Assembly: GCF_027532185.1 (NCBI RefSeq)
Contig: NZ_JAPZSV010000001.1
Location: 186,001-250,000 of the forward strand
Source: Hylemonella sp.
GTDB taxonomy: Bacteria; Pseudomonadota; Gammaproteobacteria; Burkholderiales; Burkholderiaceae_C
Length of the DNA stretch: 64,000 nucleotides
Direction: 5' to 3'
A program made the translations under genes and the position numbers. Within the stretch, counting starts at the first letter, position 1, and every line of letters starts with the position of its first letter. The notes beneath the pieces are model-generated. The model was not told where the DNA came from and did no database searches. It was given only the letters and a program-made list of their open reading frames with translations. Of the stretch, positions 1 to 64,000 are shown piece after piece.

Positions 1-339
1 CTCCACCTCGTCGCCCACCTCCAGCGCATCGCGGATGGCGGTGAAGTGGTGGCTGAACTGGCGAAAACCCAGCGTCACATAAAGCACCAGCACGTTCCAC
101 AGCATGGCCAGGGGCCAGCCCACGAAGGTGCAGAGCAGCCAGTAGACGCCCAGAGCGATCAGCGCGGGCAGCAGCACGGCAAAACCCCAGGCCAGCCAGC
201 CATGCGCGGATTGGCCGGCATCGAGCTTGCGCACCACCCAGCGCATCCAGCTGCGCATGCCTGCATGCACCGCATTGCCGCGCGCCAGAGGGCGCGCCTG
301 TTCGATCAGCAAGGCCAGCAGGAGGGAGAAGAAACTCAT
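1..339 (-). CDS. CobD/CbiB-like inner-membrane protein, N-terminal part (truncated by window edge)
   Basis: The first 113 codons of a minus-strand gene are present; the rest lies outside the window. The start is the ATG at 337-339. The protein opens MSFFSLLLALLIEQARPL and has hydrophobic segments at about residues 1-13, 50-70 and 75-95, with an RQFSHHF stretch after the last one. This opening resembles the CobD/CbiB (AmpE-like) membrane proteins that Burkholderiales carry outside cobalamin clusters. The role of that subgroup is unclear to me, and no other cobalamin gene is visible here. The next gene upstream is a Nudix hydrolase on the same strand, 48 bp away. The assignment rests on the N-terminus only. 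Confidence 0.6.
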   Translation of the reverse strand, partial: MSFFSLLLALLIEQARPLARGNAVHAGMRSWMRWVVRKLDAGQSAHGWLAWGFAVLLPALIALGVYWLLCTFVGWPLAMLWNVLVLYVTLGFRQFSHHFTAIRDALEVGDEVE

Positions 340-387
340 GCCGCGATCATAGCGGCGGCCAAGCGACACGCTGCTTGCGCAGAAGGT

Positions 388-1089
388 TCAGGCCGCCAGG
401 AAGCGGTAAAAATTGCGCAGCATGCCGGCCGTCGCGCCCCAGATGTAGCGTTCGGTGGCGCCGTCCTGCCAGGGCATGGAGAACCATTCGCGCCGCACCC
501 CCTCGAACTCGAAGGTGTGGCGACGGTGATGAGCCGGATCCAGCAAAAAGGACAGGGGCACTTCGAAGACGTCGGCCACCTCGCCCGGGTTGGGCGCCAG
601 CGTGAAGCCGGGCTGCACCCAGGCCACGACCGGCGTGATGACAAAAGCCGTGCCCGTGGTGTAGATGGGCAGGGTGCCCAGCACCTGCACATAGTCGCGC
701 GCCAGGCCCACCTCTTCTTCGGCTTCGCGCAGGGCCGCGTCCACCACATCCGCATCGGTCTCGTCGACCTTGCCGCCGGGAAAGGCGATCTGCCCGGAAT
801 GGTTGGAGAGATGACTGGTGCGCTGGGTCAGCAGCAGCGTGGGCTCGGGCCGCGCCACCAGAGGGACTAGCACGGCGGCCTGGGCGGGCTGGCGCTGGGT
901 GAAGCGCGGCTCGGCCCGCACCTCGGGTTGCCAGTCGGGCGGGGCGGCAAAGCGCTGGCGCAGGAAGTCGGCCTGCAGGCGTTCGGCCGGCACGGCAGGC
1001 AGGTGGCGGTCCACCCCGGCCACCGGCACCTGGCGCGGATCGAAGTTGGGCAGCTTGGACAAAGGGGTGATGTGATCGGACGATGACAT
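388..1089 (-). CDS. CoA pyrophosphatase-type Nudix hydrolase
   Basis: Predicted Nudix hydrolase of the NudL/CoA diphosphatase subgroup, expected to split coenzyme A or similar diphosphates in the cytoplasm. The protein is 233 aa with the start used here. It carries the subgroup signature LLTQRTSHLSNHSGQIAFPG followed by GGKVD and the Nudix helix core REAEEEVGL, which supplies the metal-binding glutamates. I start at the ATG at 1087-1089. A TTG 18 bp further upstream is also in frame but lies inside the T-tract of the rplS terminator. It is the last gene of the minus-strand block behind rplS, separated from it by that terminator. The natural substrate is inferred from family only. Confidence 0.88.
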   Translation of the reverse strand: MSSSDHITPLSKLPNFDPRQVPVAGVDRHLPAVPAERLQADFLRQRFAAPPDWQPEVRAEPRFTQRQPAQAAVLVPLVARPEPTLLLTQRTSHLSNHSGQIAFPGGKVDETDADVVDAALREAEEEVGLARDYVQVLGTLPIYTTGTAFVITPVVAWVQPGFTLAPNPGEVADVFEVPLSFLLDPAHHRRHTFEFEGVRREWFSMPWQDGATERYIWGATAGMLRNFYRFLAA

Positions 1090-1100
1090 CGGGTGCACCA

Positions 1101-1137
1101 AAAACAAAACCGCCCGGGCGCAGGCGCGAGGGCGGTT
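1101..1137 (-). terminator. Rho-independent terminator of the rpsP-rplS operon
   Basis: On the minus strand an 8-bp perfect stem (AACCGCCC / GGGCGGTT, arms at 1130-1137 and 1108-1115) is followed by a T-rich tail TTTTGTTTT. It starts 22 bp after the rplS stop, so it closes the ribosomal operon. Confidence 0.85.
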
Positions 1138-1158
1138 GGGGTCTGGACCGGCTGAGGC

Positions 1159-1536
1159 TTACTCGGCAGCAGCGGCAGACTTGCTGACCAGCTTTTCCTT
1201 GATGCGGGCCGACTTGCCGCTGCGGTCACGCAGGTAGTACAGCTTGGCGCGGCGCACGTCACCACGGCGCTTGACTTCGATGCTGGCGATCAGGGGGCTG
1301 TAGGTCTGGAACGTACGCTCCACGCCTTCGCCGCTGGAGATCTTGCGCACGGTGAAGCCGCTGTTGAGGCCACGGTTGCGCTTGGCGATCACCACGCCTT
1401 CGTAGGCCTGCACGCGCTTGCGGGTGCCTTCGACCACGTTCACGTTCACGATGACGGTGTCACCGGGAGCGAATTCGGGGATGTTCTTGCCCAGGCGGGC
1501 GATTTCCTCTTGCTCGAGGGTCTGGATCAGGTTCAT
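1159..1536 (-). CDS. rplS: 50S ribosomal protein L19
   Basis: Ribosomal protein L19, which sits at the interface of the two ribosomal subunits. The protein is 125 aa, normal for the family. It shows the usual N-terminal helix ([10 protein letters not shown]), the [16 protein letters not shown] strand and the basic [17 protein letters not shown] segment, ending in an Ala-rich tail. It is the last gene of rpsP-rimM-trmD-rplS, the standard bacterial order, and a terminator follows directly. The gap to trmD is 123 bp, the widest in the operon. Confidence 0.98.
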
Positions 1537-1659
1537 GTTTCTACCTTTAAGGATCTTGTCCGCGCGCGGGGCTCACAGGGAACCCGGAGGAAGACCACCA
1601 TGGTCAGCCAGCCGGACAGAGGATCGGGAAGCCCGCCATTGTAGCAGGAAGTACCCGCT

Positions 1660-2406
1660 TCAGGCCAGGGTGGCCAGATAGGCCTCGTCTTGGCGGCTCA
1701 GGCGCCCGGCGGCCCGGGCACGCGCGATCAGCTCCGGGCGCAGCCGCACCGTCAGCGCCAGGCGCTGCTCGCGGCGCCAGCGCTCGATCTGGCCGTGGTG
1801 GCCGGATAGCAGCACCTCGGGCACGCCTTGCCCCTCCCAGCTTTCGGGTCGGGTGTAATGCGGGCAGTCCAGCAGGCCGTCCAGGGCCGGGTTGAAACTG
1901 TCGAGGGCGTGGCTGTCGGCATCCCCCAGCACACCGGGCTGCAGGCGCGCCACGGCGTCGAGCAAGGCCATGGCCGCGATCTCTCCGCCCGAGAGCACGA
2001 AGTCGCCCAGGCTGAGCTGTTCGTCCACATGGTTGTCGATGAAGCGCTGGTCCAGGCCTTCATAACGGCCGCAGACCAGCACGGCGCCATCGCTGGCGGA
2101 CCAGCGCTCGACCTGGGCATGGTCCAGCGGGCGGCCCAGTGGAGAAAACAGGACGACGGGCGCGCGGCTGGTGCGCTGCGCCTGTGCGGCCTGCAGGCAA
2201 CGCGCCAGCGGCTCGGCCATCATGACCATGCCCGGGCCACCCCCAAAGGGACGGTCGTCGACGCGGCGGTAGTTGCCCTCGGCGTGGTCGCGCGGGTTGT
2301 GCAGCTGCACCTGGACCTGGCCGGACTCGTAGGCGCGGCGCGTGATGCCGCTCGTGAGCAGCGGTGCAAACAGTTCAGGGAAAAGCGTGAGGACGTCGAA
2401 GCGCAT
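1660..2406 (-). CDS. trmD: tRNA (guanine-N1-)-methyltransferase
   Basis: SAM-dependent enzyme that makes m1G37 in tRNAs with G36G37, which prevents +1 frameshifting. The protein is 248 aa, the usual length. The SPOUT-fold knot region is visible as [20 protein letters not shown], preceded by [14 protein letters not shown]. The N-terminus [13 protein letters not shown] is typical. It lies 15 bp downstream of rimM and is co-transcribed with it. Confidence 0.97.
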
Positions 2407-2421
2407 GGACGGCCTGCAGCA

Positions 2422-2985
2422 TCAGTAGTCGGGCTGCCAGTCCACCGTGATCCGCCGCTGCGGCAGGTCCACGGCATCGACGTAGGCCGAGACAAAAGGG
2501 ATCATGCGCTCGGCCGGCTTGCCCTCGTGTTCATGGGCGACGACCAGCACGGTCTGGGGGCCGGTGGACATGAGGTCGCTGACTTGGCCCAGCACCACCC
2601 CCTCGCGATTGACGACGTCCAGGCCGATCAGGTCGATCCAGTAGTACTCGTCCTTGTCGGGCGTGGGAAAGCTGGAACGGGCGACGAAGATCCGGGCGCC
2701 GCGCAGGGCTTCGGCGGCGTCGCGATCCGGCACCTCATGGGCGCTGGCGACCACTGAATCCGAATGGTCCTTGGCTTCCTTGATGGACAGCTGCACCGTG
2801 CCGGTGAACGTCTTGGCCCCCTTCTCGGAGGGCTGCAGAAACCAGCGCCTGGAAGCAAACAGCGCCTCCGGGGAGGCGCTGTAGGGCAGGACCTTGAACC
2901 AGCCCTTGATGCCCCAGGCATCTAGGATGCGCCCGACTTCGATGGCGTCTGCCGGCAGTTCGGCGGCTTCGAGGACGAGCGGCAT
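2422..2985 (-). CDS. rimM: Ribosome maturation factor RimM
   Basis: 16S processing factor that binds S19 and helps mature the 30S head. The protein is 187 aa with the N-terminal RimM domain (VGRILDAWGIKGWFKV) and a C-terminal PRC-barrel (YYWIDLIGLDVVNREG). The C-terminal VDAVDLPQRRITVDW motif is also typical. It is second in the rpsP operon. The 94-bp gap to rpsP holds a short GC-rich repeat element, listed separately. Confidence 0.96.
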   Translation of the reverse strand: MPLVLEAAELPADAIEVGRILDAWGIKGWFKVLPYSASPEALFASRRWFLQPSEKGAKTFTGTVQLSIKEAKDHSDSVVASAHEVPDRDAAEALRGARIFVARSSFPTPDKDEYYWIDLIGLDVVNREGVVLGQVSDLMSTGPQTVLVVAHEHEGKPAERMIPFVSAYVDAVDLPQRRITVDWQPDY

Positions 2986-3029
2986 GGGAACGGTTCAGTC
3001 ACCGCCGGGCAGCCCCCAGATGACTGCGG

Positions 3030-3075
3030 TCCCCTCGGGGGGCAGCGCAGCACGCGAGGCGGCAAGCGTGAGGGT
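3030..3075. repeat. Short GC-rich intergenic element, copy 1 (rpsP-rimM gap)
   Basis: The gap contains the core GGGGGGCAGCG (3037-3047) and, exactly 28 bp later, AGCGTG followed by a GGTCA-like end. The same two blocks with the same spacing recur at 36044-36077. I recognise this layout from memory as a common intergenic element in Comamonadaceae. It is non-coding here. Confidence 0.55.
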
Positions 3076-3079
3076 CAGA

Positions 3080-3334
3080 TCAGGCGGCCTTCTTGGCGGC
3101 AGCCTGCTTGATCAGGCGTTCCACGGTGGGGGAGGCCTGGGCGCCCACGCCTTGCCAGTAGGTCAGGCGGTCCTGGGCGATGCGGATGCTTTCTTCCTTC
3201 TCGGTGGCGATCGGGTTGTAGAAACCGATGCGCTCGATGAAATTGCCATCACGACGGCTGCGCTTGTCGGCCACGACGATATTGAAGAAGGGGCGTGCCT
3301 TGGCGCCGCCGCGGGAGAGTCGAATGACGACCAT
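3080..3334 (-). CDS. rpsP: 30S ribosomal protein S16
   Basis: Ribosomal protein S16, an early-assembly protein of the 30S body. The protein is 84 aa and begins [20 protein letters not shown], the standard S16 opening, followed by the [19 protein letters not shown] motif. It is the first gene of rpsP-rimM-trmD-rplS. A TATAAT hexamer lies about 140 bp upstream, giving an untranslated leader of roughly 130 nt. That leader contains a small CGTAT/ATACG hairpin. Confidence 0.98.
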
Positions 3335-3472
3335 GGTTTGTCCTTAGGGTGGATCGGTGACCTGGCGGCCCGTATAAATTAGATACGAACGGAACGCCCT
3401 CACACGATATTTCTTCCGGTGTTTGAGACACGCGACTGACCACCCGGCCAGCGACACACCGAAAAGCCTGCG

Positions 3473-3478
3473 ATTATA
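3473..3478 (-). promoter_or_regulatory. -10 box of the rpsP operon promoter
   Basis: The minus strand reads TATAAT here, a perfect -10 hexamer about 140 bp upstream of rpsP. I could not find a convincing -35 at 16-18 bp. Position and direction fit the rpsP operon; the region is divergent with the acetyltransferase gene. Confidence 0.45.
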
Positions 3479-3501
3479 GCGTTTTCCCCTGATATACCGC
3501 C

Positions 3502-4029
3502 ATGCCCACCATCCGCCCCAGCCGCGAGACCGATATCCCGGCCATCGCCGCCCTCTACGCCGACTACGTGCTGCACAGTACCTGCACCTTCGAAGTCGAC
3601 CCGCCCTCGCCCGCCGAGATGGCCGCGCGTCGCGCCGAGGTGCTGGGCCGAAACCTGCCCTGGCTGGTGCTGGAAAAGGACGACCAGGTCCTAGGCTACG
3701 CCTACTGCAACTGGTTCAAACCCCGTCCGGCCTACCGCTATTCGGCCGAGAACTCGATCTACCTGGCCCCGGCCGCCCAGGGCCGCGGCTGGGGCCGTCT
3801 TCTGCTGGCCGAACTGGCGACCCAGGCCGAAGCCGCCGGCTTGCGCAAACTGATCGCCGTGATTGGCGACTCGGGCAACGCGGCCTCCGTCGGCCTGCAC
3901 CGCCGCCTGGGCTTCGAGCCCGTGGGCACCATACGTTCCTGCGGCTGGAAGTTCGATCGCTGGCTGGACATCGTGCTGATGGAAAAGACCCTGGGTGACG
4001 GGGACCGCATGGCACCGCAGGCACAATGA
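3502..4029 (+). CDS. GNAT acetyltransferase, phosphinothricin N-acetyltransferase (Pat/MnaT) type
   Basis: Predicted cytoplasmic acetyl-CoA-dependent N-acetyltransferase. The protein is 175 aa. Family marks are the N-terminal TIRPSRETDIPAIAALYADYV, the FKPRPAYRYSAENSIYL strand, the acetyl-CoA loop QGRGWGRLLL, and the late NAASVGLHRRLGFEPVG motif with GWKFDRWLDIVLMEK. Relatives act on phosphinothricin or on methionine sulfoximine/sulfone. The true substrate in this organism is not shown by the sequence. The gene overlaps the following TM2 gene by an ATGA junction, suggesting translational coupling. Confidence 0.88.
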   Translation: MPTIRPSRETDIPAIAALYADYVLHSTCTFEVDPPSPAEMAARRAEVLGRNLPWLVLEKDDQVLGYAYCNWFKPRPAYRYSAENSIYLAPAAQGRGWGRLLLAELATQAEAAGLRKLIAVIGDSGNAASVGLHRRLGFEPVGTIRSCGWKFDRWLDIVLMEKTLGDGDRMAPQAQ

Positions 4030-4484
4030 GCCGCATGCTGAAGAACAAGACACTCGCGGCCTGGCTGGCCTTCCTGGGCGGGCCGCTGGGCCTGCACCGC
4101 TTCTACCTGCACGGCCTGGGCGACGTCCTGGGATGGCTGCTGCCCATTCCCACGGCCCTGGGGCTTTACGGCATCGAGCGCGTACTCCAGTACGGCGTGG
4201 ACGACGGCTGGAGCTGGGTCCTGATTCCGCTGCTGGGCTTCAATATCGCGGCCTGTGCGCTCACGGCCATCGTCTACGGTCTGAGCAGTCCGGAAAAATG
4301 GAATGCCCGCCACAACCCGCAGGCGCCGGCCGATGCGCCCGCAGGGCGCACGGGCTGGTTCACCATCGGGGCGGTCGTCTGTGCCTTGCTGATCGGCACC
4401 ACGGCGCTGATGTCCAGCATCGCCTTCAGCTTCCAGCGTTACTTCGAGTACCAGATCGAGGAAGCACGCAAGATCAGTCAGTGA
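4026..4484 (+). CDS. TM2-domain membrane protein
   Basis: Small membrane protein of 152 aa. The N-terminal TM2 unit is clear: a helix AAWLAFLGGPLGLHRFYLHG with the Gly-rich turn, then a second helix to about residue 45. Further hydrophobic segments lie near residues 65-85 and 115-135, so four membrane segments are likely. Function is unknown for this group. It starts inside the acetyltransferase stop codon (ATGA) and is followed within 10 bp by a strong terminator. Confidence 0.75.
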   Translation: MSRMLKNKTLAAWLAFLGGPLGLHRFYLHGLGDVLGWLLPIPTALGLYGIERVLQYGVDDGWSWVLIPLLGFNIAACALTAIVYGLSSPEKWNARHNPQAPADAPAGRTGWFTIGAVVCALLIGTTALMSSIAFSFQRYFEYQIEEARKISQ

Positions 4485-4490
4485 AAAAAG

Positions 4491-4512
4491 AAAAGGGCCT
4501 GCAGGCCCTTTT
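4491..4512. terminator. Bidirectional terminator between the TM2 gene and the phosphate transporter
   Basis: A perfect 9-bp stem AAAAGGGCC / GGCCCTTTT with a TGCA loop has A-rich and T-rich flanks, so it can work on both strands. It sits between two convergent genes. Confidence 0.85.
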
Positions 4513-4535
4513 CTTCTGGATCGGTCGGACCTGCC

Positions 4536-5549
4536 TCAGAAAATGCCCAGGCTGATCCAGTAGGCCACGATGGCCACGAAGGCGCTGGCCGGGATGGTGA
4601 AGACCCAGGCCCAGACGATGTTGCCGGCCACGCCCCAGCGCACCGCGCTGGCTCGCTGCGAGGAGCCCACGCCGACGATGGCACCTGTGATGGTGTGGGT
4701 GGTGGACACTGGGATGCCCAGGCCCGTGGCCAGAAAGAGCGTCAGCGCCCCGCCGGTCTCGGCACAGAAACCACCCACGGGTTTGAGCTTGGTGATCTTC
4801 TGCCCCATGGTCTTGACGATGCGCCAGCCGCCGAACATGGTGCCCAGGCCGATGGCCAGATAGCAACTCAGGACCACCCAGTAGGGCGGCGCCTGGTCGG
4901 TGGACGCCACATAGCCGGTAGCGATCAGCAGCATCCAGATGATGCCGATGGTCTTCTGCGCATCGTTGCCGCCATGGCCCAGGCTGTAGGCGCCGGCAGA
5001 CACAAGCTGCAGACGACGGAACCAGCCGTCCACCCGCGAGGGCGCCGTGCGGCGGAAGAGCCAGGCCACGATGAGCATCATCAGCGAGCCGAGCAGAAAG
5101 CCCAGCGTCGGCGAGACGAAGATGAACACCACGGTCTTGAGGATGCCGGGCAGCAACAACGCATCGGTGCCGGCCTTGCCGATCACCGCCCCCACGATGC
5201 CACCGATCAGCGCATGCGAGGAGCTGCTGGGGATGCCGTAGTACCAGGTGATGAGGTTCCAGGTGATGGCACCCACCAGGGCACCGAAGACCACATGGGT
5301 ATCGACCACCCCCGACTGCACGATGCCCTTGCCCACCATGGCCGCCACGCTGAGGTGGAAGACGAAGATGGCGACGAAGTTGAAAAAGGCGGCAAACAGC
5401 ACGGCCTGACCAGGTCTGAGCACGCCGGTGGAGACGACGGTGGCGATCGAGTTGGCCGCGTCATGAAAGCCGTTCATGAAGTCGAAGGCCAGTGCCAGCA
5501 CCACCAGCATGATGATCACCCAGAGGGCGACTTGCGGAATATTCTCCAT
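4536..5549 (-). CDS. pit: Inorganic phosphate transporter, PiT family
   Basis: Low-affinity phosphate (or metal-phosphate) permease of the inner membrane. The protein is 337 aa, hydrophobic throughout, with about ten predicted membrane segments. It shows the two inverted-repeat signatures of the family: FMNGFHDAANSIATVVSTG near the N-terminus and SLGHGGNDAQKTIGIIWMLL past the middle, plus GIPVSTTHTITGAIVGVGS. It lies 13 bp downstream of a DUF47 gene on the same strand. That pairing is the usual Pit accessory arrangement. Confidence 0.93.
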   Translation of the reverse strand: MENIPQVALWVIIMLVVLALAFDFMNGFHDAANSIATVVSTGVLRPGQAVLFAAFFNFVAIFVFHLSVAAMVGKGIVQSGVVDTHVVFGALVGAITWNLITWYYGIPSSSSHALIGGIVGAVIGKAGTDALLLPGILKTVVFIFVSPTLGFLLGSLMMLIVAWLFRRTAPSRVDGWFRRLQLVSAGAYSLGHGGNDAQKTIGIIWMLLIATGYVASTDQAPPYWVVLSCYLAIGLGTMFGGWRIVKTMGQKITKLKPVGGFCAETGGALTLFLATGLGIPVSTTHTITGAIVGVGSSQRASAVRWGVAGNIVWAWVFTIPASAFVAIVAYWISLGIF

Positions 5550-5562
5550 GCGCAGGTCCGCC

Positions 5563-6210
5563 TCAGGCGTTCTCGAGGACGATGCCCTCGATCACATTGG
5601 CCACGTCCTCGCACTTGTCGGTGACGGTCTCGAGCAGCTCGTAGATGGCCTTGAGCTTGATGACCTCGCGCACGTCGGGCTCCTCGCGAAAGAGCTTGCT
5701 CATGGCGGTGCGCATCACGCGGTCGGCGTCGGATTCGAGGCGGTCGATCTCCTCGCAGGTCTTGAGTGCCGCCTCGGCCGTCTTGGCGTCGCCGATATTG
5801 CCCAGCAGCGACACCGCGTCCTTGAGGCGTTCGCAGCACTTCACGCTGAGTTCGGTCAGGCGGATGATCTCCTCGGTCATGTGGCGCACGTCGTACAGCG
5901 CCATGGTCTCGGTCGCGTCCTGCAGCAGATCGGCCACGTCGTCCATGGTGTTGATCAGGGTGTGGATCTGCTCGCGGTCGATCGGCGTGATGAAGGTCTT
6001 GTGCAGGGCCTTGTTGACCTCGTGCGTGATGCGGTCGGCCGCGCGCTCGGCGTTGTCCACGTCGCGGGTGTACTGTTCGCGCAGGTTGTGGTCGCCGTAA
6101 TGGGCGACCAGCTGGGAGAAGGCACGCGCCGCTTCCACGATGCGGTCCGCGTGCTGGTTGAACATCTCGAAGAAATTGCCGTCGCGCGGCATCAGTTTTC
6201 CGAACAGCAT
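5563..6210 (-). CDS. DUF47 (PhoU-like) phosphate transport accessory protein
   Basis: Helical cytoplasmic protein of 215 aa from the DUF47/PhoU-like family that is regularly paired with Pit transporters and thought to modulate them. The start is the ATG at 6208-6210 (MLFGKLMPRDGNFFEMFNQH). A longer in-frame reading to 6687 runs through the neighbouring membrane-protein gene and is not credible. The motifs HADRIVEAARAF and ADRITHEVNKALHKTFITPI, then the DREQI helix, match the family. It probably forms a two-gene operon with the transporter. Confidence 0.9.
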   Translation of the reverse strand: MLFGKLMPRDGNFFEMFNQHADRIVEAARAFSQLVAHYGDHNLREQYTRDVDNAERAADRITHEVNKALHKTFITPIDREQIHTLINTMDDVADLLQDATETMALYDVRHMTEEIIRLTELSVKCCERLKDAVSLLGNIGDAKTAEAALKTCEEIDRLESDADRVMRTAMSKLFREEPDVREVIKLKAIYELLETVTDKCEDVANVIEGIVLENA

Positions 6211-6293
6211 GGCGAACTCCGGGGGTGTCGGTTTTATGACAAATTGATGAAAGCCGGGCAGTGTAACCGCTGCCCGTCGCGCCCGGTCTGGGC

Positions 6294-6662
6294 TCAGGCG
6301 CTGCGGAAGATGAAGTACACGGCGCCCACCATGCACAGCGCAGCCCAGAGGTAATCCAGCTTGAAGGGCTCCTTCAGGTAGAACATGGCGAAGGGCACGA
6401 AGACGCTGAGCGTGATGACCTCCTGCACGATCTTGAGCTGGCCGACCGTGAAGCCAGCCTGCTGGAAGCCGATGCGGTTGGCCGGCACCTGGAACATGTA
6501 CTCGAACAGGGCGATGCCCCAGCTCACCAGCGCTGCCCAATACCAGGGTGCCGTCGCCAGGTTCTTCAGATGCCCGTACCAGGCAAAGGTCATGAAGACG
6601 TTGCTGGCGAGAAGCAAGAGGATGGTCTGCACAGAAAACGGCAGGGACTGGAGGGTGCTCAT
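6294..6662 (-). CDS. DUF486 small multidrug-transporter-like membrane protein
   Basis: Protein of 122 aa with four hydrophobic helices at about residues 8-25, 38-55, 72-92 and 100-118. The segments FMTFAWYGHLKNL, ANRIGFQQAGFTVGQLKI and FYLKEPFKLDYLWA are characteristic of the DUF486 family, which is related to drug/metabolite transporters. No substrate is known. It is read on the minus strand between the acnB terminator and the DUF47 gene, with no obvious operon partner. Confidence 0.85.
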   Translation of the reverse strand: MSTLQSLPFSVQTILLLLASNVFMTFAWYGHLKNLATAPWYWAALVSWGIALFEYMFQVPANRIGFQQAGFTVGQLKIVQEVITLSVFVPFAMFYLKEPFKLDYLWAALCMVGAVYFIFRSA

Positions 6663-6685
6663 GAGCCGGGATTATCCGTGCGGGC

Positions 6686-6719
6686 AAGAAAAAAGCCCTG
6701 CGGCGCTGCCGCAGGGCTT
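6686..6719 (-). terminator. Rho-independent terminator of acnB
   Basis: A perfect 12-bp stem (AAGCCCTGCGGC / GCCGCAGGGCTT) with a 3-nt loop is followed on the minus strand by TTTTTTCTT. It lies 20 bp after the acnB stop codon. Confidence 0.92.
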
Positions 6720-6739
6720 GCCGCCAGAGGCGGTGAGGA

Positions 6740-9331
6740 TCAGGCCGAGACCTTGTCGGCCACGTCCTTGTACTCCTCGATCTGGTCGAAGTTCATGTAA
6801 CGGTAGACGCTGGCCTTGTCGGCATCGATCACGCCCATCTCCTTGAGGTACTCCTCGCGGGTCGGCAGGCGCCCCAGGCGCGAGGCGATGGCGGCCAGTT
6901 CGGCCGAGCCCAGGAACACATTGGTGTTCTTGCCCAGACGGTTGGGGAAGTTGCGCGTCGAGGTGGAGATCACCGTGGCGCCCTCCTTCACCTGCGCCTG
7001 GTTGCCCATGCACAGCGAGCAGCCGGGCATCTCGGTGCGGGCACCGGCGGTGCCGAAGGCGGCGTAATGGCCTTCCTTGATCAGCTCGTTCTGGTCCATC
7101 TTGGTCGGCGGCGCGACCCACAGCTTGACCGGGATGTCACGCTGGCCGCCCAGCAGCTTGGCCGCGGCACGGAAGTGACCGATGTTGGTCATGCAAGAGC
7201 CGATGAAGGCCTCGTCGATCTTGGTGCCGGCCACGTCGGACAGGAACTTGGCATCGTCCGGGTCGTTGGGGCAGCAGACGATGGGCTCCTTGATCTCGTT
7301 CATGTCGATCTCGATCACGGCGGCGTACTCTGCGTCCTTGTCGGCCTCGAGCAGTTCGGGCTTGGCCAGCCAGGCCTCGACCTTCTCGATACGGCGCTGC
7401 AGGGTCTTCGCATCCTGGTAGCCGTCGGCGATCATGTTCTTCATGAGCACGACGTTCGAGTTGAGGTACTCGATGATCGGCTCCTTGTTGAGCTTGATCG
7501 TGCAACCGGCGGCCGAACGCTCGGCCGAAGCGTCGCTCAGCTCAAAGGCCTGCTCCACCTTCAGGTCGGGCAGCCCCTCGATTTCCAGGATGCGGCCCGA
7601 GAAGATGTTCTTCTTGCCGGCCTTGGCCACGGTCAGCAGACCGGCCTTGATCGCGTACAGCGGAATGGCATGTACCAGGTCACGCAGGGTGACGCCCGGC
7701 TGCAGCTGGCCCTTGAAGCGCACCAGCACCGACTCGGGCATGTCCAGCGGCATCACGCCCGTGGCGGCGCCGAAGGCCACCAGACCGGAGCCGGCCGGGA
7801 AGGAGATGCCGATGGGGAAGCGGGTGTGGCTGTCGCCACCCGTGCCCACGGTGTCGGGCAGCAGCAGACGGTTGAGCCAGCTGTGGATCACGCCATCGCC
7901 CGGGCGCAGCGAGACGCCGCCGCGGTTGGAAATGAAGGCCGGCAGCTCGCGGTGGGTCTTGACGTCCACCGGCTTGGGATAGGCCGCGGTGTGGCAGAAG
8001 GACTGCATCACCAGATCGGCCGAGAAGCCCAGGCAGGCCAGGTCCTTGAGCTCGTCGCGGGTCATGGGGCCGGTCGTGTCCTGCGAGCCGACCGTGGTCA
8101 TCTTGGGTTCGCAATAGGTGCCCGGACGCACGCCCTGGCCCTCGGGCAAGCCGACAGCACGGCCAACCATCTTCTGCGCCAGCGTGAAGCCGGCCTTGGT
8201 GGCAGCCGGCGCCTGGGGCAGGCGGAACAGCGTCGAGGCCGGCAGGCCCAGGAATTCACGCGCCTTGGCCGTCAGCGAGCGGCCGATGATCAGGTTGATG
8301 CGGCCGCCAGCACGCACCTCATCAAACAACACCTCGCTGCGCAGCTGGAACTCCGCTACCGTGGCACCGTTCTTGGTGATCTTGCCGTCATAGGGATGGA
8401 TGTCGATCACGTCGCCCATCTCGAGCTTGCTCACGTCCACCTCGATCGGTAGCGCGCCGGAGTCTTCCTGCGTGTTGAAGAAGATCGGGGCGATCTTGCC
8501 GCCCAGCGTGACGCCGCCGAAACGCTTGTTCGGCACGAAGGGGATGTCCTGGCCCGTGGCCCAGATCACCGAGTTGGTGGCCGACTTGCGGCTCGAACCG
8601 GTGCCCACCACGTCACCCACGTAGGCCACCAGATGGCCCTTCTTCTTCAGGTCCTCGATGAACTTCATGGGGCCGCGCTTGCCGTCTTCCTCGGGCTTGA
8701 AGGCCGCATCCGGACGGGTGTTCTTGAGCATGGCCAAGTAGTGCAGCGGAATGTCCGGGCGGCTCCAGGCATCCGGTGCGGGCGAGAGATCGTCGGTGTT
8801 GGTCTCGCCGGGCACCTTGAAGACCGTCACGGTGATCTTCCTGGCGACCTCCGGGCGGCTCACGAACCACTCGGCGTCGGCCCAGCTCTGCATCACCGCC
8901 TTGGCGTGGGCGTTGCCGGCCTTGACCTTGGCAGCCACGTCGTTGAAGAAGTCGAACATCAGCAGGGTCTTCTTCAGACCCTCGGCCGCCACACCCGCCA
9001 CTTCGGCGTCATCGAGCAGCTCGATCAACGGGTGCACGTTGTAGCCGCCCACCATGGTGCCCAGCAGCTCGGTGGCCTTGGCCTTGGAGATCAGACCGAG
9101 CTTGAGGTCGCCGTGCGCCACGGCGGCCAGGAAACTGGCCTTGACCTTGGCCGCATCGTCCACGCCCGGAGGCACACGGTGGGTCAGGAGATCCAGCAGG
9201 AAGGCCTCTTCGCCCTTGGGCGGGTTCTTGATCAGCTCGATCAGCTCGGCCGTCTGTTTTGCATCGAGCGGCAGCGGGGGGATGCCGAGCGCGGCGCGTT
9301 CAGCGGCATGGGCGCGGTAGGCTTGCAACAT
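6740..9331 (-). CDS. acnB: Aconitate hydratase B (bifunctional, 2-methylisocitrate dehydratase)
   Basis: TCA-cycle aconitase that interconverts citrate and isocitrate. The AcnB type also dehydrates 2-methylisocitrate in propionate degradation. The protein is 863 aa, normal for AcnB. The N-terminal HEAT-like helical domain is followed by the swivel and catalytic domains. The [4Fe-4S] cysteines are visible in [11 protein letters not shown] (about 710) and [10 protein letters not shown] (about 770). [18 protein letters not shown] is also typical. It is transcribed with mdh and a CitE-like gene, and a strong terminator follows it. A long open frame on the opposite strand (7067-8452) is only a high-GC shadow. 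Confidence 0.98.
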
Positions 9332-9370
9332 GGTGACTCCTTGTAGGACAACTCAAAAAGGGCGCCTGCT

Positions 9371-10495
9371 TCAGGCAGGCACGCCCTGGGGTTTCGGTGC
9401 GGCCGAGGCCGCGAAATAAGGCTGCATGGCAGCGGGCAGCGCACGACCGGTCTGGTGCGCACGCTCCAGCAGCTGCCAGAAATAACGGTAGCTGGCCCGG
9501 TCGTGCAGCTGCTTCTCGTAGCTCACGGGGGCCCACTGCGCGGCCTGGGCGGCCTCGATGATGGCGGCGGCACGGTCGATGTCGGCCGCATCGGGTGCCA
9601 AGGCCTCGAGGATGGGACGGATCTGGCCCGGATGGATGCTCCACATGCGCGTGTAGCCGAACTCGCGCGCTGCGCGGCGGGCGGCAGCCTGCATGGCCGC
9701 GGTGTCACTGAACTCGGTGACCACGCAGTGCGACGGGACCTTGCCATGCGCATGGCAGGCCGAGGCGATTTCGAGCTTGGCACGCACCACCAGCGGGTGG
9801 CTGAACTGGCCCGCGCTGCCCATGGCGCTGTCGGGGATGGCCCCACCATGGGCCGAGACAAAGTCCATGAGCCCGAAGCTGATGGACTGCACACGCGGAT
9901 GGGCGGCGATGTCGAAGGCGCGGTGCACCGCGGCGGGTGACTCCAGCAAGACCTGTAGCGGCAGCGGGATGGCACGGTCCGTGCCGCGCGCGGCGGCATC
10001 GACCGCGGCCACGGCGCGCTCCACATCGGCCACCGTCTCGACCTTGGGGATCATGAGGTGGCACAGGGCCGCGCCGGCCCCGCCGACGATGGTGGCCACG
10101 TCCTGCTCGAAAGCCGCATGGTCGACCGGATGCACGCGCACCGCGATGCGGGGTGCGGCAGGCAAGCCCGCCTTGCGGGCGGCGGCTTGTGCCTCGTTGG
10201 CCAGCGCCACCACCATCTGTGCGTGGTCGCGCTCACCGCCCACGGGCGCACCGTCCTCACAGTCGAGCGAGGCGTCGAACACGCAGGCGCCGAACTCGGC
10301 CGTCATCTCGGCCTGCAGCTGCAGGCTCTTGCGCATGCGCGCTTCCACGCCGCTGTAATGGTCGCAGACCGGCAGGAAGCCGGACGACGCCTGGGCGCCG
10401 AGGAGGATGTCGCGCGGACTGAGGGCCGCGGCTCCACGCCCACCTGCGTGGGCGGGGACGGCCCGAAGGCCCGATGCCTCTGGCGTCGGGTACAT
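9371..10495 (-). CDS. CitE-like HpcH/HpaI-family aldolase/lyase
   Basis: Protein of 374 aa from the HpcH/HpaI aldolase / citrate lyase beta-like superfamily. Visible marks are the metal-site region [10 protein letters not shown], the strand [10 protein letters not shown], and [18 protein letters not shown], which includes the second acidic ligand. The segment [12 protein letters not shown] is also typical. Members cleave or form malyl-CoA, citramalyl-CoA or citryl-CoA; the substrate here cannot be read from the sequence. It lies between mdh (9 bp upstream) and acnB, so a TCA-linked C4/C5 acyl-CoA role is an inference. No citrate lyase alpha or gamma subunit is present nearby, which argues against a classical citrate lyase. 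Confidence 0.82.
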
Positions 10496-10504
10496 GCTGC
10501 TTCC

Positions 10505-11491
10505 TTACAGGAGGTGCTTAACGCCGTCCTGCTCGCCCTGCAGCTCGGCCAGGGTCTTGTCGATGCACTTCTGGCTGAAGGCGTCGATGGCCAGGCCTTC
10601 GACGATCTTGTACTTGCCGCCTTCGGTGGTGACAGGGAAGCCGAAGATCACGTCCTTGGGAATGCCGTACTCACCATTGGAGGGCACGCCCATCGTGACC
10701 CACTTGCCGTTGGAGCCCAGGGCCCAGTCACGCATGTGGTCGATGGCGGCGTTGGCCGCCGATGCGGCCGAGGACAGGCCGCGCGCCTCGATGATGGCGG
10801 CACCGCGCTTGCCCACGGTGGGCAGGAAGACGGTCTCATTCCAGACCTGGTCATTGATCAGGTCCTTGACGCTCTTGCCGCCGATGGTGGCGAAGCGGTA
10901 GTCGGCGTACATGGTGGGCGAGTGGTTGCCCCAGACGGTCAGCTTCTCGATCTCACCCACCTTGCCACCGGTCTTGGCGGCGATCTGGCTGGCGGCGCGG
11001 TTGTGGTCCAGGCGGAGCATGGCCGTGAAGTTCTCGCGCGGCAGGCTGGGCGCGCTCTTCATGGCGATGTAGGCGTTGGTGTTGGCGGGGTTACCCACCA
11101 CCAGCACCTTGACATTGCGGCTGGCGACCTGGTCCAGGGCCTTGCCCTGGGCGGTGAAGATCTGGGCGTTGGCCGCCAGCAGGTCGGCACGCTCCATGCC
11201 GGGGCCGCGCGGACGGGCGCCCACGAGCAGGGCGTAGTCAGCGTCCTTGAAGGCCACCAGCGGGTCACCCGTGGGGATCACGCCGGCCAGCAACGGGAAG
11301 GCGCAATCTTCGAGTTCCATGATCACGCCCTTGAGCGCCTTCTGGGCCTTCTCGTCCGGAATCTCCAGCAGTTGCAGAATCACGGGCTGGTCCTTGCCCA
11401 GCATTTCGCCCGAGGCGATACGGAACAGCAGGGCGTAACCGATTTGACCGGCGGCGCCGGTGACGGCGACGCGGACGGGCTTTTTGCTCAT
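10505..11491 (-). CDS. mdh: Malate dehydrogenase
   Basis: NAD-dependent oxidation of malate to oxaloacetate in the cytoplasm. The protein is 328 aa from the ATG at 11489-11491, which has a GGAG ribosome site about 9 nt upstream; earlier in-frame codons to 11545 lack one. The Rossmann motif [16 protein letters not shown], the substrate-arginine loop [15 protein letters not shown] and the catalytic His in [13 protein letters not shown] are all present. It is the first gene of mdh-citE-like-acnB. A good sigma-70 promoter lies about 80 nt upstream, back to back with the gntR promoter. Confidence 0.97.
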
Positions 11492-11577
11492 GGTGGAAAC
11501 TCCAGAAGGTGATAAGTGATCGCTGACCGGGGAAGCACCCTGCACGCAGGCCGGCAGGCCTCCCGGATCGTCCCGGC

Positions 11578-11606
11578 AGTGTAGCGCGAAAAGCCTCGAT
11601 TTTCAA
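11578..11606 (-). promoter_or_regulatory. mdh promoter
   Basis: On the minus strand TTGAAA (11601-11606), a 17-bp spacer and TACACT (11578-11583) form a near-consensus sigma-70 promoter. It would start mdh with a leader of about 80 nt. It directly abuts the divergent gntR promoter. Confidence 0.6.
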
Positions 11607-11607
11607 T

Positions 11608-11635
11608 TTGTCTTATGTCTTATATAAGATATGAT
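11608..11635 (+). promoter_or_regulatory. gntR promoter with 12-bp palindromic operator candidate
   Basis: TTGTCT (11608-11613), a 16-bp spacer and TATGAT (11630-11635) form a plausible promoter for the GntR gene. The spacer contains the perfect palindrome TCTTATATAAGA (11618-11629), with a further TCTTAT half at 11611-11616. A palindrome between -35 and -10 is the typical position for a self-repressing regulator. It also lies within 40 bp of the mdh promoter, so both genes could be controlled. The link to this GntR protein is an inference. Confidence 0.55.
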
Positions 11636-11674
11636 TAAGGTTATTTCACCAGCCACATCTACCGGGTCGTCCGC

Positions 11675-12463
11675 ATGAATTCCAGCTCGCTCCCCCTGGC
11701 CGACAACGCCATGGCCGCCGCGGACGCCGGCGGCCCCGCCCCGGCCTTCAGCCCGCTGTACCAGCAGATCAAGGGGCTGATCCTGCAAAGCCTGCAGTCG
11801 GGCGAATGGAAACCCGGGGAAGCCATCCCCAGCGAGATGGATCTGGCCGCGCGCTACCGCGTCAGCCAGGGCACGGTGCGCAAGGCCATCGACGAGCTGG
11901 CCGCCGACAACCTGCTGGTGCGCCGCCAAGGCAAGGGCACCTTCGTCGCCACCCACGCCGAGCAGCATGTGCAGTACCGCTTCCTGCGTCTGATGCCCGA
12001 CACCGGCGACCGTCAGAGCGAGGGCCCGGCCGAACGCACCATCATCGACTGCAAGCGCCTGCGCGCCACGGCCGAGATCGCGCGCGCTCTGGCGCTGCGC
12101 AGCGGCGACAGCGTGCTGCAGGTGCGCCGCGTGCTGGCCTTCGCGAGCCGCCCCACCATTCTGGAAGACCTCTGGCTGCCGGGCACGCCCTTCAAGGGCC
12201 TGACGGCCGAGCGGCTCAGTGATGACCACGGCCCCATGTACGCCATGTTCGAGACCGAGTTCGGTGTGCGCATGGTGCGCGCGGAGGAAAAGATCCGTGC
12301 CGTGCTGCCCGACGCCGCCCAGAGCGCACTGCTCAAGGTGGGCAAGAACACGCCCCTGCTCAGCGTGGAGCGCATCGCCTACACCTATAACGACGTTCCC
12401 ATGGAATTGCGCCGCGGGCTTTATTTGACGGATACGCATCACTACCGCAATGTGCTGAGTTGA
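11675..12463 (+). CDS. GntR-family (HutC-type) transcriptional regulator
   Basis: DNA-binding regulator of 262 aa. The N-terminal winged helix spans about residues 27-95 and contains WKPGEAIPSEMDLAARYRVS and GTVRKAIDELAADNLLVRRQ then GKGTFV. The C-terminal UTRA-type ligand domain follows. The first 25 residues are a low-complexity extension, so an internal start is possible. The gene lies between mdh (divergent) and sdhC (same direction), which points to control of TCA-cycle genes. Candidate operators with shared TCTTAT/CTTAT half-sites are present in its own promoter and upstream of sdhC. The effector is not evident. Confidence 0.88.
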   Translation: MNSSSLPLADNAMAAADAGGPAPAFSPLYQQIKGLILQSLQSGEWKPGEAIPSEMDLAARYRVSQGTVRKAIDELAADNLLVRRQGKGTFVATHAEQHVQYRFLRLMPDTGDRQSEGPAERTIIDCKRLRATAEIARALALRSGDSVLQVRRVLAFASRPTILEDLWLPGTPFKGLTAERLSDDHGPMYAMFETEFGVRMVRAEEKIRAVLPDAAQSALLKVGKNTPLLSVERIAYTYNDVPMELRRGLYLTDTHHYRNVLS

Positions 12464-12479
12464 GAAACTCGGTTACGCA

Positions 12480-12539
12480 CATAAGGTCGAACAATGAATC
12501 CTTCGACACAAGCTTATGGATGCTGCATTGCAATAGAAT
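12480..12539 (+). promoter_or_regulatory. sdh promoter region with nested inverted repeats
   Basis: A TAGAAT -10 candidate lies at 12534-12539 with only a poor -35. Upstream are nested inverted repeats: CATAAG (12480-12485) with CTTATG (12513-12518), and GTCGAA (12486-12491) with TTCGAC (12502-12507). The CTTATG arm overlaps the expected -35 position. The half-site resembles the palindrome in the gntR promoter. Together this suggests a regulated promoter for sdhCDAB-sdhE-gltA. Confidence 0.45.
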
Positions 12540-12596
12540 TTACCCTCGTCAACGCCTGAAAGTTTCACGGCGGTTACATCACCGAAAGCCCTCACC

Positions 12597-13040
12597 ATGT
12601 CCGAGCTTGCCACGCCCCCCCGGCCCCAGCGGCCCGAGTTCCGCAACATCCACGCACTCAAGGACCTGCCCAGCTACCGTCTGCCCCCAGCTGGCTGGGT
12701 GTCCATCCTGCACCGCATCAGCGGCGCCCTGATGTTCCTTCTGCTGCCCTTCATCCTCTGGATGTTCGATACCTCGCTGACCTCCGAGTACTCCTACGCC
12801 CGCTTCAGCGCCGCCTTTGGCGTGGGGCTTGGCTTCGTACCGGGCTGGTTCATCAAGCTGGTCGCCCTGGCCCTGATCTGGGCCTATCTGCATCACCTGA
12901 TCGCGGGCCTGCGCCACCTGTGGATGGACGCCACCCACGCCGTGAGCAAGGCCTTCGGCCGCAGCTCGGCCATCGTCACGCTGGCACTGAGCCTGGGCCT
13001 GACCGTCGTGCTGGGCGCCAAGCTGTTTGGCCTCTACTGA
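12597..13040 (+). CDS. sdhC: Succinate dehydrogenase cytochrome b556 subunit
   Basis: Membrane-anchor subunit of complex II. The protein is 147 aa with three hydrophobic helices (about residues 42-62, 82-103, 122-143). The quinone-site motif SILHRISGALMF and the heme-ligand region YLHHLIAGLRHLWMD are present. The start is the ATG at 12597; the first 30 residues are hydrophilic and Pro-rich. It is the first gene of the sdh operon, 133 bp downstream of the GntR gene, with a candidate promoter in between. Confidence 0.95.
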   Translation: MSELATPPRPQRPEFRNIHALKDLPSYRLPPAGWVSILHRISGALMFLLLPFILWMFDTSLTSEYSYARFSAAFGVGLGFVPGWFIKLVALALIWAYLHHLIAGLRHLWMDATHAVSKAFGRSSAIVTLALSLGLTVVLGAKLFGLY

Positions 13041-13056
13041 TTCCCAAGGAGCAAAC

Positions 13057-13422
13057 ATGTCTGTCAACTACGGCTCCAAGCGCATCGTCGTCGGCGCCCA
13101 CTATGGCCTGCGCGACTGGATCGTCCAGCGCGCCACGGCCATCCTCATGGTCCTCTTCACCCTGCTGGTGCTGGCCCAGGTGGTCTTCACACGCGGTCCG
13201 ATCGGCTACGAAACCTGGGCGGGCATCTTTGCCCCCCAGTGGATGAAGGTCATCACTTTCGCGGTCATCATCGCCCTGATCTGGCACGTCTGGGTCGGCA
13301 TGCGCGACATCTGGATGGATTACATCAAGCCCGTCTGGCTGCGCCTGTCGCTGCAGGTATTCACCCTCGTCTGGCTGGTCGGCTGCGCCGGCTGGGCCCT
13401 CCAAGTCCTCTGGAGACTCTGA
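13057..13422 (+). CDS. sdhD: Succinate dehydrogenase membrane anchor subunit
   Basis: Second membrane subunit of complex II, 121 aa. I use the ATG at 13057 because an AAGGAG site sits just before it; an in-frame codon at 13027 overlaps sdhC. Three hydrophobic helices are visible. The segments VGAHYGLRDWIVQRATAI and IWHVWVGMRDIWMDYI are typical of the subunit, the latter containing the probable heme-side histidine. It lies between sdhC and sdhA; only 3 bp separate it from sdhA. Confidence 0.95.
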   Translation: MSVNYGSKRIVVGAHYGLRDWIVQRATAILMVLFTLLVLAQVVFTRGPIGYETWAGIFAPQWMKVITFAVIIALIWHVWVGMRDIWMDYIKPVWLRLSLQVFTLVWLVGCAGWALQVLWRL

Positions 13423-13425
13423 GTC

Positions 13426-15222
13426 ATGTCCTATTCCATCTCCAAGCGCAAATTTGACGTCGTCATCGTCGGCGCCGGCGGCTCCGGCATGCGCGCCTCG
13501 CTGCAGCTGGCGCGTGCCGGCCTGAACGTGGCCGTGCTGTCCAAGGTCTTCCCCACCCGCTCGCACACCGTGGCTGCCCAGGGCGGCATCGGCGCATCCC
13601 TCGGCAATATGTCCGAGGACAACTGGCACTACCACTTCTACGACACGGTCAAGGGCTCCGACTGGCTCGGCGACCAGGACGCGATCGAATTCATGTGCCG
13701 TGAAGCGCCCAAGGTCGTCTACGACCTCGAGCACATGGGCATGCCCTTCGACCGCAATCCCGACGGCACCATCTACCAGCGCCCCTTCGGCGGCCACACA
13801 GCCAACTACGGTGAGAAGCCGGTACAGCGCGCCTGCGCCGCGGCCGACCGCACCGGCCACGCGATGCTGCACACCCTGTACCAGCAGAACGTCGCCGCAC
13901 GCACCCAGTTCTTCGTCGAATGGATGGCGCTGGACCTGGTCCGCGACGCCGAGGGCGACGTGGTCGGCGTGACCGCATTGGAAATGGAAACGGGCGACCT
14001 GCACGTGCTACACGCCAAGACCGTGCTGCTCGCCACCGGCGGTGCCGGCCGCATCTTCGCGGCCTCGACCAACGCCTTCATCAACACCGGCGACGGCCTG
14101 GGCATGGCCGCGCGTGCGGGCATCCCGCTGCAGGACATGGAGTTCTGGCAGTTCCACCCGACCGGCGTGGCCGGCGCGGGCGTCCTGCTGACCGAGGGCT
14201 GCCGTGGCGAAGGCGCCATCCTGCTCAACAGCAAGGGCGAGCGCTTCATGGAGCGTTATGCCCCCACGCTCAAGGACCTGGCACCGCGTGACTTCGTCTC
14301 GCGCTCCATGGACCAGGAGATCAAGGAAGGCCGTGGCTGTGGTCCGAACAAGGACTACGTGCTGCTCAAGCTGGACCACCTGGGCGCTGAGACCATCCAC
14401 AAGCGCCTGCCCTCGGTGTACGAGATCGGCGTCAACTTCGCCAACGTGGACATCACCAAGGAGCCGATCCCGGTCGTGCCCACCATCCACTACCAGATGG
14501 GCGGCATCCCGACCAACATCAACGGCCAGGTCGTGGTGCACGACGGCAGCAGCAACCAGGTCGTCAACGGTCTGTATGCCGTGGGCGAATGCTCCTGCGT
14601 CTCGGTGCACGGCGCCAACCGCCTGGGCACCAACTCGCTGCTGGACCTGCTGGTCTTCGGCCGCGCCGCCGGCAACCACATCGTCGAGTTCGCCTCGCGT
14701 ACCAAGTCGCACAAGCCGCTGCCGGCCGATGCCGCCGACCGCACGCTGGCCCGACTGGCGCGTCTGGACGCCGCCACGAACGGCGAGTACGCGCAGAACG
14801 TGGCCAATGACATGCGCGCAGCCATGCAGCAGCACGCTGGCGTGTTCCGCACCCAGGCCAGCATGGACGAAGGCGTCAAGAAGATCGCCGAACTGCGCGA
14901 GCGCAGCAGGCACATCGGCCTCAAGGACAACTCCAAGGTTTTCAACACCGCGCGCATCGAGGCGCTGGAAGTCGAGAACCTGATCGAGTGCGCCCAGGCC
15001 ACCATGGTGTCGGCCGCGGCCCGCAAGGAATGCCGTGGTGCCCACACCGTGAACGACTACGAGCGTCCGGCGGATGATCCGGTCGCGCCGCTGGGCCGCG
15101 ATGACGCCAACTGGATGAAGCACACCCTGTGGCACAGCGCGAGCAACAGCCTGACCTACAAGCCCGTCAACCTCAAGCCGCTGACGGTGGATTCCGTCCC
15201 GCCCAAGGTTCGCACCTTCTAA
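13426..15222 (+). CDS. sdhA: Succinate dehydrogenase flavoprotein subunit
   Basis: Catalytic FAD subunit of complex II, oxidising succinate to fumarate. The protein is 598 aa. The dinucleotide motif VIVGAGGSGMRASLQLA, the flavinylation site RSHTVAAQGGIGASLGN with its histidine, and the active-site region GEKPVQRACAAADRTGHAML are all clear. So are EFWQFHPTGVAGAGVLLTEG and the late HGANRLGTNSLLDLLVFGR. Flavin attachment should need the SdhE protein encoded downstream in the same operon. Confidence 0.98.
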   Translation: MSYSISKRKFDVVIVGAGGSGMRASLQLARAGLNVAVLSKVFPTRSHTVAAQGGIGASLGNMSEDNWHYHFYDTVKGSDWLGDQDAIEFMCREAPKVVYDLEHMGMPFDRNPDGTIYQRPFGGHTANYGEKPVQRACAAADRTGHAMLHTLYQQNVAARTQFFVEWMALDLVRDAEGDVVGVTALEMETGDLHVLHAKTVLLATGGAGRIFAASTNAFINTGDGLGMAARAGIPLQDMEFWQFHPTGVAGAGVLLTEGCRGEGAILLNSKGERFMERYAPTLKDLAPRDFVSRSMDQEIKEGRGCGPNKDYVLLKLDHLGAETIHKRLPSVYEIGVNFANVDITKEPIPVVPTIHYQMGGIPTNINGQVVVHDGSSNQVVNGLYAVGECSCVSVHGANRLGTNSLLDLLVFGRAAGNHIVEFASRTKSHKPLPADAADRTLARLARLDAATNGEYAQNVANDMRAAMQQHAGVFRTQASMDEGVKKIAELRERSRHIGLKDNSKVFNTARIEALEVENLIECAQATMVSAAARKECRGAHTVNDYERPADDPVAPLGRDDANWMKHTLWHSASNSLTYKPVNLKPLTVDSVPPKVRTF

Positions 15223-15244
15223 GACGTCACGCCGAGAGACCATC

Positions 15245-15949
15245 ATGACCCTACGCACGTTTCAGATCTATCGCTACGACCCGGACAAGGACGCCAAGCC
15301 CTACATGCAGACCATCGAGGTGGAGCTCGACGGCCATGAGCGCATGCTGCTCGATGCCCTGGTGAAACTCAAGGCGGTCGACCCCACCCTGTCCTTCCGC
15401 CGCTCCTGCCGCGAAGGCGTCTGCGGCTCGGACGCGATGAACATCAACGGCAAGAACGGCCTGGCCTGCTTGACGAACATGAACACGCTCAAGGGTACCG
15501 TGGTGCTCAAGCCCCTGCCGGGCCTGCCGGTGGTGCGCGACCTGATCGTGGACATGACGCAGTTCTTCAAGCAGTACCACTCGATCAAGCCCTACCTGAT
15601 CAACGACAACGTGCCGCCGGAAAAGGAGCGCCTGCAGTCGCCCGAGGAGCGCGAGGAGCTCAACGGCCTGTACGAATGCATTCTGTGCGCCAGCTGCTCC
15701 ACGAGCTGCCCGAGCTTCTGGTGGAACCCGGACAAGTTTGTCGGCCCGGCCGGCCTGCTGCAGGCCTACCGCTTCATCGCCGACAGCCGTGACCAGGCCA
15801 CGGGCGAGCGTCTGGACAACCTGGAAGATCCCTACCGCCTGTTCCGCTGCCACACCATCATGAATTGTGTCGATGTCTGCCCCAAGGGCCTGAACCCCAC
15901 CAAGGCCATCGGCAAGATCAAGGAAATGATGGTCGCTCGCGCGGTGTAA
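15245..15949 (+). CDS. sdhB: Succinate dehydrogenase iron-sulfur subunit
   Basis: Electron-transfer subunit of complex II, 234 aa. The [2Fe-2S] motif is CREGVCGSDAMNINGKNGLAC. The [4Fe-4S] and [3Fe-4S] ligands lie in CILCASCSTSCPSFWW and CHTIMNCVDVCPKGLNP. The length and the order after sdhA are normal. It is followed after 20 bp by sdhE. Confidence 0.98.
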   Translation: MTLRTFQIYRYDPDKDAKPYMQTIEVELDGHERMLLDALVKLKAVDPTLSFRRSCREGVCGSDAMNINGKNGLACLTNMNTLKGTVVLKPLPGLPVVRDLIVDMTQFFKQYHSIKPYLINDNVPPEKERLQSPEEREELNGLYECILCASCSTSCPSFWWNPDKFVGPAGLLQAYRFIADSRDQATGERLDNLEDPYRLFRCHTIMNCVDVCPKGLNPTKAIGKIKEMMVARAV

Positions 15950-15969
15950 GCGAAACACCAGGGTAGACC

Positions 15970-16248
15970 GTGGACAATGCACTGATCGATGAACGGGCTC
16001 TGAGCAAGCTGAAGTGGCGCTGCCGCCGCGGCCTGCTCGAGAACGATCTCTTCATCGAGCGCTTTTTCCGCCAGTTCGAGTCCACGCTGACGGTGCGCCA
16101 GGCACAGGGCCTCAGTGCCCTGATGGACCTGAGCGACAACGATCTGCTCGACCTGCACCTGGGCCGCAAACCGCTGGCCGAGGTGGAGCCCGGGCTGGAT
16201 CGCCAAGAGGTACGCGAAGTACTGAAGATGTTGAGAACCACCTCCTGA
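15970..16248 (+). CDS. sdhE: FAD assembly factor SdhE
   Basis: Small protein (92 aa) that promotes covalent flavinylation of SdhA. The conserved RGxxE motif is present as [15 protein letters not shown]. The start is a GTG at 15970 with a weak AGGG site. Placement between sdhB and gltA is usual in betaproteobacteria. Its gammaproteobacterial partner gene ygfX is not adjacent here; a similar protein is encoded far away at 45880-46329. Confidence 0.93.
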
Positions 16249-16258
16249 AAGGTCAAAA

Positions 16259-17569
16259 ATGAAACTTGCCGACAACAAAGCCACCCTGTCGTTCAGCAAC
16301 GGCGCCCCCAGCATCGAGCTGCCGGTCTACCAGGGCAATATCGGCCCGGATGTCATCGACATCCGCAAGCTGTATGGCCAGACCGGCATGTTCACGTATG
16401 ACCCGGGCTTCCTCTCCACCGCATCCTGCCAGTCCTCCATCACCTATATCGACGGCGACAAAGGTGAGCTGCTGTACCGCGGCTACCCGATCGAACAGCT
16501 GGCGACCCAGTGCGACTACCTCGACACCTGCCACCTGCTGCTGTACGGCGATCTGCCCAACGCCACCCAGCAGAAGGACTTCCACAAGCTCGTGACCAAC
16601 CACACCATGGTCAACGAGCAGATGCAGTTCTTCCTGCGCGGCTTCCGCCGTGATGCCCACCCCATGGCAGTGCTGACTGGCCTGGTCGGCGCGCTGTCGG
16701 CCTTCTATCACGACAGCACGGACATCAACAACCCGGAGCATCGCAACATCGCGGCCATCCGCCTGATCGCCAAGATGCCCACGCTGGTCGCCATGGCCTA
16801 CAAGTACGGCATCGGCCAGCCTTACATGTACCCGCAGAACAACCTGTCCTACGCCGGCAACTTCCTGCGCATGATGTTCGGCACGCCCTGCGAGGAGTAC
16901 AAGGTCAACCCCGTGCTCGAGCGTGCGCTGGACCGCATCTTCATCCTGCACGCTGACCACGAGCAGAACGCCTCCACCTCCACCGTGCGTCTGTGCGGCT
17001 CGTCGGGCACCAACCCCTTCGCCGCCATTGCCGCTGGCGTGGCCTGCCTTTGGGGCCCGGCCCACGGTGGCGCCAACGAAGCCGCCCTCAACATGCTGGG
17101 TGACATCCAGAAAAACGGTGGCGTCGAGAAGATCGGCGACTTCATCAAGCAGGCTAAGGACAAGAACTCCGGCGTCAAGCTCATGGGCTTCGGCCACCGC
17201 GTCTACAAGAACTACGACCCGCGGGCCAAGCTCATGCAGGAAACCTGCAAGGAAGTGCTGCAGGAGATGGGCCTGGAGAACGACCCGCTGTTCAAGTTGG
17301 CCATGGCCCTGGAGAAGATCGCCCTGGAAGACGACTACTTCGTGCAGCGCAAGCTCTACCCGAACGTGGACTTCTACTCCGGTATCGTGCAGCGCGCCAT
17401 CGGCATCCCGGTGAACCTGTTCACCGGCATCTTCGCGCTGGCCCGTACCGTGGGCTGGATCGCCCAGCTCAACGAGATGATCAGCGATCCCGAGTACAAG
17501 ATCGGCCGTCCGCGCCAGCTCTTCACCGGCTCGCCGCGCCGCGACGTGCCGCCGCTGGCCAAGCGCTGA
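16259..17569 (+). CDS. gltA: Citrate synthase
   Basis: Type II citrate synthase, 436 aa, condensing oxaloacetate and acetyl-CoA. Family residues lie in [44 protein letters not shown] (catalytic His) and [15 protein letters not shown] (catalytic Asp). It starts 10 bp after sdhE, so it is most likely co-transcribed with the sdh genes. A terminator follows 12 bp after its stop. Confidence 0.98.
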
Positions 17570-17581
17570 GCCACACGGAAC

Positions 17582-17614
17582 AACCCGCCGCACGGCAACG
17601 TCGGCGGGTTTTTT
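17582..17614 (+). terminator. Rho-independent terminator of the sdh-gltA operon
   Basis: A 9-bp stem AACCCGCCG / CGGCGGGTT with an 11-nt loop is followed by a run of six T. Confidence 0.9.
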
Positions 17615-17631
17615 CTTGGCAAGACACACGC

Positions 17632-18012
17632 ATGAAACTGATCCGCAGCGCCACCGAACTGCGCGCCCTGCAGACCGAAACGCCCGACCCCGCCCCGTGC
17701 GACTGCGGCCTGGCCAGGTACACCGGCTGGAGCAGCTTGACCGAGGAGCGCTGGCCTGCCGCGCGCATGACCCAGCTCGCCACCCTGCGTGACCCCGAGG
17801 TCTACGAGCCGACCTTCGAGGAATACCACCCGGCCGGTACCCGTTACGACGATCCGGCCGCCCCGGTGGCCCTGGCCTTCTTCCCCTACAACCGCTGCGA
17901 CGTCTGGCGTTGCCAGTCCTGTCGCCGGCTGGTGCTGCGCTACACGGAGTTCGGCGGCTACTACGTGGACCACCGCGTGCGCGTGCTCGACCCGACACTG
18001 ATCGTCGACTGA
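17632..18012 (+). CDS. Conserved-looking small Cys-containing protein of unknown function
   Basis: I do not recognise this 126-aa protein. It has no signal peptide or membrane helix. Two cysteine pairs, CDCG (about residues 23-26) and CQSC (about 94-97) followed by RRLVLRYTEFGGYYVDHR, could bind a metal such as zinc. The C-terminal half is rich in aromatic residues. Codon use and GC match the neighbours, so the gene looks native. It starts just after the gltA terminator and is followed by a LysR gene, whose regulatory repeats begin 25 bp after its stop. A zinc-ribbon-like fold is only a guess. Confidence 0.7.
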   Translation: MKLIRSATELRALQTETPDPAPCDCGLARYTGWSSLTEERWPAARMTQLATLRDPEVYEPTFEEYHPAGTRYDDPAAPVALAFFPYNRCDVWRCQSCRRLVLRYTEFGGYYVDHRVRVLDPTLIVD

Positions 18013-18036
18013 GCATCACCCGACCGGCAACACAGT

Positions 18037-18105
18037 CATCTCGAAACGCGATGACCAGCGGCCAAATACTGGGGGAAAATCGACAACACATCGCCAAATG
18101 CGATG
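18037..18105 (+). promoter_or_regulatory. Two 17-bp palindromic repeats upstream of the LysR gene (LTTR T-N11-A sites)
   Basis: CATCTCGAAACGCGATG (18037-18053) and CATCGCCAAATGCGATG (18089-18105) match at 14 of 17 positions. Each is an imperfect palindrome of the form CATC...GATG containing T-N11-A, the classical LysR-type site. They are 52 bp apart start to start, about five helical turns. Placement just before the LysR start suggests self-control, possibly extending to the leu genes downstream. Confidence 0.6.
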
Positions 18106-18119
18106 ACAAGCCCCAGCTC

Positions 18120-19031
18120 ATGAAACCCGCCGACCGCAGCTTTGCCCGCCGCATGGACCTCACGTCCCTGCAGCTGTTCGTGGCCGTCTGCGAACTCGGC
18201 AGCATCGGCAAGGCCGCCGAGCGTGAATTCATCGCCGCCTCGGCCATCAGCAAGCGCCTGGCTGACCTCGAGGCCACGCTGGGCACCCCCCTGCTCTACC
18301 GCCACACGCGCGGGGTCGACCTCACCCCGGCCGGAGAGAGCCTGCTGCACCACGCGCGTTCGGTGCTCTACAGCCTGGAGAAGATGCAGGGCGAGCTCAG
18401 CGAGTACGTGGACGGCGTGCGCGGCCATGTGCGCGTGCACGCGAGCATCTCGGCCATCGTGCAGTTCCTGCCCGAGGACCTGGGCGCCTTCATCCGGGCG
18501 CATGAGCAGGTCAAGATCGACCTCGAGGAACACCTGAGCACCGAGGTCGTGCGCGCCGTGCAGGAAGGTGCCGCCGACCTGGGCATCTGCAACGCCGGCG
18601 TGGGCACGGGCGAGTTGCAGACCCTGCCCTACCGGCAGGATCAGCTCGTGCTCATCGTGCCCAAGGGACACGCGCTGGCCTCGGCGGGCACGATCGACTT
18701 CGTGCAATCCCTGGACTGGGACCATGTGGGCCTGCACGCCACCAGCTCCATCTACCTGGCCATGCGCGAGGCAGCCGCCGCCGCGGGCCGCAGCATCCGC
18801 CTGCGCATCCACGTCACGGGCCTGGACGCCATGTGCCGCATGATCCACAACGGCCTGGGCGTCGGCGTGATGCCCCGCCGCGCCTTCGAACTCATGCACG
18901 GCGTGGGCGACCTGGCTTGCGTTGAACTGAAGGACGACTGGGCCCAGCGCCGCATCGAGCTCGTCGCCCGCGACTTCTCCACCCTGCCCGTGACCGCGCG
19001 GCTGCTGGTGGACCACCTCACCGCCACCTAG
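18120..19031 (+). CDS. LysR-family transcriptional regulator
   Basis: LysR-type regulator, 303 aa from the ATG at 18120, the normal size. Longer in-frame readings back to 17910 overlap the preceding gene and the repeat sites. An ATG at 18153 ([17 protein letters not shown]) is an alternative. The N-terminal winged helix contains [20 protein letters not shown], and the substrate-binding domain spans about residues 95-295. It is followed 30 bp later by leuC on the same strand. Control of leuCDB is plausible from position but not shown; the effector is unknown. Confidence 0.9.
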
Positions 19032-19060
19032 AATCCAAGACCCTCACGAGGACACACACC

Positions 19061-20482
19061 ATGGGACGAACGCTTTACGACAAGATCTGGGACGAACACG
19101 TCGTCCACATCGAGGAAGACGGCACTGCCGTGCTCTACATCGACCGCCACCTGGTCCATGAAGTGACCAGCCCGCAGGCCTTCGAAGGCCTGCGCCAGGC
19201 CGGCCGCAAGGTCTGGCGCGTGAGCTCCATCGTGGCCACGGCCGACCACAACACCCCGACCACGGGCTGGGAGCTGGGCTACGACGGCATCACCGATCCG
19301 ATCAGCAAGGAACAAATCACCACGCTGGACGCCAACATCAAGGAGTCTGGCGCGGCTGCCTTCTTCCCCTTCCTGTCCAAGCGCCAAGGCATCGTGCACG
19401 TGATCGGCCCGGAAAACGGCGCCACGCTGCCGGGCATGACCGTGGTCTGCGGTGACTCGCACACCTCCACCCACGGTGCCTTCGGCGCACTGGCCCATGG
19501 CATCGGCACCAGCGAGGTCGAGCACGTGATGGCCACCCAGACTCTGCTGGCCAAGAAGGCCAAGAACATGCTCATCAAGGTCGAAGGCACCCTGGCCAAG
19601 GGGGTGACGGCCAAGGACATCGTGCTGGCCATCATCGGCAAGATCGGCACGGCCGGCGGCACGGGCTACACCATCGAGTTCGCAGGCTCCGCCATCCGCG
19701 CCCTGTCCATGGAAGGCCGCATGACGGTCTGCAATATGGCTATCGAGGCCGGCGCGCGCGCCGGCCTGGTGGCTGTGGACGAGAAGACCATCGAGTACGT
19801 CCGTGGCCGCCCGCTGGCCCCCACCGGCGTGGAATGGGACCAGGCTGTGGCCTATTGGAAGACCCTGCACTCCGACCCGGATGCGAAGTTCGACACCGTG
19901 GTCGAGCTCGACGCCGCGGCTATCCTGCCCCAGGTGACCTGGGGCACCTCGCCCGAGATGGTGCTGGGCATCGACGGCCGCGTGCCCGACCCGGACAAGG
20001 AAAAGGATCCCAACAAGCGCGGCGCCATCGAACGCGCCCTCAGCTACATGGGCCTGGAGCCAGGTAAGGCGCTGGCCGACGTGCATATCGACAAGGTCTT
20101 CATCGGTTCCTGCACCAACAGCCGCATCGAAGACATGCGCGAAGCCGCCGCCGTGGTGAAGAAGCTGGGCCAGAAAGTCTCCAAGGACGTCAAGCTGGCC
20201 ATGGTCGTGCCTGGCTCCGGCCAGGTCAAGGAACAGGCCGAGCGCGAAGGTCTGCATGAAATCTTCAAGGCTGCGGGCTTCGAGTGGCGCGAGCCCGGCT
20301 GCTCCATGTGCCTGGCGATGAACGCCGACCGCCTGGAGCCCGGCGAGCGCTGCGCCTCCACCAGCAACCGCAACTTCGAAGGCCGCCAGGGCGCCGGTGG
20401 CCGGACCCACCTCGTGAGCCCGGCCATGGCGGCGGCTGCCGCCATCCACGGCCACTTCGTCGACATCCGCAAATACGCCTGA
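19061..20482 (+). CDS. leuC: 3-isopropylmalate dehydratase large subunit
   Basis: Large subunit of isopropylmalate isomerase in leucine synthesis, 473 aa. The aconitase-type [4Fe-4S] cysteines are in [17 protein letters not shown] and [11 protein letters not shown]. The [19 protein letters not shown] motif is also present. It forms the leuC-leuD-leuB cluster, with 8 bp to leuD. leuA is not in the window. Confidence 0.98.
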
Positions 20483-20490
20483 GCTTGATC

Positions 20491-21135
20491 ATGCAGAAAT
20501 TCACTGTGCACCAGGGCCTTGTAGCCCCCATGGACCGCGAGAACGTCGATACCGACGCGATCATTCCCAAGCAGTTCCTCAAGTCCATCCGCAAGACCGG
20601 CTTCGGCCCCAATCTGTTCGACGAATGGCGCTACCTGGACGTGGGCCAGCCCGGCGTACCCGAATCGGCCCGCAAGCCCAACCCCGACTTCGTGCTGAAC
20701 CAACCGCGCTACAAGGGCGCCTCCGTGCTGCTGGCGCGCAAGAACTTCGGCTGCGGCTCCTCGCGCGAACACGCGCCCTGGGCCATCGACCAGTACGGCT
20801 TTCGCGCCATCATCGCGCCGAGCTTTGCTGACATCTTCTTCAACAACTGCTTCAAGAACGGCCTGCTGCCCATCGTGCTGCCCGAAGCCACAGTGGCCCA
20901 GCTGTTTGACGAATGCGCGGCCTTCCCCGGCTACAGCCTGACCGTGGACCTGGAGCGCCAGGTCATCGTCAAGCCCCAGGGCGAGGAGATCCCCTTCGAT
21001 GTCCAGCCCTTCCGCAAGTACTGCCTGCTCAACGGCTACGACGACATCGGACTGACCCTGCGCCACAAGGACAAGATCGCCGCCTTCGAAGCCGAGCGCC
21101 TGGCCAAAAAGCCCTGGCTGGCCCACACGATGTAA
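20491..21135 (+). CDS. leuD: 3-isopropylmalate dehydratase small subunit
   Basis: Small (swivel) subunit of isopropylmalate isomerase, 214 aa from the ATG at 20491. Characteristic segments are [39 protein letters not shown] and [14 protein letters not shown] longer frame to 20284 overlaps leuC and is discarded. A 100-bp structured gap separates it from leuB. Confidence 0.98.
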
Positions 21136-21138
21136 CAC

Positions 21139-21207
21139 CCCCGTGGCGGCCCTGAGGCCGCCTCCCCCCTCAAATGGGCAACGCCAGTGGCCCGGTTCCA
21201 CGGCGTT
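21139..21207 (+). repeat. Two-hairpin intergenic element in the leuD-leuB gap
   Basis: Two hairpins follow each other: GGCGGCC-CTGA-GGCCGCC (21145-21162), and AACGCC-A-GTGG ... CCAC-GGCGTT (21180-21207). No T-tract follows, so these are not terminators. The layout, with a GGGCAAC... core and a palindromic CCAC end, resembles intergenic elements I remember from Comamonadaceae genomes. It may affect processing or stability of the leu mRNA. Confidence 0.5.
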
Positions 21208-21235
21208 CCTCGAATAAGACATTGGAGAAATTGGA

Positions 21236-22306
21236 ATGAAAATCGCAGTTCTGCCGGGTGACGGCATCGGTACCGAAATCGTGGCCGAGGCCGTCAAGGT
21301 CCTCAAGGCGCTGGACCTCAAGTTCGAGATGGAAACCGCACCCGTGGGCGGCGCCGCCTATGAGGCATCGGGCCACCCCCTGCCCGAGTCCACGCTGAAT
21401 CTGGCCAAGTCCGCCGATGCCATCCTCTTCGGGGCCGTGGGCGACTGGAAATACGACAAGCTCGAGCGCGCCCTGCGGCCCGAGCAGGCCATCCTGGGCC
21501 TGCGCAAGCACCTGGGCCTCTACGCCAACTTCCGCCCCGCCATCTGCTACGAGCAGCTGACGCACGCTTCCAGCCTCAAGCCCGAGCTCGTGGCCGGCCT
21601 CGACATCCTGATCGTGCGTGAACTCACGGGCGACATCTACTTCGGCCAGCCGCGCGGCCGCCGCACGGCGGTCGATGGCCATTTCCCCGGTGCTGAAGAA
21701 GCCTTCGACACCATGCGCTACAGCAAGCCCGAAATCGAGCGCATCGCCCACACCGCCTTCCAGGCCGCGCGCAAGCGCAACAAGAAGGTCACCAGCGTGG
21801 ACAAGGCTAACGTGCTCGAGACCTTCCAGTTCTGGAAAGACGTGGTCACCGAGGTGCATGCCCAGTACCCCGACGTGAAGCTGGAGCACATGTACGTGGA
21901 CAACGCGGCCATGCAGCTCGTGAAGGCGCCCAAGAGCTTCGACGTCATCGTCACCGGCAATATGTTCGGCGACATCCTGAGTGACGAAGCTTCCATGCTC
22001 ACCGGCTCCATCGGCATGCTGCCCTCGGCCAGCCTGAACAGCAAGAACCAGGGCCTCTACGAACCCAGCCACGGCAGCGCCCCGGACATCGCGGGCAAGG
22101 GCGTGGCCAACCCCCTGGCCACCATCCTCTCGGCCGCCATGATGCTGCGTTTCAGCCTCAACCAGGAGGAAGCCGCCAAACGCATCGAGGCCGCCGTGCA
22201 AAAGGTGCTGAGCCAGGGCCTGCGCACGCCCGACATCTGGAGTGAGGGCACGACCAAGGTCGGCACCGCGCAGATGGGCGATGCGGTGCTCAAGGCACTG
22301 GGCTGA
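21236..22306 (+). CDS. leuB: 3-isopropylmalate dehydrogenase
   Basis: NAD-dependent oxidative decarboxylation of 3-isopropylmalate, 356 aa. The N-terminal [20 protein letters not shown], the [17 protein letters not shown] substrate loop, and the [20 protein letters not shown] then [15 protein letters not shown] motifs identify LeuB. It is the last gene of leuCDB, closed by a terminator 27 bp after its stop. Confidence 0.98.
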
Positions 22307-22333
22307 GCACGCTGTCGTCAGCGTCCACGCACC

Positions 22334-22359
22334 AGGGCAGCCGCTGGGCTGCCCTTTTT
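22334..22359 (+). terminator. Rho-independent terminator of leuCDB
   Basis: An 8-bp stem AGGGCAGC / GCTGCCCT with a 6-nt loop is followed by CTTTTTC. It lies just upstream of the candidate asd leader promoter. Confidence 0.85.
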
Positions 22360-22378
22360 CTTTCCTCACGCCATCCGC

Positions 22379-22384
22379 TACAAT
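22379..22384 (+). promoter_or_regulatory. -10 candidate for the asd leader transcript
   Basis: TACAAT lies after the leuB terminator and 7 bp before the leader ATG at 22392. Transcription would begin at or next to the ATG, making a leaderless or nearly leaderless small ORF. The -35 region is weak and T-rich. Confidence 0.4.
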
Positions 22385-22391
22385 CGAGCGC

Positions 22392-22490
22392 ATGTTCGCC
22401 GCCTGCCCGTTCTCCCTGAACACCGCTACTGCCGCCCCGGCAGGCGGGGCCGTGTGCGCAACAACCAAAACCACGACCATTAAGGGCTGA
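22392..22490 (+). CDS. Candidate 32-aa leader peptide upstream of asd (Thr/Lys/Ile-rich)
   Basis: A 32-codon ORF sits between the leuB terminator and asd. Its end reads ATTKTTTIKG, so five Thr, two Lys and one Ile codon fall within the last nine codons. Thr, Lys and Ile (and Met) all derive from aspartate semialdehyde, the product of the downstream Asd enzyme. That fits a ribosome-stalling attenuation peptide, as known for thr and other amino-acid operons. A stem-loop (CCGGCTC / GAGCCGG, 22493-22537) follows the stop, then a weak CAGT-GAGC-ACTG hairpin with TTTT (22547-22562). I see no strong terminator, so the mechanism is open. Expression is not shown. Confidence 0.45.
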   Translation: MFAACPFSLNTATAAPAGGAVCATTKTTTIKG

Positions 22491-22582
22491 TCCGGCTCTG
22501 GCATCGTCGTGCGCCCTTCCCGGCCAGACGAGCCGGGGCAGACAGTCAGTGAGCACTGTTTTAGATACTGAAAGGGCATCAG

Positions 22583-23722
22583 ATGAGCAAGGTTGGCAAT
22601 GTCGTCGGTCTCGTCGGCTGGCGAGGCATGGTGGGTTCGGTCCTCCTGGACCGCATGCAGGCCGAAGGCGACTTCGCCCTGATCGAACCTGTGTTCTTCT
22701 CTACCTCCAATGCTGGTGGCAAGGCCCCGGCCCTGGCGAAGAACGAGACCACCCTCAAGGACGCCAACAGCATCGAGGACCTCAAGAAGTGCGACATCGT
22801 CCTGACCTGCCAGGGGGGTGACTACACGAAAGAGGTCTATCCCAAGCTGCGCGCTGCGGGCTGGAAGGGCCACTGGATCGACGCGGCATCTGCCCTGCGC
22901 ATGGCTGATGACGCCGTCATCATCCTGGACCCCGTCAACCGTCACGTGATCGACCAGTCGCTGGCCCAGGGCGGCCGCAACTGGATCGGCGGCAACTGCA
23001 CCGTGAGCCTGATGCTCATGGGCATGGGCGGCCTGTTCAAGGCTGGCCTCGTCGAATGGGTCAGCGCCATGACCTACCAGGCTGCCTCCGGTGCCGGCGC
23101 GCAGAACATGCGCGAGCTGCTGAGCCAGATGGGTGCCCTGCACGACGCCGTCAAGGCCGAACTGGCCGACCCGGCCTCGGCCATCCTGGACATCGACCGC
23201 AAGGTGGCCGCCACCATGCGCGACGCCAGCTTCCCGACCAAGAACTTCCGCAACACGGCCTTGGCCGGCAGCCTGATCCCCTGGATTGACGTGCCCGTCG
23301 AACACGGCCAGAGCAAGGAGGAGTGGAAGGGCGGCGCCGAGTGCAACAAGATCCTGGGTAACCAGGCCTTCCGCAGCGCCGGCAGCATCCCGATCGACGG
23401 TCTGTGCGTGCGCATCGGTGCCATGCGCTGCCATTCGCAGGGCCTGACCGTGAAGCTCAAGAAGAACGTGCCCATGGCCGAGATCGAAGGCCTGCTGGCT
23501 GGCGCCAACGACTGGGTGAAGGTGGTTCCCAACCAACGCGAGATCACCGAGCGTGAACTCACGCCTGCTGCCGTGACGGGCACCCTCACCGTGCCGGTCG
23601 GTCGCCTGCACAAGCTGGCCATGGGCGACGAGTACCTGGGCGCCTTTACCGTGGGTGATCAGCTGCTCTGGGGTGCGGCCGAACCGCTGCGTCGCATGCT
23701 GCGCATCCTGCTGCAGGCCTGA
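22583..23722 (+). CDS. asd: Aspartate-semialdehyde dehydrogenase
   Basis: NADPH-dependent conversion of aspartyl phosphate to aspartate semialdehyde, the branch point for Lys/diaminopimelate, Thr, Met and Ile. The protein is 379 aa, the gram-negative type. The nucleotide loop [15 protein letters not shown], catalytic cysteine in [22 protein letters not shown] and [10 protein letters not shown] are present. It lies 93 bp after the stop of a candidate leader ORF. About 210 bp of non-coding sequence separate it from fimV, with no clear terminator. Confidence 0.97.
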
Positions 23723-23936
23723 TACCCCGGGGTCCTTATATTCGTTGTCCCTTAACAACAGAACCGACCGCTTAGTGGGTCGCCCGGCTTAGGCTCAGAA
23801 GGTTAAGCGCTTTCTCAGCTTGTCAGGCTAACGTCTTGATGTTAAGGTACTTTTCCAGATTCAAGGGTCATGAAAGGCAGGCTGCCGGACATGACCGATT
23901 TTGCTATTTGTCGCCCGATCATCGGAGGCCCCTAAA

Positions 23937-26477
23937 TTGATTTCCAAGTCAACACGCTGGCAAAGAACCGCCTTGGCCCTGGCCTCTGCCTCGGTTCTCG
24001 GTTTGTGGGGGTCAGGGGCGTCCGCGCTCTCCTTGGGACGGGTCACTGTCCAATCGGCGCTCGGTGAGCCGCTGCGCGCCGAGATCGAGATCCTGGAGAT
24101 CAACGAAGAGGAGGCGTCTTCGCTGCAACCGCGCGTCGCACTGCCGGACTCCTTCCGGGCCAGTGGCATGGATTACAGCCAAGCCCTCAACGGGCTGCAG
24201 ATCAGCCTGCAGCGTCGGCCCAGCGGACAGCGCTACCTGCGCCTGAGCAATGCCCGCCCGGTCAACGAGCCCTATGTGGATCTGATCCTCGAGACCAGCT
24301 GGTCCTCGGGGCGCGTGGTGCGCGACTACACCATGCTGTTCGACCCCCCGGCCCTCAACGGCGGCCAAGCCGTGGCCCCGCAAGCGCCCCAGGTCAGCTC
24401 GGTGCCGGTCCGTATCACCCCGCCGCCCGCGCCGGCTGCAGAAGCACCGGCAGCGGCCCCCATCGCAGCGCCCACACCCCCCGCCCCGGTCGAACCTGCC
24501 CAGACTGCAGCGGCGCCGTCTCCCGCAGAAGCCGCTCCCAGCCCGGCACCTGCTGCTCAGGCCCCCGCTGCTGAAAGCAGCCCGGCTGCAGCCCCCGTGG
24601 CCACCGCCCCGAGCAGCCCCCCCGCACCGGCCGTGGTCGGGCGCTCCAGCGTCACCGTGAAGAGCGGCGACACTGCGGGCAAGCTCGCCCTGGCACAAAA
24701 GCCGGCCGACGTGTCGCTGGACCAGATGCTGGTCGCCATGCTGCGCGCCAACCCTGAGGCGTTCGTCGCCGGCAATATCAACCGCCTGCGCAGGGGCGCC
24801 GTGCTGGACATGCCGGGCAGCGAGGAGGCCCAGGCCACGTCGACCGAGGAAGCCCGCCAGATCATCACGGCCCAGAGCAGGGACTTCAACGAATACCGTC
24901 GCCGTCTGGCAGCCAGCGCCCCGGCCAGCACCGAGGCCGAAGCCGACCGCAAGAGTGCCGGCAGCGTGCAGCCCCAGGTCGAGGAAAAGAAGGCCGCGGC
25001 GCCCACGCCCGACAAGCTCACGCTGTCCAAGGGTGCGGTGCAGCCCCAGACCGCCGACCAGCTGGCCCAGGAACGCAGTGCCAAGGAAGCGGCCGCCAAG
25101 ACCGAGGCCCTGTCCAAGAACGTCGCCGAACTTGAAAAGCTGAGCAAGGCCGCCACGCCGGCACCTGCGCCGAGCCCGGAGGCCAGCAAGCCCGCCGCAC
25201 CCGCAGCAGCAGCACCCGCTCCGACGCCTGCACCCGCGCCGGCCGCGACGCCAGCGCCCGCCCCGGCGCCGCAGGTTGCTGCGGCTCCCACGCCACCCGT
25301 GAGCGCGCCGGCACAAGCACCGGCAGCGCCGGCCCCGGCTGCAGCGCCGCCGCCGACTCCGCGCCCCGCAGCGCCACCGCCACCCGCCCCCGTGGTGGAG
25401 GAGCCCTCGCTGATTGACGAGTTGCTCGACAACCCCATGATCCCGGCTGCAGGCGGTGGCCTCATCGCCCTGCTCGCGGGCTACGCCTTCTATCGCAGCC
25501 GCCAGCGCAAGAACGCCGGCCAGGTTGACAGCGCCTACTTGGAGAGCCGACTCCAGCCTGACTCTTTTTTCGGTAACAGCGGCGGACAACGCGTCGACAC
25601 CAACGACGCGAGTGTGAACAGTTCCTCGTCCATGGTCTATTCGCCCAGCCAGCTCGACGCTGGCGACGATGTCGACCCCGTCGCTGAAGCCGATGTGTAC
25701 TTGGCCTACGGCCGCGATCTGCAGGCCGAAGAAATTCTCAAGGAAGCGCTGCGCCACCACCCCAGCCGCGTCGCAATCCACCAGAAACTGCTGGAGATCT
25801 ACGCCAAGCGCCGTGACGGCAAGAACTTCGGCATCATCGCCAAGGAAGCCTACAAGGTCACGGGCGGCAGCGGCCTGGAGTGGGAGCAGATCTGCGAACT
25901 GGGCCGTGGCATCGACCCGAACAACGGGATGTACCAGCCTGGCGGTGAGCCGCCGGCCTCGGCCCCGGCGCCTCTGGAGCCCACGCCCAGCAGCTACACC
26001 TCGACCCAGCCGGTGCGTCAGGCCGCTCCGGTCGCCGCCGCCGCCCCCGCGGCTGCCGCGGCCGCCAGCGGTGTGGACCTCGACCTCGACCTGGATTTCT
26101 CGCTCGACGAAGCGCCGGCCCGGGCGGCCGTGCCCAGCGCGGCCACGCGGCCGGCGCCGATCGCCTCTGCACCCGACAACAGCCTGGCCTTCGAGGCCCC
26201 GTCGCTGCCCGTAAGCTCGGCCCCCGCGGCGGCAGCGCCTGCAGCCGACAACATGATGAACTTCGACATGGGCGGCCTGTCCCTGGATCTGGGCACGCCC
26301 TCGGAACAGCCCGGTGGCGACAGCGACGACCCGCTGTCCACCAAGCTGGCCCTGGCCGACGAGTTCAAGGCCATTGGCGACACCGACGGTGCCCGTGCCC
26401 TGATCGAGGAAATCATTGCCGAGGCTTCAGGCGACATGAAGTCGCGCGCCCAGAAGGCGCTCGCTGCGCTCGGCTGA
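23937..26477 (+). CDS. fimV: FimV-type peptidoglycan-binding pilus/polarity protein
   Basis: Large inner-membrane protein related to FimV/TspA, which in Pseudomonas organises polar type IV pilus and twitching functions. With the TTG start at 23937 (GGAGG 8 nt upstream) it is 846 aa. A signal peptide ends near residue 30 (GSGASA). Next come the FimV N-terminal domain (LSLGRVTVQSALGEPLRAEI), a LysM-like module (about 238-298), a very long Ala/Pro-rich linker, one membrane helix (about 500-520), a TPR-like region (about 581-648), an acidic DLDLDLDFSLDE patch and the conserved FimV C-terminal domain (about 795-846). The asd-fimV-truA-trpF order is conserved in proteobacteria. No ATG start is available in frame near the signal peptide. 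Confidence 0.9.
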   Translation: MISKSTRWQRTALALASASVLGLWGSGASALSLGRVTVQSALGEPLRAEIEILEINEEEASSLQPRVALPDSFRASGMDYSQALNGLQISLQRRPSGQRYLRLSNARPVNEPYVDLILETSWSSGRVVRDYTMLFDPPALNGGQAVAPQAPQVSSVPVRITPPPAPAAEAPAAAPIAAPTPPAPVEPAQTAAAPSPAEAAPSPAPAAQAPAAESSPAAAPVATAPSSPPAPAVVGRSSVTVKSGDTAGKLALAQKPADVSLDQMLVAMLRANPEAFVAGNINRLRRGAVLDMPGSEEAQATSTEEARQIITAQSRDFNEYRRRLAASAPASTEAEADRKSAGSVQPQVEEKKAAAPTPDKLTLSKGAVQPQTADQLAQERSAKEAAAKTEALSKNVAELEKLSKAATPAPAPSPEASKPAAPAAAAPAPTPAPAPAATPAPAPAPQVAAAPTPPVSAPAQAPAAPAPAAAPPPTPRPAAPPPPAPVVEEPSLIDELLDNPMIPAAGGGLIALLAGYAFYRSRQRKNAGQVDSAYLESRLQPDSFFGNSGGQRVDTNDASVNSSSSMVYSPSQLDAGDDVDPVAEADVYLAYGRDLQAEEILKEALRHHPSRVAIHQKLLEIYAKRRDGKNFGIIAKEAYKVTGGSGLEWEQICELGRGIDPNNGMYQPGGEPPASAPAPLEPTPSSYTSTQPVRQAAPVAAAAPAAAAAASGVDLDLDLDFSLDEAPARAAVPSAATRPAPIASAPDNSLAFEAPSLPVSSAPAAAAPAADNMMNFDMGGLSLDLGTPSEQPGGDSDDPLSTKLALADEFKAIGDTDGARALIEEIIAEASGDMKSRAQKALAALG

Positions 26478-26507
26478 GCCGCCGGCGTTCCCTGAAGGCA
26501 GTGTTCC

Positions 26508-27290
26508 GTGAGGGTGGCCCTCGGCGTCAGCTACGACGGCCACCCCTACGACGGCTGGCAGAGCCAGCCCTCCGGTCGCACGGTGCAGGACCAGCTTGAA
26601 CAAGCCCTGAGCCGCTTCGCCGACCAACCCATCTCCACCCTCTGCGCCGGCCGTACCGACGCTGGCGTGCACGGCCTCATGCAGGTGGTGCACTTCGACA
26701 CCACCGCCGAGCGCGATCCCTATGCCTGGATCCGCGGCACCAACACCTTTCTGCCGCGCGACATTGCCGTGCAATGGGCACAGATCGTCCCGGACGCATT
26801 CCACTGCCGTGCCAGCGCGACCTCGCGCCGTTACGCCTACCTGCTGCTCGAATCCCCCGTGCGCCCCAGCATCGACGGGCACCGCGTGGGCTGGGTCTTT
26901 CAGCCGCTGAATCTGGAAGCCATGCAGCAGTCCCTGCCCTATATCCTGGGCGAGCATGACTTCACGTCTTTCCGCGCCTCGGCCTGCCAGGCACTCTCGC
27001 CTGTCAAGCAGCTGATGCGTCTGGAGATCAGCCGGCGCGGCGCCTACTGGCGCTTCGAGTTCGAGGCCAACGCCTTTCTGCACCACATGATCCGCAACAT
27101 CATGGGCGTGCTGATCACCATCGGCCAGGGCAAGAAGCCCCCTGAATGGATGGCCGAGGTCATCGCCGCGCGTAGCCGCGACGCGGCCGCGCCCACCTTC
27201 TCGCCCGACGGCCTGTACTTCCTGGGCCCGCGTTACGACGCCTGCTGGAACCTGCCCGATCGCACGCCTGCGTATGATTGGCTGCCATGA
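26508..27290 (+). CDS. truA: tRNA pseudouridine(38-40) synthase
   Basis: Makes pseudouridine at positions 38-40 of the tRNA anticodon stem-loop. The protein is 260 aa, starting at the GTG at 26508. The catalytic aspartate is in CAGRTDAGVHGLMQVVHF, and VSYDGHPYDGWQSQ and FLHHMIRNIMGVL are typical. It overlaps trpF by an ATGA junction, so trpF translation is probably coupled to it. Confidence 0.97.
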   Translation: MRVALGVSYDGHPYDGWQSQPSGRTVQDQLEQALSRFADQPISTLCAGRTDAGVHGLMQVVHFDTTAERDPYAWIRGTNTFLPRDIAVQWAQIVPDAFHCRASATSRRYAYLLLESPVRPSIDGHRVGWVFQPLNLEAMQQSLPYILGEHDFTSFRASACQALSPVKQLMRLEISRRGAYWRFEFEANAFLHHMIRNIMGVLITIGQGKKPPEWMAEVIAARSRDAAAPTFSPDGLYFLGPRYDACWNLPDRTPAYDWLP

Positions 27291-27964
27291 CCAGCGCCAT
27301 CCGAACCCGGATCAAGATTTGCGGCCTCACGCGTGAGCAGGATGTCGACGCCGTCATCGCCGCCGGCGCCGACGCCGTGGGCTTCGTGCTGTACGAGCAA
27401 AGCCCGCGCCACGTCACGCCCCAGCGTGCCGCCGAGCTGGCCCGTCGCTTGCCGGCCTTTATGACGCCGGTGCTGCTGGTGGTCAATGCCTCGGCTGAGC
27501 AGATCCAGGCCGCCTGCGCCCTGGTCCCCAACGCCACCCTGCAATTCCACGGCGACGAGACGCCAGGGCAATGCCAGGCCCTGGCCGGTACCCGCCCCTA
27601 TCTGCGCGCCGCCCGCATTCCCCTGGGCGCTGCTGGCCGGGACTTCGACCTCGTAAAATACGCCCAGCAATACTCAGCCGCCCAGGCTATCCTGCTCGAC
27701 GCCCATGTCGAGGGGTTCGGGGGCGGCGGCAAATCCTTCGAATGGTCACATCTGCCTCCAAGCGTCGACGCTCACCTCGTCTTGAGTGGTGGACTCACGC
27801 CTGCAAACGTGGGCGACGGCATCCGGCAGCTGCGGCCGCGCTGTAAGTCGCTGGCCGTGGACGTCAGCTCCGGTGTCGAAGCCTCCAAAGGCATCAAGGA
27901 CGCCGGCAAGATCCACCAGTTCGTCGCAGCCGTGCGTGCTGCCGACGCCAACTCAGCAGGTTAA
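27287..27964 (+). CDS. trpF: Phosphoribosylanthranilate isomerase
   Basis: Third committed step of tryptophan synthesis, an Amadori rearrangement. The protein is 225 aa from the ATG at 27287 inside the truA stop. The catalytic cysteine lies in [13 protein letters not shown]; the phosphate-binding end has [14 protein letters not shown] and [16 protein letters not shown]. It is followed after 2 bp by trpB. Confidence 0.97.
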
Positions 27965-27966
27965 TC

Positions 27967-29253
27967 ATGTTCGACTATCACCAGCCCGATGCCAAGGGCC
28001 ACTTCGGCATTTATGGCGGCAGCTTCATCAGCGAAACGCTGACCCAGGCCGTCAACGAGCTCAAGGCGGCCTACGCCAGATATCAGCACGACCCGGACTT
28101 CCTGGCCGAGTTCGAGAACGAACTGGCCCATTTCGTGGGCCGCCCCTCGCCGGTCTACCACGCGGCGCGCATGAGCCGCGAGCAGGGCGGCGCGCAGATC
28201 TTCCTCAAGCGCGAAGATCTCAACCACACGGGTGCGCACAAGATCAACAACACCATCGGCCAGGCCCTGCTCGCCAAACGGATGGGCAAGCCGCGCATCA
28301 TCGCCGAGACCGGTGCCGGCCAGCACGGCGTGGCCACGGCCACCATCTGCGCGCGCTACGGCCTGGAGTGCGTGGTCTACATGGGCTCCGAAGACGTCAA
28401 GCGCCAGAGCCCCAACGTCTACCGCATGAAGCTGCTGGGCGCCACCGTAGTACCCGTGGAGTCGGGCAGCAAAACCCTCAAGGACGCGCTCAACGAGGCC
28501 ATGCGCGACTGGGTAGCCAACGTGGACAACACCTTTTACATCATCGGCACCGTAGCCGGTCCGCATCCCTATCCCATGATGGTGCGCGACTTCCAGAGCG
28601 TGATCGGCAAGGAATGCCTGGTGCAGATGCCCGAGCTGCTGGCGCGTGCCGGTTGCAAGACACAGCAGCCCGATGCCGTGCTCGCCTGCGTGGGCGGCGG
28701 CAGCAATGCCATGGGCATCTTCCATCCCTACATCGAGCACGAGCAGACACGCCTGATCGGCGTGGAAGCCGCGGGTGAGGGCATGGACAGCGGCAAACAC
28801 TCGGCGTCGCTGCAGCGCGGTAGCCCGGGCGTGCTGCACGGCAACCGCACCTATGTGCTGCAGAACGCGGACGGCCAGGTCACCGAGACGCACAGCATCA
28901 GCGCCGGCCTGGACTACCCCGGCGTCGGCCCCGAGCACGCCTTCCTCAAGGACATCGGTCGCGCCGAGTACGTGGGCATCACCGACACCGAGGCCCTGGC
29001 CGCCTTCCACTACCTGTGTCGCACGGAAGGCATCATCCCGGCCCTCGAATCGAGCCATGCCATCGCCTACGCCATGAAGCTGGCCAAGACCATGCGTGCG
29101 GACCAGTCCATCCTGGTCAATCTCTCGGGCCGTGGCGACAAGGACATCGGCACCGTGGCGGACCTGAGCCAGGCGGATTTCTACTGTCGTCCCTCCTGCC
29201 GGGGCCAGTCGGTCAAGGGCGGTGTCGAACAGAAAGTCGAGCTGAAGAAATGA
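27967..29253 (+). CDS. trpB: Tryptophan synthase beta chain
   Basis: PLP enzyme joining indole and serine, 428 aa. The PLP lysine is in [20 protein letters not shown], the phosphate-binding loop is [12 protein letters not shown], and [12 protein letters not shown] is near the end. The C-terminus carries about 30 extra residues (from [16 protein letters not shown] onward) beyond the usual end, as seen in related species. It overlaps trpA by an ATGA junction, in keeping with the alpha2beta2 complex. Confidence 0.98.
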
Positions 29254-30068
29254 GCCGTATCGCCGCCACCTTCTCCGCGCTGCAGGCGCAAAAGCGCAAG
29301 GCCCTGATCCCCTTCGTCACGGCCGGCTTTCCCTACCCCGACATCACGCCTGAGCTCATGCTGGGTATGGTCGCCGCGGGCGCCGACGTGATCGAGCTCG
29401 GCGTGCCCTTCTCCGACCCCAGCGCCGATGGCCCGGTGATCCAGGCCGCCGGTGACAAGGCCCTGGCCGCAGGCATCGGCCTGCGCCAAGTCATCGAGAT
29501 GGTGCGAGCCTTCCGTGAGAAGAACGACAGCACACCTGTCGTGCTCATGGGCTACGCCAACCCCATCGAACGCTACGACCAGCTGCATGCCGCGTCCGGA
29601 GCGCACGCTTTTGCGCGTGACGCGGCCGCGGCCGGCGTGGATGGCGTGCTCGTGGTGGACTATCCGCCCGAGGAGTGCGAGGAGTTCGCTGGGTCACTCA
29701 AGAAGCATGGCCTGGACCTGATCTTCCTGCTGGCGCCCACGAGCACGGACGAACGCATGGCCCAGGTGGCCCGCATTGCCAGCGGCTACGTCTACTACGT
29801 CTCGCTCAAGGGCGTGACCGGCGCCGGCACCCTGGACACCGGGGCCGTGGAAGCCATGCTGCCGCGCATCCGCCAGCACGTGAAAGTGCCGGTCGGCGTC
29901 GGTTTCGGCATCCGGGATGCGGCCAGCGCCCGGGCTGTCAGCCGCGTGGCCGATGCCGTGGTCATTGGCAGCCGGATCATCCAAATCATCGACCCGCTGC
30001 CGCGCGCACAGGTGGTGACCGCCGCCTCGGATTTCCTGCGGGAGATCCGCAGGGCTTTGGACGCATAA
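29250..30068 (+). CDS. trpA: Tryptophan synthase alpha chain
   Basis: Splits indole-3-glycerol phosphate to indole. The protein is 272 aa from the ATG at 29250, which overlaps the trpB stop. The catalytic Glu and Asp lie in [34 protein letters not shown] and [16 protein letters not shown] bind phosphate. A longer frame back to 29016 overlaps trpB and is discarded. accD begins 56 bp later on the same strand. Confidence 0.98.
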
Positions 30069-30124
30069 TCCCGGTCTTGCGCCTGACAGCCGTTGGTGTC
30101 TGACCCTCATTCAAGGAGCGCCCC

Positions 30125-30997
30125 ATGAGTTGGCTCGAAAAACTTCTGCCCCCGAAAATCCAGCCCACCGATCCGGCGGACCGCCGCAGCGTGCCTGAAG
30201 GGTTGTGGATCAAGTGCCCAAGCTGCGAATCGGTGCTCTACAAGACCGACCTCGAGCAGAACCAGAACGTCTGCCCGACCTGCAGCCATCACCATCGCAT
30301 CGACGCGCGCACCCGCCTCAACCTGTTCCTCGACAACGAGGGCCGCTACGAGATCGGCCAGGAAGTGTTGCCGGTTGACGCGCTCAAGTTCAAGGACAGC
30401 CGCAAATACCCCGAACGCCTCAAGGAAGCCCTGGAAGCGACCGGTGAGACCGATGCGTTGATCGTGCAGGGCGGTGCCGTGCATGGCATCGGCATCGTGG
30501 CTGCGGCCTTCGAATTCGGCTTCATGGGCGGTTCCATGGGCTCGGTCGTCGGTGAGCGTTTCGTGCGCGGCGTCGAGACCGCCATCGAACAGAAAGTGCC
30601 CTTCATCTGCTTCACCGCCACCGGCGGTGCCCGTATGCAGGAAGGCCTGCTCTCGCTGATGCAGATGGCCAAGACCAACGCGGCCCTGACCCGGCTGGCC
30701 AAGAAGAAGCTGCCCTACATCAGCGTGCTGACCGACCCGACCATGGGTGGCGTGAGCGCGGGCTTTGCCTTCGTGGGCGACGTGGTGATCGCCGAGCCCA
30801 AGGCCCTGATCGGCTTCGCCGGCCCGCGGGTGATCGAGAACACCGTGCGCGTGAAGCTGCCCGAAGGCTTCCAGCGCGCCGAGTTCCTGCAGGAAAAAGG
30901 CGCCGTGGACTTCATCTGCGACCGCCGCGAACTGCGCAAGACCATCGCCAGCACCCTGGCCATGCTGCAACGCCAGCCGGCCGATGCAGTGATCTGA
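30125..30997 (+). CDS. accD: Acetyl-CoA carboxylase carboxyltransferase subunit beta
   Basis: Beta subunit of the carboxyltransferase that makes malonyl-CoA for fatty-acid synthesis, 290 aa. The N-terminal zinc ribbon is clear ([10 protein letters not shown] ... [12 protein letters not shown]). The crotonase-like core contains [20 protein letters not shown] and [19 protein letters not shown]. It ends the fimV-truA-trpFBA-accD run and is closed by a bidirectional terminator. folC, a common downstream neighbour, is absent. Confidence 0.98.
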
Positions 30998-31022
30998 ACG
31001 CGCGCTGCAGCCGCCCGCAAAA

Positions 31023-31045
31023 ACCGGCCTGAGGGCCGGTTTTTC
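31023..31045. terminator. Bidirectional terminator between accD and yggT
   Basis: A perfect 7-bp stem ACCGGCC / GGCCGGT with a TGAG loop is flanked by five A on one side and five T on the other. It serves the two convergent genes. Confidence 0.9.
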
Positions 31046-31047
31046 AT

Positions 31048-31608
31048 TCACAGCAGGGCCATGCCCTGCACTTCTCCCAACACGATCAGCGCCACCTGCA
31101 GCAAGACCAGCAAGACCAGGGGCGACAGGTCGATGCCACCAATCAGGGGCACGAAGCGGCGGATGGGTGCCAGCACCGGCTGCACCAGGCGCTCGATGAC
31201 CTCGGACAGCACGGTGCGCGACTGCACCCAGGACAGCACGGCATAGACGATGACCAGGCCCGTCAGGCCCGAAATCACGATCTTCACCACACCAAAGACG
31301 GCCAGGATCAGCACCGAGACGTAGCTGTAGCCAAAGCCCAGCAAGGTCCAGAGCAGGGTGAACTGCAGCAGCACGACCAGGTAGGCCGCCAGCAGGCTGC
31401 TCATGTCCCAGCGGCCGGCGGAGGGCACGACACGCCGCAGCGGCAGCACGATCCAGTCGGTCAGGGCGAAAACGAAGCGCCCCAGCGGGTTGCCCGACCG
31501 CGCCGACATGGGAATGCGCTGGTGCTGCATATACAGGCGCAGCAGGCAGGCGCCGGCCAGCACGCCGGCGGTCACTTCGAGCAGCAGGGAAATGATCTGG
31601 AACAGCAT
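31048..31608 (-). CDS. YggT-family integral membrane protein
   Basis: Protein of 186 aa with two YGGT repeats. Each consists of paired membrane helices with a polar RLYMQHQRIP or VLSWVQSRT stretch; the second unit holds LVQPVLAPIRRFVPLIGGID, the family signature. Its role is not settled; relatives have been linked to osmotic tolerance and membrane organisation. It is read away from lysS, with about 100 bp of shared upstream sequence. Confidence 0.88.
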   Translation of the reverse strand: MLFQIISLLLEVTAGVLAGACLLRLYMQHQRIPMSARSGNPLGRFVFALTDWIVLPLRRVVPSAGRWDMSSLLAAYLVVLLQFTLLWTLLGFGYSYVSVLILAVFGVVKIVISGLTGLVIVYAVLSWVQSRTVLSEVIERLVQPVLAPIRRFVPLIGGIDLSPLVLLVLLQVALIVLGEVQGMALL

Positions 31609-31708
31609 GGAGGGTCCGGGCAGTGGTGATGAGGCTGCGGCGATGATAGCGTCATTAAAATAGCGGGTTTGGGCCGCGCCTGCAGCCCGGCCTTACCCAT
31701 CACCACCC

Positions 31709-33241
31709 ATGTCCGAACAACACACCCCCGCCCCGGCCCAGGATGAAAACCAGCTGATTGCCGAACGCCGCGAGAAGCTCAAGACCATCCGCCAACAGCA
31801 GGCCGCCGGCCAGGGCCCGGCCTTCCCCAACGACTTCAAGCCGGCCGACCGCGCCGCCGATCTCTTTGCGGCCCACGCCGGCCAGACCGCCGAGGGCCTG
31901 CTGGAGCAGGGCGCGCGCGCCAGCGTGGCCGGCCGCATGATGCTCAAACGCGTCATGGGCAAAGCCAGCTTCGCCACCCTGCAGGACAGCACGGGGCGTA
32001 TCCAGCTCTACGTCACGCGTGACGCCATCGGCGAGGAAGCTTACGCCGCCTTCAAGCACTGGGACCTGGGTGACATCCTGGCGGCCGAGGGTACGGTCTT
32101 CAAGACCAAGACGGGCGAGCTGTCGATCCAGGTCAGCAGCGTGCGCCTGCTGACCAAGAGCCTGCGCCCCATGCCCGACAAGTTCCACGGCGTGGCCGAC
32201 CAGGAGGTCAAGTACCGCCAGCGCTATGTGGACCTGATGACCGACGAGGAAGCGCGCAAGCGCTTCGTGGCGCGCAGCAAGGCCGTGAGCTCGATCCGAG
32301 ACTACATGGTGACGCACCACTTCCTCGAAGTCGAGACGCCCATGCTGCACCCCATCCCTGGCGGTGCCAATGCCAAGCCTTTCGTCACCCACCACAACGC
32401 GCTGGACCAGGAGATGTTCCTGCGCATCGCGCCCGAGCTCTACCTCAAGCGCCTGATCGTCGGCGGCTTCGAGCGCGTCTTCGAGATCAACCGCAACTTC
32501 CGCAACGAAGGTATCTCGGTACGCCACAACCCCGAGTTCACGATGATGGAGTTCTATGCGGCCTACTGGGACTACCAGGACCTCATGACCTTCACCGAGG
32601 GCCTGGTGCGCCACGCCGCCCAGCAGGCGGTGGGCACGCTGCAGCTGAGCTACGGCGGCCAGCCCGTCGATCTGAGCAAGCCCTTCGAGCGCCTGACCAT
32701 CCGCGAAGCCATCATCCGCCACAGCGAGGCCGGCAGCGCCTATGTAGATGACAGCGCTTGGCTGACCAACGCCCTGAAGAAGCTGGGCCTGAACGAGGAA
32801 AGGAACAAGCTCTCCACCCGCTCGCTCGCCTCGCTGCAGGTGCTGTATTTCGAGGAAGTGGTCGAAGAGAAGCTCTGGCAGCCCACCTTCATCTGCGAGC
32901 ACCCGGTGGAGATCTCGCCTCTGGCGCGCGCCAGCGACACGCGTCCCGAAGTGACCGAGCGTTTCGAGCTCTACATCACGGGCCGAGAGTTCGGCAACGG
33001 CTTCTCCGAGCTCAACGACGCCGAGGAACAGGCCGCGCGCTTCCAGAGCCAGGTCGCTGCCAAGGACAGCGGCGACGACGAGGCCATGTACTACGACCAC
33101 GACTTCGTGCGAGCCCTCGAATACGGCATGCCGCCCACCGGGGGCTGCGGCATCGGCATCGACCGACTCATGATGCTGCTGACCGACAGCCCCAGCATCC
33201 GCGACGTGATCCTCTTCCCGGCCTTGCGCCGCGAGGGCTGA
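31709..33241 (+). CDS. lysS: Lysyl-tRNA synthetase, class II
   Basis: Charges tRNA-Lys; 510 aa, the normal length. An N-terminal OB-fold anticodon-binding domain (about residues 70-170) is followed by the class II catalytic core. Motif 2 is seen in [15 protein letters not shown] and motif 3 in [24 protein letters not shown] hexamer about 55 bp upstream may be the -10 box. A YgjP-type gene follows after 16 bp. Confidence 0.98.
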
Positions 33242-33257
33242 GCTTATCGGTCGCGGG

Positions 33258-33758
33258 GTGAAGTACCTCACGGGCTACCCCGAGCCCCTGCTGGCCCAGG
33301 TACGCCAGCTGCTCGCCCAGAATCGCCTGGGCGAGCACTTGCGCCAGCGTTATCCGCAGCGGCACGAGGTGCGCAGCGATCGCACCCTGTTTGATTACGT
33401 GCAGGACCTGAAGGCTGACTGCCTGCGCAGCAGTGAGCCGCTGAACAAGGTCTGCTTCGACAACAAGCTGCACGTCATCCGGAACGCCCTGGGCACCCAC
33501 ACCAGCGTGTCACGGGTGCAGGGCGGCAAGCTCAAGGCCAAGCGGGAAATCCGCATCGCCGCCCTGTTCAAGGACACACCACCCGAGTTTCTGAAGATGA
33601 TCGTGGTGCACGAGCTGGCCCACCTGCGGGTGCGGGAGCACGACAAGGCTTTCTATCAGCTCTGCACCCATATGGAGCCGAACTATCTGCAGTACGAGTT
33701 CGATCTGCGGCTCTACCTCACCCACTTGGAAGCAAGCGCCCAGCCTGCAGCGAACTGA
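33258..33758 (+). CDS. YgjP-like (SprT/M48-related) metallopeptidase-domain protein
   Basis: Protein of 166 aa starting at a GTG 16 bp after lysS. It contains the zinc-protease motif HELAHLRVREHDKAFYQLC followed by MEPNY, which is the YgjP-like metallopeptidase signature with a third ligand downstream. No signal peptide or membrane segment is visible, so it is probably cytoplasmic. Proteolytic activity has not been established for the family as far as I know. It probably shares the lysS transcript and converges with nagZ. Confidence 0.85.
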   Translation: MKYLTGYPEPLLAQVRQLLAQNRLGEHLRQRYPQRHEVRSDRTLFDYVQDLKADCLRSSEPLNKVCFDNKLHVIRNALGTHTSVSRVQGGKLKAKREIRIAALFKDTPPEFLKMIVVHELAHLRVREHDKAFYQLCTHMEPNYLQYEFDLRLYLTHLEASAQPAAN

Positions 33759-33770
33759 GCCGATGGCCTC

Positions 33771-34829
33771 TCAGGGCAGCAGATCCAGCGCGTGCATATA
33801 GGCCGGGCTGACCATCAGTTCGTTCCAGTCGGGCTGGGGCGTGTGCGGCAGCAGGGCCAGGCGGCGCGCCTCGCTGGCTTCGTTCGGCTGCCAGCGGCCC
33901 TTGATCTGCGCTTCAGCCAGGCCGTCAATCAGGCTGTCCACGGCTTCGCCGCCGTCCAAGGACTGGTTGCACAGCAGCACCAGATCGCAACCGGCGTCCA
34001 ACGCCGTCAAAGCGGCTTCGCTGTAATTCAGTGTGCGCCCCTCCAGCTGACGTGCACCGGCCATGCTGAGATCGTCGCTGAACACCGCCCCCTGGAAACG
34101 CTGCTGGCCGCGCAGGATGTCGCCCAGCCATTTCTTCGAAAAACCCGCTGGCCGCTTGTCCACCTTGGGGTAGATCACGTGCGCCGGCATCACGCTGTCC
34201 AGCGCCGTGCTGAGCCAGCCATAGGGCGCGGCGTCGTCGGCCAGGATGGCCTTGAGGCTGCGCTTGTCGACGGGGATTTCGGTGTGGGAATCGGCCTTGA
34301 CGTAGCCGTGGCCCGGGAAATGCTTGCCGCAGCTGGCCATGCCGCCCAGGCGCAGGCCATGCATGAGGCTCTTGGCGAGCAACGTCACCACCCGCGGATC
34401 GCGTCCGAAGGCGCGGTCGCCGATCACGCCGCTGCTGCCGTAATCCAGGTCCAGCACGGGCGTGAAACTGAAGTCCAAGCCGCAGGCCCGCAACTCACTG
34501 GCCAGAACATAGCCGCAGGCCGTGGCAGCATTGGTGGCGCCCAGCTGGTCTTTCATCCAAAGCTCGCCCAGGGTGCGCATGGGCGGCAGGTGGGTGAAAC
34601 CGTCGGTGCGGAAGCGCTGCACGCGGCCGCCCTCGTGGTCCACGCAGATCAGAAGATCAGGACGGATGGCCTTGATCTCGGCACACAGGGTACTGATCTG
34701 CGCCCGGCTCTGCCAGTTGCGCGCGAAAAAGATCAGCCCCCCCACCAGCGGATGGGCCAGGCGGCGGCGATCGTCCTCGCTGAGCGCGGTGCCCGCGATA
34801 TCGATGATCAGGGGGGCGTGCTGCGTCAT
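33771..34829 (-). CDS. nagZ: Beta-N-acetylhexosaminidase, peptidoglycan recycling
   Basis: Cytoplasmic family 3 glycosidase that removes GlcNAc from anhydromuropeptides. The protein is 352 aa from the ATG at 34827-34829; codons further upstream lie in acpS. The signatures CVDHEGGRVQRFR, SCGKHFPGHGYVKADSHTE (catalytic His loop) and VFSDDLSM (nucleophile Asp) are present. It is the last gene of the pdxJ-acpS-nagZ group, 13 bp behind acpS. Confidence 0.96.
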   Translation of the reverse strand: MTQHAPLIIDIAGTALSEDDRRRLAHPLVGGLIFFARNWQSRAQISTLCAEIKAIRPDLLICVDHEGGRVQRFRTDGFTHLPPMRTLGELWMKDQLGATNAATACGYVLASELRACGLDFSFTPVLDLDYGSSGVIGDRAFGRDPRVVTLLAKSLMHGLRLGGMASCGKHFPGHGYVKADSHTEIPVDKRSLKAILADDAAPYGWLSTALDSVMPAHVIYPKVDKRPAGFSKKWLGDILRGQQRFQGAVFSDDLSMAGARQLEGRTLNYSEAALTALDAGCDLVLLCNQSLDGGEAVDSLIDGLAEAQIKGRWQPNEASEARRLALLPHTPQPDWNELMVSPAYMHALDLLP

Positions 34830-34842
34830 ACGGATCCTTCTG

Positions 34843-35265
34843 TCAGTAGTTGGGCAGCTCGGCGGGCATTGTCGAGATCTTCTCGACCACCACAAAGCTG
34901 ACCGCGTAGTCGCTCTCGTCGGTCAGGGTCACGTGCGCGCGCAGGCCCTGCCCCTCGAACCAGGTCTTGAGCTCGCCGTGCAGGCGGATATAGGGCTGGC
35001 CGCTGGGGTGGTTGAGGATCTCGCAGGCACGCCAGCTCATGGGTTGGTGAATGCCGGTGCCGATGGCCTTGGAAAAGGCCTCCTTGGCCGAGAAACGCGT
35101 GGCCAGATAGCGCAGACCACGCTCGGGCCAGCGTGTGCTGCGCGCCTGCCAGACGGCAAACTCTGCTTCGCCCAGCACACGACGCGCGAAGCGCTCGCCA
35201 TGGCGCTCGAAACTCGCGCGCATGCGACGCACATCGCAGATATCGGTGCCGATGCCCTGGATCAT
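34843..35265 (-). CDS. acpS: Holo-[acyl-carrier-protein] synthase
   Basis: Transfers phosphopantetheine from CoA to the serine of AcpP, encoded in this window at 47710-47949. The protein is 140 aa, starting [19 protein letters not shown] with the metal-binding Asp. The [16 protein letters not shown] motif carries the second acidic ligand. The start is the ATG at 35263-35265, which overlaps the pdxJ stop; an ORF extension to 35286 is less likely. Confidence 0.96.
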
Positions 35266-36002
35266 GGCTGCGCCTGTGCGATGCACTGCAGATAGGCCTG
35301 CACCGTCGCCGCGTAGCCCAGCTCCAGCGCATCGCTGATCAGCGCGTGCCCGATCGAGACTTCGGCCACGCCGGGTACGCGACGCAGGAAGTCGGTGAGG
35401 TTGTCGCGGCTGAGGTCGTGGCCAGCATTCACGCCCAGACCGGCATCCAGTGCCGCCCGGGCCGCCGCGGCATAGCGCTGCAGTTGCGCCTCCTGCCCGG
35501 GCGTCCCCCAGGCGGCGGCGTAGGGTTCGGTGTAGAGCTCGATGCGGTCGGCTCCCACGTTACGGGCCTGGGCCATCTGTTCGGGCACCGGGTCCATGAA
35601 CAGGCTGACCCGCACGCCCAGCGCCCGACATTCGGCGATCAAGGGGCGCAGCCGGGCAGCATCCTGCGGAAAGGTCCAGCCATGGTCGCTCGTGAACTGG
35701 TCTTCGCTGTCGGGGACGAACGTCGCCTGATGAGGACGGACGGTGCGGATGAAATCAAGCAGGTTCTGGGTCGGGTTGCCCTCGATGTTGAACTCGCGGT
35801 CAGGCCACTGCTTCATGAGCGTCGCCAGCTCATGCACATCCTGGGCACGGATGTGGCGTTCATCAGGCCGCGGATGCACGGTGATGCCCTGCGCGCCGGC
35901 CTGCAGACAGAGCGTGGCCGCGCGCGTGACGCTGGGGATGCCCAGATGGCGCGTGTTGCGCACCAGCGCGACCTTGTTGACGTTGACGGAAAGTGCGGTC
36001 AT
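35262..36002 (-). CDS. pdxJ: Pyridoxine 5'-phosphate synthase
   Basis: Condenses aminoacetone phosphate and deoxyxylulose phosphate in the DXP-dependent vitamin B6 pathway. The protein is 246 aa. The start [18 protein letters not shown], the catalytic [14 protein letters not shown] loop and [12 protein letters not shown] are characteristic. It lies between recO and acpS; 85 bp containing a repeat element separate it from recO. Confidence 0.97.
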
Positions 36003-36036
36003 GTTCTGCTGCCGGGCCGCCCCAAAGGAAAACGCG

Positions 36037-36084
36037 CCGCCCTGGGGGGCAGCGAATTACACAAAGTGAAGAGCGTGGGTGTCA
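36037..36084. repeat. Short GC-rich intergenic element, copy 2 (recO-pdxJ gap)
   Basis: GGGGGGCAGCG (36044-36054) and AGCGTG (36072-36077) recur here with the same 28-bp offset and orientation as in the copy at 3037-3070. The sequence between the two blocks differs. Both copies lie between genes of a minus-strand operon. Confidence 0.55.
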
Positions 36085-36087
36085 TGT

Positions 36088-36855
36088 TCATAGGGATTGC
36101 AGGTCCACCATCATCTGCCGGGTACGTAGCGTGGACACGCCGCAATGGTAATGGAGCAGGGTTCGCAGCAGGGGCTTGAGCTCGCCCATCACCGCGGCAC
36201 AGGCCCGCAGGGTGTCGGTGAAGGGCGCACCGGTCTCCAGGGCCTGCTGCAGGGCCCGCCACTGGGCCCCACTGAGCCCGGCACGGTCCCCGGGGCCACG
36301 TGTGCGCAGCCCGCCTTCGGGCACCAGGGCATAGACGGTCGCTTCGTCGAGCGGCGCCAGCGTCAGGGTCTGGCGGTCCAGCTGCGGCAGCAGACCGATC
36401 TCGCGCAGCAACAACAGCTCGAAGCTGCGCAGCGCCGCCTCCAGCACCTCGGTGTGCTCCGAGGCGAGCACCTGCACCACCTGGGCGTAGACGTCGAACA
36501 GCGCGGGGTGCGCGTCGTCGCGCGCCAGCAGCTGCAGCAGCAGTTCATTGAGGTAGTAACCGGAGAGCAAGGCCTCGCCCGTGGGCATGACATGGCCCCC
36601 TACCCACTCGGCACTCTTGAGCGTGCGCACCTCAGACTCGCCGCCGTACGACAAGCGCAGCGGCTGCAGGGGAAGAAGAATGGGACGAAAACTGGACGTG
36701 GGCCGCTTGGCGCCCTTGGCCACCAGCGCGATGCGCCCATGATGGCGGGTGAAGACCTCCAGGATCAGGCTGGTCTCGCTCCAGTCGTAGCGATGCAGCA
36801 CATAGGCCGGTTCCTCACTGATGCGTTTCGTCGCCATGGCGCGAACCGCGCTCAC
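36088..36855 (-). CDS. recO: DNA repair protein RecO
   Basis: Recombination mediator that helps RecR load RecA on SSB-coated DNA. The protein is 255 aa from the GTG at 36853-36855, overlapping the era stop (GTGA); an ATG 18 bp inside is an alternative. The N-terminal OB fold ([35 protein letters not shown]) and the helical C-terminal part ([18 protein letters not shown]) match RecO. The family's C-terminal zinc cysteines are not evident. Confidence 0.93.
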
Positions 36856-37784
36856 TCGTAGCCGAAAGAGCGCACGCGGGCTTCGTCGTCGGCCCAGCCG
36901 GACCGCACCTTGACCCAGAGCTCAAGGAAAACCTTGGCGTCCATGAGCTTCTCGAGCTCAACCCGCGCCTCGGTCCCGATGCGCTTGATGCGCTCGCCCT
37001 TGTCGCCAATCACCATGGCCTTGTGGCCGTCGCGCTCGACCACGATGGTGGCTGAGATACGCACCAGGCGCTTCTGTCCCTTTTTCTGAGGCTCTTCCTC
37101 CTCGAATTTGTCGATCACCACGGTCGAGGTGTAGGGCAGCTCGTCCCCGGTCAGGCGGAACAGCTTTTCGCGCACCATCTCGCCGGCCATGAACTTCTCG
37201 CTGCGGTCGGTCAGCTCGTCCTCGGCATACCACCAGGGCTGCTCGGGCAGGTATTTCTCGCAAATGGTGTAGAGGCGCTCGATGTCCTTGGCGTTCTTGG
37301 CGGCCATGGGCACGATCTCGGCCTGCGGCAGGCGCTGCTGCATCTCCTGCAGCCAGGGCGCGATCTCGGCGCGGCGATGCACGGTGTCGAGCTTGTTGGC
37401 GATCAGCAGCAAGGGCACGCCTTCGGCCAGCAGCTTGAGCACGCGCTCGTCGGCCTGGTTGAACTGGCCGGCCTCGACGACAAACAGCACCAGATCCACA
37501 TCACCCACCGCACCCTGCACCGTCCTGTTGAGCGAGCGGTTGAGGGCGTTGCCGTGGCGGGTCTGGAAGCCCGGCGTGTCGACGAAAACGAACTGCGTCG
37601 CCCCCACGGTGCGCATGCCCGTGATGCGGTGTCGCGTGGTCTGGGCCTTGCGCGAGGTGATGCTGATCTTCTGCCCGACCAGGGCGTTGAGCAGGGTGGA
37701 TTTGCCGACGTTGGGCTTGCCCACGATGGCAATGAGGCCGCAACGCTGTGCGGGGCCCGTACCCTGGGCTGTGGAGTCGGACAT
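36852..37784 (-). CDS. era: GTPase Era
   Basis: Ribosome-assembly GTPase that binds the 3' end of 16S rRNA, 310 aa. G1 is [19 protein letters not shown]3 is DTPGFQ and G4 is NKLD. The C-terminal KH domain contains [20 protein letters not shown]. The N-terminus has about 15 additional polar residues. It overlaps rnc by 1 bp (TGATG) and recO by GTGA, giving a tightly coupled rnc-era-recO unit. Confidence 0.97.
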
Positions 37785-38467
37785 CAGTGCACCCTCGTCT
37801 TCAGGACCTGCAGCATGGCGGCAGCGGCGGCTTGCTCACCGGCACGGCGCGAGCTGCCGATGCCGCGCTCATTCAGGTTGAGGTCGGACACCTCGCACTC
37901 GACGTCGAAGGTCTGCCGATGCGCAGCCCCCAGCGTACCGACCACGCGGTACAGCGGCAGCTTGTACTTGCGTGCCTGCAGCCACTCCTGTAGCTCGGTC
38001 TTGGCATCCTTGGCACTGGCCTCCATCTGCGGATTGATCTCGACGCCCTGGAACAGGCGATGGACCAGCGACTGGGCCGCTGCATAGCCCGCGTCCAGAT
38101 AGACGGCACCGATCAGTGCCTCGAGCGCATCGGCCAGGATGGAGGGGCGACGACTGCCGCCGGAGCGCACCTCGCCTTCACCCAGACGCACCACCTCGGG
38201 CAGCCCCAGCTCGACGGCGATCTGGTGCAGCGTGTCCTGCTTGACCAGATTGGCACGGATGCGCGAGAGATCCCCCTCGGGCAGGGCACTCAGCCGCTGG
38301 AACAGCAGGTCGGCCACCGAGAGGTTCAAGACCGAGTCGCCCAGAAACTCGAGACGCTCGTTATGATCCGCCGCGAAACTGCGGTGCGTGACCGCGCGCA
38401 CCAGCAGGGCCGGATCGGAGAATTGATGTTGCAGGCGCGCCTGCAACGCGGTCAGTCCATCAGCCAC
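37784..38467 (-). CDS. rnc: Ribonuclease III
   Basis: Double-strand-specific RNase that processes rRNA precursors and some mRNAs. The protein is 227 aa with a GTG start. The catalytic signature is [20 protein letters not shown], a second acidic cluster lies in [16 protein letters not shown], and a dsRNA-binding domain occupies the last 70 residues. It is downstream of lepB and a DUF4845 gene. Confidence 0.97.
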
Positions 38468-38468
38468 G

Positions 38469-38825
38469 CTACTTGGTCTGCCCTTCGTACTTCAGCGTGA
38501 GCCAGGCCGGTCCGGCAAGGTGGATCTCACGCTGATAGGCAAAGCTGACCACCACCTTGTCACCGTTTTTCGTCACATTCAAGTCCTTGCCGGAGACGGA
38601 CTTGATGTCATCGATCTGGGCCGCCTTGTCGAAAACCATGCGCACATCGGCCACGGTCCCGCCCTCCGCCGCCGCCTTCTTGGCCGCCTTGTGGATGGCC
38701 TGCAACTCGATCAGCGTCGGGACGACTTGCGCCAGAACCACACCGCTCACCGCCAGGATGCCGCCAATGAACAGCAGGCCGATGAAGGTGATGCCACGTT
38801 GCCCCGACCTCGCTTGCCTTGCCAT
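38469..38825 (-). CDS. DUF4845 pilin-like membrane protein
   Basis: Protein of 118 aa from the ATG at 38823-38825 (MARQARSGQRG). The N-terminus has a basic stretch, then GITFIGLLFIGGILAVSGVVLAQVV, given here in parts: a Gly-led hydrophobic helix at about residues 11-35 much like a type IV prepilin. The remainder is a small alpha/beta domain with alternating charged residues (IDDIKSVSGKDLNVTKNGDK). The family is regularly placed between lepB and rnc in betaproteobacteria. Its function is unknown. Processing by a prepilin peptidase is doubtful because the usual Glu at position 5 of the helix is absent. Confidence 0.8.
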   Translation of the reverse strand: MARQARSGQRGITFIGLLFIGGILAVSGVVLAQVVPTLIELQAIHKAAKKAAAEGGTVADVRMVFDKAAQIDDIKSVSGKDLNVTKNGDKVVVSFAYQREIHLAGPAWLTLKYEGQTK

Positions 38826-38854
38826 AGTTTCCCCCGTTCTAGGTGTCATCGATA

Positions 38855-39828
38855 TCAGTTGAAAGCGCCGATGCGCTTGAGATTGCCGAAATTCATCCAG
38901 ACCAGGAAGGCTTTGCCCACGATGTTCTGGTCCGGGACGAAACCCCAGTAGCGCGAATCCAGCGAATTATCGCGATTGTCGCCCATCATGAAATAGTGGC
39001 CGGCGGGAACTTTGCACACTACGCCTTCCACGCTGTACCGGCAGTTGTCTCGGAACGGAAAATCGCCGATTTCGGCCTCCGAGAAGCCGCCACGGCGGTC
39101 CTGGTCGACGATCAGACGATGCTGCTGCGCCCCCAGGCTTTCGCCGTACTGCCTGAAGTAGCGCATGGCGTCTTCGTCAAAGAACTCGGGCAGCTCGGCG
39201 GTGGGCACCGGCTGTCCGTTGATCGTCAGCCGCTTGTTCAGATAGGCCACCTCATCGCCCGGCACGCCGATGACCCGCTTGATGTAGTCCTGGCTGGGAC
39301 GCGGCGGGTAGCGGAACACCATGACATCGCCGCGCTGCGGCGCGTTGCCTTCGGTGATCTTGGTATTGAGCACGGGCAGACGGATGCCGTAGTGGTACTT
39401 GTTGACCAGGATGAGGTCGCCCACCAACAAGGTCGGGATCATCGAGCCCGAGGGAATCTTGAAGGGCTCGAACAGGAAGGAGCGCAACAGGAAGACCACC
39501 ACGATGACCGGGAACAGGCCGGCTGTCCAGTCCAGCCACCAGGGCTGGGCCAGGATTTGCTCACGGGCCTGGGACAGTTCCCCACCCTCATCGCTCCTGA
39601 GCCCCAGCTTCTCGTTGTCGGCGCGGCGCTGTTGCACCTCGGCCTCCAGCCTGGCGGCGGCCAGCTGGCGCTGCGGCAGGAAATGGAAACGCTCGGCCAG
39701 CCAATACAGACCCGTGACCACCGAAGCCAGGAACAGCAGCAGGGCGAAATTGCCTTCGATGGCGCCAAAGTACCAGGCGCCGATGTAGCCGGCGAAGGCG
39801 GCCAGGATGGCCGCGGTCAGGATCTGCA

Positions 39829-39829
<1 letters not shown>
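38855..39829 (-). CDS. lepB: Signal peptidase I
   Basis: Membrane protease that removes Sec signal peptides. The protein is 324 aa from the ATG at 39827-39829, overlapping the lepA stop (TGATG). Two N-terminal membrane helices flank a cytoplasmic loop rich in Glu/Gln. The catalytic serine is in FKIPSGSMIPTLLVGDLILV and the lysine in YIKRVIGVPGDEV. The late box MGDNRDNSLDSRYWGFVP is also present. Immediate coupling to lepA is the conserved arrangement. Confidence 0.97.
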
Positions 39830-41637
<1,808 letters not shown>

Positions 41638-41679
41638 CAACGAGAACGCTTAAGTGATTGAATTTAAAAAGAGGCAGGC

Positions 41680-41750
41680 AAGAAAAAAGGGCGCGTCGGG
41701 TAGTGACGCGCCCTGAACCAACAATCTATGGCAACTGCGATAGTTGGAGC
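41680..41750 (-). ncRNA. Candidate small RNA or attenuated leader upstream of lepA
   Basis: The minus strand has a TACAAT -10 box at 41754-41759 and a likely start near 41745-41750. About 35 nt then fold as an imperfect CCAA/TTGG hairpin containing CTAT/ATAG. Next is a strong terminator: GGGCGCGTC / GACGCGCCC (41705-41713 and 41689-41697) with a 7-nt loop and TTTTTTCTT. The product would be about 70 nt. The terminator ends about 43 nt before lepA, so read-through would feed lepA. A 9-codon ORF (MKLQLSQLP) starts at 41755. Either an independent sRNA or an attenuator fits; I cannot tell which. Confidence 0.45.
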
Positions 41751-41759
41751 TTCATTGTA

Positions 41760-42077
41760 GGCAAAAAGGTAGCCCCGTACAGTCCGAAAAATCGCAAATT
41801 TCCGTCGTTGCGACGTCACAACAGGAATTTGTCAACAGCTTATCAACAAATTAGGTGGCCAAGGTTTGAACAAGTTGTGGGCGATCTGTGGATCGGTCCG
41901 GGAACGGGTCCCGGAATCTCGCATCGTGGGTTTAAAGCCTAGCGATATGCAAGAAATCAGCCCTGGGATGGGGCTGATTCTAACCAATTCGTCCATTCGA
42001 AACAATAAAGTCAGCAATCACAAACTTACATCGCTGTTGCGGAACGGATCGGAAAGAAAAATTTGCAGCGTGGCCAA
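41760..42077. other. AT-rich, hairpin-rich intergenic region between lepA leader and degQ
   Basis: About 320 bp with no credible ORF and clearly lower GC than the rest of the window. It holds a CCGGGA-ACGGG-TCCCGG hairpin (41898-41914) and a GCATCG ... CGATATGC imperfect palindrome around GGGTTTAAAGCC (41931-41950). It also has DnaA-box-like nonamers TTGTCAACA (41829-41837), TTATCAACA (41840-41848) and TGTGGATCG (41887-41895). I cannot assign a function. Confidence 0.4.
41956..41981 (-). terminator. Strong hairpin, possible second terminator downstream of degQ
   Basis: On the minus strand AATCAGCCC and GGGCTGATT form a perfect 9-bp stem with a loop of about 7 nt, followed by TCTTGC. The T-tract is short, so termination is possible but not certain. 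Confidence 0.4.
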
Positions 42078-42107
42078 AGCCCCCAAAACCGAGTCGGATA
42101 GGGGGCT
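42078..42107 (-). terminator. Hairpin just downstream of degQ, possible terminator
   Basis: AGCCCCC and GGGGGCT (7 bp, 16-nt loop) lie 12 bp after the degQ stop on the minus strand, followed by only TTTGG. Confidence 0.4.
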
Positions 42108-42118
42108 GTCTGGCGGAC

Positions 42119-43603
42119 TCAGCGTTGCGGCCGGATCACCGCGTACTGGGCCCACTCCCCCCGACGAAACAGCACGTTGACCGGCTTGCCCTTGTCGAGC
42201 TTGCCCAGCAAGGTCTCGAACTCCCGCACGGAGCCGATCTCGACGTTGGAAAGCGCCAGGATCACATCGCCTTCGCGCAAACCCGCGCGGGCCGCGGCTT
42301 CCACGGCCGACTCGACCCTCACCCCACCCTTGAGCTTGAGATCCTTCTTCTGGGCTTCGGTGAGCTCGGTGACGGTCAGGCCCAGCGCCGCAGCGGCGGC
42401 CGTGCGCGGCTTGTCGTCCTGCGCCTTGCGGGCCACGGGCTTCTCGGCCTCGAATTCGCCAATGGTCACTGTGAGATCCTTGGTCGCGCCACGACGGAAC
42501 ACAGTCAGGGTGGCACGACTGCCTGGCTTGAGGCTGCCCACCATGCGCGGGAGGTCCGTGGACTTCTCGATGGCCTTGCCGTCAAGCTTGATGATGATGT
42601 CGCCCGCCTCGACGCCGGCCTTCTCGGCGGGTGCACCGGCCTCGACCCCGCGCACCAGCGCCCCCTGCGGCTTGCCCAGACCGATGGCCTCGGCCACCTC
42701 CTTGGTCACCTGGTCGATCTGTACGCCGATGCGCCCGCGCGTAACACGGCCGCTGGCACGCAGCTGCTCGCTCACCCGCATCGCCTCGTCGATCGGGATC
42801 GCAAACGCGATGCCCATGTAGCCACCAGATCGGGAATAGATCTGGCTGTTGATGCCCACCACCTCGCCACGCAGATTGATCAGCGGCCCGCCCGAATTGC
42901 CCGGGTTGATGGCTACGTCGGTCTGGATCAGCGGCAGGTAGTCGCCGGTGTCGCGCTGCTTGGCACTGACAATGCCGGCGGTCACGGTGTTTTCCAGGCC
43001 GAAGGGCGAGCCGATGGCCATGACCCACTCGCCCACCTTGAGCCGGCTGACGTCGCCGATCTTCACCGCGGACAGGCCCGTGGCCTCGATCTTGACCACG
43101 GCCACATCGGTGCGCTTGTCCGCCCCCACGATGCGGGCCTTGAACTCGCGCTTGTCCGGCAGGGTCACGAGCACCTCATCGGCGCCGTCGACCACGTGCG
43201 CATTGGTCATGATGAAGCCGTCCGCCGAGAGAATGAAGCCCGAGCCTACGCCGCGCGGCTGCTCCTCGGGCTGCGGTCGACCGGAACGAGGTCCCTGCCG
43301 TGGCACATTGGGCGGCACGGGCAGGCCGAAGCGACGGAAGAATTCGAGCATCTCCTCGTCCACGCCTTCTTCGCCACCCCGGGCACTGGCCTTCTCCAGG
43401 GTCCGGATGTTGACCACAGAAGGCCCGACCTGGTCGACCAGGTCCGTGAAGTCCGGCAGACCACGTACCTGGGCATGCGCCGGCTGCGCCAGGAACAGCG
43501 CGGCCAGCGCCCAGAGCAGCAGAAAGCCGGACACCCACCAGCCACGCCTTGCCTCCGCACGGGAGGACATCGATACAGCCAACACAGACATGTGAAACCT
43601 CAT
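42119..43603 (-). CDS. degQ: DegQ/MucD-type periplasmic serine endoprotease
   Basis: Periplasmic quality-control protease of the HtrA family. The protein is 494 aa from the ATG at 43601-43603, with a signal peptide ending near QPAHA (about residue 44); ATGs at codons 5 and 12 are alternatives. The triad lies in TNAHVVDGADE (His), DKRTDVAVVKI (Asp) and NPGNSGGPLINLRG (Ser). Two PDZ domains follow (about 290-370 and 410-490). It is the last gene of the rpoE-rseA-rseB-degQ stress cluster, matching the MucD position in Pseudomonas. Confidence 0.95.
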   Translation of the reverse strand: MRFHMSVLAVSMSSRAEARRGWWVSGFLLLWALAALFLAQPAHAQVRGLPDFTDLVDQVGPSVVNIRTLEKASARGGEEGVDEEMLEFFRRFGLPVPPNVPRQGPRSGRPQPEEQPRGVGSGFILSADGFIMTNAHVVDGADEVLVTLPDKREFKARIVGADKRTDVAVVKIEATGLSAVKIGDVSRLKVGEWVMAIGSPFGLENTVTAGIVSAKQRDTGDYLPLIQTDVAINPGNSGGPLINLRGEVVGINSQIYSRSGGYMGIAFAIPIDEAMRVSEQLRASGRVTRGRIGVQIDQVTKEVAEAIGLGKPQGALVRGVEAGAPAEKAGVEAGDIIIKLDGKAIEKSTDLPRMVGSLKPGSRATLTVFRRGATKDLTVTIGEFEAEKPVARKAQDDKPRTAAAAALGLTVTELTEAQKKDLKLKGGVRVESAVEAAARAGLREGDVILALSNVEIGSVREFETLLGKLDKGKPVNVLFRRGEWAQYAVIRPQR

Positions 43604-43659
43604 CTCGAATCGATCGAAGAATTAAAGCAAAAAGAAAAGTGCCCGCGCAGCAGCGGGAT

Positions 43660-44655
43660 TCAAGGCAGACGCTCCAGCCCCTGGGCAAAAGCCTGCAGGG
43701 TCTGGGGTGGCACCTCGCCCACCAGGGTCAGCCACCAAGCGGCACCCGCGCCCCGTCCGCGCTGCACCAAGGCGTGGGTCGCCCCCATGGCCTGCTGCCC
43801 CTCCTGCACGTGGCGGCGCGGATCATAGGGCTCGATGAACAGCGAGACGGTGGCCAGACCATCCGAAAACACCCACTGCAGCGCGCCGCCACCCGTGGGG
43901 GCCGGGCGGCGATAGCAACTCATGGCACGAAACCCCGGGACCTCCTGGGCCAGTTTCCAGCCCTCGGCTTGCGGCGTGGTCTTGACCAGGGCGGGCGTCT
44001 CCAGCTTGTAGCCCTCGGTCTCGCCCATCATGCGCTTGAGCTTGTCCATGCTCACCGGTGCGTCGAGCTGCAACTCGGAGAAGGCCACCTGCTCCAGCAC
44101 CCGTCCCTGGGCATCCAGCGTCTGCAGCTTGAGCATCAGACCGGTCTTCTTTTCACTCCAGATGCGGTAGCCGAAACGCAGACCATCGCGCGGCTGGAGC
44201 TGCACCACATCGGCCTCGAAACCGGCCACACGCTCGCTGCCCTGCAGACTTGCGCCATAGTGCTGGTCGATCGCCGCGTCGACCGACTTGAGCAACTGAG
44301 GGAAGAGGCCCAGCGACTCTCGCTTCTCGACCACGGCCACCCGGCTCTGCGGCGAGAAGGTGATGACCTCGTCGTTGCGCCGGAAGGTGGAACGCGGCGT
44401 ACCCGTCAGGGCCTCGACCCGCTCCATCTGCTGGCGACCATCGCAGATGTGCCAGACCCGCGCACTCGACATGGCGCCCCCCGAAGACACCACCAAGATC
44501 CCGACATAGGCACGTCGGCGCGAGGCCTCGTGCATGCGCTGCAGCCATTCGGAAATGCTGCGCTCGCCGGGCACGGGCGTATCGGCCCCGGCGGGCGCCA
44601 GCCCCAGCAGCAATGCCAGCGGCAGCACCAGACGCAGGAAGGCAGTCACTTTCAT
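43660..44655 (-). CDS. rseB: Sigma-E regulatory protein RseB/MucB
   Basis: Periplasmic protein that protects the anti-sigma factor RseA and senses lipoprotein or lipopolysaccharide signals. The protein is 331 aa with a signal peptide ending near APAGA. A LolA-like N-terminal domain (WLQRMHEASRRRAYVGILVV, ERVEALTGTPRSTFRRND) and the C-terminal MucB/RseB domain (CYRRPAPTGGGALQWVFSDG, ATHALVQRGRGAGAAWWLTL) are visible. It lies 11 bp downstream of rseA. Confidence 0.93.
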   Translation of the reverse strand: MKVTAFLRLVLPLALLLGLAPAGADTPVPGERSISEWLQRMHEASRRRAYVGILVVSSGGAMSSARVWHICDGRQQMERVEALTGTPRSTFRRNDEVITFSPQSRVAVVEKRESLGLFPQLLKSVDAAIDQHYGASLQGSERVAGFEADVVQLQPRDGLRFGYRIWSEKKTGLMLKLQTLDAQGRVLEQVAFSELQLDAPVSMDKLKRMMGETEGYKLETPALVKTTPQAEGWKLAQEVPGFRAMSCYRRPAPTGGGALQWVFSDGLATVSLFIEPYDPRRHVQEGQQAMGATHALVQRGRGAGAAWWLTLVGEVPPQTLQAFAQGLERLP

Positions 44656-44666
44656 GTCCTGTCCGG

Positions 44667-45251
44667 TCAGCGCGCTGGCCGCTCGAAGGTTGCGTTGCGC
44701 AGAAAGCCTGCGGGCATCTGCAGCGCCGACGTGCCGCCCTGCTGCTGATGGGCCGCGATGAGCTGGTCCAGCCGCGGATCACGGATCATCACCGCGGCCT
44801 CGGCGGTGGGCGAAGGGGGCGGCGCCACCGTCGCCAGCTGGGGCGCCGGCATCTCGGAGCGCAAGGCCACCAGTTGCCAGCCGAGCACGGCCACCGCCAT
44901 CAGGGAACACAGACCGGCCACCAGTTTCCAGCGCCAGACGCTGTCGTTGGCGCTTGCACGCGTTGCGCCCGACACCGCCTGCGCGGGCGCTGCGGACCAG
45001 GACCTGGCCGATCCCAGCCGGTTGCGCAGACGTGCGACAAAGGCCTCGTCGGGGGCGCCCAGTGCCGCCGCGTGACCATGGCGCAGGACCTCGCCCACCA
45101 GGTGGTAATCGCGCCAGCAGGCACGGGCCTGCGGGTCCGACTGCAAGGCGTCCATCGCCCGGGCGAACTCGGCCTCCTGGAGCTCGCCGTCCACCAGGGC
45201 TGACACCAGCTCAGGTGCCCGCCGGGCCTGAAGTGCGGAGTCTTCTTTCAT
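44667..45251 (-). CDS. rseA: Anti-sigma-E factor RseA/MucA type
   Basis: Inner-membrane anti-sigma factor for the adjacent RpoE. The protein is 194 aa from the ATG at 45249-45251, which has an AGGA site 6-7 nt upstream. The N-terminal cytoplasmic anti-sigma domain shows ELVSALVDGELQEAEFARAM and WRDYHLVGEVLR, followed by one membrane helix (about residues 108-128) and a periplasmic tail with DPRLDQLIAAHQQQGG. Earlier ATG/TTG codons overlap the end of rpoE. Confidence 0.92.
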   Translation of the reverse strand: MKEDSALQARRAPELVSALVDGELQEAEFARAMDALQSDPQARACWRDYHLVGEVLRHGHAAALGAPDEAFVARLRNRLGSARSWSAAPAQAVSGATRASANDSVWRWKLVAGLCSLMAVAVLGWQLVALRSEMPAPQLATVAPPPSPTAEAAVMIRDPRLDQLIAAHQQQGGTSALQMPAGFLRNATFERPAR

Positions 45252-45259
45252 GTTCATTC

Positions 45260-45883
45260 CTACCAACGTTTACCGGTCTGGCGGTCCAGCAGGGGCCGCA
45301 CCCGCGCCGAAATGGCCTCGCGCGCGCGGAAGATGCGTGAGCGCACCGTCCCGATCGGGCATGCCATGACGGCCGCAATGTCCTCGTAACTCAGCCCCTC
45401 GATCTCGCGCAAGGTCACGGCCTGGCGCAGATCGTCGGGCAGGGCGTCCAGGGCGGCCTGCACGGCAGCGGCGATCTCTCGCGCGGCCAGCAGGCTTTCC
45501 GGGGTTTCTTCAGCTATTGGTTCATTCCCGGGCTGGAAAGTTTCATCGTCGTCCCCCGCCGGGCGCAGCGCCGCCTCGGTCAGCAGCGGGTCGTGCTTGA
45601 GGTCCAGCAGGGTCTTCTTGGCCGTGTTGACGGCAATGCGGTAGAGCCAGGTATAGAACTGCGCGTCGCCCCGGAACTGGTGCAAGGCCCGGTAGGCCCG
45701 GATGAAGCTTTCCTGCGCAATGTCCTCGACCAGGTCGACGTCACGCACCATGCGGGCGATGAGGCGCTGGATGCGGCGCTGGTACTTGATGACCAGCAGA
45801 TCGAAGGCCCGGTCGTCCCCGGCCAGGGTCCGCGCCACCAGCTGGGCGTCGCTATCGGCAGCAGGAGGCAGCGGCTCGCTCAA
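45260..45883 (-). CDS. rpoE: RNA polymerase sigma factor RpoE
   Basis: Extracytoplasmic-function sigma factor for envelope stress, 207 aa. Region 2 contains AFDLLVIKYQRRIQRLIARM and DIAQESFIRAYRALHQFRGD; region 4 contains DDLRQAVTLREIEGLSYEDI and CPIGTVRSRIFRAR. I start at the TTG at 45881-45883, which overlaps the stop of the upstream gene as TTGA; no ATG lies nearby in frame. This suggests low, coupled initiation. Confidence 0.95.
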   Translation of the reverse strand: MSEPLPPAADSDAQLVARTLAGDDRAFDLLVIKYQRRIQRLIARMVRDVDLVEDIAQESFIRAYRALHQFRGDAQFYTWLYRIAVNTAKKTLLDLKHDPLLTEAALRPAGDDDETFQPGNEPIAEETPESLLAAREIAAAVQAALDALPDDLRQAVTLREIEGLSYEDIAAVMACPIGTVRSRIFRAREAISARVRPLLDRQTGKRW

Positions 45884-46329
45884 GACGCCCCCCCTGGCAT
45901 CGAGGCCTCCTCGGCGGACACGTCGTAGACCGCACGGCGCAGCTCATCCCAGACCCGGGGAGCCATGCCGCGCGCCAGCCACAGCCAGATCCCCCGGCCC
46001 TGCATGGGACGGAATTCCAGCAGCAGGTACTCTTGCCCGTCCAGCCGGGCATGGACTCTGCCCACCTGGGCACCGGTCGCGGTCTCCCAGCGCCAGGACT
46101 GCCCGTCCCAGACCAGCTGGCCTTGAGGGGGCTGCAGCGCCGCCCAACCCGCCAGAACGAGCACCAGACCGCACAACAGCAGCACCGGCAGGCGCACAAC
46201 ATCCGCCGCCGCCGACTGCCAGGCCCAGGCCCCACAGGCCAGGCACGCCAGCAGTGCCGGCACGATGTAGATCAGGGCGCGCATGGAAGAACGCCCCACC
46301 GGATAGGAAACCGCTGGGGCGCTGTGCAT
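45880..46329 (-). CDS. YgfX/CptA-like small membrane protein
   Basis: Protein of 149 aa from the ATG at 46327-46329 (MHSAPAVSYPVGRSS). Two hydrophobic helices lie at about residues 17-35 and 45-66, followed by a soluble domain of about 80 residues. That domain resembles E. coli YgfX as I remember it: LVWDGQSWRWE against RLRWQGKEWEI, and LWLARGMAPRVWDELRRAV against LWLAADSMDAAEWRDLRRML. YgfX is normally encoded next to sdhE, but here it lies between fabF and rpoE, 21 bp behind fabF. A longer frame to 46464 overlaps fabF. The YgfX assignment rests on remembered sequence only. Confidence 0.62.
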   Translation of the reverse strand: MHSAPAVSYPVGRSSMRALIYIVPALLACLACGAWAWQSAAADVVRLPVLLLCGLVLVLAGWAALQPPQGQLVWDGQSWRWETATGAQVGRVHARLDGQEYLLLEFRPMQGRGIWLWLARGMAPRVWDELRRAVYDVSAEEASMPGGAS

Positions 46330-46349
46330 GGTGATTGGTGGATGACGCG

Positions 46350-47594
46350 TCAGACGCGTTTGAAGACCAGGGTGCCGTTGGTTCCGCCGAAGCCGAAGTT
46401 GTTCTTGACCGCGACGTCGATCTTCAGATCGCGCGCCGTGTTGGCGCAGTAATCGAGATCGCACTCAGGATCCTGGTTGAAGATATTGATGGTCGGCGGG
46501 CTCTTCTGCGTATGCACGGCGAGCACCGTGAACACCGACTCGATGCCACCGGCGCCGCCCAGCAGGTGGCCGGTCATGGACTTGGTCGAGTTGACGACGA
46601 TCTTCTTCGCATGGTCGCCCAGGGCCGCCTTGATGGCATTGGACTCGTTGATGTCACCCAGCGGCGTCGAGGTGCCGTGGGCGTTGAGGTAGTCAACCTG
46701 GTCCGGGTTGACGCCGGCATTGCGCAGCGCACCCAGCATGGCGCGGCGCGGACCGTCCATGTTCGGGGCCGTCATGTGGCCCGCATCGGCGCTCATGCCG
46801 AAGCCAGCCAGCTCGGCATAGATCTTGGCGCCACGGGCCTTGGCGTGCTCGTATTCTTCGAGGACCATGACACCGGCCCCTTCGCCTAGAACGAAGCCGT
46901 CGCGGTCCTTGTCCCAAGGGCGCGACGCCGTCTTGGGATCGTCGTTGCGGGTGGACAGCGCGCGCATGGCTGCAAACCCGCCGATGCCCAGCGGCGACAC
47001 GGTGGCCTCGGCACCGCCGGCAATCATGACGTCGGCATCACCATATTCGATCAGACGCCCGGCTTCGCCGATGCTGTGCAGACCGGTGGTACAGGCCGTC
47101 ACGATGGCCAGGTTCGGCCCCTTGAAGCCGTAGCGCATCGAGACGTGGCCAGAAATCATGTTGATGATCGAAGCCGGCACGAAGAAGGGCGAAATGCGGC
47201 GCGGACCGCGGCTCGCGTATTCGGCATGCGTCTCTTCGATCAGCGGCAAGCCACCGATGCCCGAGCCGATCAGGCAACCGATCCGCACGGCCTGCTCTTC
47301 ATCCAGCGCGTCACCCGTCTTCAATCCGGCATCTTCAACCGCCTGCATCGCCGCGGCAATGCCGTAGTGGATGAAGGTGTCCATGGTCCGCGCTTCCTTG
47401 GCACCGATGTACTTGTCCAGTTCGAAACCCTTGACCTCGCCGGCGAACTTGCAGGCAAAGGCGCTGGCATCGAATTTGGTGATCAGATCAATGCCGGAGC
47501 GACCGGCCAGCAGGCTGGCCCAGGACTCGGCCACGGTATTGCCCACCGGGCTGATACAGCCCAGACCAGTGACGACGACGCGACGACGGGACAT
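46350..47594 (-). CDS. fabF: 3-oxoacyl-ACP synthase II
   Basis: Condensing enzyme for fatty-acid elongation, 414 aa. The Cys-His-His active site lies in [34 protein letters not shown] and [16 protein letters not shown]. The C-terminal [18 protein letters not shown] is typical. It is downstream of acpP after a 115-bp gap with no evident gene. Confidence 0.98.
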
Positions 47595-47709
47595 AGATTT
47601 CTGCAGAAGCTAAGAAATGGGAACCGCCGCAAGCGGAAGGTGTCCTCTCACCGGACAGACCGCTTGCAGGGTGGGCGACACGAACAAAGCACGCGTCGCG
47701 GACAGGCCA

Positions 47710-47985
<276 letters not shown>

Positions 47986-47988
47986 TTA

Positions 47989-48017
47989 GCCGTCCCTGAA
48001 AGAGTTTCCGGGACGGC
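47989..48017. other. Stem-loop in the fabG-acpP gap
   Basis: GCCGTCCC and GGGACGGC form a perfect 8-bp stem with a 13-nt loop. On the minus strand it is followed by TAAAATC rather than a T-tract. It may be an mRNA processing or stability element that lets acpP be expressed more strongly than its neighbours. Confidence 0.5.
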
Positions 48018-48052
48018 CGCCGTACGGATGGTTCGGCTGGATGCTTGCATGC

Positions 48053-48802
48053 TCAGGCCATGAACATGCCGCCGTTGACGTGCAGCTCCTGCCCCGTCAC
48101 GTAAGCGGCCTGCGGGGAGGCCAAGTAGGCTACCGCATGGGCAATGTCAGACGGCTTGCCCAGATGGCCCAAGGGGATTTGGCCCAGCAGGGCCTTCTGC
48201 TGCTCGTCGGGCAGGTGGGCCGTCATGTCGGTCTCGATGAAACCCGGCGCCACGCAGTTGACCGTGACGTTGCGCGAACCCAGCTCGCGCGCCAGCGCAC
48301 GCGTCATACCGGCCACGCCGGCCTTGGCCGCGGCGTAATTCGCCTGACCCGGGTTACCCGAAGCGCCGACCACCGAGGTGATGCTGATGATGCGGCCGTA
48401 GCGCTGTTTCATCATGGTGCGCATCACGGCGCGACTCATGCGGAACACGGCCTTGAGGTTGGTGTCCAGCACCTCGTCCCATTCGCCATCCTTCATGCGC
48501 ATCGCCAGGTTGTCGCGCGTGATGCCCGCGTTGTTGACCAGCACATGCAAGGCACCATGCTCCTTGACGATGGCGTCGACGGCAGCCTCGCAGCCGGCCG
48601 CATCGTTCACGTTGAGCTTGATGCCCTTGCAACCCGCATGGGCCGCCAGAGCCGCACTGATCTTCGCGGCCCCTTCATCACTGGTCGCCGTGCCGATGAC
48701 CTTGAGCCCGCGCTGTGCCAGCTCGTGCGCAATGGCTGCGCCAATGCCGCGCGAGGCGCCGGTGACCAGAGCCACCTGGCCTTCGAATTTCGTATCGCTC
48801 AT
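48053..48802 (-). CDS. fabG: 3-oxoacyl-ACP reductase
   Basis: NADPH-dependent reduction of 3-oxoacyl-ACP, SDR family, 249 aa. The cofactor loop is VTGASRGIGAAIAHELAQRG, then VNNAGITRDNLAMRMK. The catalytic Ser-Tyr-Lys lies in ITSVVGASGNPGQANYAAAK. It overlaps fabD by ATGA. Confidence 0.98.
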   Translation of the reverse strand: MSDTKFEGQVALVTGASRGIGAAIAHELAQRGLKVIGTATSDEGAAKISAALAAHAGCKGIKLNVNDAAGCEAAVDAIVKEHGALHVLVNNAGITRDNLAMRMKDGEWDEVLDTNLKAVFRMSRAVMRTMMKQRYGRIISITSVVGASGNPGQANYAAAKAGVAGMTRALARELGSRNVTVNCVAPGFIETDMTAHLPDEQQKALLGQIPLGHLGKPSDIAHAVAYLASPQAAYVTGQELHVNGGMFMA

Positions 48803-49749
48803 GCGAGTTGTCCTTTCACTTCCGCCAGCGTGACCGGATCAAACAGGGGCAGGCCCGTCAGGTCGGCGTCGATGCGCTTGGCCATGCCGGCCAGCACCTT
48901 GCCCGGGCCGCATTCCACGATGTGTGCGATGCCATGGGCCTTGATGGCCTGCACGCACTCGACCCAGCGCACCGGACCGAAGGCCTGGCGGTACAGCGCG
49001 TCGCGGATGCGGTCGGCATCAACCTCCACGGCCACATCGATGTTGTTGATCAGGGTGATCGTGGGCGCCCCGAACTCGACCTCTTCGAGCCGCTCTCGCA
49101 ACTTCTCGGCCGCGGGCTTCATGAGGCTGGAATGGAAGGGTGCCGAGACCGGCAGGGGCAAGGCGCGCTTGGCACCGTTGGCCTTGAGCACCTCACAGGC
49201 CTTCTCGACCGCGGCCTTGGAGCCCGCGATCACGGTCTGTGCCGGGTCGTTGAAATTCACGGCCTCGACCACCTCGTTCGAACCCGGACCGAAGGACTGT
49301 GCCGCCTCTGCACAGCCCGCGATCACCTTGGCGGCGTCCATGCCCAGGATGGCGGCCATGGCACCGGTCCCTACCGGCACGGCGTCCTGCATGGCCTGGG
49401 CGCGGAAGCGCACCAGGGGCACGGCCTGGCTCAAGGTCAGCACACCGGCCGCCACCATGGCGGAATACTCCCCCAGAGAATGGCCGGCCACCGCCTGCGG
49501 CACCACACCGGTCTCGGCCATCCAGACGCGGTAGGCGGCCACGCCGGCCACCAGCATCACGGGCTGGGTGTTGGTGGTCAGGGCCAGCGCTTCCTTGGGG
49601 CCCTCCTTGATCAGCTGGGCCACGTTCTCGCCCAGGGCCTCGGAGGCCTCGTGCAGCACCTCACGCACCTCGGGATGGTCACCCCAGGCGTCGAGCATGC
49701 CAACCGACTGGGAGCCTTGGCCGGGGAATACAAAAGCAAACGGTTTCAT
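48799..49749 (-). CDS. fabD: Malonyl-CoA:ACP transacylase
   Basis: Loads malonyl groups onto ACP, 316 aa. FVFPGQGSQSVGML, the nucleophile elbow AGHSLGEYSAMVAAGVL and the catalytic His in VSAPFHSSLMKPA are present. It lies between fabH and fabG in the conserved order. Confidence 0.98.
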   Translation of the reverse strand: MKPFAFVFPGQGSQSVGMLDAWGDHPEVREVLHEASEALGENVAQLIKEGPKEALALTTNTQPVMLVAGVAAYRVWMAETGVVPQAVAGHSLGEYSAMVAAGVLTLSQAVPLVRFRAQAMQDAVPVGTGAMAAILGMDAAKVIAGCAEAAQSFGPGSNEVVEAVNFNDPAQTVIAGSKAAVEKACEVLKANGAKRALPLPVSAPFHSSLMKPAAEKLRERLEEVEFGAPTITLINNIDVAVEVDADRIRDALYRQAFGPVRWVECVQAIKAHGIAHIVECGPGKVLAGMAKRIDADLTGLPLFDPVTLAEVKGQLA

Positions 49750-49779
49750 GGTCTTCTGAAAATATAGATGGGGCGAGGC

Positions 49780-50757
49780 TCACATCGTCAGCAGCACGGC
49801 ACCCCAGGTGAAACCACCGCCCACGCCTTCGAGCATGACGAGATCCCCCTTTTTCACGCGGCCGCTGCGTACGCCTTCGTCCAGCGCCAGCGGAATCGAG
49901 GCGGCCGAGGTATTGCCATGCTGGTCCACGGTCACGATGACCTTGTCCATGGGCAGTTTCAGTTTTTTGGCCGTGCCCGTCATGATGCGGATGTTGGCCT
50001 GGTGCGGGATCAGCCAGTCGATGTCCGTGTCCTGCTTGCCCGCCTTGGCCAGCACGGCACGGGCAGCCTCTTCGAGCACGCCCACTGCCAACTTGAAAAC
50101 GGCCTGGCCGTCCATCTTGAGGAAGGGATCGCCCAGCACCTGGCCGCCCGAGACATGCCCCGGCGTGCACAGGATGCCCACGTGCTTGCCATCGGCGTGC
50201 AGGTCGCTGGCCAGGACGCCCGGCGTCTCGGAAGCCTCCAGCACCACGGCGCCGGCGCCGTCGCCAAACAGCACACAGGTGGTGCGGTCCTTGAAATCGA
50301 TGATGCGGGAAAACACCTCGGCGCCCACCACCAGGGCCTTGCTGGCGGCGCCGGTCTGGATCATGGCATCGGCCACGCTCAGGGCGTAGACAAAGCCGCT
50401 GCAGACGGCCTGCACATCAAACGCCGCACAACCGTTGGCCCCGATCTTGTCCTGCAGGATGGCAGCCACCGAGGGGAAGACCATGTCGGGGGTCGAGGTC
50501 GCCACAATGATCAGGTCCAGCTCGCTGGCCTGGATGCCAGCCGCTGTCAGCGCGCGGCGCGCGGCCTCGGTCCCCAGATCGCTGCTGGTCACGCCAGCTT
50601 CGGCGAAGTGGCGCGCCCGGATGCCGGTGCGCTCCACAATCCATTCATCGGATGTTTCAATGCCGTCGCGCGCCAGCTGGGCTGCCAGATCGGCGTTGCT
50701 CAGGCGCTTGGGCGGCAGGAAGCTGCCGGTGCCGGTGATGCGGGAATAGCGTCTCAT
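49780..50757 (-). CDS. fabH: 3-oxoacyl-ACP synthase III
   Basis: Starts fatty-acid synthesis by condensing acetyl-CoA with malonyl-ACP. The protein is 325 aa. The Cys-His-Asn triad lies in [30 protein letters not shown] and [13 protein letters not shown]. It is 50 bp downstream of plsX, with a strong hairpin in that gap. Confidence 0.98.
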
Positions 50758-50784
50758 GTAATAGTTCGTAAGGGAAGGTCCGGG

Positions 50785-50803
50785 GCCGGCCCGTCGGGCC
50801 GGC
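50785..50803. other. Hairpin in the plsX-fabH gap
   Basis: GCCGGCCC and GGGCCGGC form a perfect 8-bp stem around a 3-nt GTC loop. No T-tract follows in either direction, so it is not a terminator. Confidence 0.5.
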
Positions 50804-50807
50804 TCGG

Positions 50808-51833
50808 CTACTCCGCAGCGGCCAAGCCGGCCAGCAACGGAGCGGCATGCGCGATCCGGGCCTGGACCCGGTCAAGCAGCTGGTTCCGGGCTGCATCATA
50901 CGCGCGGTTCAGGGCCTGCTCAAAAGCCAGTTCGTCGGCCGAGCCGTGACTCTTGAATACCAGGCCGCGCAGGCCCAACAGGGCTGCACCGTTGTAGCGC
51001 CGGTGATCCACACGCTTTTTAAATGCCAATAGAACCGGAAGGGCGACGATGGCCGCAATTTTCGTCAAGATATTGCGCGAGAACTCTTCCTTGAGAAAGC
51101 CACCGATCATCGAGGCCAGGCCTTCGCTGGTCTTCAGGGCCACATTGCCAACGAAACCGTCACAGACCACGATATCGGTCGTGCCTTTGAAGATATCGTT
51201 GCCCTCGATATTGCCGTAGAAATTCAAATCGCCAGAATTAGCGGCAGATCGAAGCAATTCGCCCGCTTTTTTGATGACTTCATTGCCTTTGATCACTTCT
51301 TCGCCAATATTGAGGAGGCCCACGCTGGGGTTGGCCTCATCCCGCAGGACCGAGACCAGAGCCGATCCCATGACCGCGAACTGCAGCAGGTGCTCCGCCG
51401 TGCAATCCACGTTGGCCCCCAGATCCAGCACCGTCGTTGCGCCGCCCGTGGCATTGGGCAGCTGGGTGGCGATGGCCGGGCGGTCGATCCCCTCCAGCGT
51501 CTTGAGCACGTAGCGGGCAATCGCCATCAGCGCGCCGGTGTTGCCGGCCGAGACCGCAGCCTGGGCCGCCCCGGTCTTGACCTGCTCGATCGCCACGCGC
51601 ATGGACGAGTCCCGCTTTCGGCGCAGCGCCACCTCGATGGGGTCGTCCATGCCGACGACCTCGGAAGCGGCCACCACACGGGCCCGGGCATGGCGGAAAC
51701 CAGCCAAGGGCTCGGCCAGACCGACCAGCAGCAGCTCGGCCTCAGGGTGGTTTTCGAGGAAGTTGCGGCACGCCGCCAGCGTGACGCGGGGGCCGTGATC
51801 GCCCCCCATGCAGTCCACAGCTATCGTGATCAT
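50808..51833 (-). CDS. plsX: Phosphate acyltransferase PlsX
   Basis: Makes acyl-phosphate from acyl-ACP for phospholipid synthesis, 341 aa. The N-terminal [20 protein letters not shown], the [19 protein letters not shown] segment and [18 protein letters not shown] identify PlsX. The yceD-rpmF-plsX-fabHDG order is the widely conserved one. Confidence 0.98.
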
Positions 51834-51886
51834 GGGTCGGCAGCGCGATCAGGCGCGGTAGGAACCGAAAAAGACGGTCGTCATCA

Positions 51887-51925
51887 AGACAAAGGCCCGA
51901 GCTACCTGCGTTGTAGCGTCGGGCC
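51887..51925 (-). terminator. Terminator-like hairpin between rpmF and plsX
   Basis: On the minus strand GGCCCGA-c-GCTAC pairs with GTAGC-TCGGGCC (7 + 5 bp, 7-nt loop) and is followed by TTTGTCTT. It lies about 20 bp after rpmF, so it could reduce read-through from the ribosomal gene into plsX. Confidence 0.55.
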
Positions 51926-51943
51926 CGGCAAAACCTGGGGAGA

Positions 51944-52126
51944 TCAGGCTTCGGACTTGGTCTTCAGCACCTTGCGGCCACGGTAGAAACCGTTGGGGCT
52001 GATGTGGTGGCGCAGGTGGGTTTCACCCGTGGTCGGCTCGACGGCGATGCCGGGCACGCCCAGGGCGTTGTGCGAACGGTGCATGCCGCGCTTGGACGGC
52101 GACTTCTTGTTTTGCTGAACGGCCAT
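51944..52126 (-). CDS. rpmF: 50S ribosomal protein L32
   Basis: Small L32 protein, 60 aa. It begins [20 protein letters not shown], a standard L32 opening, and includes [17 protein letters not shown]. The zinc cysteines of some L32 proteins are absent, the usual case in proteobacteria. A TATAAT box lies about 95 bp upstream. Confidence 0.98.
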
Positions 52127-52217
52127 GTTTGGCTCCTGGTGGACACGGGCCTCGAAGAGACCCTGCGTCAGGTTGATTGGACATATCAGCGCAGGTTGGG
52201 GCTGCGCGAAACCACGA

Positions 52218-52223
52218 ATTATA
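52218..52223 (-). promoter_or_regulatory. -10 box upstream of rpmF
   Basis: The minus strand reads TATAAT here, between yceD and rpmF. It would give rpmF a leader of about 85 nt in addition to read-through from yceD. The -35 is unclear. Confidence 0.4.
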
Positions 52224-52269
52224 GCCTAACTGATTGATTTCACGCCAATTTCGCAAACCCGGGAGGGCC

Positions 52270-52818
52270 TCAGCCTTTGCGGCCGGTTTTCAGGCCAGCC
52301 AGCACGGCAAACGGCTTGGGTTGGGCCTGCTGGGCGGCCTCGAAATCGGCGTCCTGAACGGCCAGCGTCAACGCGGTCGGACAGGCTTCATGCCTTGGCA
52401 CCAGCGGCAAGGCCATGAGCAGCTCGTCCTCCACCAAGGTCTGCAGATCGAAATCCCGACTCAGGACCAGCACGTCTTCTTCGGCCTCCTCGTCCTCGGT
52501 CTCGGCCTGCGCTTCGGTGGCCACAAAGCGGAAATCGCGCGCCACATCCAGGACGATATCGACCGGCCCCAGGCAGCGCTGACAGGTCAGCGGCAGGCTG
52601 AGCCGGGCACTCAGATGCAGCCAGATGCGGGCATGGCCGCTGGCATCGCTCTGCTGCGCGCCCCGAGCCTCCCACTGCACCTGGCGATCGGCGCCCTGCC
52701 CGCCGCTCTCCTGCAGTAGACGCTCGTAATTTGATAGCACATCATTCCCGCGCAAGGTCACGCCGGCCTGGGCAAAGGCGGGCACATCAAGATGGCGCGG
52801 TTGAAACTCGGTCAACAT
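52270..52818 (-). CDS. yceD: YceD/DUF177 protein, associated with 23S rRNA accumulation
   Basis: Protein of 182 aa from the ATG at 52816-52818; the upstream extension has no support. It shows the family CxxC-type motif LSLPLTCQRCLGPVDIVLDV and an acidic middle (AETEDEEAEEDVLVL). Homologues encoded directly upstream of rpmF are needed for normal 23S rRNA levels. Its start is only 25 bp from the divergent Maf gene, so both promoters must overlap. Confidence 0.9.
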   Translation of the reverse strand: MLTEFQPRHLDVPAFAQAGVTLRGNDVLSNYERLLQESGGQGADRQVQWEARGAQQSDASGHARIWLHLSARLSLPLTCQRCLGPVDIVLDVARDFRFVATEAQAETEDEEAEEDVLVLSRDFDLQTLVEDELLMALPLVPRHEACPTALTLAVQDADFEAAQQAQPKPFAVLAGLKTGRKG

Positions 52819-52843
52819 GGCGGCAGTGTAAGAGAATCCGGGC

Positions 52844-53434
52844 ATGACATCCCGCCCCCTGATCCTCGGCTCCACCTCGGCCTACCGGCGCGAGCTGCTA
52901 CAACGCCTGCGCCTCCCTTTCGAGGTCGTCGCCCCCGACGTCGACGAAACCCCGCACGCTGGCGAACGCCCGCCCGAACTTGCGCGCCGCCTGGCCCTGG
53001 CCAAGGCCCGTGCCGTCGCCCAGCGCCACCCCTCGGCCCTTGTGATCGGCTCGGACCAGGTGGCCGATCTCGGCGGCGAGCCCCTGGGCAAGCCCGGCAC
53101 GCACGAACGCGCAGTCGAGCAGTTGCGCCGCATGCGCGGGCGCACCGTGATCTTCCAGACGGCATTGGCCGTGGTCTGCCTCGAGACCGGTTTTGAGCAA
53201 CTGGACCTGGCGCCGGTGCGGGTGCGCTTTCGCGAGCTCAGCGATACCGAGATCGAGACCTATCTGCGCGCCGAAACACCTTATGACTGCGCCGGCAGCG
53301 CCAAGAGCGAGGGCCTGGGCATCGCCCTGCTGGAGTCCATCGAAAGCGATGACCCCACCGCCCTTGTCGGCCTGCCCCTGATCCGCACGGCCCGCATGCT
53401 GCGTGCCGCCGGATGGCCTGTGCTGAGCGCATGA
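52844..53434 (+). CDS. Maf family nucleotide pyrophosphatase, YceF type
   Basis: House-cleaning enzyme of 196 aa. The N-terminal LILGSTSAYRRELLQRLRLP and the acidic VIGSDQVADLGGEPLGKPG loop match Maf/YceF; YceF-type proteins hydrolyse m7GTP. The ETPYDCAGSAKSEGLGIALL segment fits the YceF subgroup. It overlaps the following methylase by ATGA. The neighbourhood of rpmF is typical for the YceF branch. Confidence 0.92.
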   Translation: MTSRPLILGSTSAYRRELLQRLRLPFEVVAPDVDETPHAGERPPELARRLALAKARAVAQRHPSALVIGSDQVADLGGEPLGKPGTHERAVEQLRRMRGRTVIFQTALAVVCLETGFEQLDLAPVRVRFRELSDTEIETYLRAETPYDCAGSAKSEGLGIALLESIESDDPTALVGLPLIRTARMLRAAGWPVLSA

Positions 53435-54195
53435 ACAGCGCCGGCAAACTCTATCTGGTGCCAGCCCCGCTGGACTTCGGCTGCGAGAGGCAGACGCCTT
53501 TGGACCAGGTGCTCCCCTCGGGCACCCTGGTCGTTGCGGCCCGGCTGTCTCACTGGATCTGCGAGAACGCCAGGAGCGCGCGCGCCTACCTCAAACGTGT
53601 GGGTGAACTGCAGCCCTTGTCGGCGCCGCTGCAGGCGCTGAACATCCAGGAACTGCCGCGAGAAGTCCATAAGAAGGGCGACCATGGCCCCGGCGGTTTC
53701 GATGCCCGGCCCTTGCTGGCCCCGGCACTGGCGGGACAGGACGTCGGGCTGCTCAGCGAAGCCGGTATGCCGGCTGTGGCCGACCCCGGTTCCTCGGTGG
53801 TGCGTGCTGCGCACGAACTCGGCATTGCCGTCGTCCCCCTGGTCGGGCCGGTTTCACTGCTGCTGGCCCTGGCGGCCAGCGGCCTGTCCGGCCAAAGCTT
53901 CGCCTTCGTGGGTTACCTGCCGCAGGATGCGGCGGAGCGCACGCAACGCATCAAGGCGCTGGAGTCCCTGGCGCTCAAGACGGGCCAGACCCAGCTCTTC
54001 ATCGAGACGCCGTACCGCAACGCCGCCCTGCAGGATGCGCTGCTCAAAACCCTGCAACACAACACCCGGCTGTCGGTCGCCAGTGGGCTGACGCTGGAAA
54101 ATGCCCAGATCCGCAGCGAGCACATCAAGCGCTGGAGGCAGCTTGCGCCTGCAGCAGACAACCACACCCCCGCCGTCTACGCGATCGGGCGCTGA
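53431..54195 (+). CDS. RsmI-like SAM-dependent (tetrapyrrole-methylase fold) methyltransferase
   Basis: Protein of 254 aa from the ATG at 53431 in the Maf stop codon. It has the tetrapyrrole-methylase fold with GLLSEAGMPAVADPGSSVVR, VPLVGPVSLLLALAASGLSG, FVGYLPQD and FIETPYRN, all reminiscent of RsmI. The N-terminus (LYLVPAPLDFGCERQTPLDQ) differs from RsmI, which usually starts with LYIVATPIGN-like sequence. It is therefore probably a paralog. The substrate is unknown; rRNA is the nearest guess. Confidence 0.8.
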   Translation: MNSAGKLYLVPAPLDFGCERQTPLDQVLPSGTLVVAARLSHWICENARSARAYLKRVGELQPLSAPLQALNIQELPREVHKKGDHGPGGFDARPLLAPALAGQDVGLLSEAGMPAVADPGSSVVRAAHELGIAVVPLVGPVSLLLALAASGLSGQSFAFVGYLPQDAAERTQRIKALESLALKTGQTQLFIETPYRNAALQDALLKTLQHNTRLSVASGLTLENAQIRSEHIKRWRQLAPAADNHTPAVYAIGR

Positions 54196-54232
54196 GGAGG
54201 CCAGACGACTGTCCTTGTTGCCCGGCCGCAGC

Positions 54233-54442
54233 ATGAAGCTCATCCGCATTCCGCGTTCGAAGGTGAAGCTCGGAGAAGCCCGCGCCGTTGCGCATCAGGA
54301 CAAGCTGGCCGAAAAGGAACGTCTCAGCCTGTCTACCCTGCAGCGCGCGGAGAACCTGCTCAGCCTGTGGGACCACAGCGCCGCAGCGATGGAACAACGC
54401 GTGGCCCCGACCAGCCAGGCAACGCCCGCTCAAGCGGCCTGA
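54233..54442 (+). CDS. Small basic ORF of unknown function
   Basis: An ORF of 69 codons starts 37 bp after the methylase gene on the same strand. The peptide begins MKLIRIPRSKVKLGEARAVA and contains a helical stretch EKERLSLSTLQRAENLLSLW; the end is Ala/Thr/Gln-rich. No Shine-Dalgarno is obvious. Codon choice looks like the neighbours and no other gene claims this stretch. I do not recognise it, and it could be spurious. Confidence 0.42.
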   Translation: MKLIRIPRSKVKLGEARAVAHQDKLAEKERLSLSTLQRAENLLSLWDHSAAAMEQRVAPTSQATPAQAA

Positions 54443-54458
54443 GGCCGATGGCCGACGC

Positions 54459-55442
54459 TCAGCGCCAGGACGGTGCGGCGCTACGCACGGCGCGTACCGA
54501 ACCTTCGCCGATGGCCGCACCGAAACGCTTGACCAGACGCTCGGCCACGTTCGGATGGCGTGTGTAGTCGACGATGTCCTCGGCCTGCACCACCTCACGC
54601 GCCACGTAGTCGAGGTTGCCCAGCTGATCGGCCAGACCCAGCTCGACGGCCTGCTGGCCGGTCCAGAACAGACCGCTGAACATGTCCGGGGTCTCTTTCA
54701 GGCGCTTGCCGCGGCCTTCCTTGACGACACCGATGAACTGCTTGTGGATCTGGTCCAGCATGGCCTGAGCATAGGCGCGCTGCTTCTCCGTCTGCGGACT
54801 GAAGGGGTCGAGAAAGCCCTTGTTCTCGCCAGCCGTCATGAGCCGACGCTCGACGCCCAGCTTGTCCATGAGACCGGTGAAGCCGAAGCCGTCCATCAGC
54901 ACGCCGATGCTGCCCACGATGCTGGCCTTGTCCACATAAATCCGGTCGGCCGAGACCGCAATGTAGTAGGCCGCCGAGGCACAGGCCTCTTCCACCACCG
55001 CATAGACCGGCTTGTCATGCTGGGCCTTGAGGCGCCGGATCTCGTCGTTGATGATGCCGGCCTGCACGGGGCTGCCACCCGGAGAGTTGATCAGGAGCAC
55101 CACCGCCTGGGCGCCGGCATCCTCAAACGCGTTGCGAATGGCGGCAACGACCAGCTCGGCACTGGCCTCGCTTTCGGAGGAAATCTCACCCTTGATTTCC
55201 ACCATGGCGGTGTGACGCGCGCTGGGTGAACTGCCCGTCTGCCCGAGGCCGAACACCAGCCAGACCACCAGCAGGAACAGGCCCAGGGTGATCAACCGGT
55301 TGATGATCTTCCAGCGTCGCGCCGTGCGCTGCTCTTCCAGTGCGGCAAACGCCAGTTTCTCCAGCACGCCACGCTCCCAGCCGGGAACCGCGGCCGGCTC
55401 CTTCGTGTTTGCGCCACTCTCGGGACTCAGGGATTCATTCAT
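54459..55442 (-). CDS. sppA: Signal peptide peptidase SppA, short (36K) type
   Basis: Membrane-bound serine protease that degrades cleaved signal peptides. The protein is 327 aa with one N-terminal membrane helix (about residues 45-65). The Ser-Lys dyad region is LLINSPGGSPVQAGIINDE, ACASAAYYIAVSADRIYVDK and ASIVGSIGVLMDGFG. It is shorter than E. coli SppA, as is common in this order. It is the last gene of rluC-HAD-Rieske-sppA. Confidence 0.93.
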   Translation of the reverse strand: MNESLSPESGANTKEPAAVPGWERGVLEKLAFAALEEQRTARRWKIINRLITLGLFLLVVWLVFGLGQTGSSPSARHTAMVEIKGEISSESEASAELVVAAIRNAFEDAGAQAVVLLINSPGGSPVQAGIINDEIRRLKAQHDKPVYAVVEEACASAAYYIAVSADRIYVDKASIVGSIGVLMDGFGFTGLMDKLGVERRLMTAGENKGFLDPFSPQTEKQRAYAQAMLDQIHKQFIGVVKEGRGKRLKETPDMFSGLFWTGQQAVELGLADQLGNLDYVAREVVQAEDIVDYTRHPNVAERLVKRFGAAIGEGSVRAVRSAAPSWR

Positions 55443-55443
55443 G

Positions 55444-55815
55444 TCAGAACTCGACAGGTTTCAGGTTGTAGGCAGTATGCCAGTGCACAACGCCATCACG
55501 CTCCGTGAGGGCGATCTTGACCAGCCCCCCGCGGCAGGGCCCGCCCCGGCAGGCCCCGGTCTCGGGGGCATAGAGCGCGCCATGCGTGGCACAGATCAGC
55601 CAGTGGCCCGTGATGTCGAAGAAATGGTTGGGCTGGTAGTCCAGCTCCATGGCCACATGGCTGCAGCGGTTCAGATAGGCGTGGGCTCGCCCCGCGTAGC
55701 GGACGGCAAAGGCGCGGCAGGTCTGGCCGCCATAGACCACGTCGAAAGGCACGGCCAGCCCGCTGTCGACCAGATCGGCCGAATTGCACAGGGGAATCAG
55801 GCCGGCCTCGTCCAT
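55444..55815 (-). CDS. Rieske [2Fe-2S] ferredoxin-like protein
   Basis: Small soluble Rieske protein, 123 aa. The cluster ligands are in NRCSHVAME (C-x-H) and LICATHGALYAPETGACRGG (C-x-x-H), with the usual spacing. It has no signal peptide, so it is cytoplasmic. Partners are unknown. It sits 3 bp after a HAD phosphatase and 1 bp before sppA, so all are co-transcribed. Confidence 0.9.
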   Translation of the reverse strand: MDEAGLIPLCNSADLVDSGLAVPFDVVYGGQTCRAFAVRYAGRAHAYLNRCSHVAMELDYQPNHFFDITGHWLICATHGALYAPETGACRGGPCRGGLVKIALTERDGVVHWHTAYNLKPVEF

Positions 55816-55818
55816 GAC

Positions 55819-56484
55819 TCAAGCGTGCTCCAACAGCCAGTCGTGCAGCTCGCGCACCGAATGCGCCACATGCAGGGGCTGCAAGGCGTGGAAGGCCTCG
55901 GGCTCGTGCGCGCCATAGCTCACGCCCACGCTGGCGCAGCCGGCGTTGAGCGCCATCTGCAGGTCGTGCGTGGTGTCGCCAATCATCAGCGTGCGTTCGG
56001 GCTCGACGCCGAATTCGCGCATGAGCTCCTGCAGCATGCGCGGGTGCGGCTTGCCGGCCGTCTCGTCGGCCGTGCGCGAGCCGTCGAACACCCCCTTGAG
56101 CCGCACGGTGTGCAGCACCTCGTCCAGACCACGTCGGCTCTTGCCCGTGGCCACGGTCAGCCAGTGGTGGCGTGCCTTGAGGTCGGTCAGCAGCTCCAGC
56201 ACGCCGGCAAACAGGCTCAGGTCGTTCTGGTGCGCCATGTAATGAAAGCGGTAGCGCTCCCCCAGGGCCGGGTATTTCTCGGGCGGCACGTCGGGCGCTG
56301 CATGGGCCAGGGCTTGGCTCAGGGCCATGCCGATCACATAAGACGCATCCTTGTCGCTGGGCACGGTGCCGCCAACATCGCGCACCGCCTCCTGGATGCT
56401 GCGCGTGATGATGGCCGTCGAATCGAACAGGGTACCGTCCCAATCGAAGGCGATCAGGTCGTACTGGCGGGGTCTAAAACTCAT
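55819..56484 (-). CDS. HAD-superfamily phosphatase, phosphoglycolate phosphatase-like
   Basis: Protein of 221 aa with the HAD nucleophile motif LIAFDWDGTLFDST, motif II near TVATGKSRRGLDEVL, and motif IV in LMIGDTTHDLQMALNAGC. The helical cap lies at about residues 20-85. Relatives include Gph and other small phosphatases; the substrate is not evident. It overlaps the rluC stop by ATGA, a coupling conserved with pseudouridine synthase genes. Confidence 0.88.
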   Translation of the reverse strand: MSFRPRQYDLIAFDWDGTLFDSTAIITRSIQEAVRDVGGTVPSDKDASYVIGMALSQALAHAAPDVPPEKYPALGERYRFHYMAHQNDLSLFAGVLELLTDLKARHHWLTVATGKSRRGLDEVLHTVRLKGVFDGSRTADETAGKPHPRMLQELMREFGVEPERTLMIGDTTHDLQMALNAGCASVGVSYGAHEPEAFHALQPLHVAHSVRELHDWLLEHA

Positions 56485-57503
56485 GAATGCTCGGACTCAG
56501 GAAGGACGTGACCCGCGAAACGGGCCAGCTCAGGCGGCAGCGGGCAGATCAGCTCGATACGCTCACCGCTGGCCGGATGGTTGAACTGTAAACGCCAGGC
56601 ATGCAGGAACATGCGCCGCAGCGGCACCGCCCCCTCGCCAGCTACGGGTTTCTGCAGGGCCTTGTTGCGCTCGAAATCCCCGTACTTGTCATCGCCCACG
56701 ATGGGCAGGCCTTCGGACGCCAGGTGCACGCGGATCTGGTGCGTGCGCCCGGTCTTGATGGTCACTTCCAGCAGGCTGTAGTGCTCGGAACGGGCGCGCA
56801 CCTTGACCAGGGTGACCGACTTCATGCCGTCCGGGTCGTCCCGCGCCACGACCTTCACGCGGCGCTCGCCGTCCTCCAGCAGGTATTTGTGCAGGGGCTT
56901 GTCCAGCACCTTCTTGTTGAGCGGCCAGGCGCCGGCCACCAGGGCCAGATAGGTCTTGCCGGTCTCGCGCTCCCGAAACTGGTCCTGCAAGGCCTTGAGC
57001 GCGCTGCGTTTCTTGGCCAGCAGCAGGATGCCGCTGGTTTCCCGGTCCAGCCGGTGCACCAGCTCCAGGAACTTCGCCTGCGGCCGGGCCATGCGCAGCT
57101 GCTCGATGACACCGAAGCTCACGCCTGAGCCTCCATGCACGGCCGTCCCGGCGGGCTTGTCCAGGGCCAGCACGGCCTCGTCCTCGAACAACACCGGGAA
57201 CTCGCGGGCCGGGGCATGGGGCGCCGCCATGGCCTCGGCTTTCTCCACCGCCCGCTCCGACAGGCGCACGGGCGGCACCCGCACCTGGTCGCCCGTCTCG
57301 ACCCGCGTATCGGCTGAAGCTCGCCCTTTGTTAACCCTCACTTCGCCGCTACGGATGATGCGGTAGACATGGGTCTTGGGCACGCCCTTGAGCTGACGCA
57401 GCAGGAAATTGTCCAGGCGCTGGCCGGCCGATTCCTCGTCGACTGTCACGATTTCGACACGGGGACTGGCCGCAGGCGTTTTGCCCCCTATAATGTGTTT
57501 CAC
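56481..57503 (-). CDS. rluC: 23S rRNA pseudouridine synthase RluC
   Basis: Makes pseudouridines at 955, 2504 and 2580 of 23S rRNA in E. coli numbering. The protein is 340 aa from the GTG at 57501-57503. An S4 domain (QRLDNFLLRQLKGVPKTHVY) is followed by the catalytic motif LVHRLDRETSGILLLAKKRS with its Asp, and GRTHQIRVHLASEGLPIVGD. It is divergent from rne, as in many proteobacteria. The first codons overlap the rne -10 box, so a later GTG start (codon 19) is possible. Confidence 0.93.
   Translation of the reverse strand: MKHIIGGKTPAASPRVEIVTVDEESAGQRLDNFLLRQLKGVPKTHVYRIIRSGEVRVNKGRASADTRVETGDQVRVPPVRLSERAVEKAEAMAAPHAPAREFPVLFEDEAVLALDKPAGTAVHGGSGVSFGVIEQLRMARPQAKFLELVHRLDRETSGILLLAKKRSALKALQDQFRERETGKTYLALVAGAWPLNKKVLDKPLHKYLLEDGERRVKVVARDDPDGMKSVTLVKVRARSEHYSLLEVTIKTGRTHQIRVHLASEGLPIVGDDKYGDFERNKALQKPVAGEGAVPLRRMFLHAWRLQFNHPASGERIELICPLPPELARFAGHVLPESEHS
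57489..57494 (+). promoter_or_regulatory. -10 box of the rne promoter
   Basis: A perfect TATAAT on the plus strand lies about 505 bp upstream of rne, with a weak CTGGCC at the -35 position (17-bp spacer). It would give rne a leader of about 495 nt. It falls within the first codons of the divergent rluC gene. Confidence 0.5.
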
Positions 57504-57996
57504 TAGCGCCGCGCTGTAAGTGGTTGATTTATCTGGAGTTTAGTCCAGATGGCCCTCAAGCCGCGCTGGAAGGTCGATGTCACCGACCACCGGGTACGCA
57601 AACCGCAAGCCAGCTGCTTGCCGTGGCCTGCCCAGTGGAAGGCGCAACCGACGCCTAGAAACACTGAACGGAATACCCAGTGCTGCCAGCCATAAGCTGG
57701 CAGCCGGATCAAAGCGAAATGTTTGTGTTGATGTGCCTGATCCTCCTGTGCCTGCAGCGCGCCCGCGTGCTGCTGCCCGGCACCGATCAGCCATCAGCGC
57801 CCGCACTGCGGGCAGCCCTGGCCGCCAAGTTGGTGGCGGCCCCACAGACGCCTTTCCTCGCCCTCATCCACGCGCCTACACCGCGGCTCACAAGCTGAGC
57901 CCGCGGTTCTCCGGCAATTCCATCCGTTTCGAAGCGTCAGTTCCGGCATCGTGCGCCCGCACAGGGCATGTGTACTGATGTAAAGGAAAACATCCC
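57504..57996 (+). promoter_or_regulatory. Long structured 5' leader of rne
   Basis: No credible gene is present in these 493 bp. Several local hairpins occur: GGTCG/CGACC (57572-57588), AGGCG/CGCCT (57640-57656), CACTG/CAGTG (57662-57682) and a perfect 9-bp GCTGCCAGC/GCTGGCAGC with a CATAA loop (57682-57704). A final GATGT/ACATC hairpin (57977-57994) holds the Shine-Dalgarno AAAGGAAA in its loop, directly before the ATG. RNase E genes in gammaproteobacteria are self-regulated through long structured leaders; a similar role here is an inference. Confidence 0.5.
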
Positions 57997-60822
57997 ATGA
58001 AACGGATGCTGATCAACGCCACGCAGGCCGAAGAACGCCGCCTGGCCATCGTCGACGGACAGAAGCTCCTCGACTACGAGATCGAGATCGAAGGGCGCGA
58101 ACAGCGCAAGGGCAACATCTACAAGGCCGTCGTCACGCGCGTCGAGCCCTCGCTGGAAGCCTGCTTCGTCGACTACGGCGAAGACCGCCACGGTTTCCTG
58201 CCGTTCAAGGAGATCTCCCGCAACTACTTCCAGCAGGGTGTGTCGGTCAGCCAGGCCCGCATCCAGGACGCCATCAAGGAAGGCCAGGAGCTGCTGGTCC
58301 AGGTGGAGAAGGAAGAGCGTGGCAACAAGGGCGCGGCACTGACCACCTTCGTCTCGCTGGCGGGCCGCTATGTCGTGCTCATGCCCAACAACCCGCGCGG
58401 CGGTGGCGTGAGCCGTCGCATCGAGGGCGACGACCGGGCCGAACTGAAAGAAGCGCTGGACCAGCTCGAGTACCCCAACGGCATGTCCATCATCGCGCGC
58501 ACCGCCGGCATCGGCCGTAGCGCGCCCGAACTGCAGTGGGACCTGAACTACCTGCTCAAGCTCTGGACCGCGATTGACGGCGCGGCCAAGGGCGGCAAGG
58601 GCGCCTTCCTGATCTACCAGGAATCGAGCCTGGTGATCCGGGCCATCCGCGACTACTTCAACAACGACATCGGCGACATCCTGATCGACACCGACGACGT
58701 GTACGAGCAGGCCCAGCAGTTCATGGCCCACGTCATGCCCGAGCATGCCGCGCGCGTGAAACGCTACCGCGACAACGCCCCGCTGTTCAGCCGCTTTCAG
58801 ATCGAGCACCAGATCGAGTCGGCCTACGCCCGCACGGTCAACCTGCCCTCGGGCGGCGCCATCGTGATCGACCACACCGAGGCTCTGGTGTCGATCGACG
58901 TCAACTCGGCGCGCGCCATCAAGGGCGGCGACATCGAGGAGACCGCCACCCGCACCAACCTGGAAGCCGCCGACGAAGTGGCTCGCCAGATGCGCCTGCG
59001 TGACCTGGGCGGCCTGATCGTGATCGACTTCATCGACATGGAAGAGTCGAAGAACCGCCGCGAGGTCGAGAACCGCCTGCGCGACGCTCTGCGCCAGGAC
59101 CGCGCCCGCGTGCAGTTCGGCACCATCAGCAAGTTCGGCCTGATGGAAATGAGCCGCCAGCGCCTGCGCCCGGCCCTCTCCGAAGGCGCGTCCATCCCCT
59201 GCCCGCGCTGCGGCGGCTCCGGCCACATCCGCGACACGGAAAGCTCGGCACTGCAGATCCTGCGCATCATCCAGGAAGAGTCCCAGAAGGACAACACCGC
59301 CGCCGTGCATGTACAGGTGCCGGTGGACGTAGCCTCCTTCCTGCTCAACGAGAAACGCAACGAGATCACCAAGATCGAGCTCAAGCAGCGTATCAATGTG
59401 CTGATGGTGCCCAACAAGTCGCTGGAGACGCCGAACTACAAGCTCGAGCGCCTCAAGCACGACGATCCGCGTTTGGACAACATCGAGGCCAGCTACCAGA
59501 TGGCCGACGAGATCGAGGACCCGACCGCCGTCACGCGCCGTTCGCAGGAGCCCACCAACAAGCAGACCCCGGTCATCAAGGGCGTGCTGCCCGACGCACC
59601 GGCGCCGATCGCCCCGCCCAAGCCGGTGGCCGAAGCCCCCGCCACGCCGGCCAAGGCCGCTGCGGCCGCGCAACAGCCGGCCAGCCCGGGCTTCATCGGC
59701 TGGCTCAAGAACCTGTTCGGCAGCAAGCCGGCAGCCGAGCCGGCCAAGGTGGAGAAGAAGGAAGAGCGTCGCGACGGCCGTGGTGGCCGCGAAGGCAACC
59801 GCAGTGAAGGTCGCGGCGAAGGCCGTGGACGCGGCGGACGCGGTGGCCGTGGTGGTGAGCGCGGTGAACGTGGCGAACGCCAGGAACGCGGCGAGCGTAA
59901 CGAGCAGCGCGGTAACCGCGGCGAGCGTCAGGGCCAGCGTGCCGACGCCGAGAACCGCAACACGCAGCAGGCGGCTGAAGGCGGCAGCGAGCCGCGTCAG
60001 GAACGTGCGCCGCGCAACAACGAACAGCGCGGCCGCAACGGTGAACGCGCCGAACGTGGCGAGCGCCAGGAGCGTGGTGAGCGCAACGAGCCGCGCGGCA
60101 ACCGCGGGGGCGAACGCGGTGATCAGCCGCGTGAAACACGCGAACCTCGCGAGCCCCGTGAGCCCCGCGAACCGCGTGGGGAGCGCCCGGAGCGCGGTGA
60201 GCGCCGCAACGAGCGCGGCCCGCGCCCCGAAGCGGAACGCCGTCCGGCCGAGGAAACCCGTCCGCAAGACCCGCTGAACGAGGCGCAGCAGGCCGTCGAG
60301 ACTGCGCATGACGGCGACACCCAGCCCATGGAACCCCGCCCCGAAGGCGAAGCCCAGGGTCAGCGTGAGCGCCGTTCACGCGACCGCTATGGCCGTGACC
60401 GCCGCGAGCGTGGCGAGCGCCAGGAGCAGGCCGCCCAGGCATCCGCGGGGGCCGAGGCCACCCAGCCCCAGACGAGCCCCGCCGTCGCGGCATCCCGCCC
60501 GACCCCGGTCGCGGCAGCACCCGCTGCCCATGCCACGGCTGCCACCGGCCGGGCCCTCCCCCGCGTGCAGCCTTACACTCTGCCGCTGTCCGACCTGAAT
60601 CAGGTGGCCAGCGCCTCAGGCCTGCAGTGGGTCAACTCCGACGCCGACAAGGTGGCCGCCGTGCAGGCCGCCATCGCGGCCGAACCCAAGCCGGTCCATG
60701 TGCCGCGCGAACGCCCGGCACCGGTGGTGCTGGACGAAGGCCCGCTGATCCTGGTCGAGACCCGCAAGGATCTGCGCGAGATGAAGCTGCCCTTCGAGCA
60801 GCAGGAAACAGCCCAGGGCTAA
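57997..60822 (+). CDS. rne: Ribonuclease E
   Basis: Essential endoribonuclease and degradosome scaffold, 941 aa. The catalytic half has the S1 domain ([20 protein letters not shown], about residues 35-120). The active-site Asp residues are in [10 protein letters not shown] (about 301) and [12 protein letters not shown] (about 346), and the zinc-link cysteines are in [12 protein letters not shown] (about 402-410). From about residue 510 it is disordered and extremely rich in Arg, Gly and Glu (RGER/REP repeats), likely for RNA and partner binding. A conserved-looking tail (about 855-895) closes it. A short segment [13 protein letters not shown] (about 566-578) looks like an amphipathic membrane anchor. 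Confidence 0.97.
59866..60178 (+). repeat. Repetitive Arg/Gly/Glu-coding region within rne
   Basis: A 20-codon unit at 59866-59925 ([20 protein letters not shown]) recurs at 60052-60111 with 18 of 20 identical residues and mostly synonymous base changes. A run of REP triplets (four in a row) follows at about 60140-60175. This marks recent internal duplication in the disordered RNA-binding part. Confidence 0.7.
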
Positions 60823-60840
60823 AGTCCCCTCGCCCCCGCA

Positions 60841-60867
60841 AAAAAGCCCGCATCAGCGGGCTTTTTT
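60841..60867. terminator. Bidirectional terminator between rne and the GGDEF gene
   Basis: A stem AAAAAGCCCGC / GCGGGCTTTTT with an ATCA loop is flanked by A- and T-tracts, serving both convergent genes. Confidence 0.93.
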
Positions 60868-60886
60868 GCGTCTGGCGCGACGCGAG

Positions 60887-61954
60887 TCAGAAGACGTCGA
60901 CCGAACCCGTGCGAGACACCTCGCCGAACAGACCCCGGCGCACCAGCTCCGGGTGGCTGCAGACCTTGTTGCGCCCGTTGCGCTGTGCATAGTCAATGGC
61001 CTGGTCGGTGCGCTCCAGCGCGGTGCTGGGCGAATCGTCGGCCAGCACCCGGGTAAAGCCGGCGCTGATGGTCACCCGGCCGACCTGGGGAAAGTTGTAC
61101 TTCTCGACATTGGCGCGCAGGCGCTCGAAGGCCCCCAGGGCCAGGGCCTCCTCGGGGCAGTGGAAGAGCACGGCAAACTGCTCGCCGCCGAAGCGGTAGA
61201 GCCGGTCATGTGCGCGGAACGTACTGTTCATGATGCGCGCCACCAGCAGCGTCACCTCTTCCATGATCAGATGCCCGTGCTTGTCGCTGAGCAGGTGGAA
61301 GTTGTCGATGACGATGCAACCGACCCAGTAATTGGGCGGCACGCGGTGGCGTCGCTCCTTGCCGGGTGCGGGCTCGTTTTTCGGATCGTCCGGCATGCCG
61401 TCGAGTTCCTCGAGCACGGCGCTGTAGAAGGTGTCATCCAGGGACTTGCGGTTGAGCAGGCCGGTCAGCGCGTCACGGTCGCTGTAGGCCAGCAGCGTGT
61501 ACATGTTGCGGTAGATGTGGTGCAGCTGCTCGATGGTCTGCCGATCGGCCGGCTCCAGCACGCCCGCGGTGTGAATCTCGATCACGCCCTGCTCGTCGTC
61601 GGCACGCGTATCGGCGAACAGCGGCAGGTAGTAGATGCGAGGCCCATCGGGACCGGCCCAGGCCACCTCGATGACCTGGCGGCCATTGAGACTGCGCAGC
61701 CGGTCGTAGGACTCCTCCAGCTTGGGCAGGCTATGAAAGTCAATGCGCAGCGGATCCACCACCTTGCCGCCGCCGCGCGCGTCGAGCGAGACCAGGTCCA
61801 GCCAACGCTTCTCGCTGTCTTCGGCGCTGACGCGGGAAATCACCACCCGCTGGATCGGCACCAGATCGATCAGGGCCTTGGCCAGGGTCAGTTCCAGCAG
61901 ATCACGGTCACGGTGATCGGTGAGCTTGATGAGGTGTTCGGTCAGGGTGGCCAT
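60887..61954 (-). CDS. GGDEF-domain protein with degenerate active site and intact I-site
   Basis: Protein of 355 aa with no signal peptide or membrane helix. Residues 1-150 look like a GAF-type sensor. The GGDEF domain starts at DALTGLLNR (161-169). The allosteric I-site RAHD (247-250) is intact, five residues before the signature, which reads GGEQF (256-260) instead of GGDEF/GGEEF. The first metal Asp (PleD D327) is Val215 and the guanine-binding Asn (PleD N335) is Ser223. The enzyme is therefore probably inactive as a cyclase and may be a c-di-GMP receptor. That role is inferred from residues only. It converges with rne and may be alone in its transcript. Confidence 0.88.
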   Translation of the reverse strand: MATLTEHLIKLTDHRDRDLLELTLAKALIDLVPIQRVVISRVSAEDSEKRWLDLVSLDARGGGKVVDPLRIDFHSLPKLEESYDRLRSLNGRQVIEVAWAGPDGPRIYYLPLFADTRADDEQGVIEIHTAGVLEPADRQTIEQLHHIYRNMYTLLAYSDRDALTGLLNRKSLDDTFYSAVLEELDGMPDDPKNEPAPGKERRHRVPPNYWVGCIVIDNFHLLSDKHGHLIMEEVTLLVARIMNSTFRAHDRLYRFGGEQFAVLFHCPEEALALGAFERLRANVEKYNFPQVGRVTISAGFTRVLADDSPSTALERTDQAIDYAQRNGRNKVCSHPELVRRGLFGEVSRTGSVDVF

Positions 61955-62044
61955 GCTGCAAACACAAGTTGTGTGCGGACCATATTAGCCCTTTGCCGGG
62001 GCGCCGTCACCCCCCGCCACCCCGGGATCATCCCGAGGTCGGGC

Positions 62045-63328
62045 TCAGCCCTGGGCCGCCTGCCGCCAGGCGTCGAGCGCGGCCGCAGCATCCTCGCGCT
62101 GTTCCGCCAGCCGGGCCAGGGCCGCCCAGGCGCGCCGACGCAGGGCCTCGTCCTTGAGCTGGGTCAGGGCCTGGCGCAGCAGCTGCTGGGCCTTGCCCCA
62201 GAGCTGCAGGTGCATGCAGGCCACACCCGCCAAGTACTGCAGCAGCGGCTCACGCGGGTTGCCGAGCTGGGCTGCCTCGATGCGCGCCAGCCAGGCCGCG
62301 TCAGGTTGCCCCGGTGTCTGGTGAAAGCCGCGCTCGAGCAGCAGCACAAGCCGCAGGCGCAGCTCCTGCGGCAGGGTGGACGCGGGCCGCACCAGTTGCT
62401 CCCACACCGGCAACAGCCACTGCTGCGCCAGCGCAAAGTCCCCCCCTAGCGCGAGCATGCGCTCGCCAGCCTGCAGCGCCACCTCGGGCATGCCACGCTC
62501 GGCGGTGTCGAGCTGCTCCCAGACTTTCTGCAGCTGGGCCGGGTCATGCGTGCCGCGCAGCAGCTCCAAGGCCAAGCCACGCACGATGCTGCGCGCGGCC
62601 GATTCGGAAAACGCGCGGTGCTTGCCCAGCAGACGCACCGTCTCCAGCGCGGCACGGAACTGCCCCGCCAGACGGGTCACGCGCAGACGCAGACGCAGCG
62701 CCAACGTACGACGCGCCACGCCCTGGGGTAGCTCGTCCAGGCGCTGCAGCGCGGCCTGTACATCGCGGTCATCGAAGGCCCAGCGCGCCACGCGCAGCTG
62801 CACGCCTTCGCGCACCTCCTGGGCGTCGCGGCCTCGGCCCTGGGTCAGGGCCAGCGCAGAACGCGCATGGTCATCGCGGCCAGCCCGGTCCTGCAAGGCA
62901 TGGGCGCATTCAGCGGCCAGCAGATGGGCCAGCGCCATCAGGCGCGTGCCATGCGCCAGCGCCTGTTCGCCGCGCGCCAGCGCCTCGGTCTGCACCACCA
63001 CGTTCTCGGCCGCCTTGCGCGCCCGGATGAAGCGGCCTGCGGCCAGATGAGACATGGCGTCAAGCAGCCCCTGCAGCTGCGTGCGCTCCTGATGGCGGCG
63101 GCGCCAGCGCCGCGCCTCGGCAGGCAGGGCCAGCAGCAGAGACAAGCCGCGCAGCGCCGCGTAGAGCAGCACGAAGGCCGCGAACAGCACCAGCAGCACG
63201 AGGTTGAGTGAGAAGTCCAGGCGGTAGGGCGGCCAGAACAGCGTGACCGTGCCCTGGTTGTTGCCCGCGAACAGCGCCAGCCCTGCCGCCAGGGCAAAGA
63301 GGGCCAGGAACCAGAGCAGATTGCGCAT
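62045..63328 (-). CDS. hemY: HemY-like heme-biosynthesis-associated membrane protein
   Basis: Protein of 427 aa with two N-terminal membrane helices (about residues 3-20 and 40-62) separated by the NNQGTVTLFWPPYRLDFSL segment typical of the HemY N-terminal domain. A long TPR-like helical domain rich in Ala, Leu and Arg follows. It is the proteobacterial HemY, not the protoporphyrinogen oxidase of the same name. It lies 18 bp downstream of hemX. Its exact role in heme synthesis is unsettled. Confidence 0.87.
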   Translation of the reverse strand: MRNLLWFLALFALAAGLALFAGNNQGTVTLFWPPYRLDFSLNLVLLVLFAAFVLLYAALRGLSLLLALPAEARRWRRRHQERTQLQGLLDAMSHLAAGRFIRARKAAENVVVQTEALARGEQALAHGTRLMALAHLLAAECAHALQDRAGRDDHARSALALTQGRGRDAQEVREGVQLRVARWAFDDRDVQAALQRLDELPQGVARRTLALRLRLRVTRLAGQFRAALETVRLLGKHRAFSESAARSIVRGLALELLRGTHDPAQLQKVWEQLDTAERGMPEVALQAGERMLALGGDFALAQQWLLPVWEQLVRPASTLPQELRLRLVLLLERGFHQTPGQPDAAWLARIEAAQLGNPREPLLQYLAGVACMHLQLWGKAQQLLRQALTQLKDEALRRRAWAALARLAEQREDAAAALDAWRQAAQG

Positions 63329-63346
63329 GGCGTCCGCCTCCTGCGC

Positions 63347-64000
63347 TCAGCGTCCGGGCGCCACAGCCGCCAGCGCGGCCAGGGTCTCGTCGGCGCGTGG
63401 CAGCTCCACGCTCTGCATCTGGCTGCGTGTCTGCTGCAGCAACTCGGCGGCCACACGCGTGCGGCGCGCGCTGGCATCGAAATATTTGCCTAGGGTGTTG
63501 GCCGCCTTGAGCAGGTCGGCACGCGTAGCCTCCGGCTGACGTGCCAGCAGGCCCAGGCGCGCATTGAGCAGCAGCAGCTTGTAGTTCTCCCGCACGAAGA
63601 AGGACTGCTCGGGTGTCAGCAGCACGGCTTCGGGCGTGTCGATGCGACTCACGCGCACCAGACCGCGCAACTCATCGAGCACATGCTGCAGCGTGCGCTG
63701 CCACCAGGCCTGCAGGGGGTTCTCGCTGCGCGACACCGGCGGCGCAACCGGCGCCGGTGCGACGCCGACCGCATTGGCCAGAGGCAGCTCGTCGGCCAGG
63801 CGCACCAGTTCATCGAGCCGCGCCAACAGCGTGGGCGTGTCGGCGATGGGGGTGGACTTGATACGCGCCATGTCGCGGGCCAGCGCGCGCTGCACCGGGG
63901 CTAGGCGGGCCTGCGGAGCCCGCTGCACCCGCTGCTCGGCGGTGCGCAGGGCCGCCAGCAGGGGCTCCATGCTGCCGGTCAGCTGGGCCTGCTGCTGGGC
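63347..64000 (-). CDS. hemX: HemX-like protein, C-terminal part (truncated by window edge)
   Basis: The last 217 codons of a minus-strand gene; the N-terminus lies outside the window. The frame is open through 64000 (preceding residues AQQQAQLTGS), so the ATG at 63968-63970 is internal. The segments FFVRENYKLLLLNARLGLLA and WWQRTLQHVLDELRGLVRV match the HemX family, which is usually encoded between hemD and hemY. The catalytic uroporphyrinogen methylase motifs are not part of this family. Confidence 0.85.
   Translation of the reverse strand, partial: AQQQAQLTGSMEPLLAALRTAEQRVQRAPQARLAPVQRALARDMARIKSTPIADTPTLLARLDELVRLADELPLANAVGVAPAPVAPPVSRSENPLQAWWQRTLQHVLDELRGLVRVSRIDTPEAVLLTPEQSFFVRENYKLLLLNARLGLLARQPEATRADLLKAANTLGKYFDASARRTRVAAELLQQTRSQMQSVELPRADETLAALAAVAPGR

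Follow-up and report, generated by a model that had tools for sequence, protein, structure and literature searches.

What does a short ORF rich in threonine, lysine, and isoleucine codons do in the gap between leuB and asd? Asd is the enzyme at the branch of lysine, threonine, methionine, and isoleucine synthesis, and the original prediction for this locus proposed that a 32-codon ORF ending ATTKTTTIKG, lying between the leuB terminator and asd, encodes an amino-acid-responsive leader peptide. We addressed this question in a 64,000-nucleotide stretch of Hylemonella sp. DNA (contig NZ_JAPZSV010000001.1; the window) and in the genomes of its relatives. The ORF is where it was predicted to be (22392–22490), eight of its nine final codons specify Thr, Lys, or Ile as had been counted, and a TACAAT box does lie 7 nt ahead of its ATG. 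On the evidence below, the element that begins with this ORF is very probably an amino-acid-responsive attenuator of asd. The features of the window locus are as follows.

21236–22306, plus strand: leuB (3-isopropylmalate dehydrogenase), the upstream gene; TIGR00169 above cut-off (NCBIfam).
22334–22360, plus strand: intrinsic terminator 3′ of leuB, with its stem at 22334–22355 followed by a T tail (terminator scan).
22379–22384, plus strand: TACAAT −10 box, the hexamer being followed by the ATG at 22392 after 7 nt.
22392–22490, plus strand: leader ORF, 32 codons and TGA.
22458–22487, plus strand: regulatory codons ATTKTTTIKG, the final ten codons of the leader ORF.
22495–22508, plus strand: 5′ arm of helix H1, GCTCTGGC-A-TCGTC, with its partner at 22527–22539 (from folding and covariation).
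22513–22518, plus strand: anti-Shine-Dalgarno segment GCCCTT within the H1 loop, complementary to 22572–22577.
22519–22524, plus strand: 5′ arm of helix H2, CCCGGC, with its partner at 22532–22537; competitor of H1.
22527–22539, plus strand: shared 3′ arm GACGAGCCGGGGC, used whole in H1 and at 22532–22537 in H2 (triple covariation).
22540–22561, plus strand: weak hairpin H3, AGACAGT/ACTGTTT, preceding the Shine-Dalgarno region.
22570–22579, plus strand: Shine-Dalgarno region of asd, GAAAGGGCAT.
22583–23722, plus strand: asd (aspartate-semialdehyde dehydrogenase), the putative regulated gene; TIGR01745 above cut-off (NCBIfam).

The leader ORF translates to MFAACPFSLNTATAAPAGGAVCATTKTTTIKG. Across the six frames of the window, 1,734 stops have ten open codons ahead of them, and the leader ORF alone has seven or more Thr/Lys/Ile among those ten; three others have six. 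A Pfam search with the leader peptide gave no match, and a search of the 3.33 Mb genome (13 contigs) placed the peptide at a single site, the window locus. The leader stop and asd are separated by 92 nt containing inverted repeats. The CCGGCTC/GAGCCGG repeat that had been described as a stem-loop is present (22492–22498 and 22530–22536), but folds and relatives pair its 3′ copy differently, once within a longer helix (H1) and once within a short hairpin (H2) that competes with H1. The 5′ arm of H1 in the window carries an additional A relative to most members. The original prediction had also named as a weak point that no strong T-tailed terminator follows the leader, and the terminator scan indeed returned only the leuB terminator. 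The attenuator reading itself is supported, and its mechanism had to be recast as competing helices whose target is most likely the asd ribosome-binding site.

Absence of the ORF or of its Thr/Lys/Ile run from close relatives had been named in advance as one result that would refute the prediction, and the comparison did not bear this out. A blastn search with 22455–22600 found a match in 45 of 120 relatives, and we built a covariance model (R1) from 41 aligned core copies. R1 matched 316 of 399 genomes of the family, in 125 of 141 genera, at E ≤ 0.1, a threshold that over 399 genomes permits up to about 40 chance matches. E values reached down to 7.8e-15 among the family matches listed, and all 36 genomes chosen from the weaker scorers gave E ≤ 0.01 when searched again with R1. 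The element copies comprise 172 instances, 166 of them distinct, and an asd start lies downstream in 165 of the 166. The Thr/Lys/Ile run, the spacing from stop to stem, and the stems themselves are kept widely in the family, and the codons retain their Thr/Lys/Ile identity even where they are part of leuB. Rfam 15 covariance models gave nothing near a gathering score in window positions 22300–22700 (E ≤ 10) or in 20 member loci (E ≤ 1). The closest named relatives of the window asd are from Curvibacter sp. and a Burkholderiales MAG (97%), followed by Burkholderiales, Comamonadaceae, and Limnohabitans MAGs.

When R1 was run on 399 genomes of the order, 57 matched at E ≤ 0.1, 12 of which belong to the family itself. 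The matches outside the family are weak, and 18 such loci (L153–L170) have no asd. Five of these 18 were read for gene context: three from one genus (L153, L155, L159) share one common site, which in L153 lies inside lptG, and the match in L154 lies inside a glutathione-peroxidase gene. We treated the outside-family matches as chance. Within the family, 83 of the 399 genomes have no R1 match. We compared a set of element-lacking loci (19 of the 20 no-match genomes listed, plus 10 weak ones), in which asd was found in 27 of 29. Under a rule of at least six Thr/Lys/Ile in the last 12 residues, nine of these loci retain a Thr/Lys/Ile tail on leuB, and only three of the seven readable ones have GGGC/GGCG in the asd Shine-Dalgarno region, so the element weakens there. 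Sixteen loci fall below the tail rule, and GGGC/GGCG is found in none of the 15 that are readable. One locus ending GKPAITTKH (L282) falls below this rule yet counts as leuB-borne under the looser rule (at least five) of the leuB tree described below.

The Thr/Lys/Ile codons occur in two settings. In 119 of the 166 distinct copies they end a stand-alone ORF, as in the window, and in the remaining 47 leuB itself ends with them, in frame. Of the 117 stand-alone leaders whose start could be assigned, 96 are 32–34 codons long, and the spacing of −10 box and start that had been pointed out in the window proved to be conserved: a TANNNT hexamer lies 6–10 nt ahead of an in-frame start in 117 of 119, with TACAAT in 83 and the starts being 116 ATG and 1 GTG. 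The rule used here (4–10 nt, every in-frame start allowed) was satisfied by 7.5% of shuffled controls. Because the box lies so close to the start codon, we infer that the leader mRNA is leaderless, beginning at or beside the start codon. TGTCAG or CGTCAG was noticed by eye about 27 nt before TACAAT in many stand-alone leaders (L006–L009, L011, L014, L091, L112, L115, L122, and L141) and was not seen in the window; it may represent a −35 region or the binding site of a regulator.

The composition of the tails is what a leader with a run of codons for pathway products would have, and the conservation of the frame suggests that the run is translated. Thr, Lys, and Ile make up 79% of the last ten residues in stand-alone copies and 69% in leuB-borne copies, compared with 12% and 19% at residues −25 to −13, and by frame across the 166 copies they account for 76% in frame and for 2% and 11% in the other two. 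The lysine and isoleucine codons are also skewed: AAA is 0.55 of Lys codons in the tails versus 0.21 in the asd/leuB stretches of the compared loci, and ATT is 0.53 of Ile codons versus 0.20. The order of the three residues differs among members (ITIKTTTIKG, TITKTTTIKG, ITKKTITG, TTTTKTIKG), and Gly comes last in 112 of 119 stand-alone copies and in 38 of 47 leuB-borne ones. All 11 rows with AGC (Ser) as the last codon have GCT past the stop, a hint that the Gly codon may matter to the RNA. A hairpin at the stop codon (H0) was considered and set aside, its mean energy being −6.24 versus −6.13 for permuted pairs (best permuted, −6.46), with only the AGC/GCT co-change in its favor. By eye, GCGCGC inside the leader could pair with GTGCGC past the stop.

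Downstream of the codons, the distance from the leader stop to TCGTC is 10–13 nt in 160 of 162 parsed copies (four of the 166 could not be parsed for H1). H1 pairs (CC)GGTTCGTC with GACGAGCC(GG), and H2 pairs CCCGGC with GCCGGG; because the 3′ arm is common to both, the two helices are mutually exclusive. We assessed covariation on an independent MAFFT alignment holding 122 of 139 near-distinct rows. The 17 rows left out are L191 and 16 leuB-borne copies, most with a different 3′ arm, and the pair counts therefore cannot speak for them. In the 122 rows, H1 was 97.7% paired with 19 double-change cells and H2 was 94.8% paired with 22, and none of 500 shuffles reached as high for either helix, with the caveat that permutations and shuffles ignore phylogeny, so that related rows inflate these counts. 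The covariation scores of both helices also exceeded all 500 shuffles, and pairing dropped to at most 54% when either helix was slid by 1–3 columns. Pairs with double changes (two in H1, three in H2) were as numerous in 41 and 91 of 500 shuffles, since few positions vary, and the number of pair types was matched by 41 and 96 of 500. The clearest link between the helices is a position of the shared arm that is A in 21 of 149 rows (13 of the 162 could not be placed in this table); in 19 of these 21, both 5′ arms carry T, the exceptions being L218 and L192. Spacing and covariation thus describe mutually exclusive helices that are placed to respond to ribosome position. In three members (L104, L106, L107) both helices appeared by eye to be kept despite a changed shared arm and a loop insertion.

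The H1 loop holds GTGCGCCCT, a complement to the Shine-Dalgarno region of asd, GAAAGGGCG. We could score 161 copies for Shine-Dalgarno pairing and accessibility. The duplex of each anti-Shine-Dalgarno segment with its own asd start averaged −11.31 versus −10.81 when permuted among copies (best of 200 permutations, −11.03), and when extended with adjoining H1 nucleotides it was −16.80 versus −16.40 (best, −16.75). Against outgroup asd starts the extended segment gave −11.99, and −11.44 after shuffling. The target co-occurs with the element: GGGC/GGCG is present in the asd Shine-Dalgarno region of 89% of the 161 copies versus 5% of 56 outgroup asd genes and none of the 15 readable family loci below the tail rule. 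In the folds, TTCGTC paired strikingly with the start codon of asd, but the own-partner energy (−5.11) was no better than permuted (−5.28), and we do not claim this pairing.

Fold predictions were made with ribosomes placed along the leader; as equilibrium folds, they cannot decide for or against a switch that operates during transcription. Of the 15 copies drawn, 13 (all except L008 and L107) adopted a predicted OFF fold when the ribosome stood at the stop. In this fold the anti-Shine-Dalgarno segment pairs with the Shine-Dalgarno region, enclosing H2 and, in copies that have it, H3; together with the complementarity and its co-occurrence, this points to sequestration of the Shine-Dalgarno region by one of two alternative folds. 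With a stall six codons before the stop, the OFF fold persisted in 8 of the 15. In the window, predicted Shine-Dalgarno accessibility was 0.17 with the ribosome at the stop and 0.37 with no ribosome, and stalls before the stop gave 0.52 (two codons), 0.66 (six), and 0.71 (eight); a stall at four codons gave 0.19 and the OFF fold. In 114 stand-alone copies, moving the ribosome from the stop to the six-codon stall changed H1 from 0.12 to 0.68 (its loss at the stop being partly built into the fold mask), H2 from 0.96 to 0.34, and the anti-Shine-Dalgarno pairing from 0.65 to 0.31. The same shift in the 47 leuB-borne copies took H2 from 1.00 to 0.81, the anti-Shine-Dalgarno pairing from 0.67 to 0.54, and H1 from 0.00 to 0.13, the last being under-scored where the 3′ arm differs. 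Over the 161 copies, mean accessibility went only from 0.35 to 0.42, rising by more than 0.05 in 59 copies and falling in 22, and the anti-Shine-Dalgarno pairing fell by more than 0.1 in 71 copies and rose in 16. Modeling backs the switch in part: the shift is clear in stand-alone copies and small in leuB-borne ones.

The ORF, its codons, the spacing, both helices, and the Shine-Dalgarno complementarity with its co-occurrence can be read from the aligned sequences, and from them we propose a model in which the supply of charged tRNA-Thr, tRNA-Lys, and tRNA-Ile would be sensed as a ribosome translates the Thr/Lys/Ile codons, either of the leaderless leader ORF (as in the window) or of the end of leuB (as in other members). 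When the amino acids are plentiful, the ribosome would reach the leader stop and cover about 10 nt beyond it, including the outer half of the 5′ arm of H1. With H1 blocked, H2 would claim the 3′ arm, leaving the GCGCCCT segment free to pair across H2 and H3 with the Shine-Dalgarno region of asd and so turn asd off. If instead the ribosome stalls at the Thr/Lys/Ile codons on an uncharged tRNA, H1 would form first and use up the shared arm, the anti-Shine-Dalgarno segment would be kept in the H1 loop, and asd would be on. An output at the asd ribosome-binding site would explain the missing terminator. We hold this complete scheme, a ribosome-sensed attenuator acting mainly on the initiation of asd translation, to be the probable one, with less assurance than the attenuator assignment as such; its presumptive parts are that ribosomes stall, which way the response runs, that control is mainly translational, and which amino acids are sensed.

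The leading alternative retains the leader and the switch and makes H3 an intrinsic terminator, as in classical transcription attenuation of the thr, his, and trp leaders. H3 has a mean z of −1.2 against shuffles, and a hairpin with at least five T in eight at its end is found in 57 of 109 stand-alone copies, which fits such an output. The same tail is found in only 6 of 44 leuB-borne copies, however, and we therefore rejected a terminator as the output shared by all members; the window H3 (−5.2 kcal/mol versus −5.5 for shuffles) is no better than shuffled sequence, and none of the alternative helices in the window is an intrinsic terminator with a U tract. Since H3 overlaps neither H1 nor H2, the switch would leave it uncontrolled, and the complementarity to the Shine-Dalgarno region would go unexplained. 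We consider transcription attenuation unlikely as the general mechanism; a transcriptional component in some members is possible, and H3 may be either a spacer within the OFF fold or else a weak terminator. A variant in which the OFF fold prevents translation of asd, with loss of the mRNA downstream through Rho or decay, would fit the OFF fold and a C-rich stretch noticed by eye between the stop and H2; we give it a low probability.

Two further explanations concern the ORF itself. As with TnaC and SpeFL, which are known for nascent-peptide arrest, a peptide ending (I/T)KG-stop might halt the ribosome in response to a metabolite and not to uncharged tRNA. The prevalence of the terminal Gly in both settings would fit, but the order of residues varies within Thr/Lys/Ile, AAA and ATT are enriched, and the AGC/GCT co-occurrence hints at a role of the Gly codon in the RNA; together these make arrest quite improbable, slightly more so than transcript loss. 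Finally, the nucleotide conservation of the core is high enough that one could imagine a chance ORF in a conserved noncoding region, such as a protein-binding site or the leuB 3′ UTR. We regard this as scarcely credible, given that Thr/Lys/Ile are favored in one frame only, that the frame is open from a start behind the −10 box in 117 of 119 leaders, and that the run is exchanged in frame with the leuB end in 47 copies.

That exchange returns us to our preferred reading of a codon-sensing attenuator. The leuB-borne tails end, for example, in ...MGDAVVAAITKTKG (L001, L002), ...VVAALGAQQAITTTIKG (L109), and ...VVAAITTTTKTIKG (L195), and the window LeuB, which precedes a stand-alone leader, has no Thr/Lys/Ile tail at its C terminus. 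Among loci with enough leuB sequence for comparison, the part of LeuB after the MGxAV motif contains a mean of 7.2 Thr/Lys/Ile in 33 leuB-borne copies; where the leader stands alone (39 copies), the mean is 0.8 and the maximum 1. In the group assigned neither form (125 loci) the mean is 1.04 with a maximum of 11, the latter because this group includes the tail-retaining family loci without an element match. In a tree built from 103 leuB rows (43 leuB-borne, 39 stand-alone, and 21 with neither; 10 of the 43 are family loci without a fetched R1 match), parsimony requires 16 changes of the leuB-borne state, and well-supported branches force at least two, on a tree that is weakly resolved and whose outgroup is spread beyond one side of any branch. 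The swap retains the codons and the RNA and drops the remaining peptide, as a codon-reading attenuator predicts. It is likely that some members of the family carry the Thr/Lys/Ile tail on LeuB for the sake of the RNA switch of asd, and that in evolution this tail has been exchanged with a stand-alone leaderless ORF. If so, the gene for a full-size enzyme of another pathway, and not a leader peptide, acts as the amino-acid sensor, and a conserved C-terminal tail can owe its existence to RNA regulation rather than to the protein that bears it.

The thrL attenuator of the enterobacterial thr operon is a short Thr/Ile-rich leader peptide ahead of aspartate-family genes, and the asd element has in common with it a codon-rich leader followed by alternative RNA helices. 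Unlike thrL, the asd element also has Lys codons, has asd as its gene, starts leaderless, and is found in betaproteobacteria; its helices are tied to Shine-Dalgarno pairing, its terminator is weak at best, and its sensor can be the leuB end. In the translational attenuation of ermC and cat, a leader ORF is followed by competing helices, and sequestration of the Shine-Dalgarno sequence is released by a stalled ribosome. The asd element resembles these in its leader ORF, its competing helices, and its predicted sequestration, but the signal for ermC and cat is an antibiotic, whereas the signal proposed here is amino-acid supply. The ermC leader is reported to control translation without amino-acid specificity (PMC2965389). 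The LEU element upstream of leuA in Actinobacteria is reported to pair its leucine codons with the Shine-Dalgarno box, with a pseudoknot proposed (PMC1262725). Compared by description, the two differ in that the LEU element pairs the codons themselves, whereas the anti-Shine-Dalgarno segment of the asd element lies past the stop in the H1 loop; we found no codon:Shine-Dalgarno pairing of the LEU type in folds in which the upstream codons were partly masked, the predicted partner being past the stop. In the papers we searched, a set with few subscription journals and in part screened by title and opening of the abstract, we found no RNA control of asd. If the model holds, asd is under RNA control in a large betaproteobacterial family, by an element, small and well delimited, that combines a leaderless sensor ORF, amino-acid attenuation through the ribosome-binding site, and regulatory codons that a neighboring enzyme gene can carry at its 3′ end.

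Several individual loci deserve mention. The one distinct copy without asd downstream (L218, 1–438, minus strand) is a complete element directly ahead of a GNAT acetyltransferase gene. Another locus (L264, around 1400–1500) has H1-like arms between leuB and asd, with the Thr/Lys/Ile codons and the Shine-Dalgarno GGGC gone, and is apparently a decaying copy. A contig labeled Alphaproteobacteria (L017) carries a typical element and an asd of the window's family, and the label is probably wrong. Among L083–L111, L001, and L002, the asd genes behind the element fall into two classes, 84–100% or 66–73% identical to the window asd, even within the genus of the window (L088 from genome G006), which looks as though asd was exchanged and the attenuator kept. 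In Parvibium lacunae (L023), which has no R1 match, an unrelated ORF ahead of asd ends in the Thr/Lys/Ile run ISTIKTIKTIIG, and in another family of the order (L299, from genome G084, also without an R1 match) an unrelated ORF before asd ends IASIKRTTTIITKTVMKG; these two ORFs are possible convergent attenuators.
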